From Gammaproteobacteria bacterium (GTDB lineage Bacteria > Pseudomonadota > Gammaproteobacteria > Enterobacterales > Kangiellaceae), in assembly GCA_013373375.1 (NCBI GenBank), contig JABXHY010000018.1, positions 1-43,112 of the forward strand: a DNA stretch of 43,112 bases. The letters are read 5' to 3'. Below the pieces are notes generated by a model. That model saw nothing but the letters and a program-made list of their open reading frames with translations. It did not search any database and was not told where the DNA came from. Each line of letters starts with the position of its first letter. Position 1 is the stretch's first letter. Below, in pieces: positions 1 to 43,112 of this stretch. Both the position numbers and the translations under genes were made by a program.

Positions 1-2
1 CG

Positions 3-326
3 AAACAAGCGTCGATGGTGAGTAATGTACCATCAATCGAGCAGATAATTACCGCCGTAAGCGATTATTATAAAGTGAGCTATGATGAGGTTGTTGCTAT
101 TCGAAAAGGCAAAGGTATTAAGAGCGTACCTAGAAACGTTGCTATCTATTTCTGTCAAGAAGTGGCTGATAAGACATTGGTTGAGATAGCCAAGGTGTTC
201 GGTTTTAGTCATCCAAATTCAGTGAGCTATGTAACGAGTCAGTTGAGGCGGCATTTAGGGACTGATTTCAAATTACAAAAGGATATCAGCGTTATTAGTT
301 GTTGCATTATTGATAACGTGACCTGA
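3..326 (+). CDS. REP-associated (Y1) transposase, C-terminal DnaA-like domain (partial)
   Basis: The reading frame is open to the left window edge, so this is the C-terminal part of a longer gene. The visible part matches the domain IV fold of DnaA (Bac_DnaA_C). It has an N-terminal helix (IEQIITAVSDYY), a basic stretch (RKGKGIKSVPRNVAIYF) and the second helix-turn-helix helix (LVEIAKVFGFSHPNSVSYV). In marine gammaproteobacteria this domain is often fused to the end of IS200/REP-associated tyrosine transposases, where it presumably helps recognise REP hairpins. The catalytic HUH domain would lie to the left, outside the window. The sequence just after the stop (GTGACCTGACCCC) looks like an element end. 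A free-standing DnaA-like protein is the alternative. Confidence 0.6.
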   Translation, partial: KQASMVSNVPSIEQIITAVSDYYKVSYDEVVAIRKGKGIKSVPRNVAIYFCQEVADKTLVEIAKVFGFSHPNSVSYVTSQLRRHLGTDFKLQKDISVISCCIIDNVT

Positions 327-436
327 CCCCAAAGGTTCATATCCCCTCTAAGGGCTGGTTTGAAGATACTCGTTATCCAATTGAAGATACGGTAGATGAT
401 GAGTTAACTAACCAGTACACGATAAGAAATTTAAGA

Positions 437-727
437 ATGAAAGCAGTTAGAGAATACTCTGAAAGATCTGATAAAAGTAAAGGCGAGGTTGAAAGTTTAA
501 TCCTGAAACCTGAAGATAACAGCTTTCCTGCACATGGTTTATTTAGTCAAGGGGAAGGTGATGAAGTGAGTGATATTCATGACCTTTTAGATACTAGGCC
601 TACAGATGACAACTTCATAATGGAGTACTGGAATAAAAGACAAGAAGCGAAGAGAATATTCAACAGCTTAGAGCCAGCTGCACATAAAGTGGCAAAAGAA
701 ATAATAGAGGAAGGTATTGATGATTAA
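437..727 (+). CDS. Hypothetical acidic protein, probably 5'-truncated
   Basis: I do not recognise this protein. The first ATG is at 437, but the same frame is open from 317, just inside the end of the transposase gene. It reads through plausible coding sequence (GWFEDTRYPIEDTVDDELTN) with no start codon and no convincing ribosome binding site. This suggests a larger gene whose 5' part was removed when the transposon arrived or recombined. The product is acidic and soluble, with an amphipathic C-terminal helix (residues about 65-96). Its stop codon overlaps the next ATG, so the two genes are translationally coupled. A toxin C-terminus with a coupled immunity gene would give this layout, but no toxin motif is visible. 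Confidence 0.45.
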   Translation: MKAVREYSERSDKSKGEVESLILKPEDNSFPAHGLFSQGEGDEVSDIHDLLDTRPTDDNFIMEYWNKRQEAKRIFNSLEPAAHKVAKEIIEEGIDD

Positions 728-1352
728 AACTACTTTAAGTGTATTTGGAATTTTTTATATAGCGTTTGGCATATATTACTCTTTTTCTGTGGGATATTTT
801 TTTCATAATGAATTGAGGGAGGCTCAAGATAAAAAAGTCCCAGAAAATATTCAGGAATTATTGAATGTAAAGATTGAGAGTAGGCGTATTTATATTTGTT
901 ATAGCCGGATCAATAAAAAATTCAATATTGAAATTAATCTTGATGAAATTGAAGATGTTAGTCGAAAGAAAAATGAAAGAGTTTTTAATTACCCAGTTGA
1001 AAGGAAAGATATTACTGATGGCTGTGTCGAAAGAGATTTTGAAATAATTCCTAAAAGTAATATAGAGTTATTATACGGTTTAAAACAAAACTTATACAAA
1101 GAGATAGCTAATTATAGGTCTAACCATAAAATTGAAGTCGTTGCCATTGCTTCTACTGACCCCGATACGAGGATAAAAAAAGATTATTTAGAGTTAGTGC
1201 TTGTACATGATACTCAGAAATATGTGTTGGATATCGAAAAAAGATTTCAAGAAGGAAAAGATATTGGAATTGGCAGTTACGTATTGGCTATATTCAAAGA
1301 TTCGCTGTCTTATCCCTATCAACTTTATAAATTAGTAAATAGCGGAAGTTAG
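720..1352 (+). CDS. Hypothetical membrane-anchored protein
   Basis: I do not recognise the family. The ATG at 720 overlaps the stop of the preceding frame (725-727), indicating translational coupling. A TTG at 717 is in frame but less likely. Residues about 4-24 form one hydrophobic segment, followed by a roughly 185-residue lysine- and glutamate-rich domain of mixed alpha/beta character, with two cysteines around residue 57 and residue 100. The base composition is distinctly more AT-rich than the housekeeping genes to the right, as in the preceding gene, which fits an acquired pair. Being the second gene of a coupled pair and membrane-anchored is compatible with an immunity protein, but that is inference only. 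Confidence 0.55.
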   Translation: MIKTTLSVFGIFYIAFGIYYSFSVGYFFHNELREAQDKKVPENIQELLNVKIESRRIYICYSRINKKFNIEINLDEIEDVSRKKNERVFNYPVERKDITDGCVERDFEIIPKSNIELLYGLKQNLYKEIANYRSNHKIEVVAIASTDPDTRIKKDYLELVLVHDTQKYVLDIEKRFQEGKDIGIGSYVLAIFKDSLSYPYQLYKLVNSGS

Positions 1353-1392
1353 AAAAAGATTTAAGACTATGAGCAAGGTTACGGGCGTCAGT

Positions 1393-1419
1393 GCGAGTGA
1401 GCTTATCAGTAAGACTCGC
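1393..1419. repeat. REP-like imperfect hairpin
   Basis: GCGAGT-GAG-CTTA, loop TCAG, then TAAG-ACTCGC folds into a 10-bp stem with a 3-nt bulge. It lies about 40 bp after the membrane-protein gene and within 1.1 kb of the REP-associated transposase remnant. No T-run follows, so a terminator is less likely than a REP-type element. Confidence 0.4.
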
Positions 1420-1773
1420 GCTCGTCACACAAAACGACAGGACACCCATCACTTAGAGCAAGGAAAAGGGGGCAAGTCGGTGGAATATAGTTTAAATGTG
1501 TTTTAATCTTTAACTTATGCCCAGACCTCAGAGTATCCAATACGGAAATGCCTTTTACCAGGTTATAAACCGAGGTTAGGCTCGCTCTACCATATTTCAT
1601 GATGATTGCAACGATCTCGCCTAGTGTTTATTTTCTTTCTCACATATTTTAGTTTTCGAGTCCTGAATCAGAACAAAACACTTTTAGATTATTAGTCTAT
1701 CCTTATCTATTATTACCATAGTGTCTAAGTTTTACCCCTTAGCTTCCTTAAAAGTACATAAGTTGAGATATTT
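1420..1773. other. Gene-poor segment, possible dispersed repeat remnant
   Basis: About 350 bases without a convincing gene. A minus-strand open frame (1406-1600, 64 codons, Cys/Pro-rich, containing LFLALSDGCPVVLCDE) starts without a ribosome binding site and runs into the hairpin at 1393-1419. It reads more like part of a dispersed non-coding repeat than a protein. The right part (1620-1773) is plain AT-rich sequence that probably holds the promoter of the lipoprotein gene at 1774. Confidence 0.3.
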
Positions 1774-1995
1774 ATGAAATATGTTCCCATTGTATTCAGT
1801 GCTTTATTTTTTCTTGGGTGTTCGACGACTTACGATCCCGTAGAGGAGCAAAAGGAAAAGGCGGAATTGGTGGAGCGGTGTAAAAAGCTCAAGCAGGATA
1901 TTGATGATCTGAAAGGGCAGCCTCAACGACGAAGCGCTGCGATAGAATATTTTGATGAGCAATGCTTTGTAATTCCAGAACCCCCAAGAAATTAG
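1774..1995 (+). CDS. Small lipoprotein
   Basis: A 73-residue protein with a signal peptide ending in a lipobox (FFLGC, Cys at residue 16), so the mature part is a lipid-anchored peptide of about 58 residues. The mature region is a charged, coiled-coil-like helix (EEQKEKAELVERCKKLKQDIDDLKG) with two further cysteines, one in the helix and one near the C-terminus, that could form a disulfide. It is monocistronic and closed by a strong terminator 11 bp after the stop. Function is unknown. The size and shape resemble many small periplasmic lipoproteins of gammaproteobacteria. Confidence 0.7.
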   Translation: MKYVPIVFSALFFLGCSTTYDPVEEQKEKAELVERCKKLKQDIDDLKGQPQRRSAAIEYFDEQCFVIPEPPRN

Positions 1996-2005
1996 TTTTC
2001 TGCTA

Positions 2006-2040
2006 ATAATCAAGGCCTACACAAAGTAGGCCTTGATTAT
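2006..2040. terminator. Bidirectional rho-independent terminator
   Basis: A perfect 15-bp stem (ATAATCAAGGCCTAC, loop ACAAA, then its complement) sits between two convergent genes. It is AT-rich at the base, so both strands end in a T-containing run. Confidence 0.85.
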
Positions 2041-2077
2041 TCAATTGCTTTAAAATTATCTTTTGCGACTAAAAAAA

Positions 2078-3454
2078 CTAGTAGTTATCAATAAGAAGAT
2101 CTGACTTATCTTCTTGTGCTGACATTGTTTGGCTCTTATTAATAGTTGCATCCACAGCAATATAAGTTGATCGTTCAGTATAGGGGCTGTTATTCATGTA
2201 GCCGCCAGTGTTTAAAAATCGTCTTAACTCAATTGCTTCACTTGAAGACTGAGCGCCTGATATTTCAGACACTTCAACATAGCGCACCATTAAATTACCA
2301 TCTTCAATTCTTTGTTCCCATTCAGGTTGAATGCTTGGCAATTGAAAGTTAGTCGATGATGGTCCATAGGTGTACCACGAAATAACATTTCCATCTGCTT
2401 CATAAAAGCGTGACATCGTAAGACTTAGGTTAGTACTTCTTTCGATATCTGAATTAATACTAAACGCTTTTTTCGATGGATTTGATAATTCAATGTAAGT
2501 TGCACCATTTAAAACAGGCGACATTTCTAGGCCTGAGTTATTGAATTGTAAAATAGAATTACTGGCAAACTTGTAAGGGCCATCTGGAACGAAAATGACG
2601 CCTGATTCGGAGCTGTCGATATCGGCATAGTATCGGCTGTATTGTAATGATTCGTTCATTCGATCGTACAGGGGATAATCTTCATGTTGGGTATTGTATC
2701 GATTGGTGACCATATGAAGATTGCCTTCAACAACATTACCGATGCTCACCGATGCAAAGTCACTATGCTGAGGGATGAGTTCTTTTTGCGCGACCTTATC
2801 AACAGCTACATAGATGGCTGAGCCATTGAGATTTGGACGGCTGATATTTCCGTAAATAAATTCATCGTTGTGTGTTTCTAATAGAACACTGATTTGGGAG
2901 TTGGGATTGCCACATTTTCGAAATGTGTAGGAAGCGTCGGCAAAATTTTCAATATCCGCTGTAACGTATTGTTCTGTATTACCCCAAAAAATTTGTGCTT
3001 CTTTTACATCGCTATAAGTGTGTCCAGTAAATAGTTCGGTATCGATGGTAAAGCTTTGGCAGCTGCAATTGTCGGTCGGACCAGTTGTGCGATTTAAGCG
3101 AAAAATGTGATTGCCTGGCTCGATTTCGTAAAAGCTGTAGATTAATTGCATATTACCGAAGTAATCTGCGTTTAAGGTAAACGATGCGTTCTCTTCGGTA
3201 CTGTCGATAACCACACGACCATTGCTATCGGTTTGTAGAGTGGTAAAGCCCGAGGACGGGTTTTCGATAGGGTTTTCGTCGTAAACTAAGACATCTTGGT
3301 TTGGTATGCCCATAACGTTCCCGCAGGCATCGGTTGAGACAACTTGAAAAGTAAAATTGTCCGAACTATTTGAGTCGGAAGTAATTTCACATCCTGAAAT
3401 GGCCAACAGGCCAGGAAGTGAAATGAAAGCGAATCCTAAATGTTTAAACTTCAT
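2078..3454 (-). CDS. Large lipoprotein of unknown function
   Basis: A 458-residue protein beginning with a signal peptide and lipobox (LLAISGC, Cys at residue 22), followed by a Ser/Asn/Asp-rich linker, so it is a membrane-anchored, probably surface or periplasmic, lipoprotein. Residues about 33-120 look like a carboxypeptidase-regulatory or Ig-like beta-sandwich (VSTDACGNVMGIPNQDVLVYD followed by DSNGRVVIDS). The remainder is beta-rich without recognisable catalytic motifs, and an NCSCQ cysteine cluster occurs near residue 130. The start is supported by a purine-rich stretch (AAGAGAGAAAAA) before the ATG. It shares a terminator region with the convergent small lipoprotein. Adhesin-like or structural roles are possible; I cannot assign one. 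Confidence 0.7.
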   Translation of the reverse strand: MKFKHLGFAFISLPGLLAISGCEITSDSNSSDNFTFQVVSTDACGNVMGIPNQDVLVYDENPIENPSSGFTTLQTDSNGRVVIDSTEENASFTLNADYFGNMQLIYSFYEIEPGNHIFRLNRTTGPTDNCSCQSFTIDTELFTGHTYSDVKEAQIFWGNTEQYVTADIENFADASYTFRKCGNPNSQISVLLETHNDEFIYGNISRPNLNGSAIYVAVDKVAQKELIPQHSDFASVSIGNVVEGNLHMVTNRYNTQHEDYPLYDRMNESLQYSRYYADIDSSESGVIFVPDGPYKFASNSILQFNNSGLEMSPVLNGATYIELSNPSKKAFSINSDIERSTNLSLTMSRFYEADGNVISWYTYGPSSTNFQLPSIQPEWEQRIEDGNLMVRYVEVSEISGAQSSSEAIELRRFLNTGGYMNNSPYTERSTYIAVDATINKSQTMSAQEDKSDLLIDNY

Positions 3455-3689
3455 TTTTTCTCTCTTAATAAATATCCATGTTACTGTGTAATTATCTCAC
3501 AATAGGATTTTCAAAAAGATGGTGACTGTACGTGAAAATTACCAAGGTTAATGAGAACCAAGAGGCAAATATTTAAGAAAGGGTATTATCGAGCATCTGC
3601 AAGCAGTCGTTCGTTTTTTGAGCAATCATTTGAACAGTTGTTTGAATTAATTAAATAATATTTAAAGTTTGAGAGTGAAGCATAACTAC

Positions 3690-3731
3690 AGCACTAGCTA
3701 AAAAAGGTGAAATGTTTTTAAAGCTAGTGCT
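3690..3731 (-). terminator. Stem-loop at the 3' end of the DUF4124 gene
   Basis: AGCACTAGCT and AGCTAGTGCT form a 10-bp stem around a 22-nt AT-rich loop, 17 bp after the minus-strand stop. There is no clean T-run after it, so it may be a stabilising 3' hairpin rather than an intrinsic terminator. Confidence 0.45.
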
Positions 3732-3748
3732 CTGTGGATTTGGTTTTG

Positions 3749-4234
3749 TTAGCAGGCACCGCGTCTTAGATGCGCGTATCCGCCTAATGGACCAGCAAGA
3801 ATAAGTGTTAATCCTCTAAAAGACTCGACGTCCCAATTACCAATGTAAGGGTTATTAATATTAATGCGGTTATCTTTTACGGAGTATTTGTTAAATATTT
3901 CTTTTTTAGGCTTACTTTTGGTTTTGTAGGTATACGACATTTCTTTTTTGTTTTTAAAGTGCCAAGTCGCCGGACGCGAAGTATCTTTCTCTCCATCTAC
4001 GTCTAAACTAACAGCGTATTCACACCACTTACCTACGAGAAGACTTTCTGAAAACTCTCTTTGTGGTGATTCAGAGCCGGTTTGTATTTGAACCGTTTCT
4101 TCTTTTGTTTCTTCTGGGCAGGGACTATCTTGAAAGCTGCGATTTCCTTCACTATCAACGCACTTATATATTTCTGCGAGAGCATTGTTAGCAAACAAAA
4201 CAAATGTAATTGCGATCAATGGAAACCATTTCAT
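3749..4234 (-). CDS. DUF4124 domain-containing secreted protein
   Basis: After the signal peptide (cleavage near NNALA-EIYKC) comes a DUF4124 domain: IYKCVDSEGNRSFQDSPCPEE, the typical 'YKxxDxxGxxxFsDxPC' pattern with two conserved cysteines. The C-terminal part (residues about 60-160) is a small beta-rich domain (VGKWCEYAVSLDVDG, ending HLRRGAC). DUF4124 proteins are periplasmic and of unknown biochemical role. An ATG three codons upstream overlaps the AAAAGG ribosome binding site. The ATG at 4234, 9 nt after that site, is therefore chosen and also gives a better signal peptide (MKWFPLIAI). It is monocistronic. Confidence 0.8.
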   Translation of the reverse strand: MKWFPLIAITFVLFANNALAEIYKCVDSEGNRSFQDSPCPEETKEETVQIQTGSESPQREFSESLLVGKWCEYAVSLDVDGEKDTSRPATWHFKNKKEMSYTYKTKSKPKKEIFNKYSVKDNRININNPYIGNWDVESFRGLTLILAGPLGGYAHLRRGAC

Positions 4235-4322
4235 AAAAAACATCCTTTTAAAATTAAAAAAATTAGAGCCGCATTTTTATTCAGCGACTACAAATAATAG
4301 GTTTGCTGCCATAAAAGGTCAA

Positions 4323-4353
4323 TCAAATTTAAGTTTATTGGAATTAAATTTGA
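4323..4353. repeat. Inverted repeat upstream of the DUF4124 gene
   Basis: TCAAATTTAA and TTAAATTTGA form a perfect 10-bp inverted repeat with an 11-bp spacer, about 90-120 bp upstream of the start codon at 4234. It could be an operator or a cruciform; no regulator is known. Confidence 0.4.
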
Positions 4354-4405
4354 GTTTAATAATAGGTGACTTTAAAAGAGTTTTATAGGAATTAATAGGG
4401 GAGAG

Positions 4406-4444
4406 CCAGCTCGTTGTTTTTCACTTAACTAAGCGACGAGCTGG
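4406..4444 (-). terminator. Stem-loop after the P-domain protein gene
   Basis: CCAGCTCGT and ACGAGCTGG form a 9-bp GC-rich stem with a 21-nt loop, 54 bp downstream of the minus-strand stop at 4498. No T-run is present, so the terminator function is only probable. Confidence 0.5.
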
Positions 4445-4497
4445 ATTGGTTATAAATATATTTTTTATAGAATAAAATAATTTAAATAGACTAATAT

Positions 4498-6120
4498 TTA
4501 CTCAAATGTTAACGACCAGTTAACTAACGAACCTATATCACGTCGAGCATGATCACTTACTATCAAGGTCCACTGTCCGTTAATTGAATTGGGCTCCAAA
4601 GAGATAACCCGGCTTAACGTCAAGTCGTCTTGGCTACCACCACTTCTGTTGTGCAAAGTTATCGAATTACCAGAGGGCATTAAAAGAACAACTCTTAGAT
4701 CGCTACGATAAGTATGTTCGATATTTAAGTTAAGCGTCACCTGGCTGTATCCCTGTAAGTCATTTGCCTGAATAATACTCGAGACACCCGTAGATTTGTT
4801 GTCAGGGATCGATACCGGTGAGTCATTAATTAAGGTTACCGTCGAAACAGGAGGTTCTTCTGGCTCTTCAGGATCAACTGGTCCAGGTAATTCAGGATCT
4901 GGTTCAACAGGATCTGGAATTTCCGGTTGCTCTGAATTAAGAAATTGATTTATCCACTGCATATCCAGCGCAACGTCTTGAAGTACTCTTGGAGAAATGG
5001 TCATTTCAGTTCTATCTTGCAAATACGATAAGTTGTGAAAATCAAACCGATTGTTATTCAGTTTATGGCAGGAAGCACAGGACGTGTTCGGAACTAATAA
5101 TTGAGATCGGTCTGCAACCACGGGGCCTAAACGGTCGAAATCCGAAGCAAAAAGAATCGTTGAGTCCATGACATTCGAGAAGGTTGGCTCTTCGTATAAA
5201 CGATCATCATCTCGACTTGCCGTTGCGCGTTGGCTATGCCCTAGATTTGCCAAGACGCCTCCATTACTGCTGCTGTTGATGAGTATATCAGTAGGCTCTA
5301 TTTCACCGTTGTTTCCCTCGAAAGATAAAAATACCCACTCACCGATGAGCGCAGGTTGTCTTCCTTCTGGTAAAGAAAATGCAGTGAGTGCTTTAAGGTT
5401 ACTTGGGCGTGCAAAGCGAATAAGAAATTGTTTTAGTCGTTGATAGAAGGACGACACTAAGCTGCTATCAAGTGTTTCTGGTCGGTAGCCAATGCCTTCG
5501 AATGATTGGTTCGGTAACTCACTTGCTCTAAGCGTTAATACGTCGTTCAAGAATGCGTTTGATACGTGCCGTGAATAGGCAACAAAGTCTTCTAATTCCT
5601 GACTGCTTAAATCTTCGCTTTTAGCTTTGCTTAGTAAATGGTTTGCGTATTCAGCTGAGTCAGCTGGAAGGAATTGCTCGGCAGGAATGTGGTATAGCGT
5701 ATGAAAGGCTCTATCGTCTGCGTAATGAGCAAAGCGTTGACCTGATAATTGAAAGTTATACAGAACCGGTTGCCAAACAAGTCTAATTTCTGGCCAACAG
5801 AGTAAATCGTTACTTTCAGAAATATGGAGCTGAAATGTGCCACAAGGCACGATTCGAATTGAGACTATCGCCCAATCGGAAAAGAAATTTTCATTATAAA
5901 CAGCGTCTCCAATTAGAGTGCTCGAAAAGCTGTCCAATGCTGTTTCATACCATCGTTTGGGGAATGGTGCTGTGCTACTCGAAAAGTCAGTTGTTAATAT
6001 AAGGTTAGAACGATCAATTGGGAAAATAAACGCGAGGTCCTTTTCTTTTGCTAATTGCTCTGAGGCTAATTGAAAGCTGGTCAATGCAATTGTAAAAATG
6101 ATGAGTCGTTTAATGAGCAT
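4498..6120 (-). CDS. Secreted protein with one cytochrome c haem motif and C-terminal P domain
   Basis: A 540-residue secreted protein with a signal peptide in residues 1-20. Residues about 30-390 form a domain I do not recognise by name. Near its end is a single c-type haem attachment motif CASCH (348-352), preceded by residues that read like a decahaem-free 'cytochrome c-like' tail (RSQLLVPNTSCASCHKL). A proline- and glutamate-rich linker (398-424) leads to a proprotein-convertase P domain (about 430-540: SIPDNKSTG, SDLRVVLLMPSGNSI, WTLIVSDHARRDIGSL). P domains fold as beta-sandwiches next to secreted proteases or serve as substrate or surface-binding modules. Here no protease domain is present. 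Secretion by the type II system is likely. Pairing a covalent haem site with a P domain is uncommon. Confidence 0.75.
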   Translation of the reverse strand: MLIKRLIIFTIALTSFQLASEQLAKEKDLAFIFPIDRSNLILTTDFSSSTAPFPKRWYETALDSFSSTLIGDAVYNENFFSDWAIVSIRIVPCGTFQLHISESNDLLCWPEIRLVWQPVLYNFQLSGQRFAHYADDRAFHTLYHIPAEQFLPADSAEYANHLLSKAKSEDLSSQELEDFVAYSRHVSNAFLNDVLTLRASELPNQSFEGIGYRPETLDSSLVSSFYQRLKQFLIRFARPSNLKALTAFSLPEGRQPALIGEWVFLSFEGNNGEIEPTDILINSSSNGGVLANLGHSQRATASRDDDRLYEEPTFSNVMDSTILFASDFDRLGPVVADRSQLLVPNTSCASCHKLNNNRFDFHNLSYLQDRTEMTISPRVLQDVALDMQWINQFLNSEQPEIPDPVEPDPELPGPVDPEEPEEPPVSTVTLINDSPVSIPDNKSTGVSSIIQANDLQGYSQVTLNLNIEHTYRSDLRVVLLMPSGNSITLHNRSGGSQDDLTLSRVISLEPNSINGQWTLIVSDHARRDIGSLVNWSLTFE

Positions 6121-6637
6121 ATTATCAGTCTCTTTTATTGTTATTTAAATTTAACTACAGGAGTTTTAAAGGTTGTTTTAATTGTTATGTTTTAATTCGA
6201 TAAATTTTTGAGCGTAGCTACGCTGGTAAATTATCTTAACGTCAAACTATGGTAAGTGATAGATCATTATTGGAGTGAACTTCTGTAGAAGATGAGAACA
6301 ACTAGAGTTGAATTTAGAGAAAAACATCGAGTTATCTAAATGTCTTTTGTCAGAAAATTTCATCTGATATTTTAATAGTTTGTCCCCTTCATCGCTGGAA
6401 GCTTTTAATTATTTATTAATTCAATGATTCGAAGAGGATAATTACTATTAGAACTGAGTGAAATTTTTCGTCAAATAACTTGAGTTTAAAATTTACCCAA
6501 TGAATTTTCATGCAATTTAATATGATAGTTTGCGAAAAATATCAGCTAATATCAGAAATCGCCAGCTTGTGAAAATTACCAAAGTAGCTATAAAGTTCGC
6601 GCGTTGTAATACCAATGAAACATGCATGGAGAACACC
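6121..6637. other. Intergenic region between divergent genes
   Basis: About 515 bases, very AT-rich. I see no gene, RNA or clear hairpin. It presumably contains the promoters of the divergent P-domain and FG-GAP protein genes. Confidence 0.5.
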
Positions 6638-8182
6638 ATGAAAATAACAATAAAACACATTCTTGTGTTAAGCGCCTTTTTAGTACAAAGTTTCTCGGTT
6701 AATGCTAGCGTTAACTCTTGTCCGGCTGTTTATAAAAAGACCGGTTTGGACATGCCATTTAATCCCGCTTTTACCTCTATCGATCATTTCGGTAATGGCT
6801 TCGGCTTATCGGTTACTAGCTTTTTTAATAAAGACATTCGGGTGCCGGGTGATTTTTATGAAAGAGACTTAGTGGCTCGTATAACAAATCCGGATCTTAT
6901 TTTTGATAATAGCTTTGATGCCACGAATGACCTTGAGATCTTAACTGATATTGGCGTCGCCCCTCAAAATGCTAAAACTGTTTGGCCTAATGGCGCAAAA
7001 AAAGCTCCAGATGGTCTGGTTCCGTTTGAGGCGTTAATCGTTCCTCAAGGTTTTTTGAGAACGCCATCACCCGGTCGACTTTCGCTGATCAATTTATCGG
7101 ATCCCTTAAGAACTGAATACATCATTCATCAAAGTGGACTGAACGGCAGTTTTCCTATGTTTTATCATGAAGTCGTTGTATTCGATGTTGATCAAGACGG
7201 TTATAAAGATATCGTTTCTGCACGCTCTTCATTCAACGTTATTTTAGGCACCCCTCCATTTGGCGAGTTGGTATGGTTCAAAAACCCCGGAAGTGCCTTG
7301 AATGCTAATGTCGCTTGGGAAGAACATCTATTGGTTGGTGGACCTACATTTGGTTTTAAAGGGCCAGATTTAGCATTAAAGATTTTTGACTTTGAGGGTG
7401 ATGGTGTTCCGGAAATCGTGGCCACTCATTTTTTCACTGGAGATAGTCAGGCAAATGGAAAAATTTCTATTTACGGTGCGCCAGTGGGCGTTACCTGGGC
7501 AAGTGTTAATCCAATGACCATGCCAGTTCGTTCGGCGACCATCAATGGTGATCAAGGGCTTCCGTTTGACATTCAATTAGTGGATTTAAATCGCGACGGT
7601 CGTATTGATATTTTAGCCACGAATCATCAGCCCGATGCGTGCCGACCTTTCCCTACACTTCCAGGTCGAGTTTACGCTATGGAAATGCCGCAAAGCGGAA
7701 AAATATTCGAAGACGCTTGGCCGCTTCATATTTTACTCGATAATATTCGACCACAACCATCACTGCCAGGCACTCAAGGGTTGGGGCGTTTAGCTCCTGG
7801 GAAAGCAACTGCATTTTTCAAAAGGCCGATTGAAGAAAATAATCCGGAAATTAAGCCCAATATCATTGTTGGTGGTGATGAAGCGGGTAAAGTATGGTTA
7901 CTTTCACCAACAAAAAATGATTGGGTATACGAATCTGATGTGATTTTTGACATTAATCAATATTACGGTGCAGGAACAACGCAAATGGTTAATGATGCGG
8001 GTGTAACGGTTTCAACAATCGGCACCGTTTCAGTGAGCTACAATGATGATTACAGTAATGCAAATATCTATATTCCAGTCTTCGAAGGAAAAGAGATTGT
8101 AGTTTATACGCTTCAGCAACGTTCGAAACAATATCGAACTGATTGCATAAAAGACACATTACTTGCCTGTCCAGCACCTTAG
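6638..8182 (+). CDS. Secreted FG-GAP/VCBS repeat protein
   Basis: The frame can be opened from a TTG at 6530, but the GGAG site at 6628-6631 lies 6 nt before the ATG at 6638, which also begins a proper signal peptide (MKITIKHILVLSAFLVQSF, cleavage near VNA). The 514-residue protein contains at least three FG-GAP/VCBS-type calcium-binding loops: FDVDQDGYKDIV, IFDFEGDGVPEIV and LVDLNRDGRIDIL. These belong to a beta-propeller, typically used for surface or extracellular binding. Cysteines near both ends (NSCP, DACRP, DTLLACP) may form disulfides. It is divergent from the P-domain protein. The molecular role is unknown; a catalytic site is not visible. Confidence 0.75.
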   Translation: MKITIKHILVLSAFLVQSFSVNASVNSCPAVYKKTGLDMPFNPAFTSIDHFGNGFGLSVTSFFNKDIRVPGDFYERDLVARITNPDLIFDNSFDATNDLEILTDIGVAPQNAKTVWPNGAKKAPDGLVPFEALIVPQGFLRTPSPGRLSLINLSDPLRTEYIIHQSGLNGSFPMFYHEVVVFDVDQDGYKDIVSARSSFNVILGTPPFGELVWFKNPGSALNANVAWEEHLLVGGPTFGFKGPDLALKIFDFEGDGVPEIVATHFFTGDSQANGKISIYGAPVGVTWASVNPMTMPVRSATINGDQGLPFDIQLVDLNRDGRIDILATNHQPDACRPFPTLPGRVYAMEMPQSGKIFEDAWPLHILLDNIRPQPSLPGTQGLGRLAPGKATAFFKRPIEENNPEIKPNIIVGGDEAGKVWLLSPTKNDWVYESDVIFDINQYYGAGTTQMVNDAGVTVSTIGTVSVSYNDDYSNANIYIPVFEGKEIVVYTLQQRSKQYRTDCIKDTLLACPAP

Positions 8183-8262
8183 AATTCTAACAAGCAAAAT
8201 GATTATAAATATTGGTAAACATATCAATATATTCATTTAGAGAACTAATTATATCGAAAAGA

Positions 8263-8295
8263 AAGGCCGTTACTCGACTAAATGAGAACGGCCTT
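8263..8295. terminator. Rho-independent terminator between convergent genes
   Basis: AAGGCCGTT and AACGGCCTT form a 9-bp stem, extended by CTC/GAG across a bulge. On the minus strand it is followed by TTCTTTTC, so it chiefly serves the gene ending at 8367 and may also stop the plus-strand gene ending at 8182. Confidence 0.75.
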
Positions 8296-8302
8296 ATAGG
8301 AC

Positions 8303-8353
8303 GTTGATGAACAAAGGTAGTTATTGATCAAAAGTCGTTATTGTTCAAAAGTG
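8303..8353. repeat. Degenerate 17-bp tandem repeat, three units
   Basis: Units start at 8303, 8320 and 8337: GTTGATGAACAAAGGTA, GTTATTGATCAAAAGTC, GTTATTGTTCAAAAGTG. The last two differ at 2 of 17 positions. A weaker fourth unit runs into the 3' end of the gene at 8367. Confidence 0.6.
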
Positions 8354-8366
8354 TGTATAGACCAAA

Positions 8367-8726
8367 CTAGTTGTGATAAACAGAACCCGTAGAAGAATAA
8401 ATATACTCGCAAGTGCTGCCTTCTTTTTGAATATATAAATAGGATTCGTTGCTTAGTCCTCGAATTTGATCTAAGTGATAATCACGAGTTGTTGTGCAAT
8501 AAAACCGATCGCCTGCAGCATTTCTAGCACTGCAAACTCCGTAAGGTGATGGTTCTCTGCCAACAAATGCACAGGAAATATATTGCGTATTATCTGCGCT
8601 GTTTCGAGCACCGACGAATGAACCATAGGCAGTATCGCCTGCGACGTTAACTTGATAGTGGTTTATAAAACCCGCGAATAAGCTTCCTGAGAATATTAAA
8701 GATAGGGTAAGTACTAATTTTTTCAT
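8367..8726 (-). CDS. Small secreted protein of unknown function
   Basis: A 119-residue protein with a clear signal peptide (residues 1-18, cleavage at LFA-GF). The mature part is rich in Tyr, Ser and aromatic residues, with four cysteines (SCAFVG, GVCSARN, FYCTTT, STCEY) that could form two disulfides, so a small beta-sheet domain is likely. A ribosome binding site (AAAGGAG) precedes the ATG by 9 nt. A terminator follows about 70 bp downstream. I do not recognise a family with a known role; it resembles short periplasmic or secreted 'hypothetical' proteins of marine gammaproteobacteria. Only about 45 bp separate it from the gene at 8773, so the two may be co-transcribed. Confidence 0.7.
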   Translation of the reverse strand: MKKLVLTLSLIFSGSLFAGFINHYQVNVAGDTAYGSFVGARNSADNTQYISCAFVGREPSPYGVCSARNAAGDRFYCTTTRDYHLDQIRGLSNESYLYIQKEGSTCEYIYSSTGSVYHN

Positions 8727-8772
8727 GGTGTTGCTCCTTTACGTTTGCGTTGAAAAATCCATATTATTACGT

Positions 8773-9312
8773 TTAAAATACAACTCCTGGTGGGAGTTCT
8801 ATGTCACCATTGTTGAGTGCCATAATAATTCTATGCAGTTCTCGATCGTGCTCCTGTGGAGACATTTTTGACATTCGTTGTCTTAGCGTGTGAACATCAT
8901 TTTGATCCATCATTCCTGTCGAGAGTACTTCATTTATAAAATTTTTTGCTTGCCGATCATATGTCGCGTACAGTTCTTTTGCCTGTTGATTCCGTGCATT
9001 TGAATCTTTATCACTATCGGATTGATTATCTATTTGATGGATTTGTTGTGAAAAATCAGGCAGGGCAGTAATTTTACTATTGAGTTGAGTTAGCTTTGCT
9101 AACTGATGTTTCATCGAAGACGTTTCAGCCAGTAAATGCCGAAGAGTTAAATGCAGCTGTTCATTAGCAGTCTCCGAGTCGTTAATGTTTTCTACATTAG
9201 CTATTTTTGAGTCACTATTGCCAATATGTGACGATTGATTAGTGTCGTTAAAAACAATTAGATATGTATTGAGTAGAAGCAAAGCAAGGATTAGGTAATC
9301 TTTTATTTTCAT
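8773..9312 (-). CDS. Membrane-anchored coiled-coil protein, unknown function
   Basis: The ATG at 9312 is preferred over the one at 9324, which directly abuts the AAGG sequence. The 179-residue product has one N-terminal transmembrane segment (YLILALLLLNTYLIVF) with a short cytoplasmic start, so the rest is probably periplasmic. Residues about 50-110 form a Gln/Ser-rich coiled coil (LTLRHLLAETSSMKHQLAKL). The C-terminal part is helical and charged (VHTLRQRMSKMSPQEHDREL) and ends in a conserved-looking PPGVVF. The family is not recognised. It precedes the small secreted-protein gene on the same strand, so a shared envelope function is possible. Confidence 0.65.
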   Translation of the reverse strand: MKIKDYLILALLLLNTYLIVFNDTNQSSHIGNSDSKIANVENINDSETANEQLHLTLRHLLAETSSMKHQLAKLTQLNSKITALPDFSQQIHQIDNQSDSDKDSNARNQQAKELYATYDRQAKNFINEVLSTGMMDQNDVHTLRQRMSKMSPQEHDRELHRIIMALNNGDIELPPGVVF

Positions 9313-10048
9313 TGCGTATAACATCCTTGTTGAATTTAGGTCTTAATACTAGCTCTAGTACATTGAGATATACTATTTTTAAAATCGGAATAATGAATAG
9401 GATATGTCTTACAAGGATTGATTTACGTAAGTGATTGACTTGTAAAATCTCAATTGAGCCTTAAGAATAATTTCAGATTGAAATAAGCAAGATTGATAGT
9501 GCTAAATGAAAGCTCTTGGTTATTTAAATATAAATCCAAAATTTATCATTCTCGTTCAACCTCATTACGAATGTATGAAAAGGTATCATTTTAAAATTTT
9601 TGTAGAGATCATTCTTTTCGTTAACTCACTACTAATAAGTGTGCAAGTTATAGTGTTTATGTTGTTAAAGTAAATTTACTTTTAATTTTATTTAAAATGA
9701 TATTTTTTCTTTCAGAAATTAGTCATAGTTGAGTTGCTCAGCGAAGCTAAGAGGGGGCAGTTTGATAATCAATTCCGTTTTTGTATTGTCTAATGACTTA
9801 TTATGGATTTGATAGTACAACGAAGGTCTCACCAAGCGGCACAGAGCCAATCAGCTAATCCTTAGCTTCCAACAATGACTCACCGTAGGTTGATAGCAGG
9901 CACTGTTTGGCAATTATATTGGCTATATTAAGTCCTATATATGATTATTTTATCACCGCCATTTTCTTGTCTATACTTTATTGCAACCGCAATAACAGTT
10001 GTCTTCAGTAGTGCGAGGTCGTCACCAAACTAAGGGTCGTGAGTCAAT
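9313..10048. other. Long AT-rich intergenic region upstream of a diguanylate cyclase
   Basis: About 735 bases without a gene. It contains a perfect 16-bp palindrome, AAAGTAAATTTACTTT, at 9667-9682. From about 9825 on the sequence is more GC-balanced and contains a short hairpin (AGCTAA-TCC-TTAGCT, 9853-9867). This suggests a structured 5' leader for the GGDEF gene at 10049. I could not match it to a known riboswitch class. Confidence 0.5.
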
Positions 10049-11335
10049 ATGGGGAATGGTCCCTTCAAAATTAATCAAATTTCACTTGGGCTAGTTGTTT
10101 TAACCACCATTGCAATTGTCTGGTTTGAGCTAGGAATGAACAATACCTTAGTTATCACTCCTGCTGAATCATTTGATGTATGGGCAACTGGAGATGAGGA
10201 AAATCAAGGTAATTCAAAAGCAGACTACAAGATTGATCGAGCTTTTAACTTGCACTGTTTAATATCAAGCGAGTCAACATTTGATTACCCTTATTGTAAT
10301 TTCTTTTTCGCTTTAACTGATGATGATTCGGGCGTTGACTTATCGAGATTTGAAACACTGGAAATAACAGTGAAGCATAAAAGTAGTCAACCGGATAATT
10401 TAAGATTGTATCTGAATCACTTTTATACTGATAAAAAAAATGGCATATATCCTTATAAGCTAAATTTACATCGATTAAACACAATTGGAAGCAACCAAAC
10501 ATTCAAAATTGATTTGAAGGATTTCAATGTACCTTTTTGGTGGGTTTGCCAAAGTGAAACAGACAATCCTGAAACTGAGCTCACGAATGTTAAACACTTG
10601 TTATTTACTACTGGAGAAAGCCGGGTTGGCAGAGAAATAGATATCCAAGTTAAGAAAATAGAGTTTAAAGGAAAGTGGTTCAAAAAAGGCATACTTTATC
10701 AATCTTTGTTGTATGTCTGGCTAATTTGGATAGTATCACAATTACTATTCAGCTTTTTTAATTTACAGAGAACCAGTGCGCGCCTTCGAAAGCGCTCGAA
10801 AGATTTAGAAAAATCGAATCAAGCGTTAGATCTTAAGAGTAGATTGTTGGAAGAGTTAGCAACCCACGATGAACTAACCGGCCTTTTAAACCGTCATGGG
10901 TTAAAACAAATGCTCGATGAGGTTCTGGCAGATTATAAGAATAGCAATATCCCGTTTTCAATTTTATTAATCGACCTGGATCATTTTAAACAGATCAACG
11001 ACCAACTAGGGCATGATCGAGGAGATGATGTTTTAAAAGGGCTCGGACATATTTTAAATGGACGGTGTCGAACCAGTGATATTCCCGCTCGCTGGGGAGG
11101 CGAAGAGTTTGTTGTCGTTTGCAGGGGAAGTTCAATCAAAGGCGCTGCTATATTAGCCCGGAGTTTGCTCAAAGAAATTAGCCGCACTAATATTATCGAT
11201 GAACGACAAGTAACCTGTAGTATAGGCGTCGCTGCAATGGAAGGTGAAGATGTTGATCAAACCTTTAAACGGGCTGATCAAGCTCTTTATAAAGCAAAGG
11301 AGATGGGACGAAATCGGGTAGTTGAAGCTGAGTAA
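10049..11335 (+). CDS. Membrane diguanylate cyclase (GGDEF) with periplasmic sensor domain
   Basis: It makes the second messenger cyclic di-GMP from two GTP. A transmembrane segment (about 12-28), a periplasmic beta-rich domain (about 30-210, sandwich-like, resembling carbohydrate-binding or CIA30-type folds) and a second membrane segment (about 216-237) are followed by a short coiled-coil linker and a GGDEF domain. The active-site loop is WGGEEF (GGEEF at 350-354), with LIDLDHFKQIND for metal and nucleotide binding. The inhibitory I-site RTSD (341-344) is at the canonical spacing, so product inhibition is expected. No EAL domain is present. The next gene, on the same strand, is a second GGDEF protein. 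The 736-bp upstream region suggests complex regulation. Confidence 0.9.
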   Translation: MGNGPFKINQISLGLVVLTTIAIVWFELGMNNTLVITPAESFDVWATGDEENQGNSKADYKIDRAFNLHCLISSESTFDYPYCNFFFALTDDDSGVDLSRFETLEITVKHKSSQPDNLRLYLNHFYTDKKNGIYPYKLNLHRLNTIGSNQTFKIDLKDFNVPFWWVCQSETDNPETELTNVKHLLFTTGESRVGREIDIQVKKIEFKGKWFKKGILYQSLLYVWLIWIVSQLLFSFFNLQRTSARLRKRSKDLEKSNQALDLKSRLLEELATHDELTGLLNRHGLKQMLDEVLADYKNSNIPFSILLIDLDHFKQINDQLGHDRGDDVLKGLGHILNGRCRTSDIPARWGGEEFVVVCRGSSIKGAAILARSLLKEISRTNIIDERQVTCSIGVAAMEGEDVDQTFKRADQALYKAKEMGRNRVVEAE

Positions 11336-11451
11336 TAGAGCAATCACAAGCTATCACAGCGCAATAATTGCGTAAACTATACAGATTAGATTGAATGCTA
11401 ATTCTGATCTACACTTTGTGTCATGATAATTTTTCGTGCGATGTTCTGAAT

Positions 11452-13590
11452 ATGCGGCTTGCCGTTAAAAAAATACAAACCATCCCAATCATAATATTCC
11501 TTAATCTAATGTTTTCTTTTTCGGTTTATTCTGATAATTCGACCTTGGAAACTATGAAGCAAAGGTTACCAAAAGTTGGGCCAGCAGAAAAACCATCACT
11601 CGCTATTGATATTGCAGAAAAAATAGCCGAGTTGGAACCCATTTCGACTAATGAAATAGACGCCTATATAAAAATAGGTACTGAAGCCGCTGAATCAAGT
11701 GAGAATGCAGAGCTTTATATTTCGACCTTGTATCGGGTAGCAAAGCTGTTTTGGCGAACAGATCGTGATGCTGAGGCTCTTGATTACTATGAGAAAGCGG
11801 CGACTTATGCCAAAGAGATTAATTCAGAACTGTTACCCGAAATTTGGTTTTACACAGGAGTATTATTCTTCGAGAGACAAGAGTTTAATAGCGCTATTTC
11901 ATGGCTTGAGCAGTGCATAGCAAATGCAAAGAAACGTAATTTATTTATTATATTGCCTCGATGTTCTAATTTACTCGCTAATATCCACAATGCACAGGGT
12001 CATCCCACACTGGCTATTCCTTTATTGAAAGTCGCACTTGAACTTGAGGAGTTAGCGGGTAATCAGCGTGGGATAGCTGCAATTGCGAATAATTTAGGTT
12101 TGAGTTATTCGAAAACAGGATTGCCGGATAAGGCAATTGAGTACTACTTAAAGTCTTTGGTAATAGAGGAGCAAATTGGCAACCTTGAAGGAAAAGTTAT
12201 TTCATTGATGAATGTTGCGACTATCTATTTTCATGAATTATTAGATACAGAATCTGCTTTTAATTATTTAGATGAAGCAATTAATCTTGCAGTTGATCAA
12301 AGTATGTATACTGCTCTTCCCATCCTTTTCGTTAATAAAGCGGGTTTTTATTATGATGATGGTCAAGTTGAAGCCAGTAGATTAACTTACATTAAAGCAC
12401 TTGAGTTTTCTAAAAATGTAAATGACATACAGAATAAAGTTCGCGCGCACCTTGGTTTGGGGAATATCTATTTAGCTGAAGAAAAGGTAACGCATGCAGG
12501 GGAACAGTTTCGTTTGGCAAATCAGGGTGCGATTCAAATCAACAGTGATCAGGAAAAAATAATCGCTCAGATAGGATTAGGCGAGTCTCTCGTTTTATCG
12601 GGTAAAGCAAAAGAGGGAATTGACTATTTGAGTTACGCCTTAGAGCTAGCAAAAAAAGAAGGGCTTATAACTCAGCTTGTTCGGGCAACCATTGAGTTAT
12701 CCGATGCTTACGAAGCTCTCGGTGATTATCAAACTGCCTCAAGTTACTTAAGGGAATATATTCTTTATAAAGAACAAGTCAATACCGAACGCAACAAGGA
12801 AGCAATCGCATTATTTAAAACTCGCTATGAAACTGAGAAGAAAGAGGCGGAGATCGCGCTTCTCAAGAAAGAAAATGAACTGAAAGATATAGAGCGTAAA
12901 AAGGATAAGCGAATTCAATTTTGGCTGTACAGCTTTATTGTGATGATAGGTATAAGCGTATTAATTATACTTAATCGTTATTTTGCTCAGCGACGATCGA
13001 AAAGGATTATCAATGAGAAAAACAAAGAACTTACAGACGCTTATGAACAGCTGAAAAAGGTATCATTAACGGATCCTTTGACCAATTTAGCGAATCGACG
13101 TGCTATGAGACAGTATTTGTCTGATGAGTTGGATAGATTTGAGCGTAAGCAGTCTCCGTTTACACTTGTATTAGTCGACATCGACTATTTTAAGAAACTT
13201 AATGATACTTATGGGCATGATGGCGGAGACTTTGTATTAGTTGAAATCAGTAAGCTAATGGCATCTTTAGTTCGTAAGCAAGACAGAGTATGTCGCTGGG
13301 GTGGTGAAGAGTTCTTGCTGTTACTTCCGGAAACTTCTCTAGATGGTGCGAAAGTTCTGGCAGAAAAAATTAGAACGGCCATTATGAGTCAACAACTTGA
13401 ATTTCAAGAAGATGTTATATCTAAGGCAGACTCGAATTATAAGACACAAAAGCATGAACTGAAGGTTACTGTAACAATGGGAATAAGTGAGTTTAATGAT
13501 GGACAAATGACCTTGGAAAAAGCAATAAAGGTAGCGGACACCAAGCTTTACGAAGGAAAAGAACAGGGAAGAAATTGTGTAGTCGGTTAG
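11452..13590 (+). CDS. TPR-repeat diguanylate cyclase (GGDEF)
   Basis: An ATG at 11395 is in frame, but the ATG at 11452 begins a proper signal peptide (MRLAVKKIQTIPIIIFLNLM) and is preferred; neither has a strong ribosome binding site. The product is about 712 residues. It has a periplasmic array of tetratricopeptide repeats (for example GIAAIANNLGLSYSKTGLPD and ALEFSKNVND...AHLGLGNIYLAEE), a charged coiled coil, one transmembrane segment (FWLYSFIVMIGISVLIILN) and a cytoplasmic GGDEF domain. WGGEEF (GGEEF at 617-621) and the I-site RKQD indicate an active, product-inhibited cyclase. TPR arrays usually bind protein or peptide partners, so this senses something different from its upstream neighbour. 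A terminator follows the stop. Confidence 0.9.
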   Translation: MRLAVKKIQTIPIIIFLNLMFSFSVYSDNSTLETMKQRLPKVGPAEKPSLAIDIAEKIAELEPISTNEIDAYIKIGTEAAESSENAELYISTLYRVAKLFWRTDRDAEALDYYEKAATYAKEINSELLPEIWFYTGVLFFERQEFNSAISWLEQCIANAKKRNLFIILPRCSNLLANIHNAQGHPTLAIPLLKVALELEELAGNQRGIAAIANNLGLSYSKTGLPDKAIEYYLKSLVIEEQIGNLEGKVISLMNVATIYFHELLDTESAFNYLDEAINLAVDQSMYTALPILFVNKAGFYYDDGQVEASRLTYIKALEFSKNVNDIQNKVRAHLGLGNIYLAEEKVTHAGEQFRLANQGAIQINSDQEKIIAQIGLGESLVLSGKAKEGIDYLSYALELAKKEGLITQLVRATIELSDAYEALGDYQTASSYLREYILYKEQVNTERNKEAIALFKTRYETEKKEAEIALLKKENELKDIERKKDKRIQFWLYSFIVMIGISVLIILNRYFAQRRSKRIINEKNKELTDAYEQLKKVSLTDPLTNLANRRAMRQYLSDELDRFERKQSPFTLVLVDIDYFKKLNDTYGHDGGDFVLVEISKLMASLVRKQDRVCRWGGEEFLLLLPETSLDGAKVLAEKIRTAIMSQQLEFQEDVISKADSNYKTQKHELKVTVTMGISEFNDGQMTLEKAIKVADTKLYEGKEQGRNCVVG

Positions 13591-13619
13591 CTAAATTAGA
13601 ATATTCAGAACACAAAAAA

Positions 13620-13645
13620 GGCCAGCTAGAAGCTGGCCTTTTTTT
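13620..13645. terminator. Bidirectional rho-independent terminator
   Basis: GGCCAGCT, loop AGA, AGCTGGCC, then seven T; six A precede the stem, so it works on both strands. It lies between the convergent GGDEF and dioxygenase genes. Confidence 0.9.
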
Positions 13646-13661
13646 GACGTAAACGAAATGT

Positions 13662-15536
13662 TTACTGACTAACAGGTGCCCATGGCTTAAACGCATTAAC
13701 TGGGATATTAGGAACCTGTTGTAGCTCTGGTAAGTTATCAACTAACACATCTCGGAAGGTACGAGTTTGAACCAGATTGTAACCAAGCTCTGTGTACACT
13801 TCGGGACGGAAGTCATCGGTATAGAAACGATCGCTTAATAAGCGACGTGACGCCATTAATGTAAATACTTGGAAAGCTGTCTCACCAAAAGCGAAACCAC
13901 CTGGACGTACACCTTCTGCCATCATACCAACCATTAAGTCCATCTTCTCGATGTCACCACCATAGACTTGCTCTAACTTACTGACAGTTTCTAACTGATC
14001 GCTGGTTAGTGTGTCTGTTGGGAATCGTTTAAATAGATCTTCAAAGCTGTCGATAGGCTTCAAACGAATGCCACGTCGAAAATCATTGTAACGAGGTACT
14101 CCACGCTCACGGTCGCGCACGATATCTATGGTTGCGAGATCAAGGTGACCCACGAAAGGAATCGAAATCGACTGCATTTCTTTAGGATAGTTAAATAACG
14201 TTAACGCACCAGGATTAGCAACACCAAAGCTATAAGCGATGTTGTCAAGACCGTATTTCTTTACCACTCGTTTTGCTTTGTGGTCGCGAACTTTTTTCAA
14301 GTTAAGAGATTTTAATTCGCTATTGTCAGCAAGGCTTCTGATAGAGAACTCATCAGGCATTAGCTGGTGCATACGGTATACAGAAACGAACTCTTCGGTT
14401 AATGAGTAAGGAACACCGTAATCATCGGCTTCACCGCCAACGATACCGTTGATAGCTTTGTTACCCATTTTTAAAACATCTAGTTGAGCATCAGTGCCAA
14501 ACAAACTGCCAATAACACCAGCGTATGGAGCTACCTGTCCCAATATGTCTGAAAGAGCACCTTCTCCTAAGCCGTACCAGTTAGAGTACATACCTTGGAT
14601 GAGTACTGGATTATCAAGTAGAGCAGGTGTCCATTCAACGGTATGGATTTTTGCCATTAACGCTGAGTTAATCAAACGAGCTTTATCAAAAAGTTGCTGG
14701 TCGTTTAAGTCAGGATACTGTTGAGCAAGCAGGTCTGCAGTGCGATTGTGTTCGCGAACAAATACGGTGTGCATCAATGACAAACCAACCCACCAGTTGT
14801 TATTAAAGCCTGTTAATGGTTTGCCCATAAACGTTCTGGGTAATTGACCATCGTCAAGTTTAAGCTTGCCGCCGACAAACGTTCGTAAAGAATTTTGAGT
14901 GTCTTGATCACTGCCGTAGATTTGTGAGCCATCCCACCAGTGAGTAACTTTGTTACGATAGGTAACAACTTGATCCAACTCTGGATCGTAAGTGGTGTCT
15001 CTCTGCGTACGACGAATTTTCAAATACTTACCTTTGAAGTCAGGATCGTCTTTGGCAAGAGGAACTTTAATTGGATCGTGCTTATCGTTTTTGCCGTGAT
15101 CGAACCAGTCATGAATCATAAACTGTATCCATGCAGCTGCTAAAACGTTAATGCTCTCCGCTGGAATAAATTCGTCCCGGCTCATCAGAGCTAATGATAC
15201 TTCCCTAGGATTAGGCGATAATATCTCCTCGTCAGACACGTAAGCAGGTAAAGTTGCTGGGTCGATGTTTCGACCAAAGCGTTTATTGACCGATCCCCAG
15301 TCTGGCTGGTTTAAGTTGTTACACGTACCATCTGCCGTTCTGGCGGTTAGTGAGTCATCATTACAAGCAACGACTTCGAACTCTCTTTCAACATCGAATA
15401 AATTCTCGTGAAACAAAATTTCTCGTTCGACGGCTAGTACAATGAGAGCTAGTGATGGTGCAACAATCGGCCATACAACCCATTTGCTTTTAACTGCAAG
15501 CTGAAAATAAGCTTGCAAGGCAGCAAGAATATTCAT
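13662..15536 (-). CDS. Alpha-dioxygenase-like haem peroxidase family protein
   Basis: A member of the animal haem peroxidase/cyclooxygenase superfamily, closest in motifs to fatty-acid alpha-dioxygenases. Those enzymes insert O2 at C2 of fatty acids to give 2-hydroperoxy acids that decay to shortened aldehydes. Residues that fit are a distal histidine in QFMIHDW (His142), HWWDGSQIYGSD (199-210), REHNRTADL (261-269), and VYRMH (386-390). In the last, Tyr387 lies three residues before the proximal His390, the Tyr-x-x-His spacing of plant alpha-DOX. The length (624 aa) matches the family. A hydrophobic segment at 18-36 suggests membrane attachment. The ATG is preceded by GAAGGGG. A 10-bp palindrome lies about 150 bp upstream. 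A linoleate diol synthase-like activity is the alternative. Confidence 0.8.
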   Translation of the reverse strand: MNILAALQAYFQLAVKSKWVVWPIVAPSLALIVLAVEREILFHENLFDVEREFEVVACNDDSLTARTADGTCNNLNQPDWGSVNKRFGRNIDPATLPAYVSDEEILSPNPREVSLALMSRDEFIPAESINVLAAAWIQFMIHDWFDHGKNDKHDPIKVPLAKDDPDFKGKYLKIRRTQRDTTYDPELDQVVTYRNKVTHWWDGSQIYGSDQDTQNSLRTFVGGKLKLDDGQLPRTFMGKPLTGFNNNWWVGLSLMHTVFVREHNRTADLLAQQYPDLNDQQLFDKARLINSALMAKIHTVEWTPALLDNPVLIQGMYSNWYGLGEGALSDILGQVAPYAGVIGSLFGTDAQLDVLKMGNKAINGIVGGEADDYGVPYSLTEEFVSVYRMHQLMPDEFSIRSLADNSELKSLNLKKVRDHKAKRVVKKYGLDNIAYSFGVANPGALTLFNYPKEMQSISIPFVGHLDLATIDIVRDRERGVPRYNDFRRGIRLKPIDSFEDLFKRFPTDTLTSDQLETVSKLEQVYGGDIEKMDLMVGMMAEGVRPGGFAFGETAFQVFTLMASRRLLSDRFYTDDFRPEVYTELGYNLVQTRTFRDVLVDNLPELQQVPNIPVNAFKPWAPVSQ

Positions 15537-16090
15537 AGAAACCCCTTCTGATCCAATTTAACTATTGTTCTCCCTGGGTACGGTGCCCAGCCCGGAATAA
15601 AAGCGCAGAATTATTCCGTCGGAAAACTGTAGCAGAACTTGTCTGACCACACTAGAAAAAATTTTACTTTTTGAGATAATTGTGACCGGTCAGAGCATAT
15701 AAGCCTGTTAGTTAGTAGAATTGGTTTTAAAATAACCAAATAACGTGATTATTTTAATCAGCTAAACTTTCTAAATCTGATAAAAAACTCAATTAAAACA
15801 GGTATCTATAATTAAAAAACTAAAAATTTATTTCTTAATGTCATTTCAAGGTATTTTTTACATTGATTTACTAACATTTTTTACAAAATCATCATGTCAG
15901 TCGGTTTATTTCTGAGTTGTATAGAGAACTATAGGGGTGATTCACAAGCTTTTATTGTTCAATCACATTGGTGAAAAGGGATGATTTGGTAAGCTAAATT
16001 TAAAGTTAAAAAGTCGATAACAGACGATGTTACTGACAAAGTTGGTTTGCTATCATCTTTCGTTTCAATTAACTTTCCCGTGCTGTTTAT
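15537..16090. other. Divergent intergenic region with hairpin near the dioxygenase start
   Basis: About 550 bases between the dioxygenase gene (minus) and the HlyIII gene (plus). Just upstream of the dioxygenase start a GC-rich inverted repeat (CTGGG-TACGGTG-CCCAG, 15575-15591) lies in the probable 5' leader. Further left a palindrome at 15683-15692 is listed separately. The rest is AT-rich without visible genes. Confidence 0.45.
15683..15692. promoter_or_regulatory. Candidate operator TGACCGGTCA
   Basis: A perfect 10-bp palindrome about 150 bp upstream of the alpha-dioxygenase start. A related half site (TGACCACA) lies about 40 bp closer to the gene. TGACC-type palindromes are typical of TetR-family repressors, including regulators of fatty-acid or xenobiotic genes. 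No regulator gene is in the window, so the assignment is inference. Confidence 0.35.
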
Positions 16091-16783
16091 ATGTCAATTA
16101 TCCCGATCCCAGGCTTCAGCGAGCCTTTTAGCGCATTAAGCCATCTCGTAGCGGCTGGTGTGTTTTTGTTGTTTGGCTGCCGTTTAGTAAAGTACACCAA
16201 GCATATGCCGGTTAGAGTTATTACCGTGAGCATTTATGTTTTTAGTGTTGTTTTCTTATTGTCGATGAGTGGTGTTTTCCACTTGCTAGAGCCGGGCAGT
16301 CCGGAAAGAGCAGTATTACAGCGATTGGATCATGCCGGGATATTTGTTTTGATTGCAGGTACTTTCACACCAATCCATGCCATTCTTTTCTCTGGCTTTT
16401 GGAGTTGGGGTTTCCTGTTATTTATCTGGGCAATTGCGATTACTGGATTAACCCTGAAAACAATTTTCTTCAATGAGCTTGCTGAGTGGATTGGGTTAAT
16501 GATTTATATTGGTTTAGGGTGGCTAGGCATTATTTCAGGATTTCTGACTCATCGATTACACGGGTTTAAGGTTATCAAGCCACTGCTGTATGGCGCCTTT
16601 GCCTACACGATTGGTGCTGTTATGGAGTTTATTCGATTTCCAATTATTTTTGATGGTGTGATTGGACCTCACGAGTGCTTTCATATTGCTGTGATTGCAG
16701 GAATCGCGTGGCATTGGCAGTTTATACGAAACTTTTTGAAACAGCCTCATCGGTCAGATGCTGCAATTCAAGAAACGGTTTGA
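16091..16783 (+). CDS. HlyIII/TrhA (PAQR) family membrane protein
   Basis: A 230-residue integral membrane protein with seven hydrophobic segments and the PAQR/HlyIII signature histidines. These are an early SxxxH (SALSHLVAAG), the FHLLEP region, RLDHAGIFVLIAGTFTP, and the C-terminal HECFHIAVIAGIAWHW (His residues that bind a metal in this superfamily). The bacterial members, called hemolysin III or TrhA, influence membrane-lipid homeostasis; direct haemolysin activity is not established for most. The ATG at 16091 has no strong ribosome binding site but begins exactly at the conserved N-terminus. It is divergent from the alpha-dioxygenase gene and convergent with katG. A role in lipid state would fit next to a fatty-acid-oxidising enzyme. 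Confidence 0.85.
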   Translation: MSIIPIPGFSEPFSALSHLVAAGVFLLFGCRLVKYTKHMPVRVITVSIYVFSVVFLLSMSGVFHLLEPGSPERAVLQRLDHAGIFVLIAGTFTPIHAILFSGFWSWGFLLFIWAIAITGLTLKTIFFNELAEWIGLMIYIGLGWLGIISGFLTHRLHGFKVIKPLLYGAFAYTIGAVMEFIRFPIIFDGVIGPHECFHIAVIAGIAWHWQFIRNFLKQPHRSDAAIQETV

Positions 16784-16822
16784 GGTTTATTTTATATAAT
16801 CACTTTGTAAGTTATTTATTGG

Positions 16823-16855
16823 CAATTAAAAGGGCCGTAATGACCCTTTTAATTG
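16823..16855. terminator. Bidirectional terminator between HlyIII gene and katG
   Basis: CAATTAAAAGGG and CCCTTTTAATTG form a perfect 12-bp stem with a 9-nt loop, AT-rich at the base so that both strands carry T-runs. It is 40 bp after the HlyIII-type stop and 29 bp after the katG stop. Confidence 0.8.
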
Positions 16856-16883
16856 AGTATCCAGTTCGAGTCGTGCTGATACT

Positions 16884-19133
<2,250 letters not shown>

Positions 19134-19188
19134 TCAGTTATTTACCATGACAATAAGCTTGTTCAATCAATTTAAACAGCGGCTTTTA

Positions 19189-19211
19189 GCGAATACATTA
19201 TTCGCTTTTTT
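19189..19211 (+). terminator. Orphan plus-strand terminator upstream of katG
   Basis: GCGAATA, loop CAT, TATTCGC followed by six T: a complete intrinsic terminator on the plus strand. However, the flanking gene katG is on the minus strand and no plus-strand gene precedes it. It may end a short RNA initiated just upstream of katG. Confidence 0.6.
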
Positions 19212-19489
19212 AGAATGCTATTGAAAGGTTTTTCAAATATTTTGAATCTGGTTCATATAAACCTCGGGAGGTAATCATTTCAACAATTTAAAGTACAACA
19301 TTAAAGATTAATGATCGAAAGAAAAACAAAAGGACATCTCAAAAAAATATTTGAAGGGGTGGATACTATGTTTTTGGTAAATTAGAATTTTTTGGTAGAT
19401 TAGAAAATGCAGCTTGGCCTTTCTATTGCATGAATCTTCTGGTCTGAAGTGGTCAAGTAAAACTGGCCACGGTTTGAATGGGGACCAAC

Positions 19490-19557
19490 TTTGATTGTTT
19501 ACGAATTTTGATTGTTCATGAATTTTGGTTGTTCATGAATTTTGGTTGTTCATGAAT
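19490..19557. repeat. Four tandem 17-bp repeats before a lipoprotein gene
   Basis: Units start at 19490, 19507, 19524 and 19541; the last two are identical (TTTGGTTGTTCATGAAT), the second differs at one base and the first at three. The array ends about 10 bp before the ribosome binding site of the next gene, so it occupies its leader or promoter. Confidence 0.85.
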
Positions 19558-19578
19558 ATAGTTCTTTAAGGAGATATT

Positions 19579-19839
19579 ATGACGAGTTTAAAACTAGTGT
19601 TTAGGTATTTATGGATCAATGTTCTAAGTTTTGTATTTGCGGTCACAATTGTGGGATGCAGTAAGGAGGAAACAAGCGAGTTAAAAAACAAAGTTAAGGA
19701 TGCCACTGATGAAACTCAAGAGCTCGTCGATGAAGCAATGGAAAAAACAAAAGATATGGCAAATGATGCGGCGAATGAAATCGAAGATCTCTGTGAGCAA
19801 GCGAAAGAAAAAGTAGACGCTAAAGATACTGATTGTTAA
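19579..19839 (+). CDS. Small helical lipoprotein
   Basis: An 86-residue protein with an N-terminal hydrophobic signal (residues about 12-27) ending in a lipobox-like VGC. The mature part is highly charged and helical with repeated KDATDE / KTKDMANDAANE segments, giving an amphipathic pattern reminiscent of LEA-type or entericidin/YgdI-type periplasmic lipoproteins. It ends in cysteine. A strong ribosome binding site (AAGGAG) lies 6 nt before the ATG. Directly upstream is a four-unit 17-bp repeat that probably forms part of the leader or promoter. A weak 6-bp hairpin (TTACGT-TAG-ACGTAA, 19857-19871) follows the stop. The role is unknown; stress or envelope-stabilising functions are possible. 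Confidence 0.75.
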   Translation: MTSLKLVFRYLWINVLSFVFAVTIVGCSKEETSELKNKVKDATDETQELVDEAMEKTKDMANDAANEIEDLCEQAKEKVDAKDTDC

Positions 19840-19946
19840 CTGCTCACTCGAAAGCTTTACGTTAGACGTAATAGTTTAGGTTAGACTAGTAGAGAGTGTG
19901 TTGACTTTGGTTTTGTTGTTAAAGTGACGTCTACGCGCTGAAATAT

Positions 19947-20906
19947 TTATTTTTCTTGATTAGAGATTTTAATCAACTTCTTAATGCTTTGATGAGTATC
20001 TAAAATATCTTGATTGTCAGGCGCTAATTCTTTTGCTTTTGAAGCGTAGTAAAGAGCTTTATCGAGTTGCTTGGTGTCTTTTAACGCATAGGCGTAATTG
20101 TTCAGGTAAGGGGCTTGATTTAAACTATACGATAATCCTAATTCAAACCATTTAATTGAGGTCGATACTTGTTTATCGAGATAATAATTTCCTAACAGAA
20201 AGTAGGGCAACCAATAGTCAGGCCAAACTTTTGTCGAGGTTTCAAGGGCGACTAATCCTGCACGTGTTTGACCGACACTCATTAGATCCTGTGCTGAACG
20301 TGCTACAACAAATGAGGAGAAGTGATGACTTATCTTATCTGGTGGAACTGGAGCCAGTAACCAAAAGTTGCCTCGTCGCCAAGTGCGCTCAAAAGTTGCA
20401 AAGTCAGTTTCGTGATTTTTGATAGTACCGGAATGAAGATAGAACTTTTCTTCCTTCAAGTCATATCCTTTCACCACCGCGTAATGCCACATCGGAAACC
20501 AATCAATCGACAAGTTTTGGAATACAATAACCGGTGTATTATCGTCGAGCAGTTTTAAAAGTAATTCTAATGTGCCTCTATCTTGATAGGCCAGTAAACC
20601 ATGTGAACGTGCAGATGCGACCATTTCGATTTGAAATGTACCTTCTTTGTTTGGAACAAATAACATCGGAGCAATATCATCTGGGGTAGTGTTTTTTCCG
20701 TAAAAGCTGACTATTTCTGCAATCGTCGTAGGACCACAATAGAATTGCTTTTGTGGAAAAAAGGGGACTGAGCCAATTTGATGCGACTCATTTACTTGTG
20801 GCGGGTTTTGTCTGACACTTATTGTTTGTGGCGTTGCACTACAACCCATAAACAAAAATAAAAAGCTGACAAAAGTGCCAGCTTTTAATTGTGAAAACTT
20901 GTTCAA
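19947..20906 (-). CDS. PA2778-family C39-like cysteine peptidase lipoprotein with TPR
   Basis: A 319-residue lipoprotein (lipobox FMGC, Cys about 22). Residues about 45-180 are a papain-like C39-type peptidase domain: catalytic Cys in KQFYCGPTTIAEIVSFYG, catalytic His in MWHYAVVKGYD, and a plausible Asp/Asn further on. The C-terminal third carries tetratricopeptide-like repeats (YWLPYFLLGNYYLDK, ALYYASKAKELAPDN). This architecture matches the PA2778 family, found paired with PA2779-family proteins. The pair is retained here: the PA2779-like gene ends 4 bp before this start. C39 peptidases commonly cut after double-glycine leaders. Its location as an outer- or inner-membrane lipoprotein would place the activity in the periplasm. 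The substrate is unknown. Confidence 0.85.
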   Translation of the reverse strand: MNKFSQLKAGTFVSFLFLFMGCSATPQTISVRQNPPQVNESHQIGSVPFFPQKQFYCGPTTIAEIVSFYGKNTTPDDIAPMLFVPNKEGTFQIEMVASARSHGLLAYQDRGTLELLLKLLDDNTPVIVFQNLSIDWFPMWHYAVVKGYDLKEEKFYLHSGTIKNHETDFATFERTWRRGNFWLLAPVPPDKISHHFSSFVVARSAQDLMSVGQTRAGLVALETSTKVWPDYWLPYFLLGNYYLDKQVSTSIKWFELGLSYSLNQAPYLNNYAYALKDTKQLDKALYYASKAKELAPDNQDILDTHQSIKKLIKISNQEK

Positions 20907-20910
20907 TTGA

Positions 20911-21288
20911 TTACGAAACTGGATCGATAAATGGATAAACGTCAGTTACTCCTAGAACGTCAAGTAAAGCTATCACTAATAGAACTGTGACTATTGCTCC
21001 TCCAATACCTTGACCAGCAGGAAGTTCATCAATTTGTTTTTGAAACTCTGCCATTTCCGCCGCTGTCATATTGTTAACTCTTGCTTGCGCTAAAACAGGG
21101 TCGACGCCCAATTGTACAAGCCGCTGTTGAACTTGCTGGCTATTAAGCATTTCAACCAGCTGCTGTTTATTGTAGAGCTTGAGTTCTTGTGCCATGACAG
21201 AGTCGGACGAGATGACATCTGCATAAGCAGTGTTAGTTGAGTTTGCCATAAAAAACGCGACAAATAAGACGACTAAAAGCTTCTTCAT
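20911..21288 (-). CDS. PA2779-family protein
   Basis: A 125-residue protein: signal peptide (cleavage near TAYA-DV), a helical region rich in Gln/Leu (LYNKQQLVEMLNSQQVQQRL), the segment LPAGQGIGG, then a hydrophobic stretch (AIVTVLLVIALLDVLGV) and a short tail (YPFIDPVS). This is the PA2779 family layout. It precedes the C39-like peptidase gene with only 4 bp between them, so the two form one operon and probably one functional unit. The glycine-rich site just before the hydrophobic tail could be a cleavage site for the peptidase; this is inference. A ribosome binding site (GGAGGTTAGT) precedes the ATG. Confidence 0.85.
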   Translation of the reverse strand: MKKLLVVLFVAFFMANSTNTAYADVISSDSVMAQELKLYNKQQLVEMLNSQQVQQRLVQLGVDPVLAQARVNNMTAAEMAEFQKQIDELPAGQGIGGAIVTVLLVIALLDVLGVTDVYPFIDPVS

Positions 21289-21680
21289 ACTAACCTCCTA
21301 TTATTATTACGGTTTAAGGATAGCGCAATTTAAGTGTTCTGTCTTGGAAGTAGTGCTCACCTTTAAAAAATATTCGTTTAATGCCCAATCAGCAATAAAA
21401 CTTTTACGATACTATTCAATTAATAGAGCTTTTAAGTTAATTAAATTAGAAACCAAAGAGCTATTGTCGGAGAAAGTCAGAGCACTAAAGTGACGATAAC
21501 AATCAAAGGTATAAGGGCAGTAAGTATAAAACAACAGTAAATATACAGCAGCAGTAATATTGCAAGAACCGTAATTTTGTAAGAACCGTATCGTTGAAAA
21601 ATAGTATCGTTGCACAAAAAGGATAACCTAGTGGTTAACGTTCAAGATAACTATCGTTCTAATATCAATTGAGTTAATAA
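21289..21680. other. Intergenic region between PA2779 gene and amrS
   Basis: About 390 bases. The left part is AT-rich promoter-like sequence for the PA2779 gene; the right part (21520-21621) is the 17-bp repeat array listed separately. No credible gene is present; the short frames lack ribosome binding sites. Confidence 0.5.
21520..21621. repeat. Degenerate 17-bp tandem repeat, about six units
   Basis: Units begin with GTA at 21520, 21537, 21554, 21571, 21588 and 21604 (one unit is 16 bp). The two central units are GTAATATTGCAAGAACC and GTAATTTTGTAAGAACC, the last two share GTATCGTTG. Not a multiple of three, so not a peptide repeat. Confidence 0.6.
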
Positions 21681-22766
21681 TTATCGATTAAAATAATGAT
21701 AAAGTGGAATTCGTCTTGCGCCGAAATTCCCACGAGTTTCACTAAACCGTCCTTCAACTTTTGAATTGCAGTATTCACAGTATCCATCATTAATATGCCA
21801 CTCTCCCAGTTCATACCAGTTTCGCTTAATCAAAAGTTTCTCGCAGTTCGAGCAATAAGTGCTACTTCCAACAGTGTCGTGCACATTTCCGGTGTAAACA
21901 TAATTTAAACCTGTCTTTTTTGCGATTTCACGAGCTTGACTTAGTGTGCTTGCAGGAGTAGGCGGCACATCTTGCATTTTCCAGTCTGGGTGAAAGGCAG
22001 TGAAATGGAGTGGAACATTTTCGCCAAGATGTGCTGCAACCCACTCACACAACAAGTGTATTTCTTTTTGGCTGTCGTTATGGCCTGGAATTAGTAATGT
22101 AGTTAACTCTAGCCAACAGTTAGTTTCTGAGTGGATATACAGAATTGTATCGAGCACAGATTCTAGTTCAGCGCCGCAAAGCTTTTTATAAAATTTAGTA
22201 TCAAACGATTTTAAATCGACATTTGCAGCATCCATGTAATGAAAGAACTTTTCTCTTGGCTTTTCACAAATATAACCAGCGGTGACGGCAATATTATTTA
22301 TATTGTCTTGACGACAAGCAATGGCAGTATCGACTGCATACTCTAAGAAGATAACAGGGTCGTTATAGGTGTAGGCTACACTTTTGCAGTTGTATTTTTT
22401 TGCGACTTGTGCGATTTGCTCCGGTAAGGCAGAAGATGCCAGGGTTTCCATTTCACGTGATTTGCTCATATCCCAGTTCTGACAGAATTTACACGCCAGA
22501 TTGCACCCGGCAGTACCAAAAGAAAGTACAGAAGTACCAGGGTAAAAATGGTTAAGTGGTTTCTTTTCTATTGGGTCTATGCAAAAGCCAGAGGATTTGC
22601 CATAGCTGAATAGTTTAATTTGATTATTTTCGCGGCCTCTCACGTAGCATAGCCCACGTTGTCCTTCACTTAGATTACAAAAACGCGGACATAGGTCGCA
22701 TTGGATTTTGTCTCGTCCAGAATCGTCCTCAACAAGGTGCCAGTAATCAGTAGAAACCGAACTCAT
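21681..22766 (-). CDS. amrS: AmmeMemoRadiSam system radical SAM enzyme
   Basis: A 361-residue radical SAM enzyme. The [4Fe-4S] ligands are Cys88, Cys92 and Cys95 in CNLACKFCQNWD, following the AdoMet-family FGTAGC start. It resembles pyruvate formate-lyase activating enzymes. An N-terminal cysteine cluster (Cys23, 26, 30, 40: CDLCPRFC...RGLC) and a C-terminal zinc-ribbon-like pair (CSNCEKL and CEYCNSK) are typical of this family. It is divergent from amrB-amrA, with about 140 bp between them, forming the three-component AMMECR1-Memo-radical SAM module. The substrate and product of the module are not established to my knowledge. Confidence 0.9.
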   Translation of the reverse strand: MSSVSTDYWHLVEDDSGRDKIQCDLCPRFCNLSEGQRGLCYVRGRENNQIKLFSYGKSSGFCIDPIEKKPLNHFYPGTSVLSFGTAGCNLACKFCQNWDMSKSREMETLASSALPEQIAQVAKKYNCKSVAYTYNDPVIFLEYAVDTAIACRQDNINNIAVTAGYICEKPREKFFHYMDAANVDLKSFDTKFYKKLCGAELESVLDTILYIHSETNCWLELTTLLIPGHNDSQKEIHLLCEWVAAHLGENVPLHFTAFHPDWKMQDVPPTPASTLSQAREIAKKTGLNYVYTGNVHDTVGSSTYCSNCEKLLIKRNWYELGEWHINDGYCEYCNSKVEGRFSETRGNFGARRIPLYHYFNR

Positions 22767-22910
22767 GGATTACTCTCAGTAACGGGTGTTAGCTCGCAAA
22801 TTTTAGTATAGGAGCGTATATTGGTTATATTGTAGTCAATGGTAAAGATTTCAAGTGGAATGTTGAACTGTAGACTTCAAGCTCTTTAAAACTGCTCGGA
22901 GGTGACGAAT

Positions 22911-23696
22911 ATGTTAAGCAGTCGACCCACTGCGGTTGCTGGCTTATTTTATCCAGACGACCCGCAAGAACTAACCGAAGCTGTTGAGAACTATATTGAA
23001 CAAGGGAAAGATAGTGACTTGCCGGATGTTAAAGCGCTAATTACTCCGCACGCAGGTTACATATACTCTGGCGCTATAGCAGGAAGTGCTTACAAAGCAC
23101 TCATTCATAGGAAAGAGCCGATAGAGCGCGTAATTTTATTTGGGCCGGCACATCGACTGGGGTTTAAAGGTGTCGCTGATAGCCAATGTGTCAGCTTTCG
23201 TTCGCCACTGGGAGAGATTTCGCTGGATAGAGAGACTCTTGACTCATTGGTTGAGCAACGATTGGTTAAAGCTTTTGCTCAATCGCATAGTGAAGAGCAT
23301 TGTTTAGAAGTTCAATTGCCTTTTTTGCTCAAATCGATAAGTAATAATTTTAAATTGATTCCATTACTAGTAGGAGATGAAACGTCCGATAAAGTTGCAA
23401 CATTACTCGAGCAAATTTGGATGCCAACAGATTTAATAGTCGTGAGTAGCGACCTAAGCCACTATTTACCCTATGAACAAGCTAACGAGCGAGATCAGCA
23501 AACTACAGAGTCTATTTGTCAGTTAGAAAAAAATATTAGTGGCTTTCAAGCTTGTGGTAGTCGGCCAATAGTTGGATTGAATATTTTTGCAGCAAAGAAA
23601 GGTTGGGAGGTTCGTTGCCTTGACAGAAGAAATTCGGGTGACACAGCGGGGGACAAACAAAGAGTTGTCGGTTATGGCGCTTATGCTTTGTTTTAG
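22911..23696 (+). CDS. amrB: AmmeMemoRadiSam system protein B (Memo family)
   Basis: A 261-residue Memo-family protein, related to extradiol dioxygenases and human MEMO1. Conserved histidines are in TPHAGY (His47), GPAHR (His81) and SDLSHY (His184), likely metal ligands, and SHSEEHCLEVQLPF contains the family's central motif. The C-terminus has the family signature SGDTAGDKQRVVGYGAY. The ATG at 22911 is chosen because GGAGG lies 8 nt upstream; a GTG at 22902 overlaps that site. It is followed 123 bp later by amrA on the same strand and is divergent from amrS. Confidence 0.9.
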   Translation: MLSSRPTAVAGLFYPDDPQELTEAVENYIEQGKDSDLPDVKALITPHAGYIYSGAIAGSAYKALIHRKEPIERVILFGPAHRLGFKGVADSQCVSFRSPLGEISLDRETLDSLVEQRLVKAFAQSHSEEHCLEVQLPFLLKSISNNFKLIPLLVGDETSDKVATLLEQIWMPTDLIVVSSDLSHYLPYEQANERDQQTTESICQLEKNISGFQACGSRPIVGLNIFAAKKGWEVRCLDRRNSGDTAGDKQRVVGYGAYALF

Positions 23697-23819
23697 TAAG
23701 GTATTAAACTAAGTTGTTTTTTGATTTTGAGTCAACCAGTTTAATTTTGAGTGCCTTATTGCCAAGGCTGTTAAACTCGAAATAAGAGTGAATATATAAA
23801 TTTTAAATAAGAGTTCATA

Positions 23820-24386
23820 ATGCAGCAACTCACACAACAGCAACAATCACATTTACTGATTATGGCAAGACAGTGTATTGAAAACTATCTTTCAAAAAGG
23901 ATTAGACCAATAATTGAATTCGACAACCTTGAAGAGTACTTAAAGGTTCCGGCGGCTAGCTTTGTAACTCTGAAAAGAAATCAACAATTACGAGGTTGTA
24001 TCGGAAATCTTGTGGCTTCTCGGCCACTTATTGAGGATATATTGAATAATTCAATTGCAGCGGCAACAGAAGATCCTCGTTTTGAGGCTGTGTCGCTACA
24101 AGAGCTTGAAAGTATAATAATTGGAATATCAATTTTAACTGATCCGGTACCGTTAGAAGTTGAGTCGGAAGATGAGTTGCTCAATATCATTCGTCCCAAT
24201 GTTGATGGCCTAATACTTACATTCAATAATCACAAAGCTACTTTTCTTCCTTCAGTTTGGGAAACCTTAAATAAGGCAACTCAATTTGTTTCACAGTTAA
24301 AAGTAAAAGCTGGATTGCCCCTGGACTTCTGGGATAAGGAAATGAGGTTTGAGATATACCAAACTATCTCTTTTTCAGAGTCCTAA
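23820..24386 (+). CDS. amrA: AmmeMemoRadiSam system protein A (AMMECR1 domain)
   Basis: A 188-residue AMMECR1-domain protein, the homologue of a human protein linked to Alport syndrome with midface hypoplasia. The family signature LRGCIG is at residues 57-62, followed by the conserved AAATEDPRF and, later, FLPSVWE. The cysteine in LRGCIG is a candidate reactive residue. It is on the same strand as amrB with a 123-bp gap. The only upstream signal is a weak AAGAG before the ATG. A possible alternating stem-loop and a signal peptidase gene follow. The cytoplasmic module probably modifies a small molecule or a protein; unknown. Confidence 0.9.
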   Translation: MQQLTQQQQSHLLIMARQCIENYLSKRIRPIIEFDNLEEYLKVPAASFVTLKRNQQLRGCIGNLVASRPLIEDILNNSIAAATEDPRFEAVSLQELESIIIGISILTDPVPLEVESEDELLNIIRPNVDGLILTFNNHKATFLPSVWETLNKATQFVSQLKVKAGLPLDFWDKEMRFEIYQTISFSES

Positions 24387-24421
24387 CCTTTATCTTTTAG
24401 GTGATTAATAATAAATTTCAT

Positions 24422-24463
24422 ACCTATCTAATAACCTGTGACTCCTTTTCCGTGATAGGTTAT
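24422..24463. terminator. Alternative stem-loops after amrA
   Basis: ACCTATC (24422) can pair with GATAGGT (24455-24461), or ATAACCT (24431) with AGGTTAT (24457-24463); the two pairings exclude each other. No T-run follows, so this may be a weak terminator or an attenuating leader for the signal peptidase gene. Confidence 0.35.
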
Positions 24464-24496
24464 CTCTGGTGCGAATAATCTAGAATATCAATAACT

Positions 24497-25237
24497 ATGG
24501 AATACTTTAAGAAAGTCTTATTATTTTTGGCAAACCAAATGATTCCGGGCTGGGGGCTGATGATCGCCGGATCGTATGGGCTAGGGGCATTATTTTATCT
24601 GGCGTCGATAGGTTTACTAATAGTGCTTTCCTGGGCGGGTTTAATTTTTCTTAAAACAGTGATTTTTTTATACATATTAATTTATATATTAGTTGCCGTT
24701 ATCTCAGGTATCTATGGATGGAAAAGGAAATATCTTTCAATAAATGGCTGGCAATGGTGTACTCGAGTTGCAAGTTTTCTGTTTCTACCTTTAATTATTG
24801 TCACTATAGCTATTTATAAACCTGTGTTGCTAGGTTGGCAGCTTTATCAAATTCCATCACCATCAATGTCTCCTGTGTTAAGAGTTGGAGATATCATTAT
24901 TGCGGATGCTAGGCCTTGGGTTTTAAACAATGTGTCAAAAGGCGATATTATGATTTTCTATCCGCCGAATTCGAATAACTATTTTTACATTAAAAGGGTA
25001 ATCGGAGTCGGCGGAGATACAATCTTAATTGAAAATGGCCAATTAGCTGTGAATGGAAAAGTGCAACTGTCCGACTTAGCAACTAAAACAATGTCCGAAA
25101 GAAGTATTGCTGAAGGACACTTTTTCATGATGGGCGATAATCATGTGCAAAGTCGGGATAGTCGCTATTGGGGAGATGTATCGGAAGAAAAGTTGGTCGC
25201 CAAATATGTTCGAGTAATCTTTCGCAATAAAGAATAA
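24497..25237 (+). CDS. Signal peptidase I (S26 family)
   Basis: It removes signal peptides from exported preproteins at the membrane. After several hydrophobic segments (about 10-25, 28-75 and 92-112), the periplasmic catalytic domain begins. The nucleophile Ser123 is in IPSPSMSPVL (box B), the general-base Lys166 in YIKRVIGVGGD (box D), and box E is MGDNHVQSRDSRYWG. The protein is 246 aa, shorter than E. coli LepB and with a larger N-terminal membrane part. It may therefore be a second, specialised signal peptidase rather than the housekeeping LepB, which usually sits next to lepA. It lies about 110 bp after amrA on the same strand and may be co-transcribed with the module. Confidence 0.85.
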   Translation: MEYFKKVLLFLANQMIPGWGLMIAGSYGLGALFYLASIGLLIVLSWAGLIFLKTVIFLYILIYILVAVISGIYGWKRKYLSINGWQWCTRVASFLFLPLIIVTIAIYKPVLLGWQLYQIPSPSMSPVLRVGDIIIADARPWVLNNVSKGDIMIFYPPNSNNYFYIKRVIGVGGDTILIENGQLAVNGKVQLSDLATKTMSERSIAEGHFFMMGDNHVQSRDSRYWGDVSEEKLVAKYVRVIFRNKE

Positions 25238-25627
25238 CTCTGTCACTCAATTAGTTTTATTCTTTGAAATTTTGGGCTTGTATAGCCCAGAACCACTCAA
25301 TCGTTCAAAAATTTATATTCATTTCTTTTGAGATCAAGAACGAAATATCGCTTTTTTTAGAAAAATTGCAACTCTCAGGCAATTGCTTGGCACTCTTTGG
25401 TAAGTTATTTCTTTCGTTTAGCCTCTAGACTGAGTCAGTGCATCCAAGGAGTGAGATATCGCGTTTGGGTTAGGGTGCACGGTCTTCGAGCGTACAGACT
25501 AGAGTTAAAAATAAAATAATAGATGTATAGTCGAACTCGAAGTAAGTCGCTTTCTTGTGCCAATAATAAAATAAACAAAGCGCATCGAAGACCTTTTAAT
25601 AACAATAAAATACAAAAGAGGTTTCTA
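25238..25627. other. Intergenic region before the secreted protease gene
   Basis: About 390 bases. A small hairpin (TGGGCT-TGTAT-AGCCCA, 25273-25289) lies about 35 bp after the signal peptidase gene; it has no T-run. The rest presumably includes the protease promoter. No gene is visible. Confidence 0.4.
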
Positions 25628-27844
25628 ATGAAAATATCTCGTAGCTTATTGCTATCTCCGATAGCAAGTTTGCTTGCCTTTAACTTGAGTGCATCTGAAG
25701 GCGTGCAAACATTAGAAAAGACAGATAGGACCAATTCTTCAACCGTAGTAAGTTCGACCGTTATAAAAAGCGGCGCCGAATTGCTAAACGCTAAACCTGA
25801 AGCGCTTCATCCGCAAATGCAAAAAGTCGCAAACGAAGTTTCTTTGAAAGGTCTAATTACGAATAACAAGCAACTAATACAGTCAAAGCAATCTCAATTT
25901 GAACAACTCAACTCAAAGCAGATTACTATCAACAAGCCTGGTGCCAGTTTTATTAAACTGCATTTTAAGCAGCTAAGCCTTCCCTCTGGCGTTCATCTGG
26001 AAGTTAAAAGCCCAGACGGAAGTCAGGTCCATAGTTATGGTGGAGAAAATCCTTCTTTGTATACGTTGCAAGATGGAGATAATGGCGTAACGTCTTTTTC
26101 TGCGCTGTCGGTATTTGGTGATACGGTAATCGTAGAAATTATTGGAAATGTATCTGCAAAACAGGCTTACCATGTTGAAATTGATTCTTTGATGGAGGGT
26201 ATTCCAGAAGATCAAATTCAAGATTTTGTTCCTCAATCAGGTGATTATCAGCCTGAGTCTACTTGTGGCGTGAATGAGCGAAAAGACGTTCAGTGTTATG
26301 CCGATTCGCACCCAGTGGAGTATGAGCGAACTCGTCCAGTCGCACGATTACTTATTAATGGTTCCGGCTCATGTACTGCGTGGCGTGTTGGTCCTGACAA
26401 TAGAATGTTTACCAATAATCACTGTATTTCAGGCGCTTCAGGTCCTAGCAAAACCGAAGTTTGGTTTAACTACCAAAAAACGGGTTGTAATAGTGGAAGT
26501 TCAACATCAGGGCGAGTGATTGTTACTGGTGATGAGATGTTACAGACCAACGCCGATTTGGATTATTCTTTATTTACTCTTAAGAACTTTTCTCAAGTAC
26601 AAGAGTTTGGATATTATGGGCTGGATGTGAGAAATCCAATTCAGCAAGAGCGCATTTATATTCCCCAACATGGTCGTGGTGATCCGAAGCAACTTTCAAT
26701 TGTCAGTGATCAGAACAGCGATGGTCTGTGCCGCGTCGATGTAACGCTTGCCGATGGTTCAGCACCAAATACCGATATGGGCTACATGTGTGACACCATT
26801 GGTGGAAGCTCAGGTTCACCTGTATTAGCAGCAAGCTCAAATAAAGCGATTGCGTTACATCATTTTGGCGGATGTCCGAACCAAGGTGTTTTGATTAATT
26901 TAATCTGGCCACAAGTTGCCGACTTTTTCGGAAATGTAATTCCAGATGGTGACAATGGTTCATCTGGCGGCGACGACGATCCTGTTGCAAGCTTCAACTT
27001 TGAAGCTGATGCGCTTACGGTTACTTTTACCGACACGAGCAGTGACAGCGACGGCACTATAACGGCGTATGCGTGGAACTTTGGTGATGGCAGTTCGAGC
27101 AATCAGAAAAATCCAGTTCATACTTTTGCCAGTGCCGGTGACTATACGGTTTCATTAACGGTAACAGACAATGATGGCAATCAGTCCAGTAATTCAATAC
27201 TGGTGAGTGTGACAAATGTTAGTGATGGACAGTTAGTAAAAGGCGTAGAAGTCGGCAACTTATCTGAAACACTTAATCAAGAAATTCGCTTTTACATCGA
27301 TGTTCCTGAAAATTCTCGGAACTTAGAATTTAAAATGTCGGGTGGAACTGGCGATGCAGATTTGTATGTACTGTACAACGAAGAGCCAACAACCAGTGAG
27401 TATGATTGTCGTCCATATAAGGGTGGTAATGCCGAAACTTGTTCTTTCAGTAGTGCTCGAGCTGGTCGATACCATGTCATGATAAAAGCTTACCGTGGTT
27501 TCTCAGGTGTTAATTTAATTGCGGATTACATGGAGTCAGTTCCTGGTGTTGGCTTTGTGGAAACAAACTTAAATGCTTCGACCGGTAATTGGCAGCATTT
27601 CACGCTTGATGTTCCTGAAAATATGATTGAGCTTGTCAGTAATATTTCAGGTGGTAGCGGTGACGCAGATATTTACGTGAAGTTTGGTTCACAACCGACT
27701 ACTTCAAGTTACGATTGTCGTCCATATCGAAACGGTAACAGCGAAACCTGTTCTTTCAATAATCCTCAAGCCGGTACATGGTACATCAGTATCCGAGCCT
27801 ATAGAGGTTATTCTGGCGTTACATTAGAAGCTCAGGCTAACTAA
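25628..27844 (+). CDS. Secreted trypsin-like serine protease with PKD and two PPC domains
   Basis: The ATG at 25628 is used because AGAGG precedes it and it starts a signal peptide (MKISRSLLLSPIASLLAF); the frame is open 35 codons further upstream. Mature regions: a propeptide-like segment; a trypsin-fold protease with His265 (NNHCISG), Asp312 (DYSLF) and Ser395 (GGSSGSPVL), similar to lysyl endopeptidase-like enzymes; a PKD domain (about 450-535, with WNFGDGS); and two C-terminal prepeptidase (PPC) domains (about 540-640 and 645-738, each with GDADxYV, CRPY and AYRGxSGV). The PPC domains are near copies of each other, a recent internal duplication. PPC domains usually serve type II secretion and are often trimmed. 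It is likely an extracellular nutrient-scavenging protease. Confidence 0.9.
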   Translation: MKISRSLLLSPIASLLAFNLSASEGVQTLEKTDRTNSSTVVSSTVIKSGAELLNAKPEALHPQMQKVANEVSLKGLITNNKQLIQSKQSQFEQLNSKQITINKPGASFIKLHFKQLSLPSGVHLEVKSPDGSQVHSYGGENPSLYTLQDGDNGVTSFSALSVFGDTVIVEIIGNVSAKQAYHVEIDSLMEGIPEDQIQDFVPQSGDYQPESTCGVNERKDVQCYADSHPVEYERTRPVARLLINGSGSCTAWRVGPDNRMFTNNHCISGASGPSKTEVWFNYQKTGCNSGSSTSGRVIVTGDEMLQTNADLDYSLFTLKNFSQVQEFGYYGLDVRNPIQQERIYIPQHGRGDPKQLSIVSDQNSDGLCRVDVTLADGSAPNTDMGYMCDTIGGSSGSPVLAASSNKAIALHHFGGCPNQGVLINLIWPQVADFFGNVIPDGDNGSSGGDDDPVASFNFEADALTVTFTDTSSDSDGTITAYAWNFGDGSSSNQKNPVHTFASAGDYTVSLTVTDNDGNQSSNSILVSVTNVSDGQLVKGVEVGNLSETLNQEIRFYIDVPENSRNLEFKMSGGTGDADLYVLYNEEPTTSEYDCRPYKGGNAETCSFSSARAGRYHVMIKAYRGFSGVNLIADYMESVPGVGFVETNLNASTGNWQHFTLDVPENMIELVSNISGGSGDADIYVKFGSQPTTSSYDCRPYRNGNSETCSFNNPQAGTWYISIRAYRGYSGVTLEAQAN

Positions 27845-27958
27845 AGAGAGTTAAAAGTTCATACCCAACAGGAATAATTTTCGCTAAGGAAAGCGACTTT
27901 CTTCTAAGTTGTGAGCGGTTTACACTTTGTTTAAAATTTCTTCATTATCAACTGAGGT

Positions 27959-28918
27959 TTAAAAATCTTCGTTGCTGATTTTACGACTACCCTTGTTTCC
28001 GATTTTTCCAACGCAGTAAAAGGCATGATTGCCTTGTTCCATTACATTATAAACCGCGGCAGCAACTTTTCTGGCTTGTGCTTCAGTGTTACAGAGTGCG
28101 AAGCAAGTGGGACCTGAACCGGAGATCGCAAAGGTAAGTGCTCCATTCTCCAGAGCAGTTTTCTTCCCCTCATCAAATTTTGGGATTAATACTTTTCTAG
28201 TTGGCTCAATGATGTGGTCTTTTAAGCAGTCAAGCATTACTTGATGCTCATTTCGATAGCAGGCCGCAATAAAACTTGCTAATCTCTGTTGCATTTCAAC
28301 AGCTTGTTTCAGAGATAGGTTTTTAGGTAATACTTCTCGTGCTGATTTTGTGGTGATCTCGATATCTGGAAAAATAATCGCGAGATGCAAATCATCGAAA
28401 AAGGGTATCGACTGGTAAGGAGTTGCAAGTTCCGGGTTAATCAGCTGTAAACCACCGAATAAACAGGGGGTAACATTGTCATAGTGAATTGCTCCACTAT
28501 TCCCGCCTTCGATTTGAGCACACCACTTTAAAATATCTTTTTTCTGAAACGGTTCCTTATACCATGAGTTTAATCCAACCATAGTGGCAACAATTGATGA
28601 TGAGCTGGAACCTAATCCACTGCCAATGGGTAAATTTTTTGATAATTGAAAGTTAAGCTTTTCAACTTTTATATCGGAACGAAGTTCTTTTATTTTTTGG
28701 TTAAATACTTCTGCTGTTTTAATAACTAAATTATCTTTATCTTTCGGTAATCGAAAAGCAAACTCTCCAACTGCTTGATAACCAGCCGGTAATTCATTGG
28801 AAATTGTTAGAGTATCGCCAAGACAACGATCATGAGTTTCAATTGCGGCTCCCAAGATATCAAATCCGACAATAAAGTTACCGATAGATGCAGGTGCAAA
28901 TACTGTTAAACGATCCAT
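27959..28918 (-). CDS. thrB: Homoserine kinase
   Basis: It phosphorylates homoserine to O-phosphohomoserine in threonine biosynthesis. The 319-residue protein belongs to the GHMP kinase family: N-terminal PASIGNFIVGFD and the ATP-binding loop LPIGSGLGSSSSS (about 90-102), with the C-terminal motif FAISGSGPTCFAL. Its gene follows thrA by 72 bp on the same strand. That junction contains three 22-bp imperfect repeats. The weak upstream signal GGACAGAGAGA precedes the ATG. Threonine synthase (thrC), which usually follows, is absent here: the next gene is on the other strand. Confidence 0.93.
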   Translation of the reverse strand: MDRLTVFAPASIGNFIVGFDILGAAIETHDRCLGDTLTISNELPAGYQAVGEFAFRLPKDKDNLVIKTAEVFNQKIKELRSDIKVEKLNFQLSKNLPIGSGLGSSSSSIVATMVGLNSWYKEPFQKKDILKWCAQIEGGNSGAIHYDNVTPCLFGGLQLINPELATPYQSIPFFDDLHLAIIFPDIEITTKSAREVLPKNLSLKQAVEMQQRLASFIAACYRNEHQVMLDCLKDHIIEPTRKVLIPKFDEGKKTALENGALTFAISGSGPTCFALCNTEAQARKVAAAVYNVMEQGNHAFYCVGKIGNKGSRKISNEDF

Positions 28919-28946
28919 TCTCTCTGTCCGAAGCCTAGGTTAAATT

Positions 28947-29012
28947 CTAAGATACTACCTTCTAAATATTAAGATACTGCCTTTTCAATCTTAAGAGACT
29001 ACCGATTGCAAT
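28947..29012. repeat. Three imperfect 22-bp tandem repeats at the thrA-thrB junction
   Basis: Units start at 28947, 28969 and 28991 and share the core TTAAGATACTACCT (with CTAAGATACTACCT, TTAAGATACTGCCT and TTAAGAGACTACCG). The third unit contains the thrA stop codon and its last codons. Confidence 0.75.
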
Positions 29013-31465
29013 ATATCACCAAATACACCTGCAGCAGTCACTTCTGCTCCTGCCCCGTAACCGCGAATTACCAATGGTACTGGACAGTAACGCTGTGTCG
29101 TAAATGAAAAAGCATTTTCTCCTTCTTTGATGTCATATAAAGGATGAGCGTTATTAACCGTTAATAATTTGACTGCCATGTTGTTGTTTTTATCGATGAT
29201 ACCTGCGTAGCGAAGAACGCTATTCTTCTCTTTTGCTTCTTGTTGTTTAAGAGCAATCTGGTCGTCAATAGACTCTAGCTCTGAGAGAAACTCCTCGGAA
29301 GTTTTAAGTTCGAATAATTTGGCTGGCAGTAATGGTTCAATTTCCACATCGGACAGGTTTCCTTGAGCCCCAAATTCTCTAGCTATAATTAATAGTTTTC
29401 TCGCAATGTCCATTCCATTTAGATCATCTCTTGGATCAGGTTCGGTGAATCCCTTTTCTTTTGCGAGCTTAACCGCTTTAGAAAATGCCATACCTTCATC
29501 TAGCTTTCCCATGATAAAGGAGAGAGAACCCGAAAGTATTCCGCTGAAGTCGATTAGCTGATCACCACTACGAACTTGATTTTGAATATTCAGAACTATT
29601 GGTAATCCGGCTCCAACATTAGTTTCATAAGCAAATTTTTTTAATTTCTGATTAGCAACTTTGCGAAGCTTAAGGTAATACTCATAAGATAATGTATTTG
29701 CTTTTTTGTTAGCCGCGACTATGTGCATTCCGCGTTCAAATAATTCGGTATAGTGTTCAGCTAAAACGTCGCTGCTAGTGCAATCAACGAACACAGGGTT
29801 TAGTGGTTTGGATGTTTCTAGATAGGAATAAAGCTGTGATAGTTCAGATGACTCTAGTTCCTGTTCAAGTAAACTTTGCCAATTAGCCAGCTCAATACCG
29901 TCTTGCGCCCATAGCAATTTTTTTGAGTTAGCGATACCAACAACTTTAAGTTCAATACGTTGTTTGTGCAACCAAGTTTGCTGTTGTTCTATTTGTTTGA
30001 GCAACTCGTTGCCAATGGTACCTATTCCGTAAAGGACAACCGATATGCGTCTTGGGCAGTGGAAGAAAAACTCATAAACTTTTTTTAGCGCGAGCTCTGA
30101 CTTTTGCTGTCTAATGACAACGGATATTGAACTCTCTGAGGCATCCTGAGCAATAGCAATAATATTAACACCTGCAATAGCGAGCGCTGAAAATAAATTT
30201 GCTGCAACGCCGTGACTGTGTTTCATTTGATCACCGACTACCGAAATCGATGCTAAGTCGTTATGGACTTCTGGCGGATCCACTTGCTGGTGTTTAATTT
30301 CTAACGCAAATTCATTTTCTAATGCTTTTACCGCTAACTTTACGTCCTCTGCTTTTACACATAGTGAAATCGCGTACTCTGATGATCCTTGTGAAATTAA
30401 TACAATCGAAATACCTTGTAAGGAAACTGCTTTAAATACTCGTTCAGCGAGTCCCGCCGTACCTTTGAGGTTTACACCCGATAAGTTGATCATGGCGAGC
30501 TCTTCGAGTAACGAAATTCCAGCGATAGTTGAGTTCTCTCGATTAGGCTCTGCGACAATTAATGAACCAGGAGCGTCTGGATTGAGAGTGTTTTTAACAC
30601 GCGTTGGAATTCGATGACTCGCTATTGGCGCAATCGTTTTTGGATGAAGTACTTTTGCGCCAAAGTAAGAAAGCTCCATTGCTTCGCGATAGCTTAATGT
30701 TTTAATTACTTCGGCTTGAGAAACACAATTTGGATCTGCGTTATAAATACCGTCAACATCTGTCCAGATGCAAAGTTCTTCGGCACCAAATAGCGCTGCC
30801 AGTATTGCAGCGGAATAATCTGAGCCATTGCGTCCCAATAACACTAGATTGTCGTCTTCATCTGAAGCAATAAAACCAGGACAAACCCACCAGTTATGGT
30901 CTGCAATTGAATAGCGTTGGACCGATAATATAGATGCTTCTTCGTCAAAAGTTGCTTCAAGTGCGGAACCGCGGGCTTTTATAATTGACGTGCTATCAGT
31001 AAGTTCAATAGGTTGATTAGGATTTTGCTCAATTAATAATCGACTGAACAATAGTGCGCTAATGCGTTCTCCCGTTGCCAAAATTTGTGCTCGTGTTCTT
31101 ACGTCGCAATGACCCAGTAATTTAATGGCCTGCAAAAGGTCGGTTAGTCGAGTTAAATGAACATTAAGCTTACCGACTAAATCAGAGTATTGACTTAGAG
31201 AGCTCTTTTTTTCAGTTGACAATGAAGGTTGTATTGAAGCCGCGTAATCGAGGTGTCTATTCGACAGTTCTGCTGTAAGTGCGCTGGTATCTTGTCCTGC
31301 TTCGGCAAGTTCAATGGCCTTTTGTAATAAATTTGTTGTGCCACCGAGCGCTGATACGACGACTATTCCTCGGGTACCTTCGAGTGAATCTGAGGCAAGT
31401 TGAGCACTACGCTTAAACAGTTCAAATGTGTTGAGTGAGGATCCCCCAAACTTGAGTACCTGCAC
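28991..31465 (-). CDS. thrA: Bifunctional aspartokinase / homoserine dehydrogenase I
   Basis: It catalyses the first (aspartate to aspartyl phosphate) and third (aspartate semialdehyde to homoserine) steps of threonine synthesis. The aspartokinase domain (about 1-300) has the N-terminal KFGGSS and LGRNGSDYSAA motifs. Two ACT-type regulatory segments (about 300-450) follow, and the C-terminal homoserine dehydrogenase (about 460-824) includes GIGTIGNELL and ANKKANT. The frame could start at 31525, but the GTG at 31465 is chosen. It lies 9 nt after AGGAAGG and gives an N-terminus (MQVLKFGGSS) that matches E. coli ThrA and a length of 824 residues (E. coli 820). Feedback control by threonine is expected. 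No leader peptide with runs of Thr/Ile codons is visible. Confidence 0.95.
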   Translation of the reverse strand: MQVLKFGGSSLNTFELFKRSAQLASDSLEGTRGIVVVSALGGTTNLLQKAIELAEAGQDTSALTAELSNRHLDYAASIQPSLSTEKKSSLSQYSDLVGKLNVHLTRLTDLLQAIKLLGHCDVRTRAQILATGERISALLFSRLLIEQNPNQPIELTDSTSIIKARGSALEATFDEEASILSVQRYSIADHNWWVCPGFIASDEDDNLVLLGRNGSDYSAAILAALFGAEELCIWTDVDGIYNADPNCVSQAEVIKTLSYREAMELSYFGAKVLHPKTIAPIASHRIPTRVKNTLNPDAPGSLIVAEPNRENSTIAGISLLEELAMINLSGVNLKGTAGLAERVFKAVSLQGISIVLISQGSSEYAISLCVKAEDVKLAVKALENEFALEIKHQQVDPPEVHNDLASISVVGDQMKHSHGVAANLFSALAIAGVNIIAIAQDASESSISVVIRQQKSELALKKVYEFFFHCPRRISVVLYGIGTIGNELLKQIEQQQTWLHKQRIELKVVGIANSKKLLWAQDGIELANWQSLLEQELESSELSQLYSYLETSKPLNPVFVDCTSSDVLAEHYTELFERGMHIVAANKKANTLSYEYYLKLRKVANQKLKKFAYETNVGAGLPIVLNIQNQVRSGDQLIDFSGILSGSLSFIMGKLDEGMAFSKAVKLAKEKGFTEPDPRDDLNGMDIARKLLIIAREFGAQGNLSDVEIEPLLPAKLFELKTSEEFLSELESIDDQIALKQQEAKEKNSVLRYAGIIDKNNNMAVKLLTVNNAHPLYDIKEGENAFSFTTQRYCPVPLVIRGYGAGAEVTAAGVFGDILQSVVS

Positions 31466-31530
31466 GGCCAATATCCTTCCTAAATTATTTTGTGTTAGAG
31501 TGCTATGAATGACGTAAAAGGTCAATGTAA

Positions 31531-31575
31531 CAATATGCTAGAAAAGCATATTGCGATAAGTAAATGCTTAAGCAT
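31531..31575. promoter_or_regulatory. Two palindromes in the thrA / amidohydrolase divergent region
   Basis: CAATATGC-TAGAAAA-GCATATTG (31531-31553) and a perfect 12-bp palindrome ATGCTTAAGCAT (31564-31575) both contain an ATGC...GCAT core. They lie between the divergent starts at 31465 and 31631, so they are candidate operator sites. The first could also fold as a hairpin in the thrA leader. Confidence 0.4.
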
Positions 31576-31630
31576 GGAACGCCAAACATAATTATAAAGT
31601 TTGACAAATATTGAGTAAGAGGCCGAAAAC

Positions 31631-32890
31631 ATGGTTAAACAGTCAGTTTGTATTTTGTTATTCGTATTTTCTCTGAGTGCTTTTTCTACAGAGATTATTC
31701 ACGCTGGGCGCTTAATTGATACCGAGCGTGGCAAAGTATTAGAAAAGCAATCTATCGTTATCGAAAATGGGGTCATTGTTGATGTTAAAAATGGATACAT
31801 TGATGGCAAAAATATCATTGATTTAAAAGATTCGACAGTGATGCCAGGTTTAATGGATATGCATACTCATTTAATGAGTGGCGCAACTCCAAGCTCTTAT
31901 ACTGAAAAGTTTTTTCATGAGGAATCCTTTTTCGCTATCCGTGCTGTTGTCAATGCAGAGAAAACTCTTATGGCAGGTTTTACTACGGTTCGTGATTTAG
32001 GTAGCGATCCAAAAGTTACACGTGAACTGGACGACGCAATCGATAAAGGTGTTGTACCCGGTCCTAGATTGTTCAATGCAGGAAAGAGCATTGCGACAAC
32101 TGGAGGCCATGCCGATCCAACTAACGGTGTTCACATCGATATGATGAAAGATCCGGGTCCAAAAGAAGGTGTCATAAACGGACCTGAAGATGCTTACAAA
32201 GCTGTGCGTCAACGTTATAAAGAAGGCAGCGATGTTATCAAGCTTACTGTAACGGGTGGTGTTTTGAGTCTAGCAAAAAGTGGCGATAACCCTCAGTTTA
32301 CCGATGAAGAACTCGAAGCCATCATGAAAGCAGCTAAAGACTATGATTTTGTTGTAGCGGTTCACGCGCATGGCGCAGAAGGAATGAAGCGCGCTATTCG
32401 AGCAGGTGTTCACTCTGTTGAACATGGCACTTATATGGATGATGAAGCTATGCGCTTGATGAAAAAAAATGGAACTTACTATGTGCCGACAATTACTGCG
32501 GGAAAGTGGGTGGCTGAAAAAGCAGAAACTTATCCAGAAGTTGTTCAACCAAAAGCTAAAGCAGTTGGACCAAAAATTCAGTCGACCTTCGCAGAAGCTT
32601 ACAAGAAAGGTGTAAAAATTGCCTTTGGGACTGATGCCGGTGTTTTTCCTCACGGGCTAAACGGTCGCGAATTTGAGTATATGGTTGAAGCGGGAATGCC
32701 TGCAATGGAGGCGATACAGTCGGCAACGATAGAGTCTGCAAAGTTATTGCGTGTTGATGCTACTCTCGGTTCCGTAAAAAAAGGCAAGGTTGCTGATCTC
32801 ATTGCGGTTAAAGGAAACCCATTAGACAATATTAAACTTATGCAGGAAGTCAGTTTTGTGATGAAAGATGGCGTGATTTACAAGCAGTAA
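31631..32890 (+). CDS. Periplasmic prolidase-like amidohydrolase
   Basis: A 419-residue amidohydrolase-superfamily enzyme with a signal peptide (cleavage near AFS-TEI). Metal ligands appear in the order expected for the imidazolonepropionase-/prolidase-like group: MHTHL (His78, His80), a lysine likely carbamylated in VIKLTVTGG, His in [11 protein letters not shown], His in GVHSVEHGT and Asp in [11 protein letters not shown]. Related bacterial enzymes (Sgx9260, Cc2672 type) release C-terminal or Xaa-Pro amino acids from small peptides. A role in degrading peptides in the periplasm would fit the neighbouring secreted protease. An AAGAGG site is 8 nt before the ATG. It is divergent from thrA. 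The precise substrate is not deducible. Confidence 0.85.
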
Positions 32891-32893
32891 ACA

Positions 32894-32953
32894 TGTAATC
32901 AATATCCTGCTGATTACATTAGATTAAGCAGCCGGATGATAAGTCTGGTTGCT
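32894..32953. terminator. Two consecutive stem-loops after the amidohydrolase gene
   Basis: TGTAATCA and TGATTACA form a perfect 8-bp stem (32894-32918). AGCAGCCGGA with TCTGGTTGCT forms a 10-bp stem with two G:U pairs (32927-32953). No T-run follows; they may act as a 3'-end structure or as a leader for the deaminase gene at 33005. Confidence 0.45.
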
Positions 32954-33004
32954 CAATAGGTATTTAGTAGAATTGCTAAACAGAAATGAAATTCGAGAAT
33001 CAAT

Positions 33005-33508
33005 ATGATCGCGGACGAGTCAAATCAATTAATGAGACATAAAGACAGAGAGTTTTTGTCGCAAGCTGTCGAGCTAGCGCGAGAAAAGTCCAAACTTGGA
33101 AACTGTGGGCCTTTTGGTGCTGTGATTGTACATCAAGGAAAAGTGATTGCTGAAGGGTGGAATCAAGTTGTGCTAGAAGGGGATCCAACTGCACATGCTG
33201 AAGTTGTCGCAATTCGACACGCTTGCGAGAAACTCGGAACGCATATTTTGGCAGGGTGTGAATTATTTTCTTCGTGTGAGCCCTGTCCCATGTGCTTTTC
33301 CGCTGCTGTTTGGGCTCGTCTGGATAGAGTAGTGTTCGCTGAGACAAGGCATGGAGCAGCAAAGGCAGGGTTTGACGATAGCCTTCTTTATGAGGCGGTC
33401 AAGAGCCTTGATACTCAATCATTAATTCAATGCGAACATCAACCATTGGCCGCAGCATCGGAAGTGTTTTTGGAATGGGAAGCAAACCCCGATAAGAAAC
33501 GATATTGA
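33005..33508 (+). CDS. Guanine deaminase-like nucleoside/base deaminase
   Basis: A 167-residue member of the cytidine/deoxycytidylate deaminase superfamily. Zinc and catalytic residues: His64 and Glu66 in TAHAEVVAIRHA, Cys94 and Cys97 in CEPCPMC. The sequence NCGPFGAVIV and the C-terminal KAGFDDSLLYE plus a Tyr C-terminus are close to the Bacillus-type GuaD group, so guanine to xanthine is the most likely reaction. A tRNA adenosine deaminase is less likely. The ATG at 33005 follows a weak GAG; an internal ATG at 33032 is possible. It is cytoplasmic. No purine genes flank it, so it appears to stand alone. Confidence 0.8.
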   Translation: MIADESNQLMRHKDREFLSQAVELAREKSKLGNCGPFGAVIVHQGKVIAEGWNQVVLEGDPTAHAEVVAIRHACEKLGTHILAGCELFSSCEPCPMCFSAAVWARLDRVVFAETRHGAAKAGFDDSLLYEAVKSLDTQSLIQCEHQPLAAASEVFLEWEANPDKKRY

Positions 33509-33633
33509 GACATATTTACTGGTTGTAAATATAGAATTGAGATAATATTCAGGCTGTTTTGGAAGTGGTTAAGTTTAGCTCTCTTTCTGCATTAATGAGC
33601 TAAAACAACGAAATTATTAAGAGGGAATTTTGC

Positions 33634-34170
33634 GTGCATATCATATTAGCAGCTCTTGGAGCCGTGGTTACCATTCTTGTGCTTATCAATCGTTTGTCGG
33701 AAACAGGTATCGATTTTGGATGGTTGAATCCTTTTGCCTGGAAAAGACGGCGTAATTGGGCAAAGCAATATCACGCCAATCCTGTTTATTCAGTTCGCGA
33801 CCCAATGGAAGTAACGGCGCTTTTAATGGTTGCTCTTGCGAAAAGTGGCGGAGATATGAGTTCCGAACAAAAGCGCTACATTAAGCAAGAGTTTCAAAAC
33901 GTGTTTGGTTTAACTGAAGATGAGGCATCGTCTTTAATACATTCGTCTGTTTTTCTATTAAAAGAAAACTTCGAGCAAGTTAAAAATTTGAATAAAGTTT
34001 TGGCGCCAAGTGTTGAGTCCTTTAGTTCGGCACAAGCAAGTTCTGCCCTGGAGTTAATGACGGGGGTGGTAAATTTAGACAGTCAAACTAATGCTTTTCA
34101 GGCAAATTTATTACAAGAGTTCAACTCTATTTTCTTAGAGCGCTTTAAAACAACTTGGTCATCGAATTAA
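33634..34170 (+). CDS. TerB-like membrane-anchored protein
   Basis: A 178-residue protein starting at GTG 33634, placed 8 nt after a GAGGG site. Residues 1-17 form one transmembrane segment, followed by a basic stretch (KRRRNWAKQYHAN). Residues about 60-110 look like a TerB-type helical domain (MVALAKSGGDMSSEQKRYI, ending FGLTEDEASSLIHSSVFLLK) with an Asp for metal binding. The C-terminal helix region (LDSQTNAFQANLLQEF) has no known motif. TerB-like domains are associated with stress or membrane complexes, but the function here is unknown. The following membrane-protein gene starts 54 bp after the stop, so the two are probably co-transcribed. Confidence 0.7.
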   Translation: MHIILAALGAVVTILVLINRLSETGIDFGWLNPFAWKRRRNWAKQYHANPVYSVRDPMEVTALLMVALAKSGGDMSSEQKRYIKQEFQNVFGLTEDEASSLIHSSVFLLKENFEQVKNLNKVLAPSVESFSSAQASSALELMTGVVNLDSQTNAFQANLLQEFNSIFLERFKTTWSSN

Positions 34171-34223
34171 AAGAAATTGATGGTTTAACTAACAGAACTA
34201 TTGAGTCAAAAGGATTGTATGAT

Positions 34224-34649
34224 ATGGAAATACCCAAACTGTCAGGCATAGGATTTATTTTTATAGCGACCGTTTTAGTAATTTGGGGTTGGTATGACGC
34301 AATAATTAATGACCCGAGTTTTAAAACAGAGTTTAAGAAACGTTTTCGAAAGGGATTGAGGTTAGGATTTTTATTGTCTCTTGCCGGTATCGGAATCGGT
34401 TTTGCTGGAGCAACTAAAGAAGGTTTTGAACACTTCAATTTAATACGGTTTGTTGTGACAAGTTTATTGAGCGGTACAATTGCTACTCTAGAGATTGCCA
34501 TATTAAATGGATTGAATCCGAATCCAAAGCACCTTACCAAGTCATTTTTAGAAAAATTTGTAACTTTTGGATGGGCAATTGCGATTGGACTGGTTGGTTT
34601 TACTGCTATTTTCCTTCCGTATCACTTAATTGCTTTTATTTTCAGTTAG
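34224..34649 (+). CDS. Polytopic membrane protein, unknown function
   Basis: The frame is open from 34155, overlapping the preceding gene, but the ATG at 34224 follows AAAAGGA by 9 nt and begins the hydrophobic region, so it is chosen. The 141-residue product has about four transmembrane segments (GIGFIFIATVLVIWGW, LRLGFLLSLAGIGIGFAG, FVVTSLLSGTIATLEIAI and IAIGLVGFTAIFLPYHLI) with a basic loop (KKRFRKGLRLG). No family is recognised. It is paired with the TerB-like gene and closed by a strong terminator. Confidence 0.65.
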   Translation: MEIPKLSGIGFIFIATVLVIWGWYDAIINDPSFKTEFKKRFRKGLRLGFLLSLAGIGIGFAGATKEGFEHFNLIRFVVTSLLSGTIATLEIAILNGLNPNPKHLTKSFLEKFVTFGWAIAIGLVGFTAIFLPYHLIAFIFS

Positions 34650-34674
34650 TCATTGTTATTAATCTATTAAAACA

Positions 34675-34711
34675 AAAAGCCATCTTCCTATGTACTAAGA
34701 AGATGGCTTTT
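34675..34711. terminator. Bidirectional rho-independent terminator
   Basis: AAAAGCCATCTTC and GAAGATGGCTTTT form a 13-bp stem with an 11-nt loop, flanked by A- and T-runs. It separates the convergent membrane-protein gene and the mesaconyl-CoA hydratase gene. Confidence 0.9.
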
Positions 34712-34753
34712 CAATATAGAGCAGGATTATCGGATGAACTTTTGAATGCAGAA

Positions 34754-35860
34754 TTATCTGGGAATTAACAAAGTGTAATCCAGCTTTAAAACCGGTTGAG
34801 TGTCTGTATCAACGGTGTAGTAGTCTTTTACTGTATCAGAATCGCAATTTTTAAATCCAGTTGTTTCAACACGAATCCAACCAATATCATCACGACCATC
34901 AAATACACCTTTATCAAGAATTTGAGTCGCACAACTAATGGTATCTCCTGCAAAACTAGGAGCTGTATGAGAACCTCCATTGATGGCCGCGAGCCAAAGC
35001 CCATTTGCCAATCCATTATGGCTGAGTGCCCGACAAATTGACATAACGTGCCCACCATAAACTAATGGCTCACCATGACGTGATGATCGCATCGCGTACC
35101 CATCGAAATGAACTTTAGCATTGTTTTGATAAAGGCGAGTTGCTAATGAATGGTCCGACGGATTAATCGTCATTCCGTCATGATGCAATACGACTTCTCC
35201 GGTTACATAGTCATCGTATTTATATGGTGCGCCACTCCAGGCTGTATCGAATGATTTAAATGACAATTCAGCAGGAATATGCTGCTCATTAATATTTGCC
35301 GTTGGTGAGAGATTGGGAATTGAGTCGATGCCGGTTGGTGCAGAGTGATTTTTCTTATGAACCATTACCCAGCGCTTCCAGGAAACAACCGGTTTTTGAT
35401 CTTGATTCAAAGCGGTTGAATGAACGTAAACAATCCCAGTTTTACCGTTTGAATTTTCTTTTAAGCCAATTACTTTGGATGATACGAATAAAGTATCACC
35501 CACATAACATGGATTTAAAAATTCACATTCAGCATACCCTAGGTTAGCAACTGCATTTAACGATATATCAGGAACGGTTTTACCAAACGCTATATGAAAA
35601 ACTAGAAAGTTATCAATAGGCGTTCGAGCAAAACCACACGCCATTGCTACTGGCTCTGCACAATATAAAACAAAACGGCTGCCTGTAAGGGCTGTATATA
35701 ACGCAACATCGCCATCAGTAATGGTTCGAGGTGTCGCATGGATCAACTGGTCATTAATTTCAAAGTCTTCGAAAAAATAACCACTAAAGTTTTTGTCGGA
35801 TAATTGTGTTTTTGGTAGTTCTGTTTTTGACAGTTCTGTTTTCGATAAATCGGCAGTCAT
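34754..35860 (-). CDS. Mesaconyl-CoA hydratase (beta-methylmalyl-CoA dehydratase)
   Basis: It reversibly converts mesaconyl-CoA and beta-methylmalyl-CoA. The 368-residue protein is a double hot-dog MaoC-type hydratase with the hallmarks of this family: HATPRT, GDVALYTAL, FGKTVPDISLNAVANLGY, IGLKENSNGKTG, and in the second half LATRLYQNNAKVHFD, YGGHVMSICRALSHNGLAN and AINGGSHTAPSFAGDT. The N-terminus is unusual: residues 5-20 hold three near copies of a SKTEL-type pentapeptide (15-bp DNA repeats) before the normal family start at about residue 24. It is the last gene of a four-gene operon; its start lies 2 bp beyond the preceding lyase stop, with the GGAG site inside that gene's last codons. 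Confidence 0.9.
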   Translation of the reverse strand: MTADLSKTELSKTELPKTQLSDKNFSGYFFEDFEINDQLIHATPRTITDGDVALYTALTGSRFVLYCAEPVAMACGFARTPIDNFLVFHIAFGKTVPDISLNAVANLGYAECEFLNPCYVGDTLFVSSKVIGLKENSNGKTGIVYVHSTALNQDQKPVVSWKRWVMVHKKNHSAPTGIDSIPNLSPTANINEQHIPAELSFKSFDTAWSGAPYKYDDYVTGEVVLHHDGMTINPSDHSLATRLYQNNAKVHFDGYAMRSSRHGEPLVYGGHVMSICRALSHNGLANGLWLAAINGGSHTAPSFAGDTISCATQILDKGVFDGRDDIGWIRVETTGFKNCDSDTVKDYYTVDTDTQPVLKLDYTLLIPR

Positions 35861-35862
35861 TG

Positions 35863-36771
35863 TTATTTCTCCGGACCACAGAGTTCACTTTGTCCAATTT
35901 TGTGCACCGTTTCGTAAACTGAAAGGACTCTTTCCGCCCATTCCGCCAGCGAAGGTTCAACCAAGCGATCATCAAGCACTGCCATTGAACGATCCGCTTT
36001 ATTTGCTTCTTCTATTGCTTCCAAAATCCGCTTCGCTTTGTTTATTTCATCTCGTTTTGGCGTGAATGCATCATTCGTGTAATTAAGCTGAACTGGATGA
36101 ATAACAGTTTTGCCATCAAAACCTAGGTCGCGAGCTTGACGACATGAGTACTCACAAGCTTCAATATTTTTTAGATCAAAGTGCGGGCCGTCAATGACAT
36201 ACTTTTTATAAGCTCGCGCTGCAAGAATGACTAATGAAAGACTGGTTAATAAACCTTGTCGATCTGGAGTTGGATTAAGTTTCAAAGCATTCGCTAGGTC
36301 TGTAGTACCCATAACGATAACTTCCAGTCGCGGGTTGGCAGCGATTTCTTTCGCATTTAATACACCAAGTGGGCTTTCAATATTGACCATAACTTTCAAG
36401 TGTTTGCCACCAAGCCGGTCAAGGTGATAAATCGCTTCTTCAAGCTCAGCAGCCGACTCAACTTTCGGAAATAGCACACCGTCGATATTGAGTTTACAAA
36501 CCGAAGCAAGATCGTCGAATCCCCAAGGTGAATCAAGAGAATTTACGCGCACGATTTTTTCTGAATGACCAAAATCCGGAGAAGAAAGTAAGTCGACTAA
36601 ATTACTTCGTGCTTGCTCTTTGAGTTGAGGTGGGACCGATTCTTGTTGATCAAAAATTATAGAGTCTGCATCTAAAGCACGTGCTTTTTCGATATGCCGA
36701 GTGATGTGCGCTGGCACATATAGCATCGTTCTACGTGGACGATAAGTTAATGGTAAGGTTGCTGCATTCAT
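35863..36771 (-). CDS. CitE/HpcH-type CoA-ester lyase (lyase A)
   Basis: A 302-residue TIM-barrel member of the HpcH/HpaI aldolase - citrate lyase beta family. It probably cleaves a beta-hydroxyacyl-CoA such as beta-methylmalyl-CoA or citramalyl-CoA into glyoxylate or pyruvate plus an acyl-CoA. Seen motifs: RRTMLYVPAH at the N-terminus, Arg in VRVNSLDSPWG, the Mg-binding Glu in VNIESPLG and Asp in MGTTDLANAL, and KTVIHPVQL. The usual DLED motif reads FDQQESVP here, a change at a normally conserved spot near the active site. The start overlaps the ligase stop by 4 bp (ATGA), and the hydratase follows 2 bp after its stop, so lyase, ligase and hydratase are translationally linked. Confidence 0.85.
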   Translation of the reverse strand: MNAATLPLTYRPRRTMLYVPAHITRHIEKARALDADSIIFDQQESVPPQLKEQARSNLVDLLSSPDFGHSEKIVRVNSLDSPWGFDDLASVCKLNIDGVLFPKVESAAELEEAIYHLDRLGGKHLKVMVNIESPLGVLNAKEIAANPRLEVIVMGTTDLANALKLNPTPDRQGLLTSLSLVILAARAYKKYVIDGPHFDLKNIEACEYSCRQARDLGFDGKTVIHPVQLNYTNDAFTPKRDEINKAKRILEAIEEANKADRSMAVLDDRLVEPSLAEWAERVLSVYETVHKIGQSELCGPEK

Positions 36772-38456
36772 GATGCCTGCTCCAAACTGATTTGTTTAAT
36801 AAGTTCCTTTCGAAGCACTTTGCCATTTTTTGTTCGCGGAAAGTCTTTCATAAAATGAACGATTTTAGGCGCTTTATATTTCGCTAAGTGCTCACTGCCG
36901 AAGTTCAGCAGTTCTTCTTCGCTAACATTGTTGTCGCTGTGTTGAATGACACAAATGGATACCAGTGTTTTATCTTTAGAAATCGTTTCACCTAGAGCAA
37001 CACAATCGGCCACTGCTGGATGAGTCTTCATGACTCGTTCGATTTCATGTGGTGATACCCGATACCCAAAGGTGTTGATGATGTCGTCTTTGCGTCCGAT
37101 AAACCAAATGTAACCTTGCTCATCAACTCGTGCATAGTCACCTGTTAGGAAGTAACCATTTTGTCTTGCTTTTTCAGTTTCTTCTGGCAATTTCCAGTAC
37201 TGAACAAATAAACCCGGATCGTCAAGGGGAATACAAATCATGCCTTCCTCACCAGCTGCAACGGGTTTAAAGTCTTCATCTAAAAGTTCAACATTATGGC
37301 CTGGTTGCGGGAAACCGGCTGCTCCTGGTTTGATGGGCTTTTCTTTGTATTGAGAAATGTAATAAGACAATTCAGACATGCCAATTGCTTCGTAAACATC
37401 TTGACCAAATCGTTCACGCCAAGCTAATAGCATTTCATCCGAAAGATGCTCACCTGCGCTCATACAGTGTCGCAAAGAAGGTACGTCAGACTTTCCGAGT
37501 TCTGTTTTTTGAATGATTTGTCGGTAGATAGTCGGAACACCAATAAAGATAGTGCAGCTATGTTTTTTGATCAGCGTTGGCCAAGTTGATGCATCGTTTG
37601 GACCTTCATAAACAACGACTGTTTTGCCGTGAAAAAGCGGATCCATTAAGGCTGAGCCCAACACATAGGTCCAGTTAAATTTTCCTGAATGAAGAATCCG
37701 ATCATCGCGATCAAAATCAAACCAATACTGTGCTGCAGGAAGTCGTCCGATCATTGCTCGATGAGCATGCAAAACACCTTTCGGAAACCCTGTCGTACCC
37801 GATGTGTAAACCAGATAAGCGGGATCATTAGCTGCAGTATCTCGACATTGAAATTCTGTGCGTTGGCATTTCAATTCTAAATCTAGATCGATTAATTGAA
37901 TGCCAGGCAAATTTGGCAGGTCTCTTAATTCACCTGTGCCGGTCAAAAATACTTGCTTCAGTTGCGGGCAACCTTCCAATGATTCTGCTAATTCAGGCCA
38001 CATAGATTTGTGAGTTACTAAAGCTTTAGCACCCGAGTCATTAGCGAGGTAAGCCACTTCATCCGCGGCTAACAGTGTTGACGTTGGAACTGCTACAGCA
38101 CCAAACTTAAGCGCGCCGAAAAAACTGATCGGATATTCTAATGAGTTAGGCAAGCGAATGAGTAAGCGCTCACCTAAGCTGAATTTAAGATTAGCTAACA
38201 GGTTTGCAAAAGCATTGGTCTGTTGGCGTAATGTTTCGTAACTCATTTCGAAAGTGCCACGATTAGCATCTTCCAAAATGAACGCAATTTTTTCGCCATT
38301 ACCAGCCGTTACATGTTGATCAATGCACGCTGAACCAATGTTGAAAGAATCCGGTACTTGCCAGCTTCCTTCCAATTTATTTTGTTCAGAATTTTCATGT
38401 ACCGATAAATATTGTGCAACTAAAGGATTCAGCGACTTAGGGTCTATTGCCGTCAT
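36768..38456 (-). CDS. AMP-forming acyl-CoA ligase
   Basis: A 562-residue ANL-superfamily acyl-CoA synthetase that activates a carboxylic acid with ATP and CoA. Motifs: P-loop YTSGTTGFPKGV, A5-like EAIGMSELSYY, TGDYARVDEQGY, the hinge GRKDDIINTFGYRVSPHEIE, and the C-terminal catalytic lysine in KNGKVLRKEL. It is closest in style to the benzoate-CoA ligase / short-chain acyl-CoA synthetase group. Given its neighbours, the substrate is predicted to be a C4/C5 dicarboxylate such as mesaconate, itaconate or citramalate, but the binding pocket cannot be read from sequence alone. The start lies 10 bp after the preceding lyase stop, with AAGGAG overlapping that stop codon. Confidence 0.85.
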   Translation of the reverse strand: MTAIDPKSLNPLVAQYLSVHENSEQNKLEGSWQVPDSFNIGSACIDQHVTAGNGEKIAFILEDANRGTFEMSYETLRQQTNAFANLLANLKFSLGERLLIRLPNSLEYPISFFGALKFGAVAVPTSTLLAADEVAYLANDSGAKALVTHKSMWPELAESLEGCPQLKQVFLTGTGELRDLPNLPGIQLIDLDLELKCQRTEFQCRDTAANDPAYLVYTSGTTGFPKGVLHAHRAMIGRLPAAQYWFDFDRDDRILHSGKFNWTYVLGSALMDPLFHGKTVVVYEGPNDASTWPTLIKKHSCTIFIGVPTIYRQIIQKTELGKSDVPSLRHCMSAGEHLSDEMLLAWRERFGQDVYEAIGMSELSYYISQYKEKPIKPGAAGFPQPGHNVELLDEDFKPVAAGEEGMICIPLDDPGLFVQYWKLPEETEKARQNGYFLTGDYARVDEQGYIWFIGRKDDIINTFGYRVSPHEIERVMKTHPAVADCVALGETISKDKTLVSICVIQHSDNNVSEEELLNFGSEHLAKYKAPKIVHFMKDFPRTKNGKVLRKELIKQISLEQAS

Positions 38457-38466
38457 GGTGATCTCC

Positions 38467-39588
38467 TTAGATTTTTCCGTAGGGCCAGTTTTCGCGAATA
38501 ACGTGTACTGGCAAACGTTTCAATACATCCATTGCAAAGGCTTTGTGATCGTCGCCTAAAGACTTTAATGCATAGGCGCGCAATAAAGTTTGCAGTGCTT
38601 TGCCGAACATAGGGGGATCCAGCATTTCGCCCTCAAAGCGAATGGCACCACCGAGTAATGCATCGGCATCAATGGCTGCCTGCAATATGTTGACGTTTCG
38701 TTGGATTTGCAATGGACTGGGAGTAAATGCAACTTTGCACAGATGAATGTGATAAGGATGAATAACCTGTTTACCCGTTAAGCCCATTTGAGCTTCTTCG
38801 ACTGCATGACGATGTACCACGTGAGAATTGTGATCGCCATGCAAATCAAGCCAGCGACGTACATCGTGTGGCTCAATAAAATTTTCTGGCATTGGCGTTT
38901 CGTTAATAAGTACTTCCACACCGCCAATGACTCCTTTACCGGCTATTCGAGCTTCAAGAAGCAAGTTTCTCAGGTAAGTTCGAAGTTCGTCGATCCAGCC
39001 TTCAGGAGTTAAGTGAATGGCCATGGCTTTGGAAAAGTCGTGAATGCCAAATACCACGTGAGTTACAGACGAATATTGCATTAAATCAGGAGCGAGTTTC
39101 AGCGATCTGGGGTGTTCGATAATCGGTTGGATCTCTATTTTATCGTTAACACCGACCAACCAAGCTGACAGATCTCGGATTTCCGCTGCACCGTAAACTT
39201 CACCAGCCTTAGCTAAAATAATGACATCGATGTGTTCTTTTACTGCTTTGATTAATTCGAGGTCTTTTTCGTATTCGGGTGTACGGAATGGATTGATACG
39301 CAGTGCAATTTGAAACTTTCGTTCGGGAAACTTAGGTAATTCTTGTCGCAATAACTCTCGACTCATTTCTTTTTGGCGGCAACCGTCTTCCAAATCAAAA
39401 AGAAGGGTGTGAGCGGGGCAGTGATGAGCGTGTTTTCTCATTCTCTCTGCGGCCTGCTCCATGGACTCATATTCGCCCTGTGCGGGATTATACTTAACGG
39501 GAGGGTAGTAAAGCTGTATACCTGGCCAGAAGCCTCCCAGCACTAGCTGTTCATCGACATCGTCGAGAAACGCGTACTCGTAGTTCAT
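38467..39588 (-). CDS. CitE/HpcH-type CoA-ester lyase (lyase B)
   Basis: A 373-residue HpcH/HpaI aldolase - citrate lyase family protein, longer than typical CitE (about 290) because of an N-terminal segment of about 60 residues (FWPGIQLYYPPVKYN) and a loop rich in His (HGDHNSHVVHRHAVEEAQ). Key residues are conserved: LLFDLEDGC, Arg in ALRINPFRT, Glu in PIIEHPRSL, Asp in FGIHDFSKAM, and KQVIHPYHI. It is the first gene of the four-gene operon, so it likely acts on the product of the ligase or on a related CoA ester. The minus-strand start is preceded by AGGACC. It is divergent from the third lyase across a 308-bp region. Confidence 0.8.
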   Translation of the reverse strand: MNYEYAFLDDVDEQLVLGGFWPGIQLYYPPVKYNPAQGEYESMEQAAERMRKHAHHCPAHTLLFDLEDGCRQKEMSRELLRQELPKFPERKFQIALRINPFRTPEYEKDLELIKAVKEHIDVIILAKAGEVYGAAEIRDLSAWLVGVNDKIEIQPIIEHPRSLKLAPDLMQYSSVTHVVFGIHDFSKAMAIHLTPEGWIDELRTYLRNLLLEARIAGKGVIGGVEVLINETPMPENFIEPHDVRRWLDLHGDHNSHVVHRHAVEEAQMGLTGKQVIHPYHIHLCKVAFTPSPLQIQRNVNILQAAIDADALLGGAIRFEGEMLDPPMFGKALQTLLRAYALKSLGDDHKAFAMDVLKRLPVHVIRENWPYGKI

Positions 39589-39689
39589 GATGTGGTCCTG
39601 TTGTGTACTGTGTTTACCTAATGGATAGCTACGCCAATTTTGGTCATGATTTGGTCTTATCGCTACCGAAAATGGTTATTTTGGTGATT

Positions 39690-39702
39690 ATTGCAGTGCA
39701 AT
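39690..39702. promoter_or_regulatory. Candidate operator 1 (ATTGCAGTGCAAT)
   Basis: A perfect palindrome with one central base in the divergent promoter region between lyases B and C. A near-identical copy starts 105 bp further on. Confidence 0.45.
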
Positions 39703-39794
39703 AGCACTTAACCATAGTTAAACGATCATTTCAATCACTTGTTTGAATTTTTCTTGCCAAGAAAATCGGTCTTTAGTATGGTTATGCACGTTGT

Positions 39795-39807
39795 ATTGCG
39801 GTGCAAA
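39795..39807. promoter_or_regulatory. Candidate operator 2 (ATTGCGGTGCAAA)
   Basis: Second copy of the palindrome, 2 mismatches from the first. The starts of the two sites are 105 bp apart, about ten helical turns, as is typical for paired sites bridged by one regulator. Confidence 0.45.
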
Positions 39808-39896
39808 AATAAGTCAATATAACCTAACTCCAATATAAAAAAGCGAAGATAGGCGCTATTTAGATTGGAAAATCAATAAGTTACAGGAGGTTGGCC

Positions 39897-40889
39897 ATGA
39901 GCCAAAAGGTGCACCCTAACGATGCCTTATTTGAGGGCGAAAAACCCTTTCCAGTGATCCCAAGTTGCGAGCATTTTGCAGGTAGCGAGAAGCTCATCCG
40001 CAAAGCACTGGAGATGCAAGATAAGATAGGTCCTGTTTTTGATATTACCTGCGACTGCGAAGACGGTGCTGCTGCAGGGAAAGAAGTCGAGCATGCCGAA
40101 ATGGTTGCTTCAGTACTTGGTTCTGATGCCAACAAACACAATATGGCTGGTGTCCGAATTCATGACTACTCGCATCCAGATTGGAAACAAGATATTGATA
40201 TTATTGTGCCGAAAATCGGTGAGCGAGTGGCTTATATCACGATTCCAAAAGCGACGGAAGCAGCTCAAGTAGCGGAAATGGTTCATTACATTCAAACCGT
40301 TGCTTCTGACAACAAAATCAGCCGTGAAATCCCCATTCATATTTTGATTGAAACCCATGGAGCGCTAAAAGACGTTTGGAAAATTGCCAAGCTGCCATGG
40401 ATTCAAGTTTTAGATTTCGGAATGATGGACTTTGTTTCTGGCCATCACGGCGCGATTCCAGCATCAGCAATGCGTTCTCCGGGTCAATTTGACCATCCGA
40501 TATTAGCTCGGGCAAAAACTGAAATGGTTGCAGCAGCTTTAGCCAATGGAATCATTCCTGCACATAATGTGACGCTGGATTTAAAAAATCCATATCAAAC
40601 TTATAAAGATGCAGAGCGAGCAAGAAACGAATTTGGTTTCTTGCGTATGTGGAGTATTTATCCGACGCAGATTTCTGCAATTATCGATGCAATGAAGCCC
40701 GATTATTCTGAAATCGAGGATGCGATTGGTATTTTAAGCGCTGCACAGGACGCTGAATGGGGGCCCATACAATTTAAAGGTGAACTCCATGATAGAGCGA
40801 CTTATCGTTACTATTGGGAATTATTGCAACGAGCTCACGTAACAGGACAAGCTTTGCCTGATGATGTAACCAAACGATTTTTTGAGTAA
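39897..40889 (+). CDS. CitE/HpcH-type CoA-ester lyase (lyase C)
   Basis: The ATG at 39897 is chosen because AGGAGG lies 6 nt upstream; a TTG at 39891 is too close. The 330-residue protein belongs to the HpcH/HpaI aldolase - citrate lyase family: FDITCDCEDGA, Arg in GVRIHDYS, Glu in HILIETHGAL, Asp in LDFGMMDFVSG, and WSIYPTQI in place of the usual IHPxQ. It is similar in role to malyl-CoA/beta-methylmalyl-CoA lyases. It is divergent from the four-gene operon and shares its promoter region, so the lyases are probably co-regulated. A strong terminator follows. Its specificity may differ from lyases A and B. Confidence 0.8.
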   Translation: MSQKVHPNDALFEGEKPFPVIPSCEHFAGSEKLIRKALEMQDKIGPVFDITCDCEDGAAAGKEVEHAEMVASVLGSDANKHNMAGVRIHDYSHPDWKQDIDIIVPKIGERVAYITIPKATEAAQVAEMVHYIQTVASDNKISREIPIHILIETHGALKDVWKIAKLPWIQVLDFGMMDFVSGHHGAIPASAMRSPGQFDHPILARAKTEMVAAALANGIIPAHNVTLDLKNPYQTYKDAERARNEFGFLRMWSIYPTQISAIIDAMKPDYSEIEDAIGILSAAQDAEWGPIQFKGELHDRATYRYYWELLQRAHVTGQALPDDVTKRFFE

Positions 40890-40930
40890 TTGATTTTGTA
40901 AAAGTCGGAAAAGCAAAACAACCAATTAAA

Positions 40931-40957
40931 GAAAAAGGCGCTATTTAGCGCCTTTTT
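40931..40957. terminator. Bidirectional rho-independent terminator
   Basis: AAAAAGGCGCT, loop ATTT, AGCGCCTTTTT: a 11-bp stem with A- and T-runs, about 45 bp after the lyase C stop and before the convergent tesB. Confidence 0.92.
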
Positions 40958-41013
40958 CTTTTGTTTAAACTAATAAAAGTCGTGTTAAAAAGTTAACATT
41001 ATTTTTTTTGCAC

Positions 41014-41874
41014 TTATTCTTTATATCTCATAATACCTTCTTGTGCTGAGCTTGCGACTAATCTGCCTTGTTTATCAAATATCTTCCCTGTTACAAATCC
41101 TCGCTGATGTGAAGCGGATGGGCTGTCGATTGTGTAAAGCAACCAGTCATCGAAGCGAAATTCTCGGTGAAACCACATAGTGTGATCAATGGTCGCCATT
41201 TGTAACTTCGGTGTAAGGACAGAAACGCCATGGGGCTGCGCTGCGGTAGGTAAAAAACTGAAATCAGACGCATACGCAAGAATGTATTTGTGAATTCGTA
41301 AATCGTCTGGGAGCTTGCCATTGGTTTTCATCCAGATGTGCCGGTGTGGTGGCGCCTTCTCTGGCTTTAGTGGGTTATAGAACTCAACAGGTCGCATTTC
41401 GATTGGCTTATCACAAGTGAGTTTTGCTCTAAGAGGCTCAGGTATGTGTTCACTGTATTTTCGTGCGATTTCAAGTTCACTTGGTAAGTTATCGGGTAAG
41501 GTTACGTTGGGCATTGACACTTGATGATCAAAACCTTCTTTTCCCACATGAAATGATGCTGTCATGTAAAAAATGGTTTTTCCATGCTGAATTGCTTTTA
41601 CTCGGCGAGTCGAAATACTTCGTCCATCTCTAATTGATTGGACTTCGTAAACAACCGGACGAGTGGAATCACCAGGGAGCAAAAAATAACTGTGAAAAGA
41701 GTGAGACACGCGATCGGCATCGAGAGTTTGTTTTGCAGCAGACAAAGCTTGTCCAATAACCTGTCCTCCAAACAGTTGAGGAAAACCAAGATCCTGACTT
41801 TGGCCACGAAATAAATTACTTTCGATTGGTTCGAGACTTAATAAGTCAACCAGCTCCTGTAATACTTTACTCAT
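41014..41874 (-). CDS. tesB: Acyl-CoA thioesterase II
   Basis: It hydrolyses medium- to long-chain and some branched acyl-CoAs. The 286-residue protein is a double hot-dog TesB: N-terminal LFRGQSQDLGFPQLFGGQVIGQAL, DGRSISTRRV, and C-terminal ATIDHTMWFHREFRFDDWLLYT with SPSASHQRGF. The catalytic triad of E. coli TesB (Asp204, Thr228, Gln278) fits in this C-terminal region. The ATG at 41874 follows GAGGAG by 6 nt; an ATG ten codons upstream overlaps that signal. It is convergent with lyase C. Release of CoA from intermediates of the adjacent pathway is possible. Confidence 0.93.
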   Translation of the reverse strand: MSKVLQELVDLLSLEPIESNLFRGQSQDLGFPQLFGGQVIGQALSAAKQTLDADRVSHSFHSYFLLPGDSTRPVVYEVQSIRDGRSISTRRVKAIQHGKTIFYMTASFHVGKEGFDHQVSMPNVTLPDNLPSELEIARKYSEHIPEPLRAKLTCDKPIEMRPVEFYNPLKPEKAPPHRHIWMKTNGKLPDDLRIHKYILAYASDFSFLPTAAQPHGVSVLTPKLQMATIDHTMWFHREFRFDDWLLYTIDSPSASHQRGFVTGKIFDKQGRLVASSAQEGIMRYKE

Positions 41875-42093
41875 CAAATACTCCTCGTGATTTATAACAA
41901 TCACTGGGTTTGTCGCTCAATTGCTTAAATTTTAGAACATTATAATTGAATTCACTATAGTTGATAGACAGCGTTGGTGTGGATTTAATTGACCTAATCT
42001 TTTGCTTCTCGCACAATGGAGCGATAAAGATTTACAGAAATATAAATTCTATTGTTGAATTTGGATTGAATTGAGAGTGAGGATATTACCCTG

Positions 42094-42582
42094 ATGAACA
42101 CGCTAAAGTGTTGTACTCATGTATTGATATTTCTCAGTTTGGTTTCTTGTGCCAACCAAACTGCCATGGAAAAAAGTTTGACTCAACTGCAAGAAGAGGC
42201 TGGTGAGGGAAACTTAAACTCTGCGCATGCTCTTTGCTATCGCTACAGTACTGGAACCGAAGCACCTATGGATGACAGATTAGCGTTTCAATGGTGCACT
42301 ATGGCTGCAGCAACCCAAAATCCCAAAAGTCTAACATTACTCGCTGATTTATATTATCAAGGAAAGGGCGTTGAGCAAGATTATCACAAGGCAGCAAAAA
42401 TGTATTATATAGCGGCTCAAAATGGCGTTGAAAAAGCTATGTTGATGCTCTATCACCATTATCACAATGGGTTCGGTGTAGCAAAAGATGAAACTGAAGC
42501 TAAGTATTACCTCAACCGAGCGGCAAGTCGAAACTATGTGCCTGCGATGCAACTCAAGCAACAACTTTTATTAGCGGAATAA
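42094..42582 (+). CDS. Sel1-repeat lipoprotein
   Basis: A 162-residue lipoprotein (lipobox LVSC, Cys at residue 19). The mature part consists of three to four Sel1-like (SLR) helical repeats, for example GNLNSAHALCYRYSTGTEAP, ADLYYQGKGVEQDYHKAAKM and YHNGFGVAKDETEAKYYLNR. Such repeats mediate protein-protein interactions in the envelope. No catalytic function is expected. The start is preceded by GAGTGAGGA. The following gene starts 58 bp after the stop on the same strand and may be co-transcribed. Confidence 0.85.
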   Translation: MNTLKCCTHVLIFLSLVSCANQTAMEKSLTQLQEEAGEGNLNSAHALCYRYSTGTEAPMDDRLAFQWCTMAAATQNPKSLTLLADLYYQGKGVEQDYHKAAKMYYIAAQNGVEKAMLMLYHHYHNGFGVAKDETEAKYYLNRAASRNYVPAMQLKQQLLLAE

Positions 42583-42640
42583 AACTTAATAGTTAAGTTA
42601 AAGCTATTCTTGATGTGATAAACCCTAAACAGAGCACTGT

Positions 42641-43112
42641 ATGAGTAAAATAAAAAAATTAAAACAGTCAGCACGAATGCAATTAATCTTTCGTAGTTTA
42701 TTTAGTGTCTTCCTATTAGTGCATGCAGCTCAGAGTTTTGCAAAGGAGCCTTTTGACATAAATGATTGGTTTTCATCGTCTTATCAAACAGCCGTTGACT
42801 TGTCCGATGATGCTAGTCAGGTTGTTTGGGTAAACAATCTCGATGGTATACAGTTACTGGTTCAATCGTTAAGTGACAACCAGCATTTTCAAGTTAACTT
42901 GTCTGCAGACCAACAGTTATTAGATGTTGCTTTATTCGAAAGTCAAAACCTCGTTTACATGGTTCAAGAAGGGCAGCAAATAAAATTAATTCGATATGAT
43001 TTAAAAAAGCAAAAACAACAGTTACTTTACACTGGACAGGGCAGTGGTCGCTTAGCTGAAAATCCCTCTGGCAACTTTCCGGTTTGGTTTTTACATAATC
43101 AAGCACTCTTGA
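42641..43112 (+). CDS. Secreted protein, probable beta-propeller of S9-type peptidase (partial)
   Basis: The gene runs off the right window edge after 157 codons, with no stop. It starts at ATG 42641 (an internal ATG at 42677 is also possible) and carries a signal peptide (FRSLFSVFLLVHAAQSFA-KEP). The mature sequence (DLSDDASQVVWVNNLDGIQL, LVYMVQEGQQIKLIRYDL) reads like blades of a beta-propeller as in S9 family prolyl oligopeptidase/acylaminoacyl peptidases, but no catalytic motif is within the window. This assignment is tentative. It is on the same strand as the Sel1 lipoprotein. Confidence 0.55.
   Translation, partial: MSKIKKLKQSARMQLIFRSLFSVFLLVHAAQSFAKEPFDINDWFSSSYQTAVDLSDDASQVVWVNNLDGIQLLVQSLSDNQHFQVNLSADQQLLDVALFESQNLVYMVQEGQQIKLIRYDLKKQKQQLLYTGQGSGRLAENPSGNFPVWFLHNQALL

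Follow-up and report, generated by a model that had tools for sequence, protein, structure and literature searches.

A conserved and linked set of CitE-type, hydratase and ligase genes that may encode a citramalate cycle in genomes without isocitrate lyase

Genes and layout of the locus

In the window, which is the whole stretch of 43,112 nucleotides that was analysed and comes from a Pleionea-like bacterium, we have identified five genes arranged in two divergent units (Table 1): LYB, LIG, LYA and MCH on the minus strand (34754-39588) and LYC on the opposite strand. The five ORFs are real, each being open over at least 302 codons, and for LYC the ATG at 39897, behind an AGGAGG motif, was preferred over the TTG at 39891. 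LYA and LIG overlap by exactly 4 bp (36768-36771), LYA and MCH are exactly 2 bp apart and 10 bp separate the end of LYB from the start of LIG. The original prediction had described these two units, with this overlap and this gap, and the ORF check as well as the conservation of the layout in relatives agree with it. Three matches to PF03328 at E <= 0.001 were found in the genome, which is 95.78% complete, and all three lie at LYA, LYB and LYC; their scores for Pfam HpcH_HpaI are 154.7, 40.8 and 47.5 bits, all above the cut-off of 25. No CoA-transferase was recognised by eye in the window, nor is there one in the five-gene set.

Terminator-like sites number 9 in the region with 6.1 expected, and the hairpin 3' of MCH has the longest stem. 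A single sigma-70-like match was observed in the divergent intergenic region, on the plus strand at 39754-39782, and across this region such matches are no more than chance in the promoter scan.

Table 1. Genes and sequence features of the locus (positions in the window)
Feature	Position	Strand	Description
Terminator-like hairpin, 18 pairs	34673..34713	-	3' of MCH; from the hairpin scan
MCH	34754..35860	-	predicted mesaconyl-C1-CoA hydratase (beta-methylmalyl-CoA dehydratase); closes the minus-strand operon
LYA	35863..36771	-	CitE superfamily with lid Glu, malyl-CoA-thioesterase type; would probably hydrolyse malyl-CoA to malate
LIG	36768..38456	-	AMP-forming acyl-CoA ligase; probable substrate mesaconate (or citramalate)
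LYB	38467..39588	-	deeply diverged CitE type; candidate (S)-citramalate synthase / (S)-citramalyl-CoA lyase
Divergent intergenic region	39589..39896		expected, by layout, to carry the promoters of both units
LYC	39897..40889	+	CitE-type lyase, 3QQW/3R4I family; probable beta-methylmalyl-CoA / malyl-CoA lyase
Hairpin, 15 pairs	40928..40961		between LYC and tesB; placed on the minus strand by the scan

Predicted functions of the encoded proteins

MCH scores 57.6 bits with MC_hydratase (PF19315), over the cut-off, and matches PDB 8hgn, a beta-methylmalyl-CoA dehydratase (E 8.2e-101), and PDB 4e3e (E 8.4e-108); judged by sequence, the mesaconyl-CoA hydratase and the mesaconyl-CoA chemistry that had been predicted are upheld. 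LYC matches PDB 3qqw (E 8.1e-157) and has a full catalytic set, with the lid Asp in 55 of 56 alignment rows (one gap) and the other five positions in all 56. In the tree, from which Mcl1 itself was left out, it belongs to a CitE branch different from that of the ethylmalonyl-CoA pathway lyase. Relatives of LYC adjoin relatives of MCH in Cupriavidus and in Sphingobium plasmids, next to CoA-transferase or methylsuccinate-type genes, and are found with no MCH nearby in Azoarcus and Variovorax. LYC is a probable beta-methylmalyl-CoA / malyl-CoA lyase.

A lid Glu has been assigned to the malyl-CoA thioesterase group of the CitE superfamily, throughout which a Glu-Asp pair is conserved (PMC3832036). 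In LYA, the lid Asp is replaced by Glu in 57/58 alignment rows and by Gln in the remaining one, the first residue of the Glu-Asp pair is Q, G or H in all 58 and never acidic, and the second is E or D in 47. The tree groups LYA with lid-Glu proteins of Ruegeria, Methylobacterium and Deinococcus (99/94; two with long branches), and the Ruegeria relative, 40.1% identical, lies near a MaoC dehydratase and sdh. Because the lid Glu is present but the Glu-Asp pair is not kept, LYA was called thioesterase-like and was not filed as Mcl2; it is probably a malyl-CoA-thioesterase-type paralogue rather than a C-C lyase. Since its loss of the Glu-Asp pair exceeds that of the Ruegeria relative, LYA could also be inactive or regulatory. 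Thus, from the three lyases of the original prediction, LYB and LYC stand as CitE-type proteins with their catalytic residues and not as unrelated aldolases, whereas LYA carries the lid Glu and no longer has the leading residue of the pair.

LYB has the full catalytic set in 81/81 alignment rows. The best two solved folds for its model, which is of low confidence (mean pLDDT 65.5), are (S)-citramalyl-CoA lyases, with malyl-CoA lyase close behind, making LYB a candidate for (S)-citramalate synthesis or (S)-citramalyl-CoA cleavage. The Chloroflexus lyase formed citramalyl-CoA only when pyruvate was in excess, and the haloarchaeal CitE-type malate synthase showed no hydrolysis of citramalyl-CoA (PMC3832036); LYB would therefore need an activity without clear precedent there, or would run in reverse. 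LIG matches AMP-binding PF00501 (241.6 bits) and PF13193. It is related to benzoate-CoA ligases but, with 295.1 bits against the cut-off of 375.25, falls under NCBI's model for them, which argues against a benzoate-type enzyme; mesaconate (or citramalate) is its probable substrate.

Conservation and linkage in related genomes

A search for the same gene set in related genomes revealed strong co-occurrence. Among 80 related loci, across which LYB is 66-96% identical and is the most conserved gene of the set, LYB and LIG are adjacent in every one, all five genes share one locus in 57, and a class I fumarase lies within 1.5 kb of LIG in 42. Other genomes thus share the set, its linkage exceeds chance, and the view that it forms one functional unit is borne out. 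In 47 related genomes chosen by their LYB, LYA is always present, class I fumarase (PF05681) is found in 46 (absent from G051) and prpB over cut-off in 45 (absent from G051 and G066). Of these 45 genomes, 27 have prpB no more than 5 kb from LYA, a further 11 have it no more than 3 kb from fumarase I and 7 have it near neither, so the same parts are tied by two different arrangements.

The genome under study has, outside the window, a FumI-prpB-prpC-PrpD-like operon. Its class I fumarase (G000:C41:15306-16127) is over cut-off for TIGR00722/TIGR00723, as are prpB and prpC for their own models, and its PrpD-like protein reaches 202.1 bits against the PrpD cut-off of 458 and is 28% identical to Methylophaga PrpD. 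The fumarase, a mesaconase candidate, and prpB/prpC belong with the five-gene set. Class I fumarases are able to act as mesaconases on (S)-citramalate, as reported in PMC4682846. Taken together, the loci of Methylophaga and Methylotenera also contain malic enzyme, PEP synthase, SDH, aconitase and prpBCD.

The linkage to prpBCD, together with the listing of the LIG counterpart as prpE in Methylophilaceae (in the gene list of PMC4109929), could suggest that LIG is a propionyl-CoA synthetase feeding the methylcitrate cycle and that the CitE proteins are repair or side enzymes. Yet LIG is constantly paired with LYB, prpB goes with LYC-MCH-LYA and not with LIG in the two two-block betaproteobacterial genomes that were read (G067 and G060), and MCH, LYB and fumarase I would be left unexplained; we give this possibility little credence.

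The original prediction proposed a dedicated route for a C4/C5 dicarboxylate (mesaconate, itaconate, citramalate or methylaspartate-derived), and we considered the breakdown of outside C5 acids of this kind (mesaconate, citramalate, itaconate). In Cupriavidus oxalaticus the LYC-MCH pair stands with a CoA-transferase, an acyl-CoA dehydrogenase, MmgE/PrpD and a tripartite tricarboxylate transporter protein, a cluster resembling the methylsuccinate cluster of PMC12290011, and LYB, LIG and fumarase would suffice for mesaconate degradation. Against this, inspection by eye of the window and of loci L005, L043, L072 and L081 revealed no C5-acid transporter next to the set, and the set is retained in assemblies of ~1.1-1.7 Mb, some perhaps incomplete. 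Itaconate degradation by Ict/Ich/Ccl was rejected because the NCBI equivalog level is not reached: MCH scores 106.4 of 340 bits for Ich, and for Ccl (cut-off 375) LYA scores 143.3, LYB 49 and LYC 42.7. While the proposed end points, glyoxylate or pyruvate with propionyl- or acetyl-CoA, appear right, little supports an outside acid as the source, and we find such a role improbable. In L043, a sulfate-type ABC transporter lies beyond LIG.

Isocitrate lyase, malate synthase and crotonyl-CoA reductase in the sampled genomes

A true isocitrate lyase was found in none of the 47 LYB-bearing genomes upon reading of individual matches; the raw tally over the Pfam cut-off of 26 bits is 45/47, all of them short matches of at most 67.7 bits at PrpB-family genes. 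In a 281-genome sample of the class, 95 genomes have the enzyme and 4 further LYB genomes have none, and within this sample alone the contrast (0/5 vs 95/276) is not significant (Fisher p = 0.17). The weight of this absence is lessened by the fact that the 47 genomes are related and chosen by LYB, and that 15/15 genomes of one LYB-bearing genus, in which LYB status is known for 2, have no isocitrate lyase. Malate synthase is present in 12 of the 47 genomes and absent from 35, including the one studied here. On these grounds the glyoxylate cycle was rejected. Crotonyl-CoA reductase (Ccr, TIGR01751) is over cut-off in 0/47 genomes (best 100.2 vs 378.55 bits, with weak matches in 43), and so the ethylmalonyl-CoA pathway was rejected too; its absence from the window had been noted in the original prediction, and the profile search extends it to the whole genome, where nothing is over cut-off. 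Methylophilaceae are likewise described in PMC6794327 as being without the glyoxylate shunt and the ethylmalonyl-CoA pathway.

A possible citramalate cycle

A citramalate cycle was proposed decades ago for acetate use without isocitrate lyase, and the route has yet to be demonstrated with a defined gene set. We lean towards the interpretation that the five genes, class I fumarase and prpB/prpC make up such a cycle and replace the glyoxylate bypass; all substrate specificities and the direction of flux are what we infer. LYB would condense acetyl-CoA and pyruvate, yielding (S)-citramalyl-CoA/(S)-citramalate; class I fumarase, in the role of a mesaconase, would convert (S)-citramalate to mesaconate, and LIG would activate mesaconate to mesaconyl-C1-CoA, spending ATP to AMP. 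MCH would then hydrate mesaconyl-C1-CoA to beta-methylmalyl-CoA, which LYC would cleave to propionyl-CoA and glyoxylate. In a second role LYC may join glyoxylate and acetyl-CoA to malyl-CoA, to be hydrolysed to malate by LYA. PrpC through PrpB would turn propionyl-CoA and oxaloacetate into succinate, regenerating pyruvate; for this return leg from propionyl-CoA to pyruvate/C4, the genes present are those of the methylcitrate route and not of the methylmalonyl-CoA route. The net conversion, 2 acetyl-CoA + oxaloacetate to malate + succinate, would equal that of the glyoxylate cycle. There is a candidate for each step in one conserved and linked set, the PrpD step in this genome being represented by a distant relative, and the genomes sampled have no isocitrate lyase, no Ccr and mostly no malate synthase.

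Several points count against the cycle. RuMP methylotrophs should not need acetyl-CoA anaplerosis, and there are the LYC relatives that have no MCH nearby, the weak PrpD and the exceptions G051 and G066. Arcobacter butzleri, which has a published cluster of this kind, is stated in PMC2147049 not to grow on acetate. Moreover, Mch is described in PMC5592240 as catalysing dehydration better than hydration.

This last property would suit flux in the opposite direction, an assimilation of glyoxylate and propionate that would resemble the latter half of the 3-hydroxypropionate bi-cycle, a thioesterase and a ligase replacing the CoA-transferase. Propionyl-CoA and glyoxylate would be joined by LYC to methylmalyl-CoA, dehydrated by MCH to mesaconyl-CoA, hydrolysed by LYA as a thioesterase to mesaconate, hydrated by fumarase I to (S)-citramalate, activated by LIG to citramalyl-CoA and cleaved by LYB to acetyl-CoA and pyruvate. 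Every gene would have a role, cleavage is the easy direction for citramalyl-CoA (PMC3832036), the fumarase-LIG-LYB linkage fits, and the Arcobacter authors considered a conversion of propionyl-CoA and glyoxylate (from malate) to acetyl-CoA and pyruvate (PMC2147049). However, the usual source of glyoxylate is missing because no true isocitrate lyase was read in any of the 47 genomes, prpB/prpC beside LYC-MCH-LYA would compete for propionyl-CoA, and methylmalyl-CoA is favoured at the equilibrium of the Mch reaction according to PMC5592240; we regard this direction as unlikely.

It is possible, if short of probable, that a citramalate cycle with an AMP-forming mesaconate ligase, a fumarase mesaconase, a CitE-fold (S)-citramalate synthase, a malate synthase split into lyase and thioesterase and a methylcitrate return is the working route of acetyl-CoA assimilation (of oxidation in Methylophilaceae without 2-oxoglutarate dehydrogenase) in Kangiella/Pleionea relatives, Methylophilaceae, Methylophaga, Gallionellales and many other betaproteobacteria without the glyoxylate bypass. 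If this is true, a citramalate cycle would for the first time have its genes identified, and the existence of such a cycle would be settled. This would also give a function to the strongly expressed "methylcitrate cluster" of obligate methylotrophs, for which the metabolite processed is called unknown in PMC3728764.

Comparison with known systems

The idea of such a cluster is not new, as a similar one was printed with a citramalate-cycle reading for Arcobacter butzleri in 2007 (PMC2147049), whose authors name both the citramalate cycle and the 3-hydroxypropionate cycle. According to that description, ab1917-ab1921 encode a pair of CitE-like proteins, an acyl-CoA synthetase that carries a fused CitE domain, a proposed mesaconyl-CoA hydratase and a class I fumarase, with prpB, prpC, acnD and prpF elsewhere in the genome. 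Here, in contrast, the synthetase is encoded apart from the CitE protein, their genes sharing those 4 bp, the fumarase lies with prpBC and one CitE protein is thioesterase-like.

In Methylophilaceae, the "methylcitric acid cycle genes" prpCBD, cyl1, maoC, cyl2, gntR, mdh, sdhABCD, cyl3, prpE, fum and can (PMC4109929) include the same five families when matched by gene order (cyl1=LYC, maoC=MCH, cyl2=LYA, cyl3=LYB, prpE=LIG), whereas in the window no gntR, malic enzyme, sdh or prp gene stands beside the set.

The citramalate cycle of Rhodospirillum rubrum follows the same course, from acetyl-CoA and pyruvate via citramalate, mesaconate, mesaconyl-CoA and methylmalyl-CoA to glyoxylate and propionyl-CoA, but with a CoA-transferase and a methylmalonyl-CoA return (PMC8307300), as opposed to an AMP-forming ligase and a methylcitrate return here. 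As stated in PMC8490811, acetate is used there mainly via the ethylmalonyl-CoA pathway and some citramalate-cycle enzymes are not identified. The lower half of the ethylmalonyl-CoA pathway (Mch, Mcl1, Mcl2) resembles MCH with a malyl-CoA-thioesterase-type protein, both of which Ruegeria has near each other beside sdh, yet our set differs in lacking a Ccr over cut-off and in the CitE branch of LYC (tree without Mcl1). The haloarchaeal methylaspartate cycle shares mesaconate activation, Mch, methylmalyl-CoA cleavage and malate as product, and differs in deriving mesaconate from glutamate and activating it by CoA-transferase (PMC5592240).

Finally, two genes of an OM43 strain, NB46_00665 for an HpcH/HpaI aldolase and NB46_00666 for a CoA ligase, are ~ten-fold up from nutrient-deplete medium to dissolved organic matter (101 to 1,055 and 104 to 1,045; PMC5120137), and from gene order we infer that they are LYB and LIG.

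The five-gene cluster and its conservation

Five neighbouring genes of the window, encoding a mesaconyl-C1-CoA hydratase (MCH), an AMP-forming acyl-CoA ligase (LIG) and three CitE-superfamily proteins (LYA, LYB and LYC), are a real, conserved and co-inherited set. LYA and LIG overlap by 4 bp, with gaps of 2 bp between LYA and MCH and 10 bp between LYB and LIG, and the only three PF03328 matches of the source genome all lie inside this cluster. Nine terminator-like sites were observed in the cluster region against 6.1 expected, the MCH- and LYC-side hairpins being the longest two, and the promoter scan of the same region returned 8 matches against 13.8 expected, i.e. at or below chance.

Features of the gene cluster (window coordinates)
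Feature	Position	Strand	Remark
MCH	34754-35860	minus	
LYA	35863-36771	minus	
LIG	36768-38456	minus	
LYB	38467-39588	minus	
LYC	39897-40889	plus	ATG start preceded by AGGAGG
18-pair hairpin with T run	34713-34673		3' of MCH
15-pair hairpin			between LYC and tesB

Scanning 84,980 species genomes with an LYB pattern as seed returned 124 relatives; the counts below cover the 80 best loci, and the survey is not exhaustive. LYB adjoins LIG in 80/80 of these best loci. As many of the 80 end at contig edges, the remaining counts are lower bounds: at least 57 hold all five genes in a single locus, at least 42 have a class I fumarase no more than 1.5 kb from LIG, and a GntR regulator (at least 39), malic enzyme (34), succinate dehydrogenase (30), aconitase B (16) and prpB (7, within 1.5 kb of LYC in 7/7) recur. 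That the genes form one functional unit, as the original prediction had it, is supported by these counts. The neighbouring tesB was rejected as a member, being present in 4/80 loci (L004, L005, L006 and L055), all Pleionea-like. By record titles, LYB hosts comprise Pleionea, Aliikangiella and Kangiella relatives, Thalassotalea/Thalassomonas, Methylophaga, Methylophilaceae, Gallionellales, other betaproteobacteria and one MAG titled Lysobacter. The source genome is itself Pleionea-like, its LYB being 96% identical to that of Pleionea sediminis. In Methylophaga (L072) the gene order is prpD prpC prpB LYC MCH LYA / gntR malic enzyme LYB LIG, followed beyond LIG by a PPSR-like gene and PEP synthase, both assigned by eye.

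Three side observations concern gene reading. The LIG match of a Kangiella single-cell genome (L014:10178-11745) is split into two overlapping pieces, possibly by a frameshift or assembly error; the reading of L039 is unreliable, this locus being GC-rich with ORFs on the wrong strand; and MCH of the window carries an N-terminal repeat-like extension (35785-35860), SKTELSKTELPKTQL, its first 29 residues being without conservation among MCH relatives.

The CitE-type proteins and the ligase

LYA, LYB and LYC branch deeply and apart from one another, each as its own clade, in a 54-row tree built without characterised Mcl1 and Ccl. LYB (81 rows) and, one gap excepted, LYC (56 rows) keep the complete catalytic set of Glu-Asp pair, Arg, two metal ligands and lid Asp. 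In LYA, the Arg is kept in 58/58 rows and the metal ligands in 55 and 55 of 58; the first position of the Glu-Asp pair holds Q, G or H in 58/58 and the second E or D in 47/58, and the lid Asp is replaced by Glu in 57 rows and by Gln in one. According to the available part of PMC3832036, a lid Glu is characteristic of the group to which the malyl-CoA thioesterase of R. sphaeroides belongs. Of the three lyases originally predicted, LYB and LYC stand as CitE-type candidates, with intact catalytic residues, and LYA probably does not, its residues being of the thioesterase type. In the collection of plasmids, the relative listed first for LYA is a CoA ester lyase from Ruegeria (40.1% identity) encoded near a MaoC dehydratase and sdhC-A; it is presumably the roseobacter Mcl2.

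LYC belongs to the family of PDB entries 3QQW and 3R4I, both entered there as (putative) citrate lyases. LYC relatives are paired with MCH in Sphingobium and in Cupriavidus oxalaticus, there beside a CoA-transferase, MmgE/PrpD and acyl-CoA dehydrogenase, a pairing that argues for LYC as a candidate beta-methylmalyl-CoA-cleaving enzyme. In Azoarcus and Variovorax, MCH is missing from the vicinity of the LYC relatives, and the surroundings of LYA- or LYC-like proteins in Deinococcus, Haloarcula, Azoarcus and Variovorax contain no MCH-LYC or MCH-LYA pair. The AlphaFold model of LYB (mean pLDDT 65.5) agrees with the CitE fold and gives no substrate. Similarly, the SGKFNW stretch of the LIG pocket is conserved in the LIG family and lines up with the Lys found in benzoate-type ligases, and so gives no substrate hint.

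Proposed route and partner genes

On balance, the set probably serves a citramalate cycle, in which acetyl-CoA and pyruvate would give citramalate, then mesaconate, mesaconyl-CoA and methylmalyl-CoA, and finally propionyl-CoA and glyoxylate; the chemistry originally predicted, from a C4/C5 dicarboxylate to such products, was broadly right. The steps would be those reviewed in PMC8307300, as far as its available part goes, with two changes: mesaconate would be activated by the AMP-forming ligase, and propionyl-CoA would return via the methylcitrate cycle, which would restore the pyruvate required by LYB. Mesaconate and (S)-citramalate can be substrates of class I fumarases (PMC4682846, seen in part), and we infer that a CitE-type enzyme would yield the matching (S) enantiomer.

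Genome-wide searches covered 47 genomes, namely the source genome and 46 of the 80 hosts. LYA was used for counting in place of MCH because PF19315 is too broad, some matches lying within 680-aa frames. LYA homologues (44-100% identity) occur in 47/47 genomes, class I fumarase in 46 (missing from G051) and prpB above cut-off in 45 (missing from G051 and G066). Of these 45, 27 have prpB no more than 5 kb from LYA, 11 others have it within 3 kb of fumarase I, and 7 have it near neither. The source genome has a fumarase I-prpB-prpC-PrpD-like operon on a contig other than the window, and two betaproteobacterial genomes (G067 and G060) carry LYA-MCH-LYC-prpB-prpC as a single block with LYB-LIG-fumarase I elsewhere on the chromosome. 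Fumarase I thus joins LIG in some hosts and prpBC in others, as a shared pathway predicts.

The PrpD-like protein encoded next to prpC in the source genome (L124:11034-12530) shares 28% identity with Methylophaga PrpD and reaches 202.1 bits, the PrpD model cut-off being 458; it may act on another substrate, e.g. methylsuccinate (compare PMC12290011). prpD was rejected as a marker in the bacterial family of the source genome, with matches in 18/40 genomes, that of the source genome being weak. A Kangiella locus (L126) has acnD and a PrpF-like ORF seen by eye. Two MAGs titled Ca. Methylopumilus (L051 and L056; G068 and G070) have a prpB above cut-off at most 5 kb from LYA, in contrast to the available text of PMC6794327, where none of the Methylopumilus strains examined has the methylcitric acid pathway.

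Missing glyoxylate enzymes and the direction of the route

By our reading of the PF00463 matches, true isocitrate lyase (ICL) occurs in 0/47 genomes, and the glyoxylate cycle was rejected on this ground. An automatic tally places 45/47 above the Pfam 26-bit cut-off; all matches are pieces of about 85-110 positions, of at most 67.7 bits, at genes also matching the PrpB model. Crotonyl-CoA reductase, which the original prediction had wanted sought beyond the window, is above cut-off in 0/47 genomes, the source genome included (weak matches in 43), and the ethylmalonyl-CoA pathway was rejected for this reason. An itaconate operon was also rejected, its scores being under the model cut-offs.

Among 281 genomes sampled from the class, each no less than 95% complete, an ICL match of any kind is present in 142 and a true ICL in 95, our rule for the latter being two or more pieces with a best E <= 1e-17. 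Any LYB match occurs in 57/281 and an orthologue, scoring 568 bits or more where the following match has 37, in 5, the source genome included; true ICL is found in 0/5 of these (Fisher's p = 0.17). It is likewise absent from 15/15 genomes of the genus of Thalassotalea L019 (LYB status established in 2), and being uniform there, this absence cannot be linked to the gene set.

Malate synthase was not found in 35/47 genomes, the source genome among them. Frames of 534-584 aa encode it without true ICL in G056, G058-G060, G064, G066, G067, G071, G073, G075 and G081, ten titled Burkholderiales, Betaproteobacteria or Rhodocyclaceae and one Lysobacter. In these eleven, glyoxylate must have another source, perhaps the citramalate-cycle gene set.

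The main doubt is direction. With the same genes, propionyl-CoA and glyoxylate could be turned into acetyl-CoA and pyruvate, a reversal to which the greater ease of cleaving than of making citramalyl-CoA lends support (PMC3832036, available part). The same source has a haloarchaeal CitE-type malate synthase hydrolysing malyl-CoA and not citramalyl-CoA, so that LYB would have to perform a coupled hydrolysis of a new kind. Nonetheless, two observations speak for the citramalate cycle in the direction proposed, the absence of true ICL and the linkage between prpBC and LYC-MCH-LYA, and we regard the reverse route as unlikely.

Published precedents

The pathway idea is already in print for another bacterium. 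Arcobacter butzleri ab1917-ab1921 encode the same kinds of protein as the five-gene set and its authors name the citramalate cycle; in the available part of that genome paper, growth on acetate or propionate was not seen (PMC2147049). Excerpts of further papers report Methylophilaceae "methylcitric acid cycle genes" that include cyl1, maoC, cyl2, cyl3, prpE and fum (PMC4109929), a Methylophilaceae cluster of stated unknown metabolite with high in situ expression while RuMP genes drop (PMC3728764), Methylophilaceae without glyoxylate shunt or ethylmalonyl-CoA pathway (PMC6794327), one CitE-like and one CoA ligase gene up about ten-fold with dissolved organic matter (PMC5120137) and a methylcitrate cycle in most Methylotenera (PMC11978286). 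Our search, outside which most subscription papers lay, found no literature linking these genes to ICL absence or testing them. The present analysis adds three points: across whole genomes the set occurs together with fumarase I and prpB, glyoxylate enzymes are missing, and LYA bears residues of the thioesterase type.

Other genes in the window

Adjoining genes at 21681-24386 encode radical SAM, MEMO-type and AMMECR1-type proteins, a grouping that resembles the AmmeMemoRadiSam triad. Translations read by eye place a large haem-peroxidase-like protein and a catalase-peroxidase close together (13662-15536 and 16884-19088).
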